Position numbers and translations under genes: made by a program
The notes under the pieces: generated by a model
Seen by the model: the letters and a program-made list of their open reading frames with translations, nothing else
Databases searched by the model: none
Told to the model about the DNA's origin: nothing
Assembly (NCBI GenBank): GCA_937899905.1
Contig: CALCCF010000061.1
Coordinates: forward strand, 1-49,932
DNA length: 49,932 nucleotides
Reading direction: 5' to 3'
Source: an uncultured Phycisphaeraceae bacterium
GTDB lineage: Bacteria; Planctomycetota; Phycisphaerae; Phycisphaerales; UBA1924
Shown here: positions 1 through 49,932 of the stretch, piece after piece
Layout of the letters: every line of letters starts with the position of its first letter
Numbering within the stretch: the first letter of the stretch is position 1

Positions 1-484
1 GGCACCGGCTCTGGATGGTGGGGGGGACCTTGTTGGCCTCGGTGGTGCAGAGGATGAATTTGACGTGGTCCGGCGGCTCTTCCATGGTCTTCAGGAGGGT
101 GTTGAAAGCCTCCTTGGTGAGCATGTGGACCTCATCGATGATGTAGACCTTCAGCTTGCCGCGCAAGGGCATGTACCCGGCGTTGGCGATGAGGTCGCGG
201 GCGTTGTCCACGCCGCGGTTGCTGGCGGCGTCGATCTCGATGACGTCGCTGTCCTGGCCGGCCATGATTGCCTTGTCGGTGACCTCGGTGCCCCCGGCGA
301 GCGCCTTGGCGAAGATCCGGGCCATGGAGGTCTTGCCCACGCCCCGCGTGCCGCAGAACAGGTACGCATGGGCCACCCGCCCCTGCTCGATGGCCTTGGC
401 CAGCGTCCGAGCGACGGCTTCCTGGCCGACGACGGTGTCGAATTCGGTGCTGCGGTAGCGGCGAGCGAGGGCGGTGTAGGACAT
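1..484 (-). CDS. dnaX: DNA polymerase III subunit gamma/tau, N-terminal part (partial, runs off the window)
   Basis: This is the clamp-loader ATPase of the replicative polymerase, read from the ATG at 484-482 and cut by the window edge after about 161 residues. It opens [15 protein letters not shown] and carries the Walker A box GTRGVGKT at residues 45-52, the [13 protein letters not shown] stretch near 84-96, the Walker B/DExx box YIIDEVHML near 114-122, and the sensor region ending in SRC. The zinc module usual in bacterial DnaX, four cysteines between Walker A and the IDAAS motif, is absent: only 27 residues separate GKT from DVIEID and none is cysteine. The start has no Shine-Dalgarno sequence. 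A TATCGT hexamer lies 6 bases upstream and an intrinsic terminator of the preceding pilus genes just beyond it, so transcription probably begins at or next to the start codon. The identification is certain. Confidence 0.97.
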
Positions 485-490
485 GCGGGC

Positions 491-496
491 ACGATA
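491..496 (-). promoter_or_regulatory. Candidate -10 element of dnaX (leaderless type)
   Basis: TATCGT on the minus strand, separated from the dnaX ATG by the 6 bases gcccgc. It sits in the 24 bases between the terminator T-tract and the start codon, where no Shine-Dalgarno sequence can be seen. No good -35 is visible at 17 bases. The transcript would start at or within a base or two of the ATG. Confidence 0.5.
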
Positions 497-508
497 GGGA
501 GGGCGCAC

Positions 509-535
509 AAAAAAGGCCCGGCGCATGACCGGGCC
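509..535 (-). terminator. Intrinsic terminator after the pilus gene cluster
   Basis: On the minus strand a perfect 7-bp GGCCCGG/CCGGGCC stem with a 7-base loop is followed at once by six T residues (509-514). It lies 22 bases past the stop of the last prepilin gene (557) and ends the pilus transcript just before dnaX. This is the clearest terminator in the window. Confidence 0.92.
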
Positions 536-556
536 GAGGAGGCGATTTCGGACGGA

Positions 557-1213
557 TTAGCGTCCTTCGAGCCGTCTGGGGGAGGCGCTGGCCACCAGCC
601 GGAGTGTGGGGGTGTCCCAGTTCGCGTTCAGGCTTGCGCCGCCGACGTCGCTGGCTTCGACGGTGATGTCGATCGTTGCCCGAGTGAGCTGGGGACCCAC
701 GTCGTACTCCAGCGTGAAGGTGGCGTCCAGCACCCCCCGCAGCAGCGGCTGGGTCTCGCTGGATGTCAGGGCACCATCAACAAACTCGTCGATCGTGAGC
801 ATGAGCCGCTGGGTGCCGTCCGTGGCCTCGGGGTCGGCTTCGGCGAAGATGCGGGTGATCTCGCGGAAGTTCGTCAGCTCGTCCTCGGCTGACACGAACT
901 CGATGTTGTTGGTGAACATCGGATTCTGGGCGGCGTCCAGCACGTCGATGGGATAGGGCGCGAACTCCTGTCCCGTGCGAATCATCGTGAGCAGCCGGTG
1001 GGTAATGATGCGCGTCACGACGTGCGTCGAGGCGGTCTCGCTCGTCTGCTGGTAGCTCTTGAAGCTCGTGTCCAGCGCGGCCAGCGAGGCCGTCAGCAAC
1101 GCGGCACTGATGCCCAGCGCCACCATCATCTCGATGAGGCTGAAGCCACGCCCGCAGCGCGAGCGGAGCGAACTCGGCGTCCGGTTGCCGTGTCGGTTAC
1201 GGATGTTGCGCAT
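557..1213 (-). CDS. Prepilin-like protein (GspJ/PilW type minor pseudopilin)
   Basis: A 218-residue protein with a type IV prepilin signal: basic leader, then RGFSLIEMMVALGISAALL, where the prepilin peptidase would cut after the glycine and the fifth residue is the conserved glutamate. The hydrophobic N-terminal helix is followed by a soluble domain rich in beta strands with no cysteine pairs. Its position as the last of three pilin-like genes, and its size, fit a GspJ/PilW minor pseudopilin. The ATG at 1213-1211 overlaps the TGA of the upstream gene (TGATG), so it is translationally coupled; a GTG one codon earlier is possible but less likely. It is probably an inner-membrane protein assembled into a pilus or pseudopilus tip. 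The exact subclass is uncertain. Confidence 0.85.
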   Translation of the reverse strand: MRNIRNRHGNRTPSSLRSRCGRGFSLIEMMVALGISAALLTASLAALDTSFKSYQQTSETASTHVVTRIITHRLLTMIRTGQEFAPYPIDVLDAAQNPMFTNNIEFVSAEDELTNFREITRIFAEADPEATDGTQRLMLTIDEFVDGALTSSETQPLLRGVLDATFTLEYDVGPQLTRATIDITVEASDVGGASLNANWDTPTLRLVASASPRRLEGR

Positions 1214-4167
1214 CACGGGCGGCCCTCCTGGTACGAACCACGCCTCAGCTCGACCCGGACTGGCAGCATGATGCCGTCGGGCAGGGTCATGTCGGGATTG
1301 AATCGCAGGTGCACGCGGCCATATCCGTAGAATGGGATTGCCACGGCGTCGGCGGGGATGTCGGGCGAGTCGTGGGCCACATCGGCCAGACCATCGCCAT
1401 CGGTGTCATAGCCGACGATTTTCTGCATGCGCATCTCACCGGTGATCGGATCGGCCGCCATGGCCTCGGGCAGCGTCGTGGGATCGATCGACTCCTCGTC
1501 GCCGTCCTCGGGGCCGAAGTAGCCAAGCGTGGTGTTGAAGTTCGCCGGGTTGCCCACGGGCACGCCGAACTGGTCGACGAGCGGCGCAACGCCGGGCTCG
1601 GGCTTGAACGTCATCAGCAAAGCGCCATCGATCGATGCGTTGCCGCGGATGTCCATGACGCCGGCGACGATGACACCACCGAGGTTCACATCCTGCGTTG
1701 GCGGGCTGTTGAACGTGCCCAGATCCACCGAGTAGCCGGGCAGCATCATGCTCGACAGGTCGATCAGTTCCTCATCGTTGCTGTCGGGTCGGTACCGCTC
1801 GTCGGTCTTCTTGTCGGGATCGGGATGCTCGCGGGCGAAACGGGTCGCGCCGGTGTACTGCATCTTGTTGCGCGTGGGCGTGTACTGCTGGGGCGTGTCG
1901 CTCACGATCGACCCGATGAACAGGCAGTCATGGAAGCGGATGTTGTTCGACACCAGCTTGGTATCCGTGACACGCTTTCCGCTAATGATGACCGGGTCCA
2001 GCAGGTCGGCCCAGTTCACCGGGCGTGCGCCCTTCAGGAAGTCGGCCTTGTCCAGAGCCTGGGCGAACGGGTTCTCGGGGATGAAGAACCGTTGCTCGGG
2101 CGGGAGCGCCGTCGGGGGCATGGCGGCGATGTCATCGGGATACTGCGTGGGATCGGTCACCTCAACGCGCGGAGCGGTCGGCAGCGGGCGGCCGGCGTCT
2201 GAGTCGAACTCCATCTTGCCGTAGAGCTCCCAGTTCAGGTGATTGTTGTCCGTCGCGGTTTGCACGTAGGTGATGCCCACGAACGTGCAGTTGATAAACA
2301 GTGCGTTCAGGCCCGGCTCGATGACCGTGTCCTTGAACGTCATGTTCACAAAGACCGGGCGGTAGTACCAGTCCGTGAAGTTCGGGCTATTGAAGGGCGA
2401 CTTCTCGAAGTATGCCGTGTCCCAGTTGTCGGGGCGGCCGTCGCCGTCATCATCGGCGTCGAGCCGGTAGTACTGCGGCGCTTCCGGGTCGGCGCCCAGC
2501 TCCTCATAGCCCACGAGGTCGCCCGGGCCACCAAGGCCGAGGTTCTGGGCAACCTGGTTCCAGAACGGATCGCCGTTGTCGGCGCCGGCGGCGATCTGGT
2601 TCTTCGCGCCCTCGAAGCGATCGGTCGTGAGCTCGGGGAGCTCTTCCTCGCTCGCGCCGAACGTCATTGCGGGGTCGTCATCGGGATCAATGGGGCCCTG
2701 GAGACGCTCGTAGACCGAGCCTTGGAGAGATTCCCAGTTGCTGCGCTCAGCGCGGAACGCGAGCGTGCCGTCGACCTTGCGATAGAGATCGCGGGAATCG
2801 ATGTACCCATCGCGATAGCCGAGCACCTGATCGGCAAAGAGGCCCGAGTACGGATCGACGTCCTGCAGCGGCTCGTCGCCGGGCTGCCACACGCCATCGA
2901 GGTTCACGTCAACAAAGCCCGATACGCCGTTGCGATTACGGTCGGGCTTGGCGCTGTCGATCAGTAAGCCGAGCGCGTCGTCTACGCCCCGGCCGTCGCC
3001 ATCGATGAACTCGGCGGTGGCGAACTCGCCGGGCGTACCGGCGCGAAGGTCGTCGCTCAGGGCCACGCGGCCGTCACCGTCCGCGTCGTAGAAGGCCAGG
3101 AAGATATCGAACTCGTCGATGTAGCCGTCGCCGGTGACATCAAGCGCGCTCTCGTCCGCGGTGCCATCGCCGTCGAGGTCGAGCCCCTGGCCCTGACCCT
3201 CTTCGGGGTGTGCGACGCGCAGACGGTTGTCGTTATCGACATCGAAGTTCTCGATGTTGGCGAGCAGCGCATCGAGGCGGTCATCGAGTGCGGCGTCAAG
3301 GTGACGGAAATCCGAACGCAGCAGCATCGGGTCGCCGTTGTCGAACGCGAGGTCGTTGAACGTCGAGCCCAGATCGCCATCGATCATCACGTTCTTGCCG
3401 ATCATGATGCGGTTCGGCGAGATGACCGCGTGGTCAACACGCTTGGCCATCCGAAAGTCCTTGCTGATCGTCCGCGTCAGCGGGATGCCGCCGCGCTGGT
3501 GGTCGAAGTCGTAGCCCGTCACGATGATGCGGATGTCCGTGCCATTCGCCAGGGGCGCGTAGGTGATCTGGAACGCCTGGCCGCGAGGGTCGGCGTCGGG
3601 GTCCTGCTCGATGAGGCCGACGGCGGGGGTGTACAGCCAGTCGTCCTCGGCAAACAGCGTGAGATCAACACCGACCGGAGCGGCGCCCAGGATCGGGGCA
3701 GCGATGCCGTCGATCTCCGTGGTGTTCATGTCCTCGTTGTGGATGATCGCAAGGCCGTCGGCAACGCCGGTCGGCACATCGCCGGTGTTCAGCGGTAGCA
3801 CGACGGTCTCGACGTCGACAGGGATCGAACCGATCCACATGCGGTTGCCCAGGTCGTCGTCAATCTCGCCGCGATCGACGATGAATCGCGTGACGACATG
3901 CTCTAGGCGTTCTTCGGCCACGGCCAGCCCGGTCTCGGCCGAGCTCATCGCGCGGCTGACATGCAGGTGGGCGGCTGCGGTGCGTAGGTTGCCCTGGCTG
4001 ACCACGGCCATCGCTGCGGCCAGCGAGCCGAAGAGGAGCAGGAACATCATGGACAGCACCGACACGACGCCTCGGCGGCGCGGTCCGGGTCGGCGGCGGC
4101 CCTTGCGAGCGAGCATTGTCGTTGGGTCCTTCATGGCGTCCTTCCGGCGTGGAGTTACTCGTGCCAT
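1213..4167 (-). CDS. Large PilX-like pilus assembly protein with calcium-loop repeats
   Basis: A 984-residue protein. After a very basic N terminus comes one transmembrane helix (GVVSVLSMMFLLLFGSLAAA) and then MSSAETGLAVAEERLEHV, the helix pattern of PilX-type minor pilins. The rest is a large exported region. Between about residues 310 and 450 there are several acidic loops of EF-hand/dockerin type (for example DLDGDGTADE, VTGDGYIDEFD, DADGDGRV, DVNLDGVW). These should bind calcium, though they are not arranged as one canonical dockerin. Beyond residue 600 the sequence is rich in beta strands, possibly helical (pectate-lyase-like), without a family I recognise. The ATG at 4167 overlaps the stop of the upstream prepilin gene (TGATG). 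The ATG at 4185 lies inside that gene and is less likely. At 984 residues it is far larger than typical PilX (about 200), so it may be an adhesive tip subunit. Confidence 0.8.
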   Translation of the reverse strand: MARVTPRRKDAMKDPTTMLARKGRRRPGPRRRGVVSVLSMMFLLLFGSLAAAMAVVSQGNLRTAAAHLHVSRAMSSAETGLAVAEERLEHVVTRFIVDRGEIDDDLGNRMWIGSIPVDVETVVLPLNTGDVPTGVADGLAIIHNEDMNTTEIDGIAAPILGAAPVGVDLTLFAEDDWLYTPAVGLIEQDPDADPRGQAFQITYAPLANGTDIRIIVTGYDFDHQRGGIPLTRTISKDFRMAKRVDHAVISPNRIMIGKNVMIDGDLGSTFNDLAFDNGDPMLLRSDFRHLDAALDDRLDALLANIENFDVDNDNRLRVAHPEEGQGQGLDLDGDGTADESALDVTGDGYIDEFDIFLAFYDADGDGRVALSDDLRAGTPGEFATAEFIDGDGRGVDDALGLLIDSAKPDRNRNGVSGFVDVNLDGVWQPGDEPLQDVDPYSGLFADQVLGYRDGYIDSRDLYRKVDGTLAFRAERSNWESLQGSVYERLQGPIDPDDDPAMTFGASEEELPELTTDRFEGAKNQIAAGADNGDPFWNQVAQNLGLGGPGDLVGYEELGADPEAPQYYRLDADDDGDGRPDNWDTAYFEKSPFNSPNFTDWYYRPVFVNMTFKDTVIEPGLNALFINCTFVGITYVQTATDNNHLNWELYGKMEFDSDAGRPLPTAPRVEVTDPTQYPDDIAAMPPTALPPEQRFFIPENPFAQALDKADFLKGARPVNWADLLDPVIISGKRVTDTKLVSNNIRFHDCLFIGSIVSDTPQQYTPTRNKMQYTGATRFAREHPDPDKKTDERYRPDSNDEELIDLSSMMLPGYSVDLGTFNSPPTQDVNLGGVIVAGVMDIRGNASIDGALLMTFKPEPGVAPLVDQFGVPVGNPANFNTTLGYFGPEDGDEESIDPTTLPEAMAADPITGEMRMQKIVGYDTDGDGLADVAHDSPDIPADAVAIPFYGYGRVHLRFNPDMTLPDGIMLPVRVELRRGSYQEGRP

Positions 4168-4862
4168 CAGTTGGGCACGATCCACGTCACGCGCGTGATC
4201 TCCGTGGGCGCGGTTACGAACGGGCCCTCGTAGCTCACGATCACCTCGACCTTCAGCGGATACTCATCCACGGCGATACCAGCCGAGCCGCCCGCGGGCG
4301 CCTCGACGGCATCCGGATCGAGTTCCAACGTCGGGTCCGTTGGGTGCACCTTGACAACCCGCACCGTCTGTCTCCAGCCCTGCATCGGGACGGGGTCGCC
4401 GTCCTCATCGAGCATCACCGTGCCATCGGAGAAGATCTCCGGAATCACGAGCCCGAACGCGTCGATTGGGCCGGGCAGATCATCATCATCAAAGAAGCCA
4501 GGGGTGCCATCGAATGCAAACGTCAGCCCGTCGAAGTCGTCAAGATCGTCGAAGTCCTCGACGAGCACCTCGCCGTCTTCGGGGCCCCAGCCCTCGATGT
4601 CGCCACCATCGATGCGCAGGCCGGTGACCGGGTCGTGCCTTGGCAGATTCAGGGTCATCTCCCGGATCTCTCCGCCGAGGAACGTCGCGGTCGCCGCGTG
4701 GGTCGACCACTGGTTGCTCTTCATGAACGCCTGGTGCGCCTCGACGATGGCCACCACGCCCACGCCGATGATGACGGTCGCGAGCGCGGTCTCGATGAGC
4801 GTGAAGCCACGGCCGGCGTTGCGGCGAAGCGTTCGGGCGTTGCGTGTGCGGCCAAGGGGCAC
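4167..4862 (-). CDS. Prepilin-like protein (GspI/PilV type)
   Basis: A 231-residue protein with the prepilin leader RRNAGRGFTLIETALATVIIGVG: cleavage expected after glycine, glutamate at mature position 5, then a hydrophobic assembly helix. The text VIIGVGVVAIVEAHQAFM resembles GspI/PilV minor pilins. The soluble part is acidic, with a DDxDDxDD-rich stretch near residue 110. The start is a GTG at 4862-4860. It is fixed by an exceptionally strong ribosome binding site: GGAGGTGATCC, an 11-base match to the complement of the usual 16S rRNA 3' end, directly upstream. The stop overlaps the start of the PilX-like gene, so the prepilin genes form a coupled series. It probably primes assembly of a pilus or pseudopilus. 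Confidence 0.85.
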   Translation of the reverse strand: MPLGRTRNARTLRRNAGRGFTLIETALATVIIGVGVVAIVEAHQAFMKSNQWSTHAATATFLGGEIREMTLNLPRHDPVTGLRIDGGDIEGWGPEDGEVLVEDFDDLDDFDGLTFAFDGTPGFFDDDDLPGPIDAFGLVIPEIFSDGTVMLDEDGDPVPMQGWRQTVRVVKVHPTDPTLELDPDAVEAPAGGSAGIAVDEYPLKVEVIVSYEGPFVTAPTEITRVTWIVPN

Positions 4863-4873
4863 GGATCACCTCC
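4863..4873 (-). promoter_or_regulatory. Near-full-length anti-SD complement before the GspI/PilV-like gene
   Basis: The minus strand reads GGAGGTGATCC directly followed by the GTG start. Eleven consecutive bases can pair with the typical bacterial 16S 3' end, with 6 bases between GGAGG and GTG. It settles the choice of a GTG start. Most other genes here have far weaker sites. Confidence 0.8.
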
Positions 4874-4898
4874 ATCGTGGGCGGCGGGCATGGGGAAG

Positions 4899-4921
4899 GG
4901 CGGGGCCTTTGGAGCCCCGCC
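4899..4921 (-). terminator. GC-rich hairpin between pilC and the prepilin genes
   Basis: A perfect 8-bp stem GGCGGGGC/GCCCCGCC with a 7-base loop lies in the 89-base gap between the pilC stop and the prepilin GTG. There is no T-tract on either strand, so full termination is doubtful. It may lower read-through from pilTC or stabilise the processed ends. Confidence 0.4.
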
Positions 4922-4951
4922 TCACACAAACCATCGATTACGCTGGCCGGG

Positions 4952-6178
4952 TCAGTTCACGATCTGGCTCATCCGGAAGATGGGCAAGATGATGGCCATG
5001 GCGATGAAGCCGACGATGCCGCCCATAACAATGATCATCACCGGCTCGATCAGGCTCGTGCACGCCTTGATCTGGTCCTTCAGCTGCTTGGCGTAGTACA
5101 CCGAGACCTCGTCGAGCACCTCGCCGAGCTTACCAGACTCTTCGCCAGCCGAGATCATCTGCACGACGGCACGCGGCAGGAGCGTCGTCTTGCTCAGCGG
5201 CAGAGAGATCTTCTTACCCTGCTTCACCGAGACGTACACGTTCTTCCACATCGCCTTGTACAGGCGGTTGCCGGAGATATCACCGGTGATGGCCAGGGTG
5301 TCGAGCATCGGGACGCCCGCGTTGATCAGCTGGCCCTTGGTGTGCAAGCTTCGGCTGATGTACAGCGAGCGGAACATGTTCTTGAACACGGGCAGCGAGA
5401 GCTTCAGGCGATCGGCCATGAGCCCGCCGGGCTCGGTCTTGAGCGCCAGGAATCCCGCGACGCCCACGCCGAAGAGACCGGCCACGATGTAGGGCCACTG
5501 CAGCTGCAGGAATTCGCTCAGCCCCATAAGGAATTTGGTCGAGCCGGGCAGGGCATCTTCCTTGCCCTCGAAGACGCTCTTGAACTTCGGCAGCACGAAC
5601 GTCAGCAGGAACACCGTCACGGCGACGGCCATGGTGCCGATGATGCCTGGATAGATGGACGCGCCCACGACCATCTTGCGGGTCTCGATCTGTTGGGCAA
5701 TGTAGCCCGCGATGCGGTCGAGCATCTGGCTGAATGAGCCGGCCATCTCCGACGCGCGGACCATGTTGACGTAGAGCGGGCCGAACAGCTTCGGGTGCCG
5801 GGCGAGGGCCTCGGAGAAGCTCTTGCCGCTCTCGACGTCGGTCTTGAGTTGGTTGATAACCTTGCGGAACCCGCGGTGCTGGGTCTGGTCGGCGATGCCC
5901 TCGAGGCTGGCGCGTAGGTTGATACCAGCACGGATCATGACCGCCAGCTGCGTGGTGAACTCGAGCACGTGCTTCTGGTTCGGCTTGCCCGAGTTGAGGT
6001 CCGCGATCTTCTCGAGCAGCGCCCCGCGCTGGATGCGGCCGCCCACGGGGTTGACCGCGAGGATGTGTAATCCCTGATTGCGCAGCACCGTTGCGGCGGT
6101 CTGCACGCTGTCGGCCGACAGCACGCCGACCTGGATCTGCCCGCCGGGGCCCCTGACCTGGTAGCGATAGTTCGGCAT
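4952..6178 (-). CDS. pilC: Type IV pilus inner-membrane platform protein PilC / GspF family
   Basis: A 408-residue member of the PilC/GspF family, the polytopic inner-membrane platform on which pilin subunits are added or removed. It opens MPNYRYQVRGPGGQIQVGVL and contains two repeated T2SF domains (about residues 70-190 and 270-395). Membrane segments are near 170-195 (SIYPGIIGTMAVAVTVFLLTF), 225-245 and 375-400 (PVMIIVMGGIVGFIAMAIIL). Conserved landmarks include FTTQLAVMIRAGINL and MISAGEESGKL. It lies 57 bases downstream of pilT in the same direction, the usual pilT-pilC order. The pseudopilin genes that follow point to a type IV pilus or a type II secretion-like machine. Length and sequence are typical and the start is the only sensible ATG. 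Confidence 0.93.
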   Translation of the reverse strand: MPNYRYQVRGPGGQIQVGVLSADSVQTAATVLRNQGLHILAVNPVGGRIQRGALLEKIADLNSGKPNQKHVLEFTTQLAVMIRAGINLRASLEGIADQTQHRGFRKVINQLKTDVESGKSFSEALARHPKLFGPLYVNMVRASEMAGSFSQMLDRIAGYIAQQIETRKMVVGASIYPGIIGTMAVAVTVFLLTFVLPKFKSVFEGKEDALPGSTKFLMGLSEFLQLQWPYIVAGLFGVGVAGFLALKTEPGGLMADRLKLSLPVFKNMFRSLYISRSLHTKGQLINAGVPMLDTLAITGDISGNRLYKAMWKNVYVSVKQGKKISLPLSKTTLLPRAVVQMISAGEESGKLGEVLDEVSVYYAKQLKDQIKACTSLIEPVMIIVMGGIVGFIAMAIILPIFRMSQIVN

Positions 6179-6235
6179 AGTGTCGTCTCACATCCCTCGG
6201 GGCCCGATCGCCCCACTTCGATCCTGCACCAAGAC

Positions 6236-7291
6236 TCAGGCGACCAGCTGGCGCTCCAACTTGTCGGGGAAGGCGGCCTGTGCGACCGCGTCTTCCTTCG
6301 AGATCATGCCATTGAAATACAGCTCAGCGATCGATGCGTCGAGGCTGCTCATGCCGATCGACCGGTTGGTCTCGATCACGTTGGGGATCTCAAACGTTCG
6401 GTTCTCGCGGATCAGGTTGCGCACGGCCGGAGTGCACAGCAGCGTCTCGACCGCCGGGACCATGCCGGGCTCGTCGATGCGGCTGAACAGCGTCTGGCTT
6501 ACGACGGCCTGCAGCGTGTTGGCGAGCATCGAACGGATCTGGTTCTGCTGCCCGGCCGGGTACATATCGATGATGCGCTCGACCGTCTGGCTGGCGTTCA
6601 CGGTGTGCAGCGTGCTGAGCACGAGGTGGCCTGTCTCGGCCGCACTGATGGCCAAAGCGGTGGTCTCGAGGTCGCGCATCTCGCCGACGAGGATGATGTC
6701 GGGGTCCTGACGCAGGGCGTGCTTGAGACCGCTGGAGAACGTGGGCATGTCCTGCCCGAGCTCGCGCTGCTCGATGAGGCAGTGGTCGCTCTCGAAGGTG
6801 TACTCCACCGGGTCCTCGAGCGTGATGATGTGCTTGCGGTAGCGCTCGTTCATCGCCTGGATCATGGCAGCGAGCGTCGTCGACTTGCCCGAGCCCGTGT
6901 CGCCCGTCACCAGTACGAGTCCCCGGGGCAGGTAGGTCAGGCGGGCGATGACTTCGGGAAGCGTCAGCGCGCCCAGAGGCGGCACCTTGGTCTTGATCGA
7001 ACGTAAGCACAAGCCGACGGAACCGCGCTGCAAGTGGGCATTGACGCGGTAGCGGCTCATCCCCTCGATCTCGTACGAGAAGTCCGAGTCGCGCTGGCGA
7101 TCGAACGTCTGCACCGCCTCGGGCGGAGCCATCTCCTCCAGGATGGCCCGACCCGATTCGGGCGAGATCACCGGGAAGTCCATGGGCGTCATGACCTGGT
7201 TAACACGCATCACCGGGGGCTGCCCGGCGACGAGGTGGATGTCCGAGGCATTGGCCTTGTGGGCCACCTTGAGGATCTCGTGCAGGTTCAC
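6236..7291 (-). CDS. pilT: Twitching motility / retraction ATPase PilT
   Basis: A 351-residue hexameric secretion ATPase of the PilT type, which powers pilus retraction from the cytoplasmic side. Visible features are a PAS-like N-terminal domain with ASDIHL (residues 15-20), Walker A GDTGSGKS (130-137), the Asp box (TLEDPVE), Walker B (DIILVGEMRD), the His box (GHLVLSTLHT) and the AVRNLIRE motif that marks PilT rather than PilB. The start is GTG at 7291-7289, preceded by AAGGGGG about 9 bases upstream. It leads the pilT-pilC-prepilin series. No PilB-type extension ATPase lies in the window, so extension must be powered from elsewhere. TTGACC at 7355-7350 could be a -35, but no convincing -10 follows. 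Confidence 0.95.
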   Translation of the reverse strand: MNLHEILKVAHKANASDIHLVAGQPPVMRVNQVMTPMDFPVISPESGRAILEEMAPPEAVQTFDRQRDSDFSYEIEGMSRYRVNAHLQRGSVGLCLRSIKTKVPPLGALTLPEVIARLTYLPRGLVLVTGDTGSGKSTTLAAMIQAMNERYRKHIITLEDPVEYTFESDHCLIEQRELGQDMPTFSSGLKHALRQDPDIILVGEMRDLETTALAISAAETGHLVLSTLHTVNASQTVERIIDMYPAGQQNQIRSMLANTLQAVVSQTLFSRIDEPGMVPAVETLLCTPAVRNLIRENRTFEIPNVIETNRSIGMSSLDASIAELYFNGMISKEDAVAQAAFPDKLERQLVA

Positions 7292-7465
7292 GCGCAGGTC
7301 CCCCTTGGAAGGGTGTTGCTCTCAAGGCCAAACGCACCGGCCTTCGCAGGGTCAATCGTCGATGCGGGCCTATGGCTCGCGTGGGCGCATTGGGCGACGT
7401 GGCAAGACGCGCCGGTTGTAACGGCCGCCGCCCGATCTGTGGTCCGAATAGGTTCGGCGTACGAG

Positions 7466-7924
7466 TTATCGAGCCGCCGCGTCGCGTGCTGCGACGGCCA
7501 GCCGATCGGCCCGCTCGTTCTCTGGATGATCGTTGTGGCCGCGGATCCAGTGGAAGCTCAGCGTGTGGGTCGCCATCAGCTCATCAAGCCGCATCCATAG
7601 ATCCTGGTTCTTCACCGGCTGTTTGCTGGCCGTCTTCCATCCTCGCTTCTTCCACGAGGCCATCCACGATTTGAGCCCATTGAGGACATACTGCGAGTCC
7701 GAGTACAGATCGACTCGAGTCGGCTTGCTCAGGGCTTCGAGACCCCTGATGACGGCCATCAACTCCATGCGGTTGTTGGTGGTGTCGCCATCGCCGCCGC
7801 TGCCTTCCTTCTCTGAGTCCGAGGCGGCGTGCTTGAGGATGTACGCCCAGCCGCCCGGCCCCGGGTTTCCGGAACAGGCACCATCGGTGTAGAGCTCAAC
7901 GTGGGGAAGGCCTTCGGCGGTCAT
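7466..7924 (-). CDS. rnhA: Ribonuclease HI
   Basis: A 152-residue type 1 ribonuclease H, which removes the RNA strand of RNA-DNA hybrids such as primers and R-loops. It shows [15 protein letters not shown] at the N terminus. The metal-binding acidic set is D14, E54 (NNRMEL), D76 (YSDSQYV) and D140 (ERADRLA), with the catalytic-loop histidine H130 in [13 protein letters not shown] short GSGGDGD insertion precedes NNRMEL. The gene is divergent from purL, with 72 bases between starts. Its ATG lacks a Shine-Dalgarno sequence but has TAGCAT 6 bases upstream. Confidence 0.96.
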
Positions 7925-7930
7925 CGGGCG

Positions 7931-7936
7931 ATGCTA
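7931..7936 (-). promoter_or_regulatory. Candidate -10 element of rnhA (leaderless type)
   Basis: TAGCAT on the minus strand, 6 bases before the rnhA ATG at 7924. No Shine-Dalgarno site and no clear -35 are visible. It lies in the short divergent gap shared with purL. Confidence 0.45.
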
Positions 7937-7983
7937 ACCGCCCGCGTGTCGTTTGGCTTCTCGGACTCTTCGGGCCGCCGACA

Positions 7984-7989
7984 TACCAT
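7984..7989 (+). promoter_or_regulatory. Candidate -10 element of purL (leaderless type)
   Basis: TACCAT, 7 bases before the ATG at 7997. It overlaps the alternative in-frame ATG at 7988, so if it is the real -10 the start at 7997 is the one used. No Shine-Dalgarno sequence is present before either ATG. Confidence 0.45.
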
Positions 7990-7996
7990 GGCACCT

Positions 7997-10900
7997 ATGC
8001 CAACACATCGCTTCGAAGTCAGGCCGCTCCCCGAGGCCGGCGACCCTCGCGCCCACCGCCTCGTCCGAGAAGCCGCCGCTATGGGCTACGACCTCGAGGC
8101 CGCGCACACCGCCAAGGTGTACCTGCTCGAGGGCGAGCTGACCGAGGACCAACGCCAGGCGATCGCGAGCGCGCTCCTGGTCAACCCGGTCACCGAGAAG
8201 CTGCGCAACGGCCAGCCCGACGCCGAACGGGCAGTCACGCTCGAGGTCCATCCTCTCCCAGGTGTCATGGACCCGGCAGCCCAGTCCGTTGAGGAAGCGA
8301 TCCAGGAGTTGCTGGGCGTGTCCGTGCAGGCCTCGACCGGCGTCCGCTACGACCTCGTCGGCCTTGAAGCCGATTCTGCCAGATCGCTCGCCAGCCGTCT
8401 GCTCTTCAATCCGGTGGTACAGGCGCTCCACCAAGGCGCGTTCCACCCAGATAGCCTGCCCCACGGCACGCCCTACGAGTTCAGCGCGTCCAGCGTGACG
8501 ATCACCAGCCTCGACGACGCCGGCCTGGAGCGCCTGAGCCGCGATGGCCACCTGTTCCTGAGCCTCGGCGAGATGCAGGCAATCCAGGAGCATTACGCCA
8601 CGATCGGGCGCGAGCCGACGGACATCGAGCTGGAGACCCTCGCGCAGACTTGGTCCGAGCACTGCGTCCACAAGACGCTCAAGAGCGACTACCGCTACAT
8701 CGGCCCTGCTGACGACTCCATCGATTGGTCCAACCGACCCGGAGTCACGATCGAAGATGGCTCGGTGCTCGTGGAAAACCTCCTCAAGAACACCGTCGCC
8801 GCCGCGACGCACGAGCTGATCGCCGAGGGCGTCGATTGGGCGCTGTCTGTCTTCCACGACAACTCGGGCGTCATCGCCTTCGACGACGACTACGGCGTGT
8901 GCATCAAGGTGGAGACCCACAACCACCCCAGCGCGCTCGAGCCCTACGGCGGCGCCGCGACGGGCATTGGCGGCTGCATCCGCGACATCATCGGGACTGG
9001 TCTGGCCGCGAAGCCGATCGCCAATACCGACGTGTTCTGCGTCGCCCCGCCCGACACGAGCGATGTGCCCGCCGGTTGCATCCACCCCAAGCGGGTCCTG
9101 CGCGAGGTCGTCGCCGGCGTGCGCGACTACGGCAATCGCATGGGCATCCCCACGCTGAACGGCGCGGTCGACTTTGATCCTCGGTACATTGGCAACCCGC
9201 TCGTCTTCGCGGGCTGCATCGGGCTGATCCCACGCGACAAGATCGACGGCGAGGCCCAGCCCGGCGACCGCATCATCGCCCTCGGCGGCCGCACGGGTCG
9301 CGACGGCATCCACGGCGCAACGTTCTCCAGCGCCGAGCTCAGCGACACGCACGCCGACGAGTTCAGCCACGCCGTGCAGATCGGCAACCCGATCGAGGAA
9401 AAGAAGGTCCTCGACGCCATCATGCGGGCACGCGACGAGCACGAGCGGCCGCTGTTTAGAGCGATCACCGACTGCGGTGCCGGCGGGTTTTCGAGCGCCG
9501 TTGGCGAGATGGGCGAGAAGCTCGGAGCCGACGTCCAACTCGATCGTGCCCCGCTCAAGTACGCGGGGCTGACGTACACCGAGATCTGGATCAGCGAGGC
9601 CCAGGAACGCATGATCCTGGCCGTTCCCGAAGCCAACATCGCTGCGCTGCAGTCGATCTGCGATGAGGAAGGCGTCGAACTCGCCGACCTTGGCCACTAC
9701 GGCACGCCGGGCTCCGAACTGATCCTGCGTTACGGCGAGCATGAGGTGGGTCGCCTGCCGATGGAGTTCGTGCACGGCGGCATCCCACGAGAGACGCTCG
9801 AAGCCGCATGGACGCCGAAGGCTCCAGCGACGAAGAACGGCAGCGAACCGAGCACCGGTGACGCTCTTCTGAAGCTCCTCGCCCAACCATCGATCGCCAG
9901 CAAGCATTGGATCATCCGCCAGTACGACCACGAGGTGCAGGGCAACACGGTCATCAAGCCGTTGGTGGGCCCGCCCGCCGAAGACGGCGCGAGCCGAGGG
10001 CCGGGCGATGCGTCGGTCATCGAGCCCGTGCCCGGCACCGGCCGCGGCGTGGCGATCGGCTGCGGCTTGCAGACCCGCGTCGGTGATCCGCAAGTTGGTG
10101 GCGACTCGTACCTCATGGCGCTCGCGGCCATCGACGAGTGCGTGCGCAACCTCGTGTGTGTCGGAGCCGACCCCAGCCGCATCGCCATCCTGGACAACTT
10201 CTGCTGGCCGGGCGTGAAAGACGCCGAGAGCCTGGGCCATCTCGTGCGATCGGCCATCGGCTGCTACGACGGAGCGAAGGCCTACCGCACGCCGTTCGTG
10301 AGCGGCAAGGACTCGCTGAATAACCAATTCCGCACTGAGGACGGCCGGACGATCCGCATCCCGCCCACGCTGCTGATCACGGGGCTCGGCATTGTTCCGG
10401 ATGTGCGCAAGTGCGTAACGAGCGATGCGAAGCGCGACGGTAACACACTGCTCTTCATTGACACCATCCACGAAGACACTGACCAATGGGTGGCTGATCT
10501 CACAAGCATGGGCAACTCACTCTACAGCAGCGTGTTGGGCCAGAAGCAGGGGACGAACCCCCGTGTGCCTCGTATCAACCCGGAGCGCTGTGCGGCAACA
10601 GCACGCTGTGTCGCAGGATTGCTCGCGAGTGGCGAGGCTCGGTCCGCTCACGATGTGTCCGATGGTGGTGCACTGGTGACGATCGCGGAGATGCTCATCG
10701 CGGGATCGACCGAGTCGCAAATGCTCGGGGCTTCACTCAACTGCGAGTTTTACGGCGAGGCCGGAAGCACGGGGTACATTTTTGGCGAGCGCGCAGGGGG
10801 CTACATCGTCGAGGTAGGCAACCCATCTCGGGCGATGGACGTGCTCTCGAAGCTGCAGGAAGAGCATGGCCAGTGCCTTGGTACCAACATACTGGGCCCT

Positions 10901-10999
10901 GTCACGAACTCCGGCATTCTCGAAGTCGACTCTTCCAACGACATGCGGATACCTGTTGAGGAACTCGTGGCGGCGTGGCGGGGTCCACTCGATTGGTGA
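7997..10999 (+). CDS. purL: Phosphoribosylformylglycinamidine synthase PurL with fused N-terminal tandem PurS-like modules
   Basis: A 1000-residue enzyme for the fourth step of purine synthesis (FGAR to FGAM, using ATP and ammonia). Residues 1-75 and 80-155 are two similar PurS-type modules: each has a VxPLP...DP start and an LLxNPV end. The PurL core follows, with TWSEHCVHKTLKSDYRY, KVETHNHPSALEPYGGAATG and the second ATP-grasp-like half with GKDSLNNQF and AHDVSDGG. There is no C-terminal glutaminase domain, so a separate PurQ must supply ammonia; none is in the window. Possible starts are ATG at 7988 (MAPMPTHR) or 7997 (MPTHRFEV). I chose 7997 because of the -10-like TACCAT. The longer reading from 7829 would overlap rnhA and is rejected. 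The function is certain. Confidence 0.95.
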   Translation: MPTHRFEVRPLPEAGDPRAHRLVREAAAMGYDLEAAHTAKVYLLEGELTEDQRQAIASALLVNPVTEKLRNGQPDAERAVTLEVHPLPGVMDPAAQSVEEAIQELLGVSVQASTGVRYDLVGLEADSARSLASRLLFNPVVQALHQGAFHPDSLPHGTPYEFSASSVTITSLDDAGLERLSRDGHLFLSLGEMQAIQEHYATIGREPTDIELETLAQTWSEHCVHKTLKSDYRYIGPADDSIDWSNRPGVTIEDGSVLVENLLKNTVAAATHELIAEGVDWALSVFHDNSGVIAFDDDYGVCIKVETHNHPSALEPYGGAATGIGGCIRDIIGTGLAAKPIANTDVFCVAPPDTSDVPAGCIHPKRVLREVVAGVRDYGNRMGIPTLNGAVDFDPRYIGNPLVFAGCIGLIPRDKIDGEAQPGDRIIALGGRTGRDGIHGATFSSAELSDTHADEFSHAVQIGNPIEEKKVLDAIMRARDEHERPLFRAITDCGAGGFSSAVGEMGEKLGADVQLDRAPLKYAGLTYTEIWISEAQERMILAVPEANIAALQSICDEEGVELADLGHYGTPGSELILRYGEHEVGRLPMEFVHGGIPRETLEAAWTPKAPATKNGSEPSTGDALLKLLAQPSIASKHWIIRQYDHEVQGNTVIKPLVGPPAEDGASRGPGDASVIEPVPGTGRGVAIGCGLQTRVGDPQVGGDSYLMALAAIDECVRNLVCVGADPSRIAILDNFCWPGVKDAESLGHLVRSAIGCYDGAKAYRTPFVSGKDSLNNQFRTEDGRTIRIPPTLLITGLGIVPDVRKCVTSDAKRDGNTLLFIDTIHEDTDQWVADLTSMGNSLYSSVLGQKQGTNPRVPRINPERCAATARCVAGLLASGEARSAHDVSDGGALVTIAEMLIAGSTESQMLGASLNCEFYGEAGSTGYIFGERAGGYIVEVGNPSRAMDVLSKLQEEHGQCLGTNILGPVTNSGILEVDSSNDMRIPVEELVAAWRGPLDW

Positions 11000-11011
11000 G
11001 CGCATAGGACA

Positions 11012-11031
11012 GCCCAGGCTTGCGCCTGGGC
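11012..11031. terminator. Hairpin between convergent purL and the 88-residue gene
   Basis: Perfect 8-bp stem GCCCAGGC/GCCTGGGC with loop TTGC, 12 bases after the purL stop and 21 bases from the stop of the convergent small gene. No T-tract follows on either strand, so it may be a weak bidirectional terminator or an RNA-end stabiliser. Confidence 0.5.
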
Positions 11032-11052
11032 CTCGTTGGGATTTCGACTTTG

Positions 11053-11319
11053 TTAGAAGATCATGGGTGGGCCGGCGCGATCGCTCGCGCTCGTGCGGCC
11101 CTCGATCACGCGTCGCTCACGATCGGAGACGACGCCTGGCACGCTGACCACGCCCAGGCGCGCGTTGATCGCGAAACAGGCCCGTTTGAACAGCCGGCAT
11201 AGCCCAACAAAGCGCGTGATCTTCCAGAGGTTGCGCACGATGGTGGCAACGCTCGCGATCAGTGACGCGTCGATGAGCGTGGGCATCCAGGTGTCGGCGA
11301 GGCGGGTCAACGAACTCAT
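11053..11319 (-). CDS. Small hypothetical protein with one hydrophobic segment (88 residues)
   Basis: I do not recognise this protein. The ATG at 11319-11317 has a strong ribosome binding site (GAAAGGAG, 7 bases before the start), better than most genes nearby. That is why I prefer this frame to the overlapping plus-strand ORF and to the longer 114-residue reading from 11397. Residues 10-30 (TWMPTLIDASLIASVATIVRN) form a possible amphipathic or membrane helix. A basic stretch with KITRFVGLCRLFKRACF follows, and the C-terminal third is polar. It is the second gene of a short unit headed by a 27-residue ORF and a consensus-like promoter at 11643-11670. It converges on purL. It could be a small membrane-associated protein; function unknown. 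Confidence 0.55.
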   Translation of the reverse strand: MSSLTRLADTWMPTLIDASLIASVATIVRNLWKITRFVGLCRLFKRACFAINARLGVVSVPGVVSDRERRVIEGRTSASDRAGPPMIF

Positions 11320-11436
11320 GGCAAGGCTCCTTTCGACCACAGGCGGGCACGCCGGCGGCCGAGTGACAGGCCCGAACCACGAACGCAACATGCGCACGGA
11401 TCCGGACCACGGATGTGTTGTGTGGGTGGCGACAGC

Positions 11437-11452
11437 GCCGCAAAAGTGCGGC
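11437..11452 (-). other. Hairpin upstream of the 88-residue gene
   Basis: GCCGCA/TGCGGC, a 6-bp stem with a 4-base loop (ctttt-type on the minus strand), about 118 bases before the ATG of the 88-residue gene. Together with the hairpin at 11479-11493 it makes up a structured spacer between the two small ORFs. Confidence 0.35.
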
Positions 11453-11478
11453 GAGGTCTGAGGATGGGCTAGGTGCTG

Positions 11479-11493
11479 GCCGGCCTTGCCGGC
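11479..11493 (-). other. Hairpin just after the 27-residue ORF
   Basis: GCCGGC/GCCGGC with a 3-base loop begins 6 bases after the TAG of the 27-residue ORF. It has no T-tract. Its position right after a short ORF would suit attenuation or transcript protection, but nothing proves either. Confidence 0.35.
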
Positions 11494-11498
11494 TCCGC

Positions 11499-11582
11499 CT
11501 ACGCGATCAGGTGATCACGGAGGAGTTGCGTCGAGAGACCGCGCACCGTGCCGATTGCCGGGGTGTTCTGGGTGGTCTTCAT
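11499..11582 (-). CDS. Possible short peptide ORF (27 residues)
   Basis: The ATG at 11582-11580 is preceded by GAGAGGAGG with about 8 bases of spacing, one of the best Shine-Dalgarno sites in the window. The product is 27 residues, beginning MKTTQNTPAIGTVRG and ending LLRDHLIA, then TAG. It has no signal peptide and no run of one amino acid of the kind seen in classical attenuator leader peptides. It sits about 54 bases downstream of the predicted transcription start of the promoter at 11643-11670 and is followed by two hairpins and the 88-residue gene. It may be a functional micropeptide or a leader peptide. It is too short for composition to support it; the ribosome site and promoter are the evidence. 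Confidence 0.45.
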   Translation of the reverse strand: MKTTQNTPAIGTVRGLSTQLLRDHLIA

Positions 11583-11606
11583 ATCGACGCCTCCTCTCGG
11601 CCCGCG

Positions 11607-11620
11607 ATCCCGGTCGGGAT
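11607..11620 (-). other. 5'-leader hairpin of the small-protein unit
   Basis: ATCCC/GGGAT inverted repeat (5 bp, 4-base loop; a sixth G:C closes it to a 2-base loop). It lies between the predicted transcription start and the Shine-Dalgarno sequence of the 27-residue ORF. Confidence 0.35.
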
Positions 11621-11642
11621 GGGGGCATGTCTCTTGGGGAGA

Positions 11643-11670
11643 ACCGTATCGGCGAAATCGCCTATGTCAA
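11643..11670 (-). promoter_or_regulatory. Sigma-70-type promoter of the small-protein unit
   Basis: On the minus strand a perfect TTGACA (11670-11665), 16 bases, then TACGGT (11648-11643). It lies between the stop of the NtrC-type regulator gene (11702) and the 27-residue ORF. It would give the two small ORFs their own transcript with a leader of about 54 bases. Confidence 0.6.
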
Positions 11671-11701
11671 TCCACAGGCGAATGAAGAAGTTGTGAACTG
11701 G

Positions 11702-13171
<1,470 letters not shown>

Positions 13172-13177
13172 AGGCGG

Positions 13178-13687
13178 TCAGGATAGTGGGTGCGTGGCGG
13201 CCTGGGTATGCCGCAGCAGGCCGCCCGCGGCGATCGCGATCGCGTCGGCGACGTCCGCGGGCGTCGGTGGCGCGGGCAGGTTGTAGCGGGCCTGGACCGC
13301 CAGCCGCATCTGGTCCTTCGTGGCGCGCCCGTGCCCGGTCATCGAGCGTTTGACGACCGCCGGCGCCAGCTCGACGATCGGCAGGCCCGCCCGCTTGGCG
13401 GTGAGCAGGATGACCCCGCGGGCGTGTCCCATGCTGATGGCCGTCCGGGGGAAAGCCTTGTGGGCGAACACGGCCTCGACGCAGGCCGCATCGGGCTTGG
13501 TCCGTTCGATGAGATCGCACAGGTCGGCTTCGAGCTCGACGAGCCGTGAGGCCAGGCCGTCTGGTGAGCCGTCGCCCCGCTTCAGGCGAAGGACTCCGGC
13601 CTCGTCCAGCGCATCGCGTCCATCACGCATGACCACACAGGCATAACCGGTGAGCCGAAGGCCGGGATCGAGGCCGAGGACGCGCAT
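13178..13687 (-). CDS. ruvC: Holliday junction resolvase RuvC
   Basis: A 169-residue crossover-junction endonuclease that cuts Holliday junctions held by RuvAB. It starts MRVLGLDPGLRLTGYA, and the acidic catalytic set is visible: D7, the glutamate of AACVEAVFAHK, and the pair in PADVADAIAIA. The GHGRATKDQM stretch is also typical. The ATG at 13687 lies 2 bases after the ribE stop, so it is probably translated from a ribE-ruvC-regulator transcript. Length is normal for the family. ruvA is about 14 kb away and ruvB is not in the window, so the ruv genes are scattered. Confidence 0.96.
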   Translation of the reverse strand: MRVLGLDPGLRLTGYACVVMRDGRDALDEAGVLRLKRGDGSPDGLASRLVELEADLCDLIERTKPDAACVEAVFAHKAFPRTAISMGHARGVILLTAKRAGLPIVELAPAVVKRSMTGHGRATKDQMRLAVQARYNLPAPPTPADVADAIAIAAGGLLRHTQAATHPLS

Positions 13688-13689
13688 GC

Positions 13690-14349
13690 TTAGGCTTTCG
13701 GCTGGATGGCGTCGGTTTCCCCAGCGTAATGCGTCTGCCAGTGGATCAACGCCTTGACCATGCAGTCGCACTCCAGGTTCACGCCATCGCCGGCGTTGAG
13801 GCTTCCCAGCGTTGTGCGATCGAGCGTGTCGGGGATGAGCGCGACCTCGAACCAGCCGTCGGCGACCGACAGCTCGGCGATCGTCAGCGAGACGCCCGAC
13901 ACACAGATCGAGCCGCGCGGGCTCACGAAGCGCATCAGGTGCTCGGGCGGTGCGATGCGGATCCGCCACTGGGGTTTCTCGGTGACCTCGATGACACGGG
14001 CGACCCCGTCGACGTGCCCCTGCACCATGTGCCCGCCGAGCAGCGTGTTGGGGGTACAGGATCGCTCCAGGTGGACCCGGTCGCCCTCGACCAGCTTGCC
14101 GAGCGTGGTGTTGTCCAGCGTCTGGTGCGTGGCGTCGAAGGCCACGGCGAGGTGGCCCTCGTGCGGGGAGCCCACCGGGTGGCACTCGACAAGGCTGAGG
14201 CAGCACCCGTCGAGATTGATGGACTCACCGGGAATCGGCCCTGGCTCGTTGAGGAGGGATTCAGGGATCGCGATTACCATCCGGCGGCCGGCATCGCTCG
14301 GCTCGCTGCTTAGGACGGTACCAAAGCTGTGGATCAGACCGGTGTACAT
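13690..14349 (-). CDS. ribE: Riboflavin synthase alpha subunit
   Basis: A 219-residue riboflavin synthase, which converts two 6,7-dimethyl-8-ribityllumazine molecules to riboflavin. It shows two similar lumazine-binding halves. The first begins MYTGLIHSFGTV and includes GESINLDGCCLSLV and LGGHMVQGHVDGVARV. The second (from about residue 105) includes GSICVSGVSLTIAEL and ends in LNAGDGVNLECDCMVKAL. The start at 14349 matches the family N terminus; an upstream extension in the same frame looks non-coding. No other riboflavin gene is adjacent. Its divergent neighbour is the BamB-like lipoprotein gene, with about 210 bases between starts. I saw no FMN riboswitch-like sequence in that gap, though I cannot fold it fully. 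Confidence 0.95.
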   Translation of the reverse strand: MYTGLIHSFGTVLSSEPSDAGRRMVIAIPESLLNEPGPIPGESINLDGCCLSLVECHPVGSPHEGHLAVAFDATHQTLDNTTLGKLVEGDRVHLERSCTPNTLLGGHMVQGHVDGVARVIEVTEKPQWRIRIAPPEHLMRFVSPRGSICVSGVSLTIAELSVADGWFEVALIPDTLDRTTLGSLNAGDGVNLECDCMVKALIHWQTHYAGETDAIQPKA

Positions 14350-14446
14350 GCGTCGGTGTGCCTCGCGTGCTGGGTTTGGCTGGCGGCGGGCCCATTCGGA
14401 AACCCGCCGGGCGATTCGTGCGTAGGCCTTGGACCCGGCCAAGCCC

Positions 14447-14475
14447 TTGACCCCCTGCCCTGGGAGCCCGATACT
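14447..14475 (+). promoter_or_regulatory. Sigma-70-type promoter of the lipoprotein-purH unit
   Basis: TTGACC (14447-14452), 17 bases, then GATACT (14470-14475), in the divergent gap before the lipoprotein gene. Spacing is ideal and the match is 5/6 and 4/6. The leader would be about 80 bases. Confidence 0.6.
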
Positions 14476-14561
14476 GTGCGGCGGACATCGGGAGCGATCC
14501 GGCCCATCGCATCCTTCCAACAACCGTACGGGCCGCACCCCACACCTGGAGCCTTCCACGG

Positions 14562-15758
14562 ATGCATACTGCCATTGATATGCCCGGCCGCCAGCCCGAT
14601 CGCCCTCGCCGCCGCCTGTTGGGGCGAACGCTCGCCGGTTTGGCGCTGCTGACGCTGGTAGCCAGCGGGTGCGCGAACTCGGGCCGGATCGGACCTCCGA
14701 TCTCGCCGCAGGCCCAGGAAGACTCGGCTTCATTCGATAGCGTCGAGTTCCGGTCGATCGGCTACAGCCGCGGCTGGCGGGCGTACCCGATCGTCACTCG
14801 TCGCGAGAGCGTGGAGACTGTCAAGGCCTACGACGATGTCGTGCTCATCCTCGAGGGCGGCTCGATGCTCACCTGCATCGACGCGATCGATGGCTCCAAC
14901 CGCTGGAACCTGCAGCTGGACACGCCGATCACCCCCTTCTTGGGCCTCGAGCGTGAGGGCAACCTCATCTACGCGAATTCGTCGTCCGAGCTCTACGTAG
15001 TCGACATCCTCAGCGGCGAACTGCGCACCCGCCAGACGCTGCCGCTCGTGGTGACCACTGGCGCGGTACGGCACAACGGCCAACTGATCTTCGGGTGCGC
15101 CGACGGCCAGGTCTTCAGCTACCTGCCGACACGCCAGGTGAAGCTCTGGGGCAACCAACTCAACCACCCCATCGAGATGGACGCGACGATCGTTGATGGC
15201 ATCGCCGCATTCGTGAGCACCGGCGGCGATGTGCTGTTCCTCGATCCCGCCCGCGGCGTGGTCGTCGAGCGTGCCGGCAACGGCCAGCGCTTCAACGCCC
15301 TGTTTGATGGCCCTGGCGCGATGCCCACCGCAGCGCCGGGCATGCTGCTCGTGCCCAGCCTCGACCAGTCGCTCTGGGCGTTCACGCCGGCGAGCTCTCG
15401 CAACCTCTGGCGTGTTCCAACGCAGGGGCCAATCACCACCCGTCCACGTGTGTTCGAGGACCACGTGTTCATCGATCTTCCCGAGCTGGGTTTCTCCGCG
15501 GTGAACATCGGCACCGGCGAGGTCGAATGGTCGCTGGCTGACGTCGGCGGCGAGCTCGTCGCGATCCGCGATGGCCTGCTCGTCGTCTTCGATGCCGAAG
15601 CCGAGACCATCACCCAGGTCGATCCGCGTCGGGGCGACATCTTCGGAAGCGTGCCCGCGGGCGGCGTCTCGCGTGTCGAGACGGCCGGGCTGGTCGACGC
15701 GCCGATCTACCTGATCACCGACATCGGCTTGGTCGCTCGCTTCAATCCTGACGCCTGA
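14562..15758 (+). CDS. BamB-like beta-propeller lipoprotein (PQQ-type repeats)
   Basis: A 398-residue exported protein. A basic N terminus, a hydrophobic stretch and the lipobox LVASGC (cysteine near residue 37) predict lipid anchoring after cleavage by signal peptidase II. The mature part consists of repeated four-strand blades in the manner of PQQ/BamB propellers (for example LTCIDAIDGSNRWNLQL, LYVVDILSGELRTRQ, FSAVNIGTGEVEWSL), about seven in all. BamB helps outer-membrane protein assembly, but planctomycetes have many such propellers, so the exact role is open. GGAG about 10 bases before the ATG serves as ribosome site. It is followed 13 bases later by purH and probably shares its promoter. 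Confidence 0.8.
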   Translation: MHTAIDMPGRQPDRPRRRLLGRTLAGLALLTLVASGCANSGRIGPPISPQAQEDSASFDSVEFRSIGYSRGWRAYPIVTRRESVETVKAYDDVVLILEGGSMLTCIDAIDGSNRWNLQLDTPITPFLGLEREGNLIYANSSSELYVVDILSGELRTRQTLPLVVTTGAVRHNGQLIFGCADGQVFSYLPTRQVKLWGNQLNHPIEMDATIVDGIAAFVSTGGDVLFLDPARGVVVERAGNGQRFNALFDGPGAMPTAAPGMLLVPSLDQSLWAFTPASSRNLWRVPTQGPITTRPRVFEDHVFIDLPELGFSAVNIGTGEVEWSLADVGGELVAIRDGLLVVFDAEAETITQVDPRRGDIFGSVPAGGVSRVETAGLVDAPIYLITDIGLVARFNPDA

Positions 15759-15771
15759 TCCGGAGCGGTCC

Positions 15772-17364
15772 TTGGCGCAAGACGTACGACCGATCCGCCG
15801 GGCGTTGATCTCGGTGAGCGACAAGTCCGGCGTGGCCGATTTCGCTCGCGCTCTGGCCGACCGCGATGTCGACCTAGTCTCAACCGGTGGCACCGCGCGG
15901 ACCCTGCGCGACGCCGGGCTCACGGTTTGCGATGTCAGCGATCTCACCGGTTTCCCGGAGATGCTCGATGGCCGAGTGAAGACCCTGCACCCCGCGGTGC
16001 ACGGCGGGATTCTCGGTATCGAAGAGCTCGCCGAGCATACGAAGGCAATGGCCGAACACGGCATCGAGCCCATCGACCTGGTGTGCATCGACCTGTACCC
16101 GTTCGAGAAGACGATCGCCACGCCCGGGGTCACGCTCGAGCAGGCGATCGAGCAGATCGACATCGGCGGGCCGGCCATGGTGCGTTCGGCCGCCAAGAAC
16201 CACGACCGTGTCGCCATCGTGACGAGCCCGAGCCAGTACGAGCGGGTGCTTGCGGATCTCGCCCTGCACTACGGGACGACGCTCGACCTGAGGGCCAGCC
16301 TCGCAGCCGCGGCCTTCGCTCGAACGAGCGCGTACGACGCGGCGATCACTGCCTATCTCTCGGCGCAAGCCGATGGCGATGACCTGCCGTCCACGCTGTC
16401 CCTCGGATACCAGCGTGCCGGCGAGCTCCGCTACGGTGAGAACCCGCACCAGCCTGCGGCTCCGTATCGCCATGCCGGCTACACCGGTCCAACGGTGGTT
16501 GGTGTCGAGCCCCTGCACGGGAAGGCGCTGAGCTACAACAACCTCGCGGATGCCAGTGCCGCCCTCGAACTCGCGCTCGATCTTGCGCAAGCCTCCGGAT
16601 CGGTTGGGGCGACGGTCATCAAGCATGCCAACCCGTGCGGTGCTGCGACCGCGTCGTCGGCGAACGACGCCATCGACGCGGCTCTGCTGGGCGATCCGAT
16701 CGCTGCGTTCGGGGGCATCGTCGCCTGCTCGCACGCCATCGATCTCGCCGCGGCCGAGCGCCTGTCGGCCAAGGGCCTATTCCTCGAGGTCATCGTCGCG
16801 CCGGCGTTCGAGCCCGATGCGCTGGACCGCCTGCGTGAGCGGTGGACCAACACACGCCTGCTTGCGGTAGGCAAGGCGACACGGCCGGAGCGATCAGGGC
16901 TCATGGTCCGCACGCTGCCCGGCGGTGCGCTCGCGCAGCGCATCGATGCGGTGCGACCGGACCCGGACTCGTGGACGCTCGCTGCCGGGCCCGAACCCGA
17001 TGCGGCTACGAAGTCCGCTGCTGCCTCGATGGTCTGCATCACACGCGCGCTGACGAGCAACGCTGTGGCCGTGGGGCGCACGATCGATGGTGGGCTCGCG
17101 CTCGCGGGCGCGGGTGCCGGCCAGATGGATCGCGTCACCAGCTGCCGCCTCGCGGTCGAGAAGGCCGAGGCGCACGCGTCCGGTGGCATCGCGGCCAGCG
17201 ACGGCTTCTTTCCCTTTGCCGATGGTCCGCAAATCCTCATCGATGCGGGCATCCGCACCATCGTGCAGCCCGGTGGCTCGAAGCGTGACGGAGAGACCAT
17301 CGAGCTCTGCGAGAGCCGCGGCGTGACGCTGCTCATCACGGGAATGCGGCACTTCCGGCACTAG
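15772..17364 (+). CDS. purH: Bifunctional AICAR formyltransferase / IMP cyclohydrolase
   Basis: A 530-residue enzyme for the last two steps of IMP synthesis. Residues 1-190 form the cyclohydrolase (MGS-like) domain, with RRALISVSDKSGVADFA, STGGTARTLRDAG and MLDGRVKTLHPAVHGGIL. The remainder is the AICAR transformylase domain, with YGENPHQPAA, VIKHANPCGAAT (catalytic Lys-His) and the typical end GMRHFRH. The start is a TTG at 15772. No ATG or GTG lies in a suitable place, the family begins a few residues before RRALISVSDK, and CGGAG lies about 7 bases upstream. The gene is 13 bases after the lipoprotein stop. Length is standard. Confidence 0.95.
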   Translation: MAQDVRPIRRALISVSDKSGVADFARALADRDVDLVSTGGTARTLRDAGLTVCDVSDLTGFPEMLDGRVKTLHPAVHGGILGIEELAEHTKAMAEHGIEPIDLVCIDLYPFEKTIATPGVTLEQAIEQIDIGGPAMVRSAAKNHDRVAIVTSPSQYERVLADLALHYGTTLDLRASLAAAAFARTSAYDAAITAYLSAQADGDDLPSTLSLGYQRAGELRYGENPHQPAAPYRHAGYTGPTVVGVEPLHGKALSYNNLADASAALELALDLAQASGSVGATVIKHANPCGAATASSANDAIDAALLGDPIAAFGGIVACSHAIDLAAAERLSAKGLFLEVIVAPAFEPDALDRLRERWTNTRLLAVGKATRPERSGLMVRTLPGGALAQRIDAVRPDPDSWTLAAGPEPDAATKSAAASMVCITRALTSNAVAVGRTIDGGLALAGAGAGQMDRVTSCRLAVEKAEAHASGGIAASDGFFPFADGPQILIDAGIRTIVQPGGSKRDGETIELCESRGVTLLITGMRHFRH

Positions 17365-17439
17365 AGGGCGGTTCGGCGGAAATGCCAGCGAACTCCGTGT
17401 GGACAAGCCCCACCGGCTTGCCGACTATTTGTTCGCAGA

Positions 17440-18231
17440 ATGTCAGATCAACCGCAGCGAATTCCGAGGATGCGCCCCGGCAGACCCAACCCGCGCCCGA
17501 ACGGCAACGCGACGCCTGCGTCGCGGGGCGGGTCCTTTCACGATCCAGACAATCGGCTGCCTGCTGGCCACCCCAGCGAGATTCGAACCATGCGGCCGTG
17601 TGCTTTGGACACGCCGGTGCTGCTGCTGAATCGCAGCTACGCAGCGCTACGGATCATCACGGCCCGGCGGGCGTTCACACTGCTGTGCAAGTCGCTCGCC
17701 GAGGTCGTGCACGTCGAGGGCGAGGATACCGCGACCACATTCAGCAACTACGACTTCGGGCAGTGGCTCGAGGTCTCGGCCATCCAGCACGAGCTCGAGC
17801 CGGCCGCCCACGACTGGGTGCGCACAGTGCAGCTCTCGATCGCCGTGCCGCGGGTGATACGCCTGCTCGAGTATGACCGGCTGCCCCGGTTCCAGGTGCG
17901 ACTCAGCCGCAGGACCATCTTCGAGCGCGACGGCCACCAGTGCCAGTATTGCAAGCGCCATTTCCGCACCGGCGACCTCTCGGTCGATCACGTGGTCCCA
18001 CGGGCCCGCGGCGGCGGAGACTCGTGGGAGAACCTCGTGACGGCCTGCGTGCGATGCAACGCCGCCAAGGGCGATCGCACGCCGAGCGAGGCCGGCATGC
18101 CACTCGCCCGTGCGCCAAAGCGTCCCGCGCCGGATTCTGTGCTCAACAACGGCTCAATGTCCCGTGGCAAGGCGGGACGACGCGAGCCACGATACGCCGC
18201 GTGGCGGATGTTTCTGCCGCAGGGCCGCTGA
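17440..18231 (+). CDS. HNH endonuclease domain protein
   Basis: A protein of 263 residues at most, with an HNH nuclease domain near residues 160-215: CQYCKRHF, then LSVDHVVPRARGGGDSWENLVTAC and CVRCNAAKG. The four cysteines of two CxxC pairs should hold a structural zinc and the DH...N...H set the catalytic metal. Upstream is VLLLNRSYAALRIITARRAF, typical of the widespread stand-alone HNH family in planctomycetes and cyanobacteria. The first 50 residues (Pro/Arg/Asn-rich) look like an extension; the ATG at 17590 (MRPCALDTPVLLLN) may be the true start. Its role is unknown; the wide occurrence of such genes suggests a housekeeping DNA function rather than restriction. It is convergent with the next gene, with 3 bases between stops. 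Confidence 0.85.
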   Translation: MSDQPQRIPRMRPGRPNPRPNGNATPASRGGSFHDPDNRLPAGHPSEIRTMRPCALDTPVLLLNRSYAALRIITARRAFTLLCKSLAEVVHVEGEDTATTFSNYDFGQWLEVSAIQHELEPAAHDWVRTVQLSIAVPRVIRLLEYDRLPRFQVRLSRRTIFERDGHQCQYCKRHFRTGDLSVDHVVPRARGGGDSWENLVTACVRCNAAKGDRTPSEAGMPLARAPKRPAPDSVLNNGSMSRGKAGRREPRYAAWRMFLPQGR

Positions 18232-18234
18232 CGG

Positions 18235-18945
18235 TTAGATCTCGCGGCCGCACTCTGGGCATTGGTCGACGCCGCGGATGTCGTAGCCGCAGTTTGGGCA
18301 GGCGTAGGGGTCGCGCTGTGGTGGGCCGATGGCTCTGGTGACTCGATCGAGCCAGAGATCGGCGCGACCTCGTACGGCGCAATAGCCCAAGACTGTGACG
18401 AGCGAGAAGAACACAGCATTTCGGACATAGCCGATGGGGTGAGCGTTGCGATACTGCAGCTTGCCCCGAGCGAGCATTGCCATGGCCTGCGGATTGAGCT
18501 GGCGGAAGTGCTGGGCTCCTTCGGAGTCTGACGACAGTGCCGACTCATGGATGAGTAATGCCACTTCCCGCTCGTCGAGCCCGTTGAGTGACCATGCGGG
18601 CGAGCAGAAGCCATGCATCGATGTTGTGTGCAGCACCCCTTCGCTGAAGTTCATGAACGAGGGCGAAGCCCCGACGCTTGCGACCGAGGTGCGTTGATCG
18701 AACCAGCCCGAGTCGCCACTCCATCTGATCTCGAGCAGTCCGTGCACTCGGTGGACTTCGCCGAACGTCGGCATGGTCGGCCCAGTCTGCCGAGATCTGA
18801 GTATCCCCTTGAGGATGGAACGGTCGTCCATCGAGGCAATGTCCAGCAAGATCAGCACCAAAAGCCCGCACAGAAAAACAGGATGCCCGAACCACCGCGG
18901 CCGAGGAGCCTTGGTGTGGTTCGGGCTTTCCGTTGTGCCTGACAT
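18235..18945 (-). CDS. Membrane protein with planctomycete-type C-terminal zinc ribbon
   Basis: A 236-residue hypothetical protein. Transmembrane segments are predicted near residues 20-40 (FGHPVFLCGLLVLILLDIA) and 175-195 (VRNAVFFSLVTVLGYCAV). It ends in CPNCGYDIRGVDQCPECGREI, a two-CxxC zinc ribbon seen at the C terminus of many planctomycete membrane proteins. The region between the helices is likely extracytoplasmic; it contains no motif I recognise. The ATG at 18945 lies 29 bases after the stop of the Bax-inhibitor-like gene. GC content looks a little lower than in the neighbours. Function unknown. The family call rests on the ribbon alone. Confidence 0.75.
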   Translation of the reverse strand: MSGTTESPNHTKAPRPRWFGHPVFLCGLLVLILLDIASMDDRSILKGILRSRQTGPTMPTFGEVHRVHGLLEIRWSGDSGWFDQRTSVASVGASPSFMNFSEGVLHTTSMHGFCSPAWSLNGLDEREVALLIHESALSSDSEGAQHFRQLNPQAMAMLARGKLQYRNAHPIGYVRNAVFFSLVTVLGYCAVRGRADLWLDRVTRAIGPPQRDPYACPNCGYDIRGVDQCPECGREI

Positions 18946-18974
18946 GTTCGAGGCCGTACGGGCCGGTGGGAGGC

Positions 18975-19772
18975 TTACTCCCCGCCGCGGAGCATGGCCA
19001 GCAGGCGGAGGATGCTGGCGTAGAGCCAGACGATGGTGACCAGCAGCGCGAATCCGGCGTACCACTCCATCCACTTCGGAGCCTTGTTCTCCACGCCGTC
19101 CTCGACGATCTTGAAGTCGATGATCAGGTTGAAGGCCGCGATTCCGACGATCAGGGCGCTCACAGCGATGCTCAGGGGTCCGCCGTCCCACGACACGAGC
19201 GGCCTATCGAAGAACACACCGAGAAGGATGTTCGCGAGGGCGAACAGCAGCACGCCACCGGTGGCGACGATGATCATCCGCACCACCATCGGTGTGGCCC
19301 GGATGATCCGGGTGGCGTAGAGCGCCAGCATGACCGCGGCGATGGCGAACGTGAGGCCCGCCGCTTGGGTGATCAGTGAGGTGTCGAGTTGGCTGGCAAC
19401 ACCGCCGCTGGCCGATGCCTGTGCGCTGCCGGCCCACGATGCCCAGAAGATCGAGATGCCCGCGATGAAGCCGCCCTCGGCGATCGCGTAGATCGGTGCG
19501 AGGAACGGCGACGCCTGCGGCTTGAACACGATGATGAGCGCCAGGATCAATCCGATGATCGCACCGCCGAAGAGCATCGGGGCCCACATCTCGGGCCCAA
19601 GGAACGACCACAACGCGGCCGCCGTGCCCACGGTCAGCCCCAGCAGGATGGCCGTGTTGGTGATGGCCCCCTGATAGGTCATGGTCTTCGGCGCGGCGAC
19701 ATGCTCGGCCCAGTCGCCGTGGCCGAGGTATTGCTCGACCTTGTTAATGGCTGGGTTGCCCGTGTTCATCAT
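18975..19772 (-). CDS. Bax inhibitor-1 / YccA family membrane protein
   Basis: A 265-residue polytopic membrane protein of the bacterial Bax inhibitor-1-like group. It opens MMNTGNPAINKVEQYLGHG, then PKTMTYQGAITNTAILL, and has about seven transmembrane helices. IYAIAEGGFIAGISIFW, the NLIIDFKIVEDGVENKAPKWMEWYAGFALL stretch and the charged residues in the last helices match this family. Related proteins form pH-sensitive calcium leak channels, which I infer only by family. The start at 19772 has GGAG 8 bases upstream; a second ATG follows directly. An earlier in-frame extension (to 19955) looks non-coding. Confidence 0.88.
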   Translation of the reverse strand: MMNTGNPAINKVEQYLGHGDWAEHVAAPKTMTYQGAITNTAILLGLTVGTAAALWSFLGPEMWAPMLFGGAIIGLILALIIVFKPQASPFLAPIYAIAEGGFIAGISIFWASWAGSAQASASGGVASQLDTSLITQAAGLTFAIAAVMLALYATRIIRATPMVVRMIIVATGGVLLFALANILLGVFFDRPLVSWDGGPLSIAVSALIVGIAAFNLIIDFKIVEDGVENKAPKWMEWYAGFALLVTIVWLYASILRLLAMLRGGE

Positions 19773-19816
19773 GCTGTGGCTCCGTGCATATGCGAGAGTT
19801 GGCCCTTGATTCTCAA

Positions 19817-19822
19817 ATGATA
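19817..19822 (-). promoter_or_regulatory. Weak candidate -10 for the Bax-inhibitor-like gene
   Basis: TATCAT on the minus strand, overlapping the palindrome TGATATCA (19818-19825), about 45 bases before the ATG at 19772. A GGGACC sequence sits about 17 bases further upstream as a poor -35. Confidence 0.3.
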
Positions 19823-19899
19823 TCAGCCCGCCACGCCCGGTCCCGAAACGGCGGATTGAAACTCCGACCGGCTGAGAGCGGTGACGGGCGGCCCATGCG

Positions 19900-20454
19900 T
19901 CAGCGGGTGCCGTGCAGGACAACCGCGGGCATCGGCCCAATTCCCGGCACGACATTGAACATCCGCATCACGAAGGCCTCGCGATCCCGGGTGTCCAGTT
20001 CGATCTGCCAGCCCCAATCGGGCTGCCCTTCGGCCGAGGGATAGGTGCCGAAGACTCGGACTACGCCCTCGTGCTGGAAGCCGTTGAGCGTCATGGGCTC
20101 CTTGGAATGGAACGTGTCTTGCCAGGTGATGCTCAGTGCACCCGGCTGGCCGGCGAGGACGAGCACGCCCTCGTGCATGTCCTCACCGCGAGACCAGGAG
20201 TACCGCACCGTCTTGGCCTCAACGGACGCCGTGCCGTCCGAGCGAACGGGCGCATTGGGGTCGACCGTCCAGAGCCGGTTCGGCCCGGCCCAATCGCCAA
20301 AGTGCGTCGCGGGCAGCGCGACCTCGGTCGGCCCAATAGGCCTGGCCTGCTGGCTCTGGCTCTCAGAGTTACCCCTCGCGGCGGGCAGCGTCATGACGCC
20401 GCAAAGCGCTACGAACCCGAGAACAAGCGAGATACCTGTGATCGATGGTGTCAT
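19900..20454 (-). CDS. Secreted hypothetical protein (184 residues)
   Basis: The N terminus (MTPSITGISLVLGFVALCGVM, then LPAARG) is a clear Sec signal peptide, so the protein is exported. The mature part is short, without cysteine, with alternating beta strands: FGDWAGPNRLWTVDPNAP, VRYSWSRGEDMHEGVLVLAG, ITWQDTFHSKEPM, VRVFGTYPSAEGQPDWGWQIELD. This would suit a lipocalin-like or DUF1579-like beta barrel, but I do not recognise the family with confidence. The ATG at 20454 has AAGGGG 6-7 bases upstream, a good site. It follows guaB by 65 bases in the same direction. Function unknown. Confidence 0.75.
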   Translation of the reverse strand: MTPSITGISLVLGFVALCGVMTLPAARGNSESQSQQARPIGPTEVALPATHFGDWAGPNRLWTVDPNAPVRSDGTASVEAKTVRYSWSRGEDMHEGVLVLAGQPGALSITWQDTFHSKEPMTLNGFQHEGVVRVFGTYPSAEGQPDWGWQIELDTRDREAFVMRMFNVVPGIGPMPAVVLHGTR

Positions 20455-20519
20455 GTACTTCCCCTTCGACGAGTCGGATGTGGGTCCTTTTGTTCGAGCA
20501 CAACGCCGCGACTCGATCG

Positions 20520-22163
<1,644 letters not shown>

Positions 22164-22175
22164 CTACCCGTTGTC

Positions 22176-24803
22176 CTAGCCGCCCAAACGGCGATCCATC
22201 GCCTCTAATCGCTGGCGATGGATCTCTCGGTCGGGCTCGATCACCGTCAGGGCGCGCACGTGCTCGCGCGCCAGCTCGGGCTCGCCCGCTCGCCACGCGA
22301 TGGTCGCCGCCAGTTCACGCGTGGGTGCGTCGAACGGCTCGATGCCGACCGCTCGCTGGGCCTTGGCAAGGGCCTTCTTTGGCTCGTCCCGTCGCATGTA
22401 CAGCCGGCTCAACTCGGCCGCGTAAGCGCCGGTGTACTGGGCTCGCACATCGAGGTGCTCCAGGTACCCAAGCGTGACATCGTCCGAAGGGTCGATGCCC
22501 TCCTCGCGCACGAGCAAGACCAGCATCCGGCGGGGCTCGTCGGCCACCGGTACGGCTTCGGCCCAGCGAGTCAAGATCTCGAACATCTCGGGTGTCGGCC
22601 GGCCGCGATTGCCTTCCAGCCGCTGCCGCGCGACCGCCTCGATCAGCTGCGGGTGGTCGGGGTACGACTTAAGCAGGTCATCGAGCGATGGGCCCTCATC
22701 GGCTGAGGCCTCGGCCTGCCCGTCCTCGTACTTCTGAACGAGCTGAGCAGCCGTCGGCATGCCCTCTGGCGCGAGCAGGCCCCAAGCGCGAGCCTGCTCT
22801 GTGGCCCACGAGAGGAACGCGGATTCCAGGTCATCCTGATCGACACCAAGCACCGACTCGAACGCCTCACGCTGCGTCTGGCCCGCGGCGTACGCGTCCA
22901 TCAACTCGAGCGGAGCCTGCGAGCCGAAGCGACCAACGAGATACTCGTACAGCCAAGCCGACTGGGCATACGCGAGGCTCCGGTCGCCAGGGCGACGCGG
23001 GCGGATGAACCCGTAGCTGAGTTCGTCCAGCGGAAAGAGTTCGTCGGCCTCGAGCGATGCGGTCAGACGACGCGCACGGTTCTCGTCCCATGGCCCGTCT
23101 TCGAGATAGACGGCTTGGGCCTCGGTGAACCAGTGCGGCACGCGGTTTTTTGTCCGGCTCAGACCCACCGTGTGCACGTACTCGTGCTGGAGCACGCGCG
23201 GCCAGTCGTAGCCCTGCGTCGTGCTGCCTGGCCCAGGCCGTGGGCTCTCCATCGCGATTGCGGGGCCCGTGCTCGCAGCGATCGTGAAGATGTCCGGCAT
23301 TCCCGTGATGCGCACGGCGAACCAATCGTGGCTGGGCATCAGATCGATGACCGTCTTGCGATCAGGGACATGATCGAGGCCGTCGTTTGCGGCGCCAGTG
23401 ATGCGATCGTGGATCCGCTCAAGCACGGGCGGCATCTCGCGGGCCAGGATCGCGTCGGGCCCCTGGCGGTACCGCACGATGAAATGGTCGGTCTCGATGC
23501 GTTCGTAGGTCGCCAACTCGGTTGCCAGGCGAAGCGTGTTCTTGGCCCGCACGTTGAAGGGGTCCAACTCGGTCGCCCGTTTGAGAGCGTCGATCGCGAC
23601 CTGGTCCTCGGCCGCCTGCATCGCGAGAAGCCCTAGCTCGATCCACGGCTCGGGCCACGCGGGCTGGCGTGCGGTGGCCCGCTGGAGGTGGGCCATCGCA
23701 GGGGCGTATTGCCGCCAGTCGGCCAACTGCCGGCCAGCCTCGAAGTGGGCGAGTGGCGAGCCTGGAGATAGGTCCTCCAGACGTTCGAGCAACTCGGACT
23801 CAAGATCGCCATCGCGAAAAACCGCGGCGATCGCGACCCGCAGGGCCAACGCCTCGCGCATCGTCGGGTAGTCTTCGAGCATCGCGTCGAGCGCCTCGCC
23901 AGCGAGGCGTGGCTCCTTCTGACGGAGCAGCGAGCGTGAGCGGATGAGTGTCGCGTATGGCGAAGTCGCGCCCTCACGCACGCGGCTGGCGATGCGATCC
24001 AACTCGTCGGCCACGGCATCCGCCGCATCGAAGTTGAACGAACGCACGTGCATGAGGCCGAGCGTGTACCACGCCTCAGCCGATCGCGGGTTCAGAGAGA
24101 GCGTCTCGAAGAGCGCTTCGCGCGCCTGCGGGCGGTTGTCGCGGGCGTCGAGGATCTCGGCTTCAACCAGTCGCGCTGGCCAGTAGAGCCGATCCATGCT
24201 CTCTCGCACCGTGGCCAGCAGCTGGGTCATCAGTTCGTAGTCGCGCGTACCTTGCTCAAGGCCGACCGCGCGGGCTCGGATCGCCAGAATGCGAACGCCC
24301 TCGGTCAACTCCTCGGCCGACTCGGCTTGCTGCTGCGCAAGCCTGGCTGCGGCGGTGTCCGCCACGGTACGAACTGCATCGAGGTCGCCCAACCACTCAC
24401 GAGCTTGGGCGCGCAATCGCAACGCACGCATGGAGTCGTTGCTCTCGATTACCTCGAGCCCGTCGCGGATTTGTCCGCGGCGTATCAGGCCCTCCGCACG
24501 ATCCAACGGGTCCGCTTCGTCGCTATTGAGCGATGGATTGGTGAGGTCGCCGGCGAGCAGCGCGGCTTTGGCCTCGGCGTGCGCGTCAGCCATGTCCACC
24601 GGCGTCCACAGGCCGTGGAACAGCCGTAGCTCGACGCGCTCGGATTCGCTGAGATACGGGGCGGCCAGTGCTCGCTGGACGGCAGCCGATGGCTCGATGG
24701 CCTGCTCGGATTCCTGGGCACGCATCTGCCCCGATGCCACGCCGGCCAAAGCCAGCAGGGCGGCCGCGGTTGTGAGCGCACGTTGTCGTACCGATCGCAT
24801 CAT
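22176..24803 (-). CDS. Exported TPR protein with a gluzincin-like peptidase domain
   Basis: An 875-residue protein. The ATG at 24803 gives a standard signal peptide (MMRSVRQRALTTAAALLALAGVASG) with GGAGG about 11 bases upstream; the longer TTG reading from 24839 hides it. Residues about 40-430 are TPR-like helical repeats (for example AEAWYTLGLMHVRSFNFDAA and AWPEPWIELGLLAMQ). A metallopeptidase-like domain follows: YERIETDHFIVRY, then HEYVH (540-544) as zinc-binding HExxH and WFTEAQAVYLED with E561 in the position of the third ligand. Helical repeats resume at the C terminus. The layout matches the peptidase MA-like domain proteins found in planctomycetes and related phyla. It is likely periplasmic; substrate unknown. 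Confidence 0.82.
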   Translation of the reverse strand: MMRSVRQRALTTAAALLALAGVASGQMRAQESEQAIEPSAAVQRALAAPYLSESERVELRLFHGLWTPVDMADAHAEAKAALLAGDLTNPSLNSDEADPLDRAEGLIRRGQIRDGLEVIESNDSMRALRLRAQAREWLGDLDAVRTVADTAAARLAQQQAESAEELTEGVRILAIRARAVGLEQGTRDYELMTQLLATVRESMDRLYWPARLVEAEILDARDNRPQAREALFETLSLNPRSAEAWYTLGLMHVRSFNFDAADAVADELDRIASRVREGATSPYATLIRSRSLLRQKEPRLAGEALDAMLEDYPTMREALALRVAIAAVFRDGDLESELLERLEDLSPGSPLAHFEAGRQLADWRQYAPAMAHLQRATARQPAWPEPWIELGLLAMQAAEDQVAIDALKRATELDPFNVRAKNTLRLATELATYERIETDHFIVRYRQGPDAILAREMPPVLERIHDRITGAANDGLDHVPDRKTVIDLMPSHDWFAVRITGMPDIFTIAASTGPAIAMESPRPGPGSTTQGYDWPRVLQHEYVHTVGLSRTKNRVPHWFTEAQAVYLEDGPWDENRARRLTASLEADELFPLDELSYGFIRPRRPGDRSLAYAQSAWLYEYLVGRFGSQAPLELMDAYAAGQTQREAFESVLGVDQDDLESAFLSWATEQARAWGLLAPEGMPTAAQLVQKYEDGQAEASADEGPSLDDLLKSYPDHPQLIEAVARQRLEGNRGRPTPEMFEILTRWAEAVPVADEPRRMLVLLVREEGIDPSDDVTLGYLEHLDVRAQYTGAYAAELSRLYMRRDEPKKALAKAQRAVGIEPFDAPTRELAATIAWRAGEPELAREHVRALTVIEPDREIHRQRLEAMDRRLGG

Positions 24804-24914
24804 GGGGCCAACGCCCTCCGATGCTTTGTTCTTCGCCAATTTGGGGCCTTCGGCTGCGAGAATCGTGATGTCCTAGGGGGTGCCCTGGGGGGTTGTGCGG
24901 GTCGTTCCGTTGCT

Positions 24915-25829
24915 CTAGGGCGCTGGCAGCCGCGTTTCGCTGAGCGACCAGCCCTCGTCGACGGTGACCTGGAGCAGGTCTTCGCGCGCGGGGCCGTTGA
25001 TGCTCAGCGGGTGCATCAGTTGCACGATCGAGATGTCGCGGGACTGCGCGTCGACGGTTCGTGACATGCGAGGCAGTAGGCGGCCGTCGTCATCCGGCTT
25101 GTACCACAGCCTGATCTCGGCGAACCTGGGTTCAGCACCACGGGGCACGAGCCGGAGTTGCACGGAACCCTGGGCGAACTTCACGAGGGCCTCCGCCATC
25201 TCTTTCTCGCGCTTCTCGTCCTCGAACCTCTCGTCGAGATCGGGATCCGGTGCGAGGCTGTCGTCCGATGGCACGAGGCGGACGTCGTAGCGCCGCAGGA
25301 TGTCGTCCTTCTGCTGGCCGATGGGCAGCGGCGGGAACGGACCGTCGCCAAGCTCGAACGGATCGACGGACTCACCCTGGCGGACGATCTCCCGCTTGTT
25401 GACCTGCATCTCGCTGTGGATCTTCTCCCACAGCCATCGCCCGTCGAAGGCGATCGTCTGCAGGGCCCGCTCGTCGGTGAGGTAGCGCTCGCCGCGCAGA
25501 AGCGTATCGAAGCGGACGGCAAACCGCCGCCGTGGCGTATCCGCGGGGGCAGGATTGGATGCGAAGGCGATGGATCCGGTGCGCCTCGTGATGGCACCAC
25601 CAAGGTCGTTGATGGTCGTGTACGCGATGCCCGAGTCGAACGTGCGCAGATCCTGATCGGCCTCTTCGAGTGCCGTGAGCACAGCTTCGGCGGAGTCGAA
25701 CTCGGCCTGCGGCATCGCCGTCGAGACAGGCCTGACATCCTGCGCAGCTGTCTGCTGCTGGGCGCACGCCAGCAGGGCTGTGGTCAGCGTCAGGCAAGCG
25801 GCGAGAGTTGGGATGGCGTCCGTGCGCAT
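24915..25829 (-). CDS. LolA-like exported protein
   Basis: A 304-residue protein with a signal peptide (MRTDAIPTLAACLTLTTALLACAQQQ). LLACA resembles a lipobox, so it could be a lipoprotein. The mature region has the feel of an outer-membrane lipoprotein carrier fold: helix AEAVLTALEEADQDLRTFDSGIAYT, strands with RRRFAVRFDTLL, AFDGRWLWEKIH (the FDG...W pattern) and VQLRLVPRG...FAEIRLWYKPDDDGRLLPRMSRT. LolA carries lipoproteins across the periplasm, but this divergent type is common in planctomycetes and its cargo is not known. GGGAG lies about 8 bases before the ATG. It starts 3 bases after the ruvX stop, so the two are co-transcribed. Confidence 0.7.
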   Translation of the reverse strand: MRTDAIPTLAACLTLTTALLACAQQQTAAQDVRPVSTAMPQAEFDSAEAVLTALEEADQDLRTFDSGIAYTTINDLGGAITRRTGSIAFASNPAPADTPRRRFAVRFDTLLRGERYLTDERALQTIAFDGRWLWEKIHSEMQVNKREIVRQGESVDPFELGDGPFPPLPIGQQKDDILRRYDVRLVPSDDSLAPDPDLDERFEDEKREKEMAEALVKFAQGSVQLRLVPRGAEPRFAEIRLWYKPDDDGRLLPRMSRTVDAQSRDISIVQLMHPLSINGPAREDLLQVTVDEGWSLSETRLPAP

Positions 25830-25832
25830 GGC

Positions 25833-26360
25833 TCAGTCTCCCTGGGTTTGGCTGTCCGCATCATTGGGATGCGCGCGTTCTTCATTCTGGTCGTGACCTG
25901 AGTCGGTGGATTCTCGGTCGAGGAAACCCTGGAGCAAGGCCGCGGCTGCGATCGCGTCCCGCCGCCGCTTCTTCTGGAGATGCGTGAGCCCCGAGCCGCC
26001 CATCGCCCAGTCGGCCTGCTTGCTCGTCAGGCGCTCGTCGGCGAGGTGGACGGGTCTTTCCAACCGTGTCCCAACGCGCTCGGCGAACGCACGGGCCAGC
26101 TTGCTCCGATCGCTCTCGCGGCCGTCGAGATGGAGGGGCAGGCCGACCACGATTTCCAGTGCGCGAGCGGATGCGTAATCGCGCAGAATCGATCGCTCGA
26201 TCTCGCGGATGAGCTTCTCGCCGCCCTCGTGCTCGATGGGGACTTCCAGCGTCTTCCAGGGGCTGGCGACCCGCGTCTGGCTGTCGGCCACGGCGAGGCC
26301 CGTCCGGCGGTCGCCGAGATCGATGGCGATGTAGCGTGTGATGCGTGGGGCGAAGGCCAT
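25833..26360 (-). CDS. ruvX: YqgF/RuvX family Holliday junction resolvase-like nuclease
   Basis: A 175-residue protein with the RNase H-like RuvX fold. It has ITRYIAIDLGDRRTGLAVAD with the first catalytic aspartate, the IVVGLPLHLDGRESDRSK motif, HLADERLTSKQADW with the conserved DER, and RDAIAAAALLQGFL, whose aspartate completes the site. In other bacteria this protein acts in 16S rRNA 5'-end maturation and has been linked to junction processing. A polar, acidic C-terminal tail of about 25 residues is added. It lies 24 bases after the manC-type gene and directly before the LolA-like gene. Confidence 0.9.
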   Translation of the reverse strand: MAFAPRITRYIAIDLGDRRTGLAVADSQTRVASPWKTLEVPIEHEGGEKLIREIERSILRDYASARALEIVVGLPLHLDGRESDRSKLARAFAERVGTRLERPVHLADERLTSKQADWAMGGSGLTHLQKKRRRDAIAAAALLQGFLDRESTDSGHDQNEERAHPNDADSQTQGD

Positions 26361-26384
26361 GGTCTGTTTTCGGTCGGGCGCCCC

Positions 26385-27530
26385 CTACAGCAACGGGTCG
26401 GGCAGCGTGGCGTGTAGGTCCTTGAGCTTCTCGGCCTTGGCGCTGGGCATGATCAGCGTCGCACCCGGCGTGTGCACCACCACGAGGTCCTCGCAGCCGA
26501 GCAGCGCGATCGAGTGCCCGGGCTGGTCGTTGACGATCAGGTTGCCCTTGCTGTCGTGCGCGATCGCCTGAGCGTCTTCGGCGAGCGCGGCCACGCGGTT
26601 GTCACTGGTATCCGAGGCCACGGTGCCCGCATAGCTGGCCCAGGAGCCAACGTCGAGCCACGAGACGTCCATGCGCAGCGTCGCGACATCGATGGGGCCA
26701 CCAATGGCGTTCTGTGCCGCGTGCGTGGTGGCGGGCTCCATGACGGCGTAGTCCACGCTCTTGCGTGGAAGCTCGGGATAGACGCGGTGCAGCACGGCCT
26801 GGCGCTCCGGCGTGTCCCAGGCGTCGGCAATCTCCATGAGGCCCTGGTATGACGCGGGCAGGAAGCTCTTGAGGCAGTCGAGGAACGTGGCGGCCTTCCA
26901 CACGAACATGCCGCTGTTCCAGCCATAGACGCCCTCGGCGAGGTACTGCTTCGCGGTGGGCTCGTCGGGCTTCTCGACGAACTTTTCGACGGCGAAGCCG
27001 AGTCCGTCGGTACCGTCGATTGGCGCGCCGCGGCGGACATAGCCGTACCCCGTTGCGGGATGGGTGGGCTCGATCGCGAAGGTCACGAGCGTGCGCGGCG
27101 AGCGCTCGACCAGCTCGAACCCGTGGTTCACGACTCGCTGGAAGCCGTCGACCGGCTCGATCACATGATCTGCGGTCATGACGCAGAACGCGGCGTCGGG
27201 GTCCTCGGCGGCCAGTACGGCGGCGGTCAGGCCCACCGCGTTGACCGTGTCGCGGCCGATCGGCTCGCCCAGGATCTGATCGTTGCTGAAGGCGGGCAGC
27301 ACCTCGGCGACGGCGTCGCGGTATCGCTCCAGCGTGCACACAAGCAGGTTGGCGTCTGGCACGAGGCCCGATAGCCGGCCGGCGGAGACCTCGATGAGAC
27401 TCCGCGGCGTCTCGCGCCCGGGCTCCATGAGGAAGCGGAGGAGCTGCTTGGGCCGTTGCTTGCGGCTCATCGGCCAGAGGCGCGTGCCGCTGCCGCCGGC
27501 CATGACCATCGCGTATCGGTGTTCGTGCAT
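26385..27530 (-). CDS. manC: Mannose-1-phosphate guanylyltransferase (short form)
   Basis: A 381-residue nucleotidyltransferase that makes GDP-mannose for cell-surface polysaccharides. It begins MHEHRYAMVMAGGSGTRLWPMSR, the GTP-binding signature of the family, with PKQLL after it, then ILGEPIGRDTVNAVGLTA, MTADHVIEP, EKFVEKP and YGWNSGMFVW. It stops at the left-handed helix part and lacks the C-terminal phosphomannose isomerase domain of the long bifunctional type. The ATG at 27530 is 22 bases after ruvA, without a Shine-Dalgarno site but with TACGGT 6 bases before it. Confidence 0.92.
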   Translation of the reverse strand: MHEHRYAMVMAGGSGTRLWPMSRKQRPKQLLRFLMEPGRETPRSLIEVSAGRLSGLVPDANLLVCTLERYRDAVAEVLPAFSNDQILGEPIGRDTVNAVGLTAAVLAAEDPDAAFCVMTADHVIEPVDGFQRVVNHGFELVERSPRTLVTFAIEPTHPATGYGYVRRGAPIDGTDGLGFAVEKFVEKPDEPTAKQYLAEGVYGWNSGMFVWKAATFLDCLKSFLPASYQGLMEIADAWDTPERQAVLHRVYPELPRKSVDYAVMEPATTHAAQNAIGGPIDVATLRMDVSWLDVGSWASYAGTVASDTSDNRVAALAEDAQAIAHDSKGNLIVNDQPGHSIALLGCEDLVVVHTPGATLIMPSAKAEKLKDLHATLPDPLL

Positions 27531-27536
27531 CGGTGG

Positions 27537-27542
27537 ACCGTA
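27537..27542 (-). promoter_or_regulatory. Candidate -10 element of the manC-type gene (leaderless type)
   Basis: TACGGT on the minus strand, 6 bases before the ATG at 27530, in the 22-base gap after ruvA. No Shine-Dalgarno site is present, so an internal leaderless transcript is possible besides read-through from ruvA. Confidence 0.4.
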
Positions 27543-27552
27543 TGCGGGCGTG

Positions 27553-28176
27553 CTAGAGCGAGAGCGCCCGCGAGACAAGGTCGGCCGCCTGCGAGTCGTC
27601 CGTCTCGCTCGCTCGGAGGGCGGCGTCGACCTTCCGCTGCGCTTCGGTGGGCTGCTCGCCCAGCGCGATCAGCGCGCGGACGGCGTCATCGGCCTGCGGG
27701 TTCGCCGGCTTGGCCTCCACGCGGACGGCGGACTCCAGTTCCTCAATGGCCAGCCGTTCGCGGAAGGTGGGGCCGAGCTCCTCGCACAGCGTTTTGGCGA
27801 GCTTGGCGCCGATCTCGGGCAGGCGCTTGAGGCCGACCTCGTCGCCGCGGGCGATCATGGCGGCGACTTCCTGCGGCGGTTCGGCGAGCGCGCGTAAGGC
27901 CTTGCGATGGCCCAGCCCACGGATCTGGGTCATGGCCTCGAAGACCGCCTTGTCGGCCGCCGCGGCGAACCCGAAGAGCCTGGGGACGAACGTCGCGCCC
28001 TGGTTGGGGCTCTCAAGGATGTGGACGGTGTGGAGCGTGGCGACCTCACCGACCTTTGGCGGCCGCTGCGACACGTACGGCGGGAGCGAGACCTCGTACG
28101 CCACACCGGCGTTCGTCGCGATCGCGGCCTTGTGATCGCTCAGGTCGAGGATGGTGCCGGTGAGCTGGGCGAGCAT
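27553..28176 (-). CDS. ruvA: Holliday junction branch migration protein RuvA
   Basis: A 207-residue RuvA, which binds four-way junctions and loads the RuvB motor. Domain I is an OB fold starting MLAQLTGTILDLSDHKAAIATNAGVAYEV. Domain II shows helix-hairpin-helix motifs (IRGLGHRKALRAL and LPEIGAKLAKTL). Domain III at the C terminus contains DDAVRALIALGEQPTEAQRKVDAAL. The first motif reads RGLGHRKA rather than the more usual SGIGPKLA. The ATG at 28176 has AAGGGG 4-5 bases upstream. It heads a long minus-strand series, with ruvX two genes later. Confidence 0.93.
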   Translation of the reverse strand: MLAQLTGTILDLSDHKAAIATNAGVAYEVSLPPYVSQRPPKVGEVATLHTVHILESPNQGATFVPRLFGFAAAADKAVFEAMTQIRGLGHRKALRALAEPPQEVAAMIARGDEVGLKRLPEIGAKLAKTLCEELGPTFRERLAIEELESAVRVEAKPANPQADDAVRALIALGEQPTEAQRKVDAALRASETDDSQAADLVSRALSL

Positions 28177-28308
28177 GGGTCCCCTTCCGTGGGTTGGATC
28201 ACGAAGCTGGGAGAGGGTATCCGTCAGAGCACGAACGGTGTTCGCAGTTGACTCGCAGGATCGGTCAGACCCTCGAACCCCGGATCCGTCCTGGAGGTTA
28301 AGGCTCGC

Positions 28309-28314
28309 TATGCT
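28309..28314 (+). promoter_or_regulatory. Candidate -10 element of the small membrane protein gene (leaderless type)
   Basis: TATGCT, 5 bases before the ATG at 28320. The GGAGG at 28293-28297 is too far upstream to serve as a ribosome site. Confidence 0.45.
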
Positions 28315-28319
28315 CTTAC

Positions 28320-28865
28320 ATGCGAATGGGTTCACAAGACGGCGGTGCGACGAGGAGTAGCGGAGCCCTCAAGCTCGCGCTTGCTCTCGGCGTCGGTATC
28401 GGCTGTGTGCTCCTCTTCTTTGCGCATGCCATTCCGCAGCTTTCGTGGGCACCGTCTTGGTTTCCAGTCGCGCTCCGTGCCGTTGGGCTGCTCGTAGGTG
28501 CTGCATCGCTTGGGGCGCTGCTTTGGCATTGTCGCCCTCCAGACGCCATCACTCCGCAGCGCAGGGTTTCCGGGCTGGAATCTCAAGAGACTCAAGCTGC
28601 TGCGGACGAGGAGCCAGTCGCCCCCCCGAGAAAGAAAGCACGCAGGCAGGCGAGATGGCGAGCGTTCGCCAAGTGGATGGCGATCTTGATCGTGTATCTA
28701 TTCGTCGCGAACTCGGTTGTGTTCGGAGCGGTTGGGATCTTCGGTGGATCGAGCTTGAACAGAATGCTGTCGCTGTATTACACCATTGTGTTGCTCGGTC
28801 CGGCGATCATCGTGATTGTCGGTGCCGTCGCGGTAGCGCGCGCAGGGCTGCCTGGTCGAGTTTAA
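28320..28865 (+). CDS. Small hypothetical membrane protein (181 residues)
   Basis: Four likely transmembrane segments: near residues 17-38 ([22 protein letters not shown]), 47-68 ([22 protein letters not shown]), 117-140 ([23 protein letters not shown]) and 150-175 ([24 protein letters not shown]). A cytoplasmic-looking loop between helices 2 and 3 ends in the basic cluster [12 protein letters not shown]. No family is recognised. The gene is divergent from ruvA and convergent with hutU; its TAA overlaps the hutU TAA by two bases. GC content appears lower than in hutU. Function unknown; the conserved-looking topology and promoter support a real gene. Confidence 0.65.
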
Positions 28866-30601
28866 GATGAGTGGCGCTGCTCCTCGGCCATCGGGATATC
28901 GACTCCGAGGTTTGTAGCACACTGCTTCGCCTCGTCATATCCCGCGTCCGCGTGCCGGAAGACGCCCATCATCGGGTCGTTGGCGAGCACGCGTTCGAGT
29001 CGCTTGGCCGCCTCGGGTGTGCCGTCGGCGACGATGACCTGGCCGGCGTGCTGGCTGAAGCCGATGCCCACGCCGCCGCCGTGGTGGAAGCTCGTCCAGC
29101 TCGCGCCGCTGGCGACGTTGACGGCGAAGTTCAGCAGCGACCAGTCGCTCACGGCGTCGGTGCCGTCTTTCATGGCCTCGGTCTCACGGTTCGGGCTGGT
29201 GACGCTGCCGCAGTCGAGGTGGTCTCGCCCGATGACGATTGGGGCGGCGACCTTGCCCGTGCGCACGAGCTCGTTGAACATCAGGCCGGCCTTATCACGC
29301 TCGCCCAGCCCGAGCCAGCAGATGCGTGACGGCAGGCCCTGGAACCCGAACTTGGGCTCGCAGTTCTTGAAGTCGCCCGCCAGCAGCGCTTCGGGGTTGG
29401 CGTGGCAGCCCAGGATCCAGTCGTGCAGCCGGTCGTTGTACGCGCCCTCGCCTCGCGGGAAGAGCTGCAAGAGCGCGTGGTCGGTGGTGTAGATGTCTGT
29501 TGGGTCGCCCGAGAGTGCGACCCAGCGGAACGGGCCGCGGCCCAGGCAGAACTGCGGGCGGATGAACGCGGGGACGAAGCCGGGGAAGTCGAACGCGTTG
29601 GCGACGCCGGTATCGAGTGCGCGCTGGCGGATGTTGTTGCCGTAGTCGAAGGTGATGGCGCCGCGCTTTTGGAGCTCGAGCATTGCGCGTACGTGGCGGG
29701 CCATGCTCGCGATGCTGAGCTTCTGGTAGGCGTCGGGGTCGTCGATGCGGGCCTGCTTGGCCTGCTCGTGCGTGTACTCCACTGGGCAGTAACCCTCGAG
29801 CGGGTCGTGGGCGCTGGTCTGGTCGGTGAGGGCGTCGACGGTGATGCCGCGTTCGAGGAGTCGCTCGAGCAACTCGGTGGCGTTGCACTCCACGCCGATG
29901 CTTCGGGCCTCGCCGGCTTCCTTGCACTGGAGCGAGCGGTCGATGGCCGCGTCGATGCCTTCGACGATCTCGTCGAGGTACCGGTCGTGCGATCGCTTCT
30001 CGAGTCGTGAAAGGTCCGTGTCCGCGATGAGGCAGACACCCCCGCACAGCGTGACGGCGAGGGGCTGGGCACCGCCCATGCCGCCGCAGCCGCCCGTGAC
30101 GCAGAGCCTGCCCTTCAGCGTGCCGCCGAAGTGGTCGCGGGCGCACTGGGCGAAGGTCTCGTACGTGCCCTGCAAGATGCCCTGGGTGCCGATGTAGATC
30201 CACGAACCCGCGGTCATCTGGCCGAACATCATCAGGCCGGCTCGCTCGAGCTCGTCGAAGTGTTCCTGGGTTGCCCAGTGGGGCACGAGGTTGCTATTGG
30301 CGATCAGCACGCGCGGCGCGTCGACGTGCGTGCGGACGACGCCGACGGGCTTGCCCGACTGCACGAGGAGCGTCTCGTCGGGCTCGAGGCGTTGGAGCGT
30401 CGTGATGATGGCCTCGTAGCTCGGCCAGTTGCGGGCCGCCCTGCCACGACCGCCGTAGACGACCAAGTCTTCGGGCCGCTCGGCGACCTCGGGGTCGAGG
30501 TTGTTCATGAGCATGCGCATGGCGGCCTCAGCCTGCCATGTCTTGCACGAGAGGGTCGAGCCACGCGGGGCGCGGACCGTGGTGGTAGGGCTTGTCGTCA
30601 T
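28862..30601 (-). CDS. hutU: Urocanate hydratase
   Basis: A 579-residue enzyme for the second step of histidine breakdown (urocanate to imidazolonepropionate, with tightly bound NAD+). The sequence matches the family throughout: [67 protein letters not shown], the catalytic-region [19 protein letters not shown], and [19 protein letters not shown]. It starts 6 bases after the hutH stop and is therefore in an operon with it. No Shine-Dalgarno sequence precedes the ATG; AATAAT, which includes the hutH stop codon, lies 5 bases upstream. The later genes hutI and hutG/hutF are not in the window. Confidence 0.97.
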
Positions 30602-30607
30602 GGTTGA

Positions 30608-32146
30608 TTATTCGCCGGCGTCAGGGGCGTGTGTGTGGCTGATGCAGTCATCAAATGTGCCAGCCCGAATCAGCTTGGCGACTTCCTCGATGGCCGGGGC
30701 CGGGCTGCGGTCCTCAGAGAACGTGGGCACGACCGCCCGGATGCGGCCGATGGCCTTTTCCACCGTCGGCCCAGTCCTGAGCGGGCGATGGAATTCGATG
30801 CCCTCGGCCGCGCAGATGAGCTCGATGGCGATGACGTTCTCGGTGAGTTCGAGGGCTCGGGCCGCCTTGGCGGCGCTGCGGGGGCCGAAGCTGTTGTAGT
30901 CCTCGATGCCCGCGCTCGTGGGCAGGTTGATGACGCTGGCGGGGCTGGCGAGCTGGGCGATCTCGTTGACGAGCGCGGCCGACGTGTACTGCGCGATCAT
31001 CAGCCCACTGTGCAGGCCGGGGCCGTGAGACAAGTACGGGAGCAGGTGCGTCTCGGGGTCGCTCGCGGCCAGGATTGCGAACACGCGACGCTCGCTGATG
31101 CCCGCCAGGTGGGCGATGCCGATGGCGAGCGCGTCGAGCGGGACAGCGATCGGCATGCCGTGGAAGTTTCCGGCACTGACGACGTCGAGCGAATCGCCGC
31201 TGGGGAACAGCAGGGGATTGTCCGTGACGGCCCCGAGCTCGCGCTCGACGGCCTCGCGGGCGTTGCCGACGAGCTCGGCGACTGATCCCAGCACGTACGG
31301 CGAGCAGCGGAAGGAATAGGGGTCCTGCACCCGTGGATCGTCGGTCTTGTGGCTTGGGAGGATCTCGCTACCGTCGAGAAGCGCGCGCAAGTGTGCGGCG
31401 GCGGCGAAGCCCTCTTTCGTGTTGCGCAGGTTGTGCACGCGAGCATCGAGATAGGAGTCGCTCGCGCGGAAGGCGTCGATCGACATGGCGTTGGCAACGA
31501 GCGCGGCGTTCCAGATCTTGGTGTAGTCGGCCAGGATCAGAGTCGCCCAGCCCGCCATCAGGTGCGTGCCGTTGATGAGCGCGAGGCCTTCCTTCGCCTC
31601 AAGGGTGATGGGCTTAAGGCCAGCGCTCTCGAGGCTGCGACCGTCGAGCGTTGGGCCCTCACCCATCAACGCGAGCACGACGTGGGCCAGCGGTGCCAGG
31701 TCGCCTGATGCCCCGACGGACCCGAGCGAAGGCACGCGTGGCGTCACGCCGGCGTTCAGCCAGGCGAGGATGGTCTTCGCGACCAGCGGGCGCACGCCCG
31801 AGTGCCCGCGACACAATGAGGCAGCGAGCAAGAGCATCATGGCGCGGACGATGTCGGCCGAGAGCGGCTCGCCGACGCCGGCGGCGTGGCTGCGGATGAG
31901 GTTGGCCTGGAGCTCTCGCTGCTTGTCGGCATCGATTCGCGTGCGGGCCAGGGAGCCGAAGCCGGTGTTGATGCCGTAGTAGGCGTTCCCGTCCGTCGTG
32001 AGGGTGTCCAGCTTGGTTCGCATGGAACGAAGGCGATCAACGACGGTCGGGTCGACCGAGACCGGTCGGTTCTCGCGGGCGACGGCGACCACCTGATCGA
32101 TGGTGAGTGGTGAGCCGTCCAGGATGAGGGCGTCTGAATGGGCCAT
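30608..32146 (-). CDS. hutH: Histidine ammonia-lyase
   Basis: A 512-residue enzyme that removes ammonia from histidine to give urocanate. The self-forming MIO electrophile comes from Ala146-Ser147-Gly148 in SVGASGDLAPLAHV. YGINTGFGSL (57-66) and the C-terminal SAGIEDYNSFGPRSA region are also typical. The ATG at 32146 agrees with the family N terminus; the 15-residue upstream extension is unlikely. No Shine-Dalgarno site is seen. TTGCAG and CGATAG at 17-base spacing upstream are a poor promoter match. It shares a 99-base divergent gap with the DUF2339 gene, and a 12-base perfect palindrome in that gap could be an operator for either. Confidence 0.97.
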   Translation of the reverse strand: MAHSDALILDGSPLTIDQVVAVARENRPVSVDPTVVDRLRSMRTKLDTLTTDGNAYYGINTGFGSLARTRIDADKQRELQANLIRSHAAGVGEPLSADIVRAMMLLLAASLCRGHSGVRPLVAKTILAWLNAGVTPRVPSLGSVGASGDLAPLAHVVLALMGEGPTLDGRSLESAGLKPITLEAKEGLALINGTHLMAGWATLILADYTKIWNAALVANAMSIDAFRASDSYLDARVHNLRNTKEGFAAAAHLRALLDGSEILPSHKTDDPRVQDPYSFRCSPYVLGSVAELVGNAREAVERELGAVTDNPLLFPSGDSLDVVSAGNFHGMPIAVPLDALAIGIAHLAGISERRVFAILAASDPETHLLPYLSHGPGLHSGLMIAQYTSAALVNEIAQLASPASVINLPTSAGIEDYNSFGPRSAAKAARALELTENVIAIELICAAEGIEFHRPLRTGPTVEKAIGRIRAVVPTFSEDRSPAPAIEEVAKLIRAGTFDDCISHTHAPDAGE

Positions 32147-32209
32147 AGGGGCGATTCTTGGCCTATCGGACGCCGATCCCTGGGTCTGCAACAGAAATCT
32201 GCTACTCGG

Positions 32210-32238
32210 TGGACTCGGGGTATTGGCTAGTGTACACT
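32210..32238 (+). promoter_or_regulatory. Promoter of the DUF2339 gene (leaderless type)
   Basis: TGGACT (32210-32215), 17 bases, then TACACT (32233-32238), 7 bases before the ATG at 32246. Both hexamers match 4 of 6 with ideal spacing. The transcript should begin at or next to the ATG, which has no Shine-Dalgarno sequence. Confidence 0.6.
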
Positions 32239-32239
32239 A
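32228..32239. promoter_or_regulatory. 12-base perfect palindrome overlapping the -10 (possible operator)
   Basis: TAGTGTACACTA is a perfect 12-base inverted repeat covering the -10 hexamer of the DUF2339 gene. A dimeric repressor bound here would block that promoter. It is about 82 bases upstream of the hutH start and might also affect hutHU. Confidence 0.45.
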
Positions 32240-32245
32240 ACTGTC

Positions 32246-35119
32246 ATGGGGGAGCACCACGGCGATAGCTCACGGGCGGAACTTCAGGCGCTGCGCGCCG
32301 AAATGCGGTCGCTCGCGGCCCGTCTCGAAGCGCTCGAGCGGAAGCTGGATCACCAGCCCGCAGAGGATGTCGGCCAGCAGCCCGCTGAGGTGGGAGGCTC
32401 TTTCAACGTCGATGGTAATTTTGAGGCCGAAGTCCGGACCGAACTTGAGGAGGAGGGCGGAGGCCTAGAAGAGCAAGCGGCTGAACAGGGGGCGGTTTCG
32501 GAATCGGAGCCGGAAATTGCGCAGAAGCCGCGGTCGATGTACGAGGAACTGATCGCGCGGCGAGAGCGGGCGTACGGGCGCGAGCGCCCCGCTCCGCCCA
32601 TCGTGCCGCCGCTTGCACGTCCCCCTTCGCCTGCTGGCTTCGAGGACGATCCACGGCCGAAGCGCACGCTCTCTGATCTCGAATGGCTGGTGGGCGCGAA
32701 GGGCATCGTCCTTGTTGGCGTGCTGATCTTGGTCATTGCCGCGGGCCTATTCCTGAAGGAAGCCTGGGACCGCGGATGGGTCGACCAGGTCCCAGGTTGG
32801 CTGCGGTGCTCGATCGGCGGCCTCTTCGGCCTCGCGTTGGTTGCGGTTGGCGAGGTGGTGCGTCGGAAGATCAACCCGCTTGCGTCTTCGGGCGTGATCG
32901 CAGCCGGACTCGCGATCGTGTTTGGTTCGATCCTCGCGGCGTCGAGGTTGTACGAGTTGCTGCCATTGCCGGCGGCGTTTGCGTTATTGGCGATGACCTC
33001 GCTCGCGGGTGTCTTGATGGGCGCGTTGTCGTCGCGGGTGCTGCTCTCGTCGCTCTCGCTCGGCGGCGCGTTCGTGGTCCCGCTGGTGCTGCGTTCGGAC
33101 ACGCCGTCGTTCGTCATCATGCCGGCGTACCTGATCTCATTGCTGGGCATGGGCCTAGCGCTCGCGGGCTGGAAGGGGCACGAGTTCGCGATCATCCGCC
33201 GCATCGCGTGGTGGGGCACGGCGGTTCTGGGCACGATGTGGAGCCTGACGGTTCTGGATCGCAGCGCCGCGTCCCCAGCGGTGTTCGCGGGTGTTGTGTG
33301 GGCCATGACGATCGCCGAGTTGGTTGTGTCCTCGCGGTTCTTCGCACGCCTGCGTCCCAGTATTGACTGGCCGGCCCGATGCACGATCGGCTTCATCCAG
33401 GACCACGGCGGCGATCCGATCACGCTCGACCTCAACGAGATGGTCTCTCCCGTGGCTCGTTGGATCAACTCCAGCTTCGGTGTGACGGCCTGGGCGGCGG
33501 TACTCGCGGGGTTCGCGATCCATCGCCATGCGCCGGGATTGGCGTGGCTCTCACCGGCGTCACTCGCAGCGGCCTCGTTGGCGCTGGCATTCTGGCTCTC
33601 GCCCAACCGTCCGAAGCTGTGGGCGCGGGAGGGGTCCGCTCGATCGGTACTCGCGACCGCCATGACGGTCAACGCTGCTGGACTGCTCGCAGCAACGATC
33701 ACCACCGCGCTAGGAGGGCCGGCCGAGGTGGTCGCGTGGTCGATCGTCGGATTGGCCGCGGTCGTCTTCGGCTGGTCGATGCGATTCCACGCGTCGGCCG
33801 TGCTCGGACTTGCCTTCATCGGGGTAGCCGTCGGTCGGCTGTTTACGTATGACATCGGTCAGGCGCTGCTGGCGTGGGAAGACGGCAGCCTTGCGACAGT
33901 GTCGCTCCTGGGCCTGCATTTCTCGACCTGGTCGGCGCAGGTCGCGCTCGTGGCGGCCACTGTCGCGGTGTCGGCGGTGCTGCTACGGGCGTCGCCGTAT
34001 CGCGTCCCCGTCGCAATGGTTGCGATCGCGGCGTTTGGTGCTTCCGTGCTCGGCCCGGGAAGCCACGCGTTGTCGCTCGGGGCGATCTGGACGGCGTACG
34101 GCGCGGCACTCGCGTGCTTGGGCGCACGGGTTCGGCGATTCGATGTCCGGGTTGCCTCTCTTGTATCTCTGATTGGCGGCACCGTTTTGGCTGGCCTCTA
34201 CGCGCTCTCGCAGCTGGCCGATGCGCCGCCCCCGCGCGTCACACAGTTGTTCATCGACTGGAACAACGCCTCGTGGGCCCTGTCGATCGCGGCGCTGTCG
34301 TGGTTGGTGTGGACGGTCCGCCGCGGGCAAAAGCCGGTGTGGCGAGCCGTGGGTGTCGTAGTCGCATTCGGCTCGGTTGTGCTCGCGATCGAAGGCGATG
34401 GTGTGCCCCTGGCAACAAGCCTGATCGCATGGACCGTGATGGTTGGATTCGTGCTTGGGCTGTCTGCTTTGAGCGATCGGCCGGCCAAGCGGTCAGGTCT
34501 AGGGCCGTTGCATCGATGGATGCTTCCGCAGATCGCGGTGGGATTGGCTGTGCTGCTGGCCGTGGTCTGGCTGGGTGAGCGTGCGTGGACCGATTGGGGC
34601 GAGATCGAGGCCGTGGCATGGGCGCACCGCGCGATGGTCTCTGCGGTACTCATCATCGCGGCACTCGTATTTGGTGGGTGGCAAGTCGGTCGGGCGCGAA
34701 GGGTGCCACTGCTGGCGTGGGATCAGGCCGACTCACACCGGGTGATGCGGATCGTGTCATGGAGTGGCGCGGGCGTTATGGCGTTCGCTGCGAGTTCCTC
34801 AGAGGTTTTCCGCGTGGTCGAGTGGATTGGTGCCGGTGGCGACGCGGCGCCCGACGCGGCATTGTCTGTCTGGTGGAGCCTGTTCGCCGTTGCGACGATC
34901 GCGGTTGGCATGCGGTGGAAGCTGCCCGCGCTCCGATGGACCGGACTCGCGCTACTCGCGGCCACGAGCGCGAAGGTCATCGCCATCGACATGGCGGCGC
35001 TCGATGGCCTGACGCGAATCGCCGGCTCGACCGTGGTTGGGCTGATCCTGCTCGCCGCGGGTGCGGGATACGCGTGGGTGATGGGCAAGGCTCGCGAGTC
35101 CGTTAACGCGGAGCCGTAG
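32246..35119 (+). CDS. DUF2339-type large polytopic membrane protein
   Basis: A 957-residue protein. Residues 10-32 form a short coiled coil (ELQALRAEMRSLAARLEALERKL). An acidic and proline-rich linker runs to about residue 145. From there on the chain is almost entirely transmembrane helices (20 or more), beginning with AKGIVLVGVLILVIAAGLFLKEAWDRGWV and WLRCSIGGLFGLALVAVGEVVRRK, the opening that marks DUF2339. The last helices include LRWTGLALLAATSAKVIAIDMAAL, another family hallmark. Proteins of this family are inner-membrane and mostly uncharacterised. The gene appears monocistronic: a leaderless-type promoter precedes it and a hairpin lies 14-48 bases after the stop. Confidence 0.85.
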   Translation: MGEHHGDSSRAELQALRAEMRSLAARLEALERKLDHQPAEDVGQQPAEVGGSFNVDGNFEAEVRTELEEEGGGLEEQAAEQGAVSESEPEIAQKPRSMYEELIARRERAYGRERPAPPIVPPLARPPSPAGFEDDPRPKRTLSDLEWLVGAKGIVLVGVLILVIAAGLFLKEAWDRGWVDQVPGWLRCSIGGLFGLALVAVGEVVRRKINPLASSGVIAAGLAIVFGSILAASRLYELLPLPAAFALLAMTSLAGVLMGALSSRVLLSSLSLGGAFVVPLVLRSDTPSFVIMPAYLISLLGMGLALAGWKGHEFAIIRRIAWWGTAVLGTMWSLTVLDRSAASPAVFAGVVWAMTIAELVVSSRFFARLRPSIDWPARCTIGFIQDHGGDPITLDLNEMVSPVARWINSSFGVTAWAAVLAGFAIHRHAPGLAWLSPASLAAASLALAFWLSPNRPKLWAREGSARSVLATAMTVNAAGLLAATITTALGGPAEVVAWSIVGLAAVVFGWSMRFHASAVLGLAFIGVAVGRLFTYDIGQALLAWEDGSLATVSLLGLHFSTWSAQVALVAATVAVSAVLLRASPYRVPVAMVAIAAFGASVLGPGSHALSLGAIWTAYGAALACLGARVRRFDVRVASLVSLIGGTVLAGLYALSQLADAPPPRVTQLFIDWNNASWALSIAALSWLVWTVRRGQKPVWRAVGVVVAFGSVVLAIEGDGVPLATSLIAWTVMVGFVLGLSALSDRPAKRSGLGPLHRWMLPQIAVGLAVLLAVVWLGERAWTDWGEIEAVAWAHRAMVSAVLIIAALVFGGWQVGRARRVPLLAWDQADSHRVMRIVSWSGAGVMAFAASSSEVFRVVEWIGAGGDAAPDAALSVWWSLFAVATIAVGMRWKLPALRWTGLALLAATSAKVIAIDMAALDGLTRIAGSTVVGLILLAAGAGYAWVMGKARESVNAEP

Positions 35120-35132
35120 CAGCGGGATCTCC

Positions 35133-35167
35133 CTTTCGGGTTTGGGGCCTTCGGAACTCCCCGAAAG
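35133..35167 (+). terminator. Hairpin after the DUF2339 gene
   Basis: CTTTCGGG (35133-35140) pairs perfectly with CCCGAAAG (35160-35167); an alternative inner GGGG/CCCC pairing competes. It lies 14 bases after the DUF2339 stop. No T-tract follows, so terminator function is tentative. Confidence 0.4.
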
Positions 35168-35231
35168 ACGCCGCTCATCGCTCCGACTAACTCTGTGACT
35201 CGCACTCGAACCCCTCATCCACGAGGTCAAT

Positions 35232-36056
35232 ATGCCAGCCGAGCACGATCCACAAGCGCCCTCTCGATCGACGCGAGACGTCATCCACCTCTTCGGCGGC
35301 GGCATCTTTGTGCTGATCATCGTCGGCGTGGTAGCCGCGGCGTTCCTGACCAAGGGGCGGGTGACCGCGGTCGACACCGAGATCCGTCCGGATGTCGTGC
35401 TTGCGGCCCAAGATGCGGGGATCGATCTGACCGGGGGCTTACCCAGCGGTATCGCGACGCGCTTGCTGGCGGCGGCGGAGTCGCCTCTGGCGGTGGACAT
35501 CAGTGCTGTCGAGTGGCGAGGCGAGCGGTTCCTCGATCGCGAGACGAGCGCTCCAATCACCGGCTACGTGGTGACGCGAGATCTCGATGATCACATCCGT
35601 ACGGTGTGCACCGTGGTCGAGGGCGAGCTCAACGGTTCCACCGTGGACTTCTATCGGCCGCGAGTTGATGGTGATGGCAGCCAGAACGTCGAGCGCGTGC
35701 GCCGGTACGTTTCCGGTGGCCTGGCCGGGCAGATCATCGAGTACTACCCGAGCGGGCGGATGCGTCTGCGTGCCGTCGCCGGCCCGCCAGACCAGAGCGG
35801 TGGTACGAGTGTGACGCAGATCTCGCTGCTCGACAGCGAGAACGTGCGCGAGGGCGAGGGGCAGGCGAGCATCGACCTGGGCAGCGGTCGGCTCCAGTTC
35901 CTCCACCCCGACGGCTCGACGACGATCACCAACGAGCAGATGCGGCCGGACACGGTCACGGGGTTCATGCTGTTCCAGAACAAGAGTTTTGGTCGGCAGG
36001 AGCCAGTGGTGCCAGACAGCCGGAAGCTGTTGGAGCCGACTCCGAGTGAGGGGTGA
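35232..36056 (+). CDS. Membrane-anchored hypothetical protein (274 residues)
   Basis: One transmembrane helix near residues 17-40 (VIHLFGGGIFVLIIVGVVAAAFLT) anchors an extracytoplasmic domain. In that domain ERVRRYVSGGLAGQIIEYYPSGRMRLRA resembles a single MORN-like strand repeat of the sort found in YwqK-type proteins; I do not see enough repeats to call the family. The remainder is mixed alpha/beta without cysteine pairs. GAGG lies about 6 bases before the ATG. Its stop overlaps a GTG that may start the next gene, so the two are probably co-expressed. Function unknown. Confidence 0.7.
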   Translation: MPAEHDPQAPSRSTRDVIHLFGGGIFVLIIVGVVAAAFLTKGRVTAVDTEIRPDVVLAAQDAGIDLTGGLPSGIATRLLAAAESPLAVDISAVEWRGERFLDRETSAPITGYVVTRDLDDHIRTVCTVVEGELNGSTVDFYRPRVDGDGSQNVERVRRYVSGGLAGQIIEYYPSGRMRLRAVAGPPDQSGGTSVTQISLLDSENVREGEGQASIDLGSGRLQFLHPDGSTTITNEQMRPDTVTGFMLFQNKSFGRQEPVVPDSRKLLEPTPSEG

Positions 36057-38086
36057 TCGAGGCTGTGGCCGCAGGATTGGCTGAACAGAGTCTTGGGATG
36101 ATGAGCCTGCTGGCCAGCCTGTCGCTGCTCCTCTGCGCGTCGCTCGTTGGCTCACGGTCGCCGGATGTGCAGGCGCTCGCGGCGACGGATCGAGCCGGTC
36201 AGGCAGCCGCAATGGAGTCCATCGTCGCGACGTGCGAAGGTTGCGAGCGAGACCTGATCGAGTTGTGGCAGACGACCAAACGCTCGGACGTGCGGAAGCG
36301 CGTGGCCGAGGCACTGTCGCGGCTGCGTGCGATCGACGCTTTGCTTGAGCTGGCCAGCCGAGAGAACTGGGTGGGCTGGCCCGAGAGCTTGGACTTCGTC
36401 ATGCACGCGCTGGCCGAGTGTGGACCTGCGGCAACCGATGCGATCGTGGCTCGGGTCGAGGCCCAAACCGATACCGATCTTGCCGGGTTCTTGCCGGCGC
36501 TCTGGGCCGCAACAGGCCAGGACCAGCGCGCGCTGAGTCGACGCCTGCTGTTGTCCGATGACGACAGAGTTCGCGAGACGATGGCGTTCTACCTCCGATC
36601 GGGCTTCCCTGCCCATCTCCGGTATGAGTTGGCGCGGCTTGCTCTTGAGGATTCGAACGAGCACGTGCGGTCGTCCGCGTATTGGGCCGTCAGATCGCGT
36701 TGGCCGCTCTTAGCGCGGATGGAAGCTGCGGACGCCTACGCGAGATTCCGTGCCGACATGGTGTCGTGGCTCGAGTCCGATGATCCTGACAGGGTTAAAA
36801 CGGGTCTTGAGTCACTCGGGCGACATGCTCCGGTGCCCAAGTCCGCGGAGGCTTCGCTCGAGAAGCTGATGGCCGATGAGGGGCTTGGGGCTTACAGGTG
36901 GAACGCCATGCGTTTGTACGTGGCAATCGATCGAAGCCGAGAGCGACAGCGGTTTGCGATCGACGCGGTCTCCCATTGGCTCGAGGAGGCACCCTCCAAG
37001 GTCGCTGAAGTGCTGCACTCTGTGGATCCCGACCTGATCTCAGATGATATCTTGGGGCGTGTTGTGTTGCTGCTGAGCGAAGACGATCATGACAGTCATC
37101 GAGCCGCTTCGAGATTGCTGCTCGATAGTGATGAGCCGTTGCAGGAACCGCTAGCACGTCGCGCGCTGCCGCTCTTGATCCAGGCATTGGACGAGTCTGC
37201 GGGTGATGCTGCATTGAATGTCGCTACGACGCTCATGTGGTATGGGCCCGCGGGTCGCTCGGCGGCGGAGCGATGGTTGAACGGCCAAGAAGGCGAGCAG
37301 CTCAGGCGTGGCCAAGCCATTCTCAATCGTCAAGACGAGCCCGAAGAAGCCCCCACGATCATGAGTCGGCTGATCCACGAGGTTGTGTCAGGTGAAGAAG
37401 ACGCGGCCAAAGCACTCGCCGCGGCCTTGCTCGCAAATCCCGAAGAGATCGATGCCACGATTGGGAGACTTGTTGACGATCCCGAGGCGCTCATCGCGGT
37501 ACTTACCACTCCGATTCAGCATGGGGGCGAAGAAGAGTTCGTTCGATTGTCCCAGAACGCCGAACCAAGCCTGATTGAGGCAGCCCTCGACGTTCTACTG
37601 GCCGCATTGGATGATCCAGAGATGGACGCTTTTGCAGTCATTTCCCAGTTGGGTAAGTTGAACTCGGATGACGAGAGGCGAGCCGATGCGCTCGTCCATC
37701 TCTCGCTCTTTGGAGAAGAAGCCAGGCCAGAGCTCGCTTTGATGAACCTGGCACAGCTGCAACCAGCCGACTCTCGCGTTGTGCCGATCATGGCGGAGTG
37801 GTTCGATGGCCGCCTCACATTGAGTCGATCTTCGATGGTCGTCGCGGTCTGGATTGCGATGTCTTCGGCTGTGCTTGGGGAAGAAGCGAGGCCATTGATC
37901 GATGAATTCCTGCAGCTCGGCGAGACCGCGATGCGGCCGCACCTCTTCCACCACGATTACGCTCTACTCCTGAGCCACGCGATGCGAGAGATCGACGCGA
38001 CGGATCCTCGCGTCATCGCGTTTGGTGATCGGGTGGACGCGAAGCGAGCGCGGCTCATCCACTGGCTCGAGACCGACGCGGACTAA
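36053..38086 (+). CDS. Exported HEAT-like repeat protein
   Basis: A protein of up to 677 residues. The GTG at 36053 overlaps the preceding stop (GTGA), suggesting coupling. The ATG pair at 36098 and 36101 would give a cleaner signal peptide (MMSLLASLSLLLCASLVGS), so the true start is undecided. The mature part is built from helical pairs of HEAT/ARM type: for example RKRVAEALSRLRAIDALLELASRENW, RVRETMAFYLRSGFPAHLRYELARLALEDSNEHVRSSAYWAVRSRW. No enzymatic motif is visible. The middle part has visibly lower GC than the surroundings (31 of 60 bases at 37621-37680). It is probably a periplasmic scaffold or binding protein. Function unknown. Confidence 0.75.
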   Translation: MIEAVAAGLAEQSLGMMSLLASLSLLLCASLVGSRSPDVQALAATDRAGQAAAMESIVATCEGCERDLIELWQTTKRSDVRKRVAEALSRLRAIDALLELASRENWVGWPESLDFVMHALAECGPAATDAIVARVEAQTDTDLAGFLPALWAATGQDQRALSRRLLLSDDDRVRETMAFYLRSGFPAHLRYELARLALEDSNEHVRSSAYWAVRSRWPLLARMEAADAYARFRADMVSWLESDDPDRVKTGLESLGRHAPVPKSAEASLEKLMADEGLGAYRWNAMRLYVAIDRSRERQRFAIDAVSHWLEEAPSKVAEVLHSVDPDLISDDILGRVVLLLSEDDHDSHRAASRLLLDSDEPLQEPLARRALPLLIQALDESAGDAALNVATTLMWYGPAGRSAAERWLNGQEGEQLRRGQAILNRQDEPEEAPTIMSRLIHEVVSGEEDAAKALAAALLANPEEIDATIGRLVDDPEALIAVLTTPIQHGGEEEFVRLSQNAEPSLIEAALDVLLAALDDPEMDAFAVISQLGKLNSDDERRADALVHLSLFGEEARPELALMNLAQLQPADSRVVPIMAEWFDGRLTLSRSSMVVAVWIAMSSAVLGEEARPLIDEFLQLGETAMRPHLFHHDYALLLSHAMREIDATDPRVIAFGDRVDAKRARLIHWLETDAD

Positions 38087-38116
38087 CTCATGGCTACATG
38101 ACCGGAGAACGACCTG

Positions 38117-38890
38117 ATGCCCAGCACCTCCGTCTCGATCAAATGCCCTGGCGGCCACGAACTCGCGGCTCGGCTCGATGAGCCCGAGGGCGAGCCGCTC
38201 GCCTTTGCGGTGTTTGCGCACTGCTTCACCTGCTCGAAGGAGACGGTCGCGGCGGCGCGGGTCTCGCGTGGCTTAGCGAAGCGAGGGATCGGTGTGCTCC
38301 GGCTGGACTTCACCGGCCTCGGTGACAGCGGCGGCGAGTTCGCCGAGTCGACGTTTTCGGGCAATCTCGATGATCTTCGGGCCGCGTGTACGTGGCTGGC
38401 GGAGAACCGGAGTGCGCCCGGCGTGCTCATTGGCCACAGCCTTGGCGGCGCCGCCGTGCTGGCGGTCGCGGGTGGTGGGGGAGAAGCGTGCTCGGGGCTT
38501 CGAGCGGTTGCGACGATTGGCGCGCCCGCCGATCCAGAGCACGTGACGCATGTATTCGATGCGGGGCTCGACGAGATCCGCCGCGAGGGCTCGGCTGGGG
38601 TGTCAGTCGGTGGGCGGCCGTTCCGTGTCGGAGCCGCGCTCGTCGATGACCTCGCTCGCCAGGATCCCCAGAAGGCGATCGCAAACCTCGGGAAGGCGTT
38701 GATGGTGTTCCACTCGCCTGTCGACACGATCGTGGGAATCGACAACGCCCGGGCAATCTACGAGTGGGCCAAGCACCCCAAGAGCTTCGTGAGCCTCGGC
38801 CAAGCGGATCACTTGCTGACCAAGCCCGCCGACGCGGAGATGGTGTCGGGGATCTTGTCCGTATGGGCGGCTCGGGTGCTCGCGAGATAG
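38117..38890 (+). CDS. Alpha/beta hydrolase
   Basis: A 257-residue serine hydrolase with the complete catalytic set in view: nucleophile S108 in LIGHSLGG, an aspartate in FHSPVDTIVGIDNA, and a histidine in GQADHLL. FAHCFTCSKETVAAARVSRGLAKRGIGVLRLDFTGLGDSGGEF is the segment typical of the hydrolase part of bifunctional alpha/beta hydrolase/OsmC proteins. The OsmC domain is missing here and no frame directly downstream restores it. GGAG lies about 11 bases before the ATG. It is likely a cytoplasmic esterase; substrate unknown. Confidence 0.85.
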   Translation: MPSTSVSIKCPGGHELAARLDEPEGEPLAFAVFAHCFTCSKETVAAARVSRGLAKRGIGVLRLDFTGLGDSGGEFAESTFSGNLDDLRAACTWLAENRSAPGVLIGHSLGGAAVLAVAGGGGEACSGLRAVATIGAPADPEHVTHVFDAGLDEIRREGSAGVSVGGRPFRVGAALVDDLARQDPQKAIANLGKALMVFHSPVDTIVGIDNARAIYEWAKHPKSFVSLGQADHLLTKPADAEMVSGILSVWAARVLAR

Positions 38891-38976
38891 GATCGGTTCG
38901 TCTGGGATCGCATCTTGTGCGGTCTGCAGACGAAGGTGGGACTCGGAATCGGATCCAGTGTGCCCGGGGGGTGGTT

Positions 38977-39684
38977 ATGCGGGTTCTCTTTTCGTTTGTG
39001 CTTGCGTTTCTTGCGGCGCTCATCGGGGCGATCGGCTGGGCCGCCATTGCGTCTTCTATGGAGCGTGAGTTGATCGGGCTCTCGCTCGTCGTTGCCGTGT
39101 TGGCCGGTATTGGTGCGCGGTTTGGCGTGCGACTGCGTGGCGGCGGACGCGCCGGAGTTCTGACCGGCGTGATGGCGGTGATCGCTACATTCATCGGTAT
39201 GTCGATCGGGCTGGCGGTGCCCGACTCGCAGCGCAGGCTGGAGCAATTGCGCCAGATTAATTCAAACTTCGAGAGCGCATTGCCGCCGTACACGCCCGAC
39301 GTGCTGATGGCCTACATCACGCAGGGTGTGGCTGACGAATGGGAAGCCGAGGGTCGTGTGTTGGATTGGCCGCCACAGACCACGAGCGAGATGCTCCGCT
39401 ACCAACGGAACCAGTTTCCTGCCGAGGCATGGGCTGAGGCGGTGCTGCGGTTCGAGAGCCTCGATCTGGCATCTCAGCGCGAGGTCAACAAGCTCTGGGC
39501 GCTCGAGCACGACAAGCGACGCCGGCGGCACGAGATCAACAAGGACGAGGCGCGCGAGCAACAGGCGGCGCACCAAGCCGACCCTGAGGTAAGACGTGCC
39601 GCTGTCCTCGGCTCGCTGATCTTGGCGGGACTGATCGGGGGATTGCGGCGGCCGGATGCGGGCAGCCACGATCCTCGCTCTTAA
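38977..39684 (+). CDS. Hypothetical membrane protein (235 residues)
   Basis: Three N-terminal transmembrane helices (about 2-22 FSFVLAFLAALIGAIGWAAI, 31-48 and 55-77) are followed by a soluble, charged helical region (about 78-205) with DKRRRRHEINKDEAREQQAA. A final hydrophobic stretch is near 210-225 (AAVLGSLILAGLIGGL). I do not recognise the family. The ATG at 38977, after a GGGGGG run, is preferred to the in-frame ATG at 38764 because the latter lies inside the hydrolase gene. Its stop is 6 bases from the stop of the convergent neighbour. Confidence 0.65.
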   Translation: MRVLFSFVLAFLAALIGAIGWAAIASSMERELIGLSLVVAVLAGIGARFGVRLRGGGRAGVLTGVMAVIATFIGMSIGLAVPDSQRRLEQLRQINSNFESALPPYTPDVLMAYITQGVADEWEAEGRVLDWPPQTTSEMLRYQRNQFPAEAWAEAVLRFESLDLASQREVNKLWALEHDKRRRRHEINKDEAREQQAAHQADPEVRRAAVLGSLILAGLIGGLRRPDAGSHDPRS

Positions 39685-39690
39685 TGGGCG

Positions 39691-40446
39691 CTAACCGTTC
39701 AGGAGCTTGGCGGTCTCTTCTGCCAGCGCGCTCGCGCGTTCCAGGCAGTCGGCAGACTCCTCGTACACGCCGTCGGCTGCCGCCGACCATGCGCGGTTGA
39801 TCTGTCGTTCCATCGCGGCGAACCTATCCAGGAGTTCGGCGAATCCTCCGAGGCCGTGGTCGGCGATGATCCGCTCTCGCCCCTCGACGAACGCCGGCAC
39901 ATGGACCGACTGAGCCTCGGTTAGCCGTTCGACGATGGCTGCCTCTCGGTCGTGGTCGGTGGTCATGTGCGGCAGGTCGCGTCGGAGGCCCTCTATGGCC
40001 TCGGTGATGGCAGCGAGTGCGCCGGCCGGGCTTTCGGCTGCGGGAGCGTCGGCTTGGGCTTCCTTCGACGCCGCAAGCCGCTTGCGCATGTCGATCCGCA
40101 CAAGGGCCGCACCGCCGATCAGGCCGGCAACGGCCAACAGGAACAGCCACTTGCCGCTCCATCGGGCGAACGAGAACTCCTTGACGCGCACACGCTCGAC
40201 ACCAGCGCTGCGCAGTGTGGCCAGCAATTCGGCAGTGAGCTCGTCGTCCTGGTTGGCGATGGGCTCGCCCGCGGCCGTGGGGTCGCTGGGCGGCGGATCG
40301 GGCATCTGTGCACCGGCCGATGAATTCAGCGTCAGCCCGATCAGTTCTTCGTCTGGCAGGTCGAGGCTCGGCAAGTATGCGGTGGGCGCGGCGGCGACAC
40401 CGAGGACGAGCGAGGCGGTGATGAGCAGGAATCCAACCAGTTTCAT
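39691..40446 (-). CDS. Hypothetical exported / membrane-anchored protein (251 residues)
   Basis: A signal peptide or first helix (MKLVGFLLITASLVLGVAAAPTAYLP) is followed by a short extracytoplasmic segment. A transmembrane helix lies near residues 97-116 (WSGKWLFLLAVAGLIGGAALV), then a basic stop-transfer (RIDMRKRLAASK) and a cytoplasmic, mostly helical, Ala/Glu-rich domain of about 130 residues. No family is recognised. GGGGAGG precedes the ATG by about 6-7 bases. It starts 12 bases after the OPT transporter stop, so it is likely its co-transcribed partner; a regulatory or accessory role is only a guess. Confidence 0.7.
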   Translation of the reverse strand: MKLVGFLLITASLVLGVAAAPTAYLPSLDLPDEELIGLTLNSSAGAQMPDPPPSDPTAAGEPIANQDDELTAELLATLRSAGVERVRVKEFSFARWSGKWLFLLAVAGLIGGAALVRIDMRKRLAASKEAQADAPAAESPAGALAAITEAIEGLRRDLPHMTTDHDREAAIVERLTEAQSVHVPAFVEGRERIIADHGLGGFAELLDRFAAMERQINRAWSAAADGVYEESADCLERASALAEETAKLLNG

Positions 40447-40458
40447 CGCGCGCCTCCC

Positions 40459-42621
<2,163 letters not shown>

Positions 42622-42672
42622 GCGGACGCCTCCAACGAGAATTGGCAAACATACGGCAGCCGGGGGCTCGGG

Positions 42673-44142
42673 TCATCCCGTGGGTGCCAAGGATTCCTCT
42701 GTATCGTTTGGCTTCAGGTAGTCTTCCTCGAGCACGTAGAAGCCCGGCTTCAAGACCTCGAGTGGCCTCTGCCGTGGAAGTAGGCCGCTGCCAACAGCGC
42801 TACTGGGAGCATGCCCTCCCGGAATGCCTTGATCGGATGGCGTCAACCCCTCGCGTACCACCAGGATCATGTCCGACAGCGCCGCGGGGTGCTCAAACAG
42901 GTACGCGTGGCTGCTGACGCCGCCAACCCGGCACTCGACGAACTCCAAGTTCGGGAGAAGGTGTACGAGTTCCCTGGTGGTCGGGTCGAGGTCCTCCATC
43001 GTGACGTCGCCCAAACGGTCGCGGCTGGCGAAGAAGATGCGGGCGAGTCCGAGCGCCTCGTCCTTCTTCGAGCTGTACACCACCATACGCCTGGCGATTC
43101 GCATCACCCGCTCGGAGATGAAGCGCTGGATGAAGATGTCCACGTCCAGATCTGGGGCGACCAGCACCAGTGTCTCGAGCTTCAGGACGTCCGATGGGCG
43201 AATGCTCCTCTCGATATCGGGTTCAACATAATCCACGTGTCGTCCCCGGGCCTCCTTGGTTCGCTGGCTGAAGAAGGTGCGTCCCTGGGCGGCCTCGATC
43301 TCGGCGGCGATCTCGCGAAGGGCCGTAGTCGTGACGTCCGTGCCCCGGCTGTGCGCGACAAGGTGGATGCGGTCGATGTCGTCATTGGCCGCCAGGGCCA
43401 TCAGCAGCGTCTTGAGCTGGAGCACGCTGAACTCGCCCGACTCCCGATCGCGGTTGTACGCCACGGGCGCAAGGACGGCATCGAAGCCCGCCGGCCAACT
43501 GAACACGATCGGCACTCCGTGCCGGCCGGCCGCATGCCACGTCTGGGCGAGGCGAAGCACGGCGTCGTCAAAGGTGTTGTTGAAGCCATGCACGAACACG
43601 AGCGCTGCGTTGCCGTTGGGGTCGTCGGTCAGGAACGGTTCGAGCGTGGCGGCGAAGTCGGCAAGATTGGACTCGAATGCCGCGGAAGCCTCGGGCGGGT
43701 ACACGACCTCGCCGTCCTCGACCCGCAGACGACCCTCAAGCGAGGGGATCGTGCCGGTTTGTTTGACCTCGCGAACTTCGAGTCGATAGTCGAGGGTTCG
43801 GACCTCGCTCGTGCTGGCGTCGATCAGTTCGTCCCATGTTGGCTCCGGCGTGAGCCCAACGCGAGCGACGCCGAAACTGATGTCTTGGCTACGGTCGCTG
43901 CCGTACCGTGGGGCGGATGCCTGGGAGGCCCTATCGGCCCGATCGGTGAAGTACACCACGGGCAGGTCGGTGGTCTTGAGCTCATCTGGTAGGGTCTCGT
44001 AGACGAGCCGGCCTCGATCACCCAGCATGGCGTGGGGTGTATCGACGAGCACGGTTTCATGGCGGCAACCGGTCGTGACGCAGCCAAGGAGAACGAGGCT
44101 CGCGATGAGCGCGTTGGCGCCCAGCATGCGGTGCGTATTCAT
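42673..44142 (-). CDS. DUF900-type alpha/beta hydrolase lipoprotein
   Basis: A 489-residue protein. The N terminus (MNTHRMLGANALIASLVLLGC) ends in the lipobox LLGC (cysteine near residue 21), so it should be lipid-anchored. From about residue 160 it follows the DUF900 hydrolase pattern: ALVFVHGFNNTFDDAVLRLAQTW, VPIVFSWPAG and the nucleophile elbow HLVAHSRGTD. LVLVAPDLDVDIFIQR holds the acidic region and a histidine near VSSHAYLF may complete the set. The substrate is unknown. The ATG at 44142 lies 19 bases after the SpoIIE-like phosphatase gene, without a Shine-Dalgarno site but with TACCGT 5 bases upstream. Confidence 0.82.
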   Translation of the reverse strand: MNTHRMLGANALIASLVLLGCVTTGCRHETVLVDTPHAMLGDRGRLVYETLPDELKTTDLPVVYFTDRADRASQASAPRYGSDRSQDISFGVARVGLTPEPTWDELIDASTSEVRTLDYRLEVREVKQTGTIPSLEGRLRVEDGEVVYPPEASAAFESNLADFAATLEPFLTDDPNGNAALVFVHGFNNTFDDAVLRLAQTWHAAGRHGVPIVFSWPAGFDAVLAPVAYNRDRESGEFSVLQLKTLLMALAANDDIDRIHLVAHSRGTDVTTTALREIAAEIEAAQGRTFFSQRTKEARGRHVDYVEPDIERSIRPSDVLKLETLVLVAPDLDVDIFIQRFISERVMRIARRMVVYSSKKDEALGLARIFFASRDRLGDVTMEDLDPTTRELVHLLPNLEFVECRVGGVSSHAYLFEHPAALSDMILVVREGLTPSDQGIPGGHAPSSAVGSGLLPRQRPLEVLKPGFYVLEEDYLKPNDTEESLAPTG

Positions 44143-44147
44143 GCCGA

Positions 44148-44153
44148 ACGGTA
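44148..44153 (-). promoter_or_regulatory. Candidate -10 element of the DUF900-type gene (leaderless type)
   Basis: TACCGT on the minus strand, 5 bases before the ATG at 44142, in the 19-base gap after the phosphatase gene. No Shine-Dalgarno sequence and no good -35 are seen. Confidence 0.4.
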
Positions 44154-44161
44154 GTCTGTGC

Positions 44162-45721
44162 CTAGGCGGTGTCTCGCCGGAGCACGATCATCGTGACATC
44201 GTCGGTTGATGTGCTCCCCGGGCCTGCAAACTCACGCATGGCCTCTCGGATGCGTTCGATGACGCCCTGGGGTCCCAACTGGGCATGCCGGCCGAGCAGA
44301 TCGCTCATGCGATCGATGCCGAACATCTCGCCACTCGCTCCTCGATGCTCCCTGACACCATCTGTGGCGATGAGGAGCACATCGCCTGGCTCGAGGCGGG
44401 CGATGTGCGGCTGGCTATCCCCGAGATCTTCGATCACGCCCAAGGGCGGCATTGACGCCGAGAGCTGCGATACTTGACCCGTGCTTGCGGAAAACAGCAA
44501 GGCGGGCTCGTGCCCAGCACTCGTCCAGCGCATCTCGTGGCTTTGTGGATCGAGCACAGCGAAGAAGGTCGACACAAAGCGGCCCGCAAAGTCATGTCGC
44601 AGCAGGTGGTGGTTGATCAGCCCGTTGATCGAAAACGGGTCGATTCCGTCCGTGGCGCACGCGGAGCGTGCGATCGCCTGGACCGCCGACATCATCAAGG
44701 AGGAGCCGATGTCGTGCCCGGCGACGTCGGCAAGGACCAGGGCCACTCCTTCACCCTCTGAGCCCGCGCCGATACGAAAGACATCGAAGTAGTCGCCGCC
44801 AAGCTCCGCGTGGTACGTCGCCTGACCCGCGACGCCGTAGCCCTCGATCGTCGGGAGTTGCTGCGGAAGCAGGACGCGTTGCACATCGGCGGCGGTGCTC
44901 ACTTCCTTACGGATCGCGACTCGATCGCGGAGGCCGCGAACCATCTCGTTGAAGTTCGTCGAGAGCTCGCGAAACTCCCGCAGCGGCGTCTCGGGCCGAA
45001 CCTCCACGTTCAGCCTCCCGTCGGCGACCGAGTTCATGCCATCGACGAGCGCATCGATGGGCTTCGTGAGCGAACGGCTGAATCGCCTGGCGAAGAGAAC
45101 CGAGTACCCGGCTGCGAGGATGAAGATGAGCGAGGCGGCCAGAGCGGCGTTCGCGACGAGGCCTTGCAGGTAGATCGTGTTCGAGCTGAAGCGGACGAGC
45201 GCCGGTCGGTCGAGCCGTGGATCGCGGATTGCCGTGACGACGGCGATACGACCGCGGCCGTCTTCGATCTCGTAGGCGCCAAACGGAGTGCGCTGCTCCC
45301 AGCCTCGTGGTATCGTCCAGGTTGTGCCAAAGTTGTCGTCGTTGAGTGCGCCGATCGTCTGAGCGGTTTCGCCACCAGCGTCCACGAGCGCCACCCAGAG
45401 CTTCGCCTCGGAGGATTCGATGATCGGCCGGCCGACGAGGCCGTCGATCTCGCGCCGGAGCGCCTCGAACGAGGTTTGGATGCGTTGCTGTACGAGCTCG
45501 GTCGGTTCCTCGGGCATCGACGTCGGTAGTGAGCCGTCCTGGGCGATCGTGTCCGCGAGCTGGATGGCGGTCGCCTGGAGCCAGGTCGAGATCTCCTCTC
45601 GCTCGCCTCGACGCACGGCCAGGAAGTACAGCGCGGAGCCGATGCCTGACAGCACCAGCGAGATGGTGAGGATGCCTGCGAGCAGCCGTCGGCGGACCGT
45701 CTGGTCGTTCGAGCGGCTCAT
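44162..45721 (-). CDS. Membrane PP2C (SpoIIE/RsbU-type) phosphatase with HAMP domain
   Basis: A 519-residue signalling phosphatase. Helix 1 is near residues 14-36 (LLAGILTISLVLSGIGSALYFLA). An extracytoplasmic sensor of about 150 residues follows, then helix 2 (VANAALAASLIFILAAGYSVLFA), a HAMP segment (LTKPIDALVDGMNSVADGRLNVEV) and the PP2C catalytic domain. That domain has ELGGDYFDVF, LVLADVAGHDIGSSLMM (metal-binding aspartate and glycine), TSAGHEPALL, LLIATDGVREHRG and STDDVTMIVLRR. Proteins of this type control partner-switching via anti-anti-sigma factors; no such partner gene is adjacent. The ATG at 45721 overlaps the Nramp-like stop (ATGA), so the two are translationally coupled. The reading from 45736 would overlap more and is rejected. 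Confidence 0.92.
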   Translation of the reverse strand: MSRSNDQTVRRRLLAGILTISLVLSGIGSALYFLAVRRGEREEISTWLQATAIQLADTIAQDGSLPTSMPEEPTELVQQRIQTSFEALRREIDGLVGRPIIESSEAKLWVALVDAGGETAQTIGALNDDNFGTTWTIPRGWEQRTPFGAYEIEDGRGRIAVVTAIRDPRLDRPALVRFSSNTIYLQGLVANAALAASLIFILAAGYSVLFARRFSRSLTKPIDALVDGMNSVADGRLNVEVRPETPLREFRELSTNFNEMVRGLRDRVAIRKEVSTAADVQRVLLPQQLPTIEGYGVAGQATYHAELGGDYFDVFRIGAGSEGEGVALVLADVAGHDIGSSLMMSAVQAIARSACATDGIDPFSINGLINHHLLRHDFAGRFVSTFFAVLDPQSHEMRWTSAGHEPALLFSASTGQVSQLSASMPPLGVIEDLGDSQPHIARLEPGDVLLIATDGVREHRGASGEMFGIDRMSDLLGRHAQLGPQGVIERIREAMREFAGPGSTSTDDVTMIVLRRDTA

Positions 45722-47034
45722 GGTCCGACGAACCACGTCGAGATGAACACCACGGCGAAGGCGACCCAGAACGCGATGCCGGTCCAGCTCAGCGCGAGCA
45801 GCCCGCTCGATGGTCGATGCTCCGCGGGGACCTCATCGCTCGTCATCGCCCGGTGGTTGAACCAAACCAGCAGCGGCGTGCCGAGGAAGCTCAGCGTCGT
45901 CGCGAGGTCGACCATGGCGCCCAGCGAGCTGGTGAAGAGCGACATGATCAGCACCGCGCCCGCGACGATCGCCAGCATCCATCCCCAGTAGCCCAGGCGG
46001 ATGCGTTCGCTCGCGGCCGTCTCGTCGCCGCCGCGCGCGACGGTGACGAACGCCGACATCGTGCGCGGAATGGCGTCGAGCACGGTGATCGTCGTCGACG
46101 CCATCACCGCGATGGCGCATGTGGCGATAAGGGGCTTGGCCCACTCACCGAGCGACGCGGTGTACAGCCCGATGAGCTGGTTCGCGAAGCCGCCCGAGCC
46201 GCTCGCGGGCTCGACGCCCGTGCCGTAGAGCAGCGAGGCCCCGAGCACGACGAACGCCAGCGCGAGCACGATGCACAGGCTAAAGCCGATCAGGAAGTCC
46301 AGCTCGCACTCGCGCTTGGTCGCCCGGTGGCCGGTGTGCGTGTTCTTGGCGAGGCTCCACAGGCTGTGCCATACGGTGATGTCCATGGGCGCGGGCATCC
46401 AGCCGACGAGCGCCACCGCAAAGAGAAGCAGCGGGAGATTGAATTCGGTCGGCCATACCGGCGTTGCCGACAGGTCGAGGTTGGGCAGCTGGATCGCCGC
46501 AGCAACGACCGTGCCCACGGCCATCACCAGCATGAGGCCCTTGACGATGGTGTCCAGCCAGCCGAAGCCGCCCTGGGCGAGGATGCCCATGCACATCAGC
46601 AGGATCCACGCGCCCACGATCCATAGCGGCGTCGACTCGCCCTCGCCCAGCACGCCCAGCCAGCCGAGCACGGGGTCGACGATCCACGGCCCAACGAGCG
46701 CGGCGGTCACCAGCGTGACGGCCGCCTGGATGGTGAACATCGTGCCGACCTGGATGATGCCGAACGCGCCCAGCACCCACAAGCCCTGCCTGCGATAACC
46801 GGTGAGCAGCGAGCGGCCTGTGGCCGCGGCGTACCGGGGCCCGAAGAGCATGGCCGGTAGCTTCATGAGGTGGGCCAGGATAACCAGGCCCACGAGCGCA
46901 AGCCCGTAGACCGCGCCGGCCCGCGTCGACTGCACCAGGTGGCTCACGCCGATGGCCGCCCCGGCGAAGAGGATGCCCGGGCCGAGGGCGGCAAAGAAGC
47001 CCCGCTTGGACTGTGAGGGATCGCCACCGGTCAT
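45718..47034 (-). CDS. Nramp-like transporter lacking the usual metal-binding motifs
   Basis: A 438-residue polytopic protein of the Nramp/LeuT-fold group, about 11 helices. It follows the family from GFFAALGPGILFAGAAIG through TM1. However, where classical Nramp has DPGN, this protein has the segment AIGVSHLVQSTRAGAVYG, and TM6 reads GWMPAPMDITVWHSLW instead of the usual MPHN...H motif. Transport of divalent metal ions by the standard site is therefore doubtful; another substrate is possible. The start at 47034 (MTGGDPSQ) is preferred because TACGCT lies 6 bases upstream; ATGs at 47052 and 47073 are alternatives. Its stop overlaps the start of the SpoIIE-type phosphatase gene. Confidence 0.82.
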   Translation of the reverse strand: MTGGDPSQSKRGFFAALGPGILFAGAAIGVSHLVQSTRAGAVYGLALVGLVILAHLMKLPAMLFGPRYAAATGRSLLTGYRRQGLWVLGAFGIIQVGTMFTIQAAVTLVTAALVGPWIVDPVLGWLGVLGEGESTPLWIVGAWILLMCMGILAQGGFGWLDTIVKGLMLVMAVGTVVAAAIQLPNLDLSATPVWPTEFNLPLLLFAVALVGWMPAPMDITVWHSLWSLAKNTHTGHRATKRECELDFLIGFSLCIVLALAFVVLGASLLYGTGVEPASGSGGFANQLIGLYTASLGEWAKPLIATCAIAVMASTTITVLDAIPRTMSAFVTVARGGDETAASERIRLGYWGWMLAIVAGAVLIMSLFTSSLGAMVDLATTLSFLGTPLLVWFNHRAMTSDEVPAEHRPSSGLLALSWTGIAFWVAFAVVFISTWFVGP

Positions 47035-47040
47035 CGCCTC

Positions 47041-47046
47041 AGCGTA
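47041..47046 (-). promoter_or_regulatory. Candidate -10 element of the Nramp-like gene (leaderless type)
   Basis: TACGCT on the minus strand, 6 bases before the ATG at 47034. TTCGCC, 17 bases further upstream, matches a -35 at 3 of 6. The GAGG between them and the ATG is too close to act as a ribosome site. Confidence 0.4.
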
Positions 47047-47089
47047 GACCATCGGATCGGCGGGGCGAAGCAAACCGTCTTTCGAGCTT

Positions 47090-48610
47090 CTAGCGCGGAT
47101 CTGCGAGCGGGGCTTGCGACGCGATGTCCTCGGCCGCCCGCTTCATGCCCCGCAGCATGCCGTTGAACACGAAGTGGTGCAGCGGGAGCACGCTGTACCA
47201 GTACGCGAGGCCGAGTAAGCCCCTCGGCTTGTAGCGTGCGGTCATGTGCAGCGTCGTGACCGGTCCCTCTTCCGAGGCTTCGGGCTCGATGCTGAACTCG
47301 AGGGCCGCCTCGCCGGGCAGCTTCATTTCGGCCAGCAGGTGCAGGCGGCTCGGTCGCTCGACGGCGATCACGCGCCAGAAGTCCAGCGCCTCGCCATACG
47401 CGACCTCTTCGGGGTGGCGGCGGCCTCGTCGCAAGCCTGGGCCGCCGACGATCGTGTCCATGAAGCCGCGGATCCTCCAGAGCACGTCGGCGGCGTACCA
47501 GCCATTACCACCACCGATGCGGCAGACCGCGTTGAACACGGTGTCGGGCGCCGCCTCGATGGTCGTCTGCCGCGCATCGGTGAACACGCGGCCGCCGGCC
47601 CAATCGGGATCGCCGGGCACAACGCCCGCGGACGACCACGACGTCTCGACCTCCGCCAGGCTCGTCCGCTCGAGCGCGAGCTCGATGGCCTCCTCGGGGG
47701 TCTTGGCTGTGTGCGGCATGACGTCTTGTACCGAGTTCTCGCGCACGACGACGGGGTTGCGCAGGCCCTCGGCCAGCGGGCGTGCGATACGCGCGGTCAC
47801 GGGCGTCACCAGCCCGATCCAGCGGCTGCTGAGCTCGGGCGTGAGCACGGGGACGGGCACGATGACGCGTTTGGGCAGCCCCAGCTTCGCGGCCATCGTG
47901 TGCATGAGCGAGGTATAGGTGCGGACGCCGTCGCCGCCGACCTCGAACGTGCGGCCGATGGTCTCGGGGGTCTTGAGGCACCGCACGAGCCAGTACAGCA
48001 TGTCGGCGATGGCGACCGGCTGGCACTCGGTCTTGACCCAGCGGGGCGTGATCATCGCGGGCAGCCGCTCGACGAGGTACCGCAGGATTTCGTAGGACGC
48101 CGAGCCCGAGCCGATGATCATCGCCGCGCGGAAGACGGTCACCGGCACCGGCCCATCGGCCAGCACGCGCTCGACCTCGCGACGCGAGCGCAGGTGGTCG
48201 CTCAGGTTCTCGCCCATCTCGCCGAGCCCGCCGAGGTAGATGATCCGCCCGACGCCCGCCTGCTCGCTGGCTTTGCGGAACGACTCGGCCAGCGTGCGGT
48301 CGCGCTGGGCGTAGTCGCCGCCCGCGCTGATCATCGAGTGCACGAGGTAGAAGGCCGCGTCGCACTCGTGCATGCGATCGATCAGGCCCTCGGTGTCGGC
48401 GACGTCGCCGGGCAGGATCTCGGCGTTGGGGTGCCTCGCCCAGTCGCGATTGGCGAGCTTGCCGGGATCGCGAACGACGCAGCGCACGCGGTACCCCGCG
48501 TCGAGCAGGCGCGGTGCCAGCCGGCCGCCGACGTAGCCCGTGGCACCAGTAAGGAGGACGCGCATGGGCCCGCCGTCCGCGCTCGCGTTGTGGTGGTGGT
48601 GTTCGCTCAT
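47090..48610 (-). CDS. NAD(P)-binding SDR-family protein with C-terminal DUF2867 domain
   Basis: A 506-residue protein. After a histidine-rich N terminus (MSEHHHHNASADGG) an atypical short-chain dehydrogenase/NmrA-like domain starts with MRVLLTGATGYVGGRLAPRLL. It continues with VRDPGKL, DAAFYLVHSM, RIIYLGGLGEMGENLSDHLRSR and FRAAMIIGSGSASYEIL. From about residue 320 comes a SRPBCC-like DUF2867 domain (WSSAGVVPGDPDWAGG, GNGWYAADVLWRIRGFMD, VERPSRLHLLAEMKLPGEAALEF). This two-domain protein is widespread; its substrate is unknown. The ATG at 48610 has no clear ribosome site; the reading from 48646 adds a non-conserved extension. Two small genes lie upstream. Confidence 0.88.
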   Translation of the reverse strand: MSEHHHHNASADGGPMRVLLTGATGYVGGRLAPRLLDAGYRVRCVVRDPGKLANRDWARHPNAEILPGDVADTEGLIDRMHECDAAFYLVHSMISAGGDYAQRDRTLAESFRKASEQAGVGRIIYLGGLGEMGENLSDHLRSRREVERVLADGPVPVTVFRAAMIIGSGSASYEILRYLVERLPAMITPRWVKTECQPVAIADMLYWLVRCLKTPETIGRTFEVGGDGVRTYTSLMHTMAAKLGLPKRVIVPVPVLTPELSSRWIGLVTPVTARIARPLAEGLRNPVVVRENSVQDVMPHTAKTPEEAIELALERTSLAEVETSWSSAGVVPGDPDWAGGRVFTDARQTTIEAAPDTVFNAVCRIGGGNGWYAADVLWRIRGFMDTIVGGPGLRRGRRHPEEVAYGEALDFWRVIAVERPSRLHLLAEMKLPGEAALEFSIEPEASEEGPVTTLHMTARYKPRGLLGLAYWYSVLPLHHFVFNGMLRGMKRAAEDIASQAPLADPR

Positions 48611-48656
48611 GATCGTGGGCGGCGCCCCGCTTGGGCCCGTGCACACCTTCGTCAGG

Positions 48657-48881
48657 CTACGCGGTCGTGGTGAACGCCGGGAGCCAGCCGAGCTTGACGC
48701 GCATCGTCACGGGCCCCGGCAGTTTCGGCAGTTGCGCATGGCCCATCGCCTTACGCAGCCGCCGCAGCGCCAGCGCGGGTCGCACGATGGCGCGGCTGCG
48801 CACGGTGATTGTGTCGCCCTCGAAACCGATCGAGATGGGCGTCGCCGGATCGCCAACGCGGGCCTCCAACGCTCCGCCCAT
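48657..48881 (-). CDS. Small hypothetical protein, coupled to the preceding gene (74 residues)
   Basis: The ATG at 48881 overlaps the upstream stop codon (TGATG), strong evidence for coupled translation. The 74-residue product has a beta-strand-rich start (PISIGFEGDTITVRSRA), a basic helix (ALALRRLRKAMG) and a proline-containing end (LPGPVTMRVKLGWLPAF). No signal peptide or family is recognised. It lies just upstream of the SDR/DUF2867 gene with a 46-base gap. The partner protein upstream is also exactly 74 residues long. A heteromeric pair is a reasonable guess. Confidence 0.6.
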   Translation of the reverse strand: MGGALEARVGDPATPISIGFEGDTITVRSRAIVRPALALRRLRKAMGHAQLPKLPGPVTMRVKLGWLPAFTTTA

Positions 48882-49105
48882 CACGACTTTGGGGAGCCGC
48901 TCCCGTCCCCGCTGTCGCGCGTACGGATCCGGATGGTCCCATCGAGCACCCAGTGGGCGTGGGTCGCCGAGTCGCCCGTGCCGCTAGGCACCTTCACGTT
49001 CATCTTCTCGAACTCGTAGGTGATCTCGGCGCCGCGTCCGGTCAGGCGGTCGTAGAGGCCGATGGCCAGGTCGGGCCAGCTCTGCGTGTGGTCGGCTGCT
49101 GACAT
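48881..49105 (-). CDS. Small hypothetical protein, first of a coupled pair (74 residues)
   Basis: The ATG at 49105-49103 has AAGGAG 8 bases upstream, a strong ribosome site; the longer reading from 49270 looks non-coding. The product has an N-terminal helix (SWPDLAIGLYDRLTGRG) and then strands (AEITYEFEKMNVKVPS, HAHWVLDGTIRIRTRD), ending in a Ser/Gly/Asp-rich tail. No family is recognised. Its stop overlaps the ATG of the second 74-residue gene. The 275 bases upstream hold inverted repeats and the terminator of the gene at 49381. Confidence 0.65.
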   Translation of the reverse strand: MSAADHTQSWPDLAIGLYDRLTGRGAEITYEFEKMNVKVPSGTGDSATHAHWVLDGTIRIRTRDSGDGSGSPKS

Positions 49106-49287
49106 TGTGGTGCTCCTTCTTGATCTGAGTGGATGCTGATCGATGTTTTCATCGGGCAACAACACGCTTGGTGCCCAGCGGGCTTGCCGACGGCTTTCTC
49201 GATCTGTTTGCGGGTGATCCACGGCGACGGCGAACAACAGCCCGAGCGTGCCAGGGGCAATCCCGGCCAATCACGCATCTGGTCGCG

Positions 49288-49308
49288 GGTATCCGGCCTG
49301 TGGATACC
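49288..49308. repeat. Inverted repeat in the 275-base gene-free stretch
   Basis: GGTATCC (49288-49294) and GGATACC (49302-49308) are separated by 7 bases. The gap 49106-49380 contains no convincing gene; this repeat, a second one at 49315-49329 and a terminator are all I can see in it. Confidence 0.35.
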
Positions 49309-49314
49309 GGGCAG

Positions 49315-49329
49315 TTGTTGTTACAACAA
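49315..49329. repeat. Short near-palindrome TTGTTGT/ACAACAA
   Basis: Perfect 7-base arms around a single T. It overlaps the T-rich tail of the terminator at 49319-49354, so it may simply be part of that, or an operator for the small genes starting at 49105. Confidence 0.3.
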
Positions 49330-49354
49330 CAAAGCGGGCCGCATGGGGCCCGCT
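49319..49354 (-). terminator. Intrinsic terminator of the partial gene at 49381
   Basis: On the minus strand AGCGGGCC/GGCCCGCT, an 8-bp stem with a 6-base loop, is followed by TTGTTGTTGT. It lies 26 bases after the stop of the gene at 49381. Confidence 0.75.
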
Positions 49355-49380
49355 CGGGAAGCTCGAATGGGATGCGGCGC

Positions 49381-49932
49381 TCAGGCGGCCTGCGAGCCGC
49401 TGGTGCCGCTGGTGCCGGTGGTGACCTGCTCGGGCGGCACGATGCCGCCGGCGGTGCCGAAGCGGATGGTCGCCGTCTCCGACCAGTCGCTGAGCTCGCC
49501 GGTGGTCAGGCGGGTGCGGGCGCGGTAGTCGATCGAGCGGACGCCGGTGGGCACGTCGTCGTCGAAGAAGCGCTTGAGGTCGTCGGCCTGGCCGATGTCC
49601 AGGAAGCCGCCCTCGGTGCCGTCGATGGCGATGAGCTGGCGCTGCACCAGGAAGACGGCGCTGCCGCCCGCGCTGGCGGCGAAGCGGAACTCGATGGTGC
49701 CGTCGTTGCGCAGGCTGGCCTGCACGTCGGTGGGGGTGGGGGCGTCGGTGCGCGGGGCGGCCTGCTTGGGCGCATCGATCTGGGCCCGGGCGTAGACGTC
49801 GGGGTCGGCGGTGCTCTTGGCGAATCCGTCGATGATGCCGATGAGCCCGCCGATGGAGGCGCGCAGGGCGTCGAAGCTGGTGTCCTTCTCGGCGGTGGCG
49901 GCCTTGGCGGCGGCGCGGGCGGCCCGCTGGGC
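49381..49932 (-). CDS. Protein with C-terminal FN3-like domain (partial, 5' end outside the window)
   Basis: The frame is open from the window edge to the TGA at 49381, giving the last 183 residues. An Ala-rich helical part (AKAATAEKDTSFDALRASIGG, then LIGIIDGFAKSTADPDVYAR) precedes a Pro/Ala linker with PTPTDVQASLRNDG. A beta-sandwich-like domain follows, with FRFAASAGGSAVFLVQRQL and RSIDYRARTRLTTGELSDWSETATIRFG, typical of an FN3-type fold. Similar helix-plus-FN3 proteins occur in planctomycetes and verrucomicrobia with unknown function. The tail is Thr/Gly/Ser-rich. A terminator follows. The GTG at 49725 is not the start; the gene continues off the window. Confidence 0.7.
   Translation of the reverse strand, partial: AQRAARAAAKAATAEKDTSFDALRASIGGLIGIIDGFAKSTADPDVYARAQIDAPKQAAPRTDAPTPTDVQASLRNDGTIEFRFAASAGGSAVFLVQRQLIAIDGTEGGFLDIGQADDLKRFFDDDVPTGVRSIDYRARTRLTTGELSDWSETATIRFGTAGGIVPPEQVTTGTSGTSGSQAA

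Follow-up and report, generated by a model that had tools for sequence, protein, structure and literature searches.

Leaders that fold and contain a short upstream open reading frame (ORF) have been described before. The short ORF toiL of Escherichia coli topAI-yjhQ is part of a 5′ region that folds upstream of the gene under control, and it has been proposed that this fold and the ribosome's position on the ORF determine expression, in coupling with Rho termination (PMC12121999). The mgtCBR leader of Salmonella is long, and translation of its short ORFs is held to alter the stem-loops and hence downstream transcription (PMC3641672).

Here, we analyze a locus of an uncultured Phycisphaeraceae bacterium, located in a 49,932-nt stretch of DNA that we call the window and that corresponds to contig C61 in a draft genome of 3.63 Mb. 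To our knowledge, few studies of Planctomycetes have dealt with small genes or with RNA regulation. The locus sits between the ends of two genes that we take, from reading their sequences, to be an NtrC-type regulator (11702-13171, minus strand) and the convergent purL (7829-10999, plus strand). The first-pass annotation had listed a TTGACA-16-TACGGT promoter, a leader hairpin, ORFs of 27 and 88 residues (ORF1 and ORF2), two 6-bp hairpins, and an end hairpin in this gap, and direct reading of the minus strand found every one of them where it had been placed or immediately beside it (Table 1). On the sequence comparisons below, the unit is a small-protein gene that is conserved in, and specific to, one genus, with a predicted promoter of its own and a structured leader in which a putative short ORF lies. 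It would add to the planctomycetes a small-protein family absent from the libraries searched, together with a probably regulatory leader, and it illustrates that a unit under selection can occupy an apparently empty gap.

Table 1. Features of the unit in window coordinates, from the promoter to the end hairpin.
Feature	Position	Strand	Description
Promoter	11643-11670	-	-35 TTGACA at 11670-11665; 16-nt spacer; -10 TACGGT at 11648-11643
Leader hairpin P1	about 11600-11626	-	Directly upstream of the ORF1 ribosome site
ORF1 ribosome site	11590-11598	-	GAGAGGAGG; direct reading
ORF1	11499-11582	-	27 codons, MKTTQNTPAIGTVRGLSTQLLRDHLIA; interpreted as a leader (upstream) ORF
Hairpin P2	11520-11596	-	Predicted to pair ORF1-internal TCTCGACGC..CTCC with the ORF1 ribosome site as far as the start codon
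Hairpin P3	11502-11519	-	3′ end of ORF1; single-sequence fold; hairpins also here in several relatives
Hairpin P4	11479-11493	-	GCCGGC-AAG-GCCGGC; directly after the ORF1 stop
Spacer hairpin	11437-11452	-	GCCGCA-CTTTT-TGCGGC; kept only partly in relatives
ORF2 ribosome site	11327-11334	-	GAAAGGAG; direct reading
ORF2	11053-11319	-	88 codons; small basic helical protein, possibly membrane-associated
End hairpin	11012-11031	-	GCCCAGGC-GCAA-GCCTGGGC; between ORF2 and convergent purL; without a T-run on the minus strand

By computation, the unit is conserved throughout its genus. Homologs of ORF2 were found in all seven genus genomes (E 1.8e-13 or better) at 43-65% identity to the window copy, and a search at E 0.01 returned one match per genome. 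Upstream of ORF2, all seven carry TTGAC-N17-TANNGT at the corresponding place, followed by a purine-rich ribosome site, a short ORF, and a spacer of 177-231 nt, and the order of promoter, ORF1, spacer, and ORF2 is identical in each. The counterparts of ORF1, which were located by position in the other genomes, are 24, 25, 25, 27, 32, 33, or 40 codons long, and a short ORF with a ribosome site keeps its place between promoter and main gene in 7/7. Both frames stand side by side in every genus genome, and this conservation, together with the purifying selection on ORF2 described below, bears out the earlier view of the locus as a real small-protein transcription unit.

The promoter call rests on its conservation across the seven genomes because the -10 element is poor and a simple sigma-70 consensus scan of positions 10900-11800 on both strands, for the same reason, returned no promoter-like site. 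The first-pass description of a consensus promoter holds for the -35 element, which is a full TTGACA, but not for the -10 element TACGGT. A similar split applies to the assertion that the two ribosome sites both rank with the strongest of the window. The comparison took the best start that could be located for every one of 26 window genes, which biases the control toward the genes; the ORF1 site was matched or beaten by only 2 of them, but 13 were as strong as or stronger than the ORF2 site. The ORF1 site alone is therefore unusually strong, and that of ORF2 is of ordinary strength.

The end of ORF2 faces the end of purL in six of the seven genomes. In the seventh, G120, the copy is instead flanked by a thioredoxin-like gene and a glyceraldehyde-3-phosphate dehydrogenase gene (all gene identities by reading). 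Given 800 nt of flank per side, the local alignment between the window and G120 begins 3 nt before the -35 element and ends at position 616 of 618, leaving out the last two bases of the ORF2 stop, and the 250-nt flanks align weakly, with scores of 24 and 18 vs. 350 for the unit. From these boundaries, we take the unit of conservation to extend from the promoter to the ORF2 stop. The other five pairs give less clean boundaries because the neighboring purL is drawn into the alignment. Against the window, the top-scoring local alignment starts at -10 in G083, -21 in G121, and -16 in G109, runs through the NtrC-type gene in G122, and starts only at +252 in G023.

Some further observations concern the surroundings of the unit. 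In G120 (L057), where the unit lies near 7550-8300, the end hairpin differs and contains T, and the stretch from promoter to ORF2 stop is alignable. The window's own end hairpin has near-copies elsewhere in its genome (G000:C25:20528-20555 and G000:C73:70375-70400) and is perhaps a repeated intergenic hairpin of that genome. Directly upstream of the unit, four of the seven genus genomes (G083, G023, G109, and G121; L055, L056, L054, and L058, respectively) carry a further 40-residue ORF (MKNII..P.TTA.SL..AT.WA..GL...), which starts 274-299 nt upstream of the ORF1 start, has an identical TCAAGGAGCGTTCACC before its own start, and precedes a GC hairpin that has a T-run. At E 0.01, this ORF had no match in the other three genus genomes or in 156 other family genomes.

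A profile of ORF2 searched against 163 family genomes recovered the seven genus members, none with an E-value above 1.4e-34, followed by two matches at E 9e-4 and 0.0019; in 400 order genomes (family included), these nine reappeared with two additional matches at 0.005-0.0065. These four outside matches (G019, G146, G203, and G367) lie in frames of 307 and 263 aa in two cases, across a stop in one, and in a 65-aa frame in one, and we treat them as chance because that many genomes were searched. The profile thus found nothing convincing in the 156 other family genomes or the order sample. With the single ORF2 sequence as query, 61 of 120 family genomes gave matches at E 1 or better, the best outside the genus being 0.006, and the profile applied to 29 purL loci (28 of them from beyond the genus, including two short ones) returned the G023 copy and then E 0.018. 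A pattern-based scan found no ORF2 relatives on viral contigs and returned only two genus members from genome contigs. Because all seven genus genomes keep the unit and no convincing copy was found outside, we consider it a candidate genus-defining trait.

Pfam, NCBIfam, PHROGs, and PDB likewise gave no convincing match to ORF2, with zero matches for the window's copy in Pfam, zero in PDB, and one of the seven members matching in NCBIfam (E 0.043) and one in PHROGs (E 0.055). The ORF2 protein family appears to be undescribed in these four libraries. Rfam gave no match in the window at gathering scores, and the unit did not come up in literature searches on small proteins and leaders of Planctomycetes and Phycisphaera, which would miss an unnamed catalogue entry. 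A covariance model of the leader recovered all seven genus genomes at E 1.6e-14 or better, as expected given that it was built from these sequences, and matched 51 of the 156 other family genomes at E 4.5e-4 to 0.5. Eight of the 51 places were read, and all lie in or at the start of other genes (by reading, pilus-assembly-like, citrate-synthase-like, and csrA-like genes and others), so these eight are treated as chance. They include a match in G005 (L070; E 0.012) at the start of a csrA-like gene, which is preceded by a short frame and a GAGAGGAG-like site.

Within the genus, ORF2 behaves as a conserved protein-coding gene. In addition to its homologs in every genome, its dN/dS (Nei-Gojobori) was 0.32-0.87 with a median of 0.50 and fell below 1 in 21/21 pairs, indicating purifying selection. 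The product is 87-94 residues long across the genus and carries a net charge of +6 to +8. Its alignment has 25 invariant columns, with the invariant residues clustered in RFVGLxRLF, NARLGxV, and the tail. The core RFVGLxRLF...NARLG is conserved, the tail ends in P-M-[ILV]-F in 7/7, and the C-terminal phenylalanine is invariant. A membrane association, as had been suggested for ORF2, is plausible but borderline, since the best 19-residue hydropathy mean is 1.44-1.66. This most hydrophobic window covers residues 47-65 in the window's own copy (1.47) and falls within residues 13-38 in the other six. A structure model predicts a long helix at 3-55 and a short helix at 66-78, at poor quality (pLDDT 67, pTM 0.29). 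With the positive-inside rule as the basis for the topology, a single-span or surface-bound membrane protein with its charged tail in the cytoplasm would fit.

To judge by the same alignments, ORF2 is kept as a protein, and ORF1 is without sign of being kept as a peptide. The dN/dS of ORF1 (Nei-Gojobori) was 0.52-1.91 with a median of 1.15 over 21 pairs, where single values are noisy because each pair offers only 24-33 comparable codons, and many pairs show strong divergence at synonymous sites. The idea that the sequence of ORF1 is conserved as a micropeptide was rejected, in view of a dN/dS of about 1 and a protein search in which, among 120 family genomes, every match after the window's own copy had an E-value of 0.214 or higher. 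The choice between micropeptide and leader that the first-pass annotation had offered for ORF1 leans to leader, given a dN/dS of about 1 and a start region that falls in a predicted hairpin.

The strongest alternative is a two-gene operon, in which ORF1 would encode a functional micropeptide of 24-40 residues, ORF2 its partner, and the hairpin would only tune ORF1 translation. This would explain why ORF1 is open with a purine-rich ribosome site and an ATG in 7/7, and the close pair G083 and G023, which differ by 3 nt within ORF1 and by 1-nt gaps in leader and spacer, points the same way. So does a core of VLGLS[TA]L in four of the seven genomes and VRGLSTQ in the window's own, as well as a last residue that is alanine in six. 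However, this core differs in G083 and G023, no amino-acid constraint was detected on ORF1 in the 21 pairs, and the nucleotides of ORF1 are partly kept, with GGTCTCTCG identical in 5/7 down to the third base of GGT. We therefore consider a functional ORF1 micropeptide unlikely.

Folding of the leader centers on P2, which is likely real according to the fold models. In single folds of 98-114-nt segments, P1, which lies before the ribosome site, and P2 both formed in 7/7 leaders. P1 is absent from some longer folds, and its sequence varies in a region where the alignment is poor. P2 formed in six of the seven in each of the longer folds, missing in G109 for the full leader and in G023 for the stretch to the ORF1 stop. 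The RNAalifold consensus is P2, with a slightly unfavorable covariation term of +0.17; for the whole leader the term was +1.85. The consensus fold of P4 has five pairs, three of them paired in 7/7 sequences and two in 6/7. In the outer helix of P2 (helix 1), 92.1% of cells are paired and two of the nine pairs are changed on both sides, and the whole structure is 88.6% paired vs. 28.6-49.5% for slid versions. Among 500 shuffles, the observed value was reached by 1 for the percentage paired, 12 for the covariation score, 23 for double-changed cells, 186 for the number of double-changed pairs, and 497 for the number of pair types. The covariation support for P2 is thin, as these counts come from seven related sequences only.

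Against dinucleotide shuffles, leader fold energies had z-scores of -2.73 to -0.38, the weakest three being -0.38, -1.03, and -1.11, and against shuffled ORF1 codons the mean energy z-score was -0.83, with one genome positive. The ORF1 start region was more closed than the codon-shuffled mean in all seven genomes, ranking 23, 45, 47, 13, 20, 47, and 109 of 300. Among 50 ordinary gene starts of the window's own genome, 1 to 11 were as closed as the respective ORF1 start and 7 to 32 were as stable, so that the stability of the ORF1 starts is not out of the ordinary. An RNA thermometer was considered and set aside on general grounds, the outer stem looking too GC-rich and stable for one.

That the ORF1 region is conserved in its nucleotides and predicted to be structured would also be expected if ORF1 were untranslated, with the region acting as a structured 5′ leader, or as a small RNA from the same promoter, in which GGAGG serves pairing. 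Open frames of 24-40 codons are not rare in GC-rich DNA. Still, an ATG stands at a usable distance from the purine-rich site in 7/7, although the spacing shifts in the window's own genome and in G122, and we regard an untranslated ORF1 as decidedly improbable.

Our preferred reading, to which we assign a probability of roughly one half, is that the minus strand from 11670 to 11012 forms one transcription unit with ORF2 as its product and ORF1 as a regulatory leader ORF. We infer that this unit is transcribed and translated, that the ORF2 product is located at a membrane, possibly held at the inner membrane, and that a regulatory step connects the two ORFs. In that step, ORF1's own codons would lock its ribosome site in P2, as far as the start codon, making translation of ORF1 conditional. 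How frequently ORF1 is translated, and where its ribosome stands, would then determine the fold of the roughly 180-230-nt spacer and, through it, the amount of ORF2. The most plausible route would be premature termination or RNA stability, not hiding of the ORF2 ribosome site.

Masking of the main gene's ribosome site is the defining feature of an Erm-type attenuator, and translation attenuation of this sort, in which the ORF2 site would stay masked until ORF1 is translated, is not supported by the fold model. Locally, the ORF2 site is unpaired at 0.30-0.57 and is not unusually closed. Covering ORF1 in the full-leader fold model shifts the openness of the ORF2 site by -0.10 to +0.06, and a ribosome placed at the ORF1 stop shifts it by -0.07 to +0.19. 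The largest opening, from 0.29 to 0.48, belongs to the window's own copy and is not common to most relatives. Because the site is ordinary in openness and does not open consistently, a switch acting on ORF2 translation is unsupported; in the fold model, the leader lacks the masked main-gene site, freed by ribosomes on the short ORF, of the Erm/toiL type. In raw composition, the spacer has C at 0.38-0.44 and G at 0.29-0.34, with C exceeding G in 7/7, and its best 78-nt stretch has C at 0.46-0.55 and G at 0.19-0.28. Rho-type attenuation in this C-rich spacer is a suggestion.

A more far-reaching proposal is that a short ORF whose ribosome site is locked by its own codons would form a translation-dependent gate, and with it a new kind of cis-acting leader in planctomycetes, in which the gated gene is unmasked, genus-specific, and encodes a membrane protein, and selection on the ORF acts on its RNA rather than on its peptide. 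We advance this tentatively and consider it somewhat doubtful.

The small, basic, and partly hydrophobic ORF2 product, the predicted pairing of the leader ribosome site, and the narrow distribution of the unit would also be in keeping with a type I-like toxin-antitoxin system, in which ORF2 is a membrane-acting toxin controlled by ORF1 translation or by an antisense RNA. However, ORF2 has one match per genus genome at E 0.01 and is present in all seven, a distribution that is not patchy. Moreover, the opposite strand of 10900-11800 showed no promoter-like site, in a scan that also misses the conserved promoter, there is no viral-contig relative, and the ORF2 ribosome site is not unusually closed. 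A toxin-antitoxin function is, on these grounds, very improbable. Chance assembly of small ORFs and hairpins in intergenic DNA that is rich in GC, where each feature alone is common, is scarcely credible, being contradicted by the presence of the unit in 7/7 genomes, the selection on ORF2, and the boundaries of the relocated copy.

Compared with orphan small bacterial membrane proteins, ORF2 is alike in being shorter than 100 residues, having a borderline single hydrophobic segment, occurring in one genus only, and being absent from the family libraries searched. It is unlike them in its conserved leader and in its conserved C-terminal P-M-[ILV]-F tail, present in 7/7. The ORF1 leader of our preferred reading resembles both toiL and the mgtCBR leader in layout, a short ORF in a folded leader (PMC12121999; PMC3641672). 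The mgtCBR leader has two short ORFs and known signals (ATP, proline codons), whereas the present leader has a single short ORF without an evident codon run (PMC3641672). With toiL, the fold occludes the ribosome site of the main gene, whereas here no masking of ORF2 was found, and the site predicted to be paired is the short ORF's own (PMC12121999).
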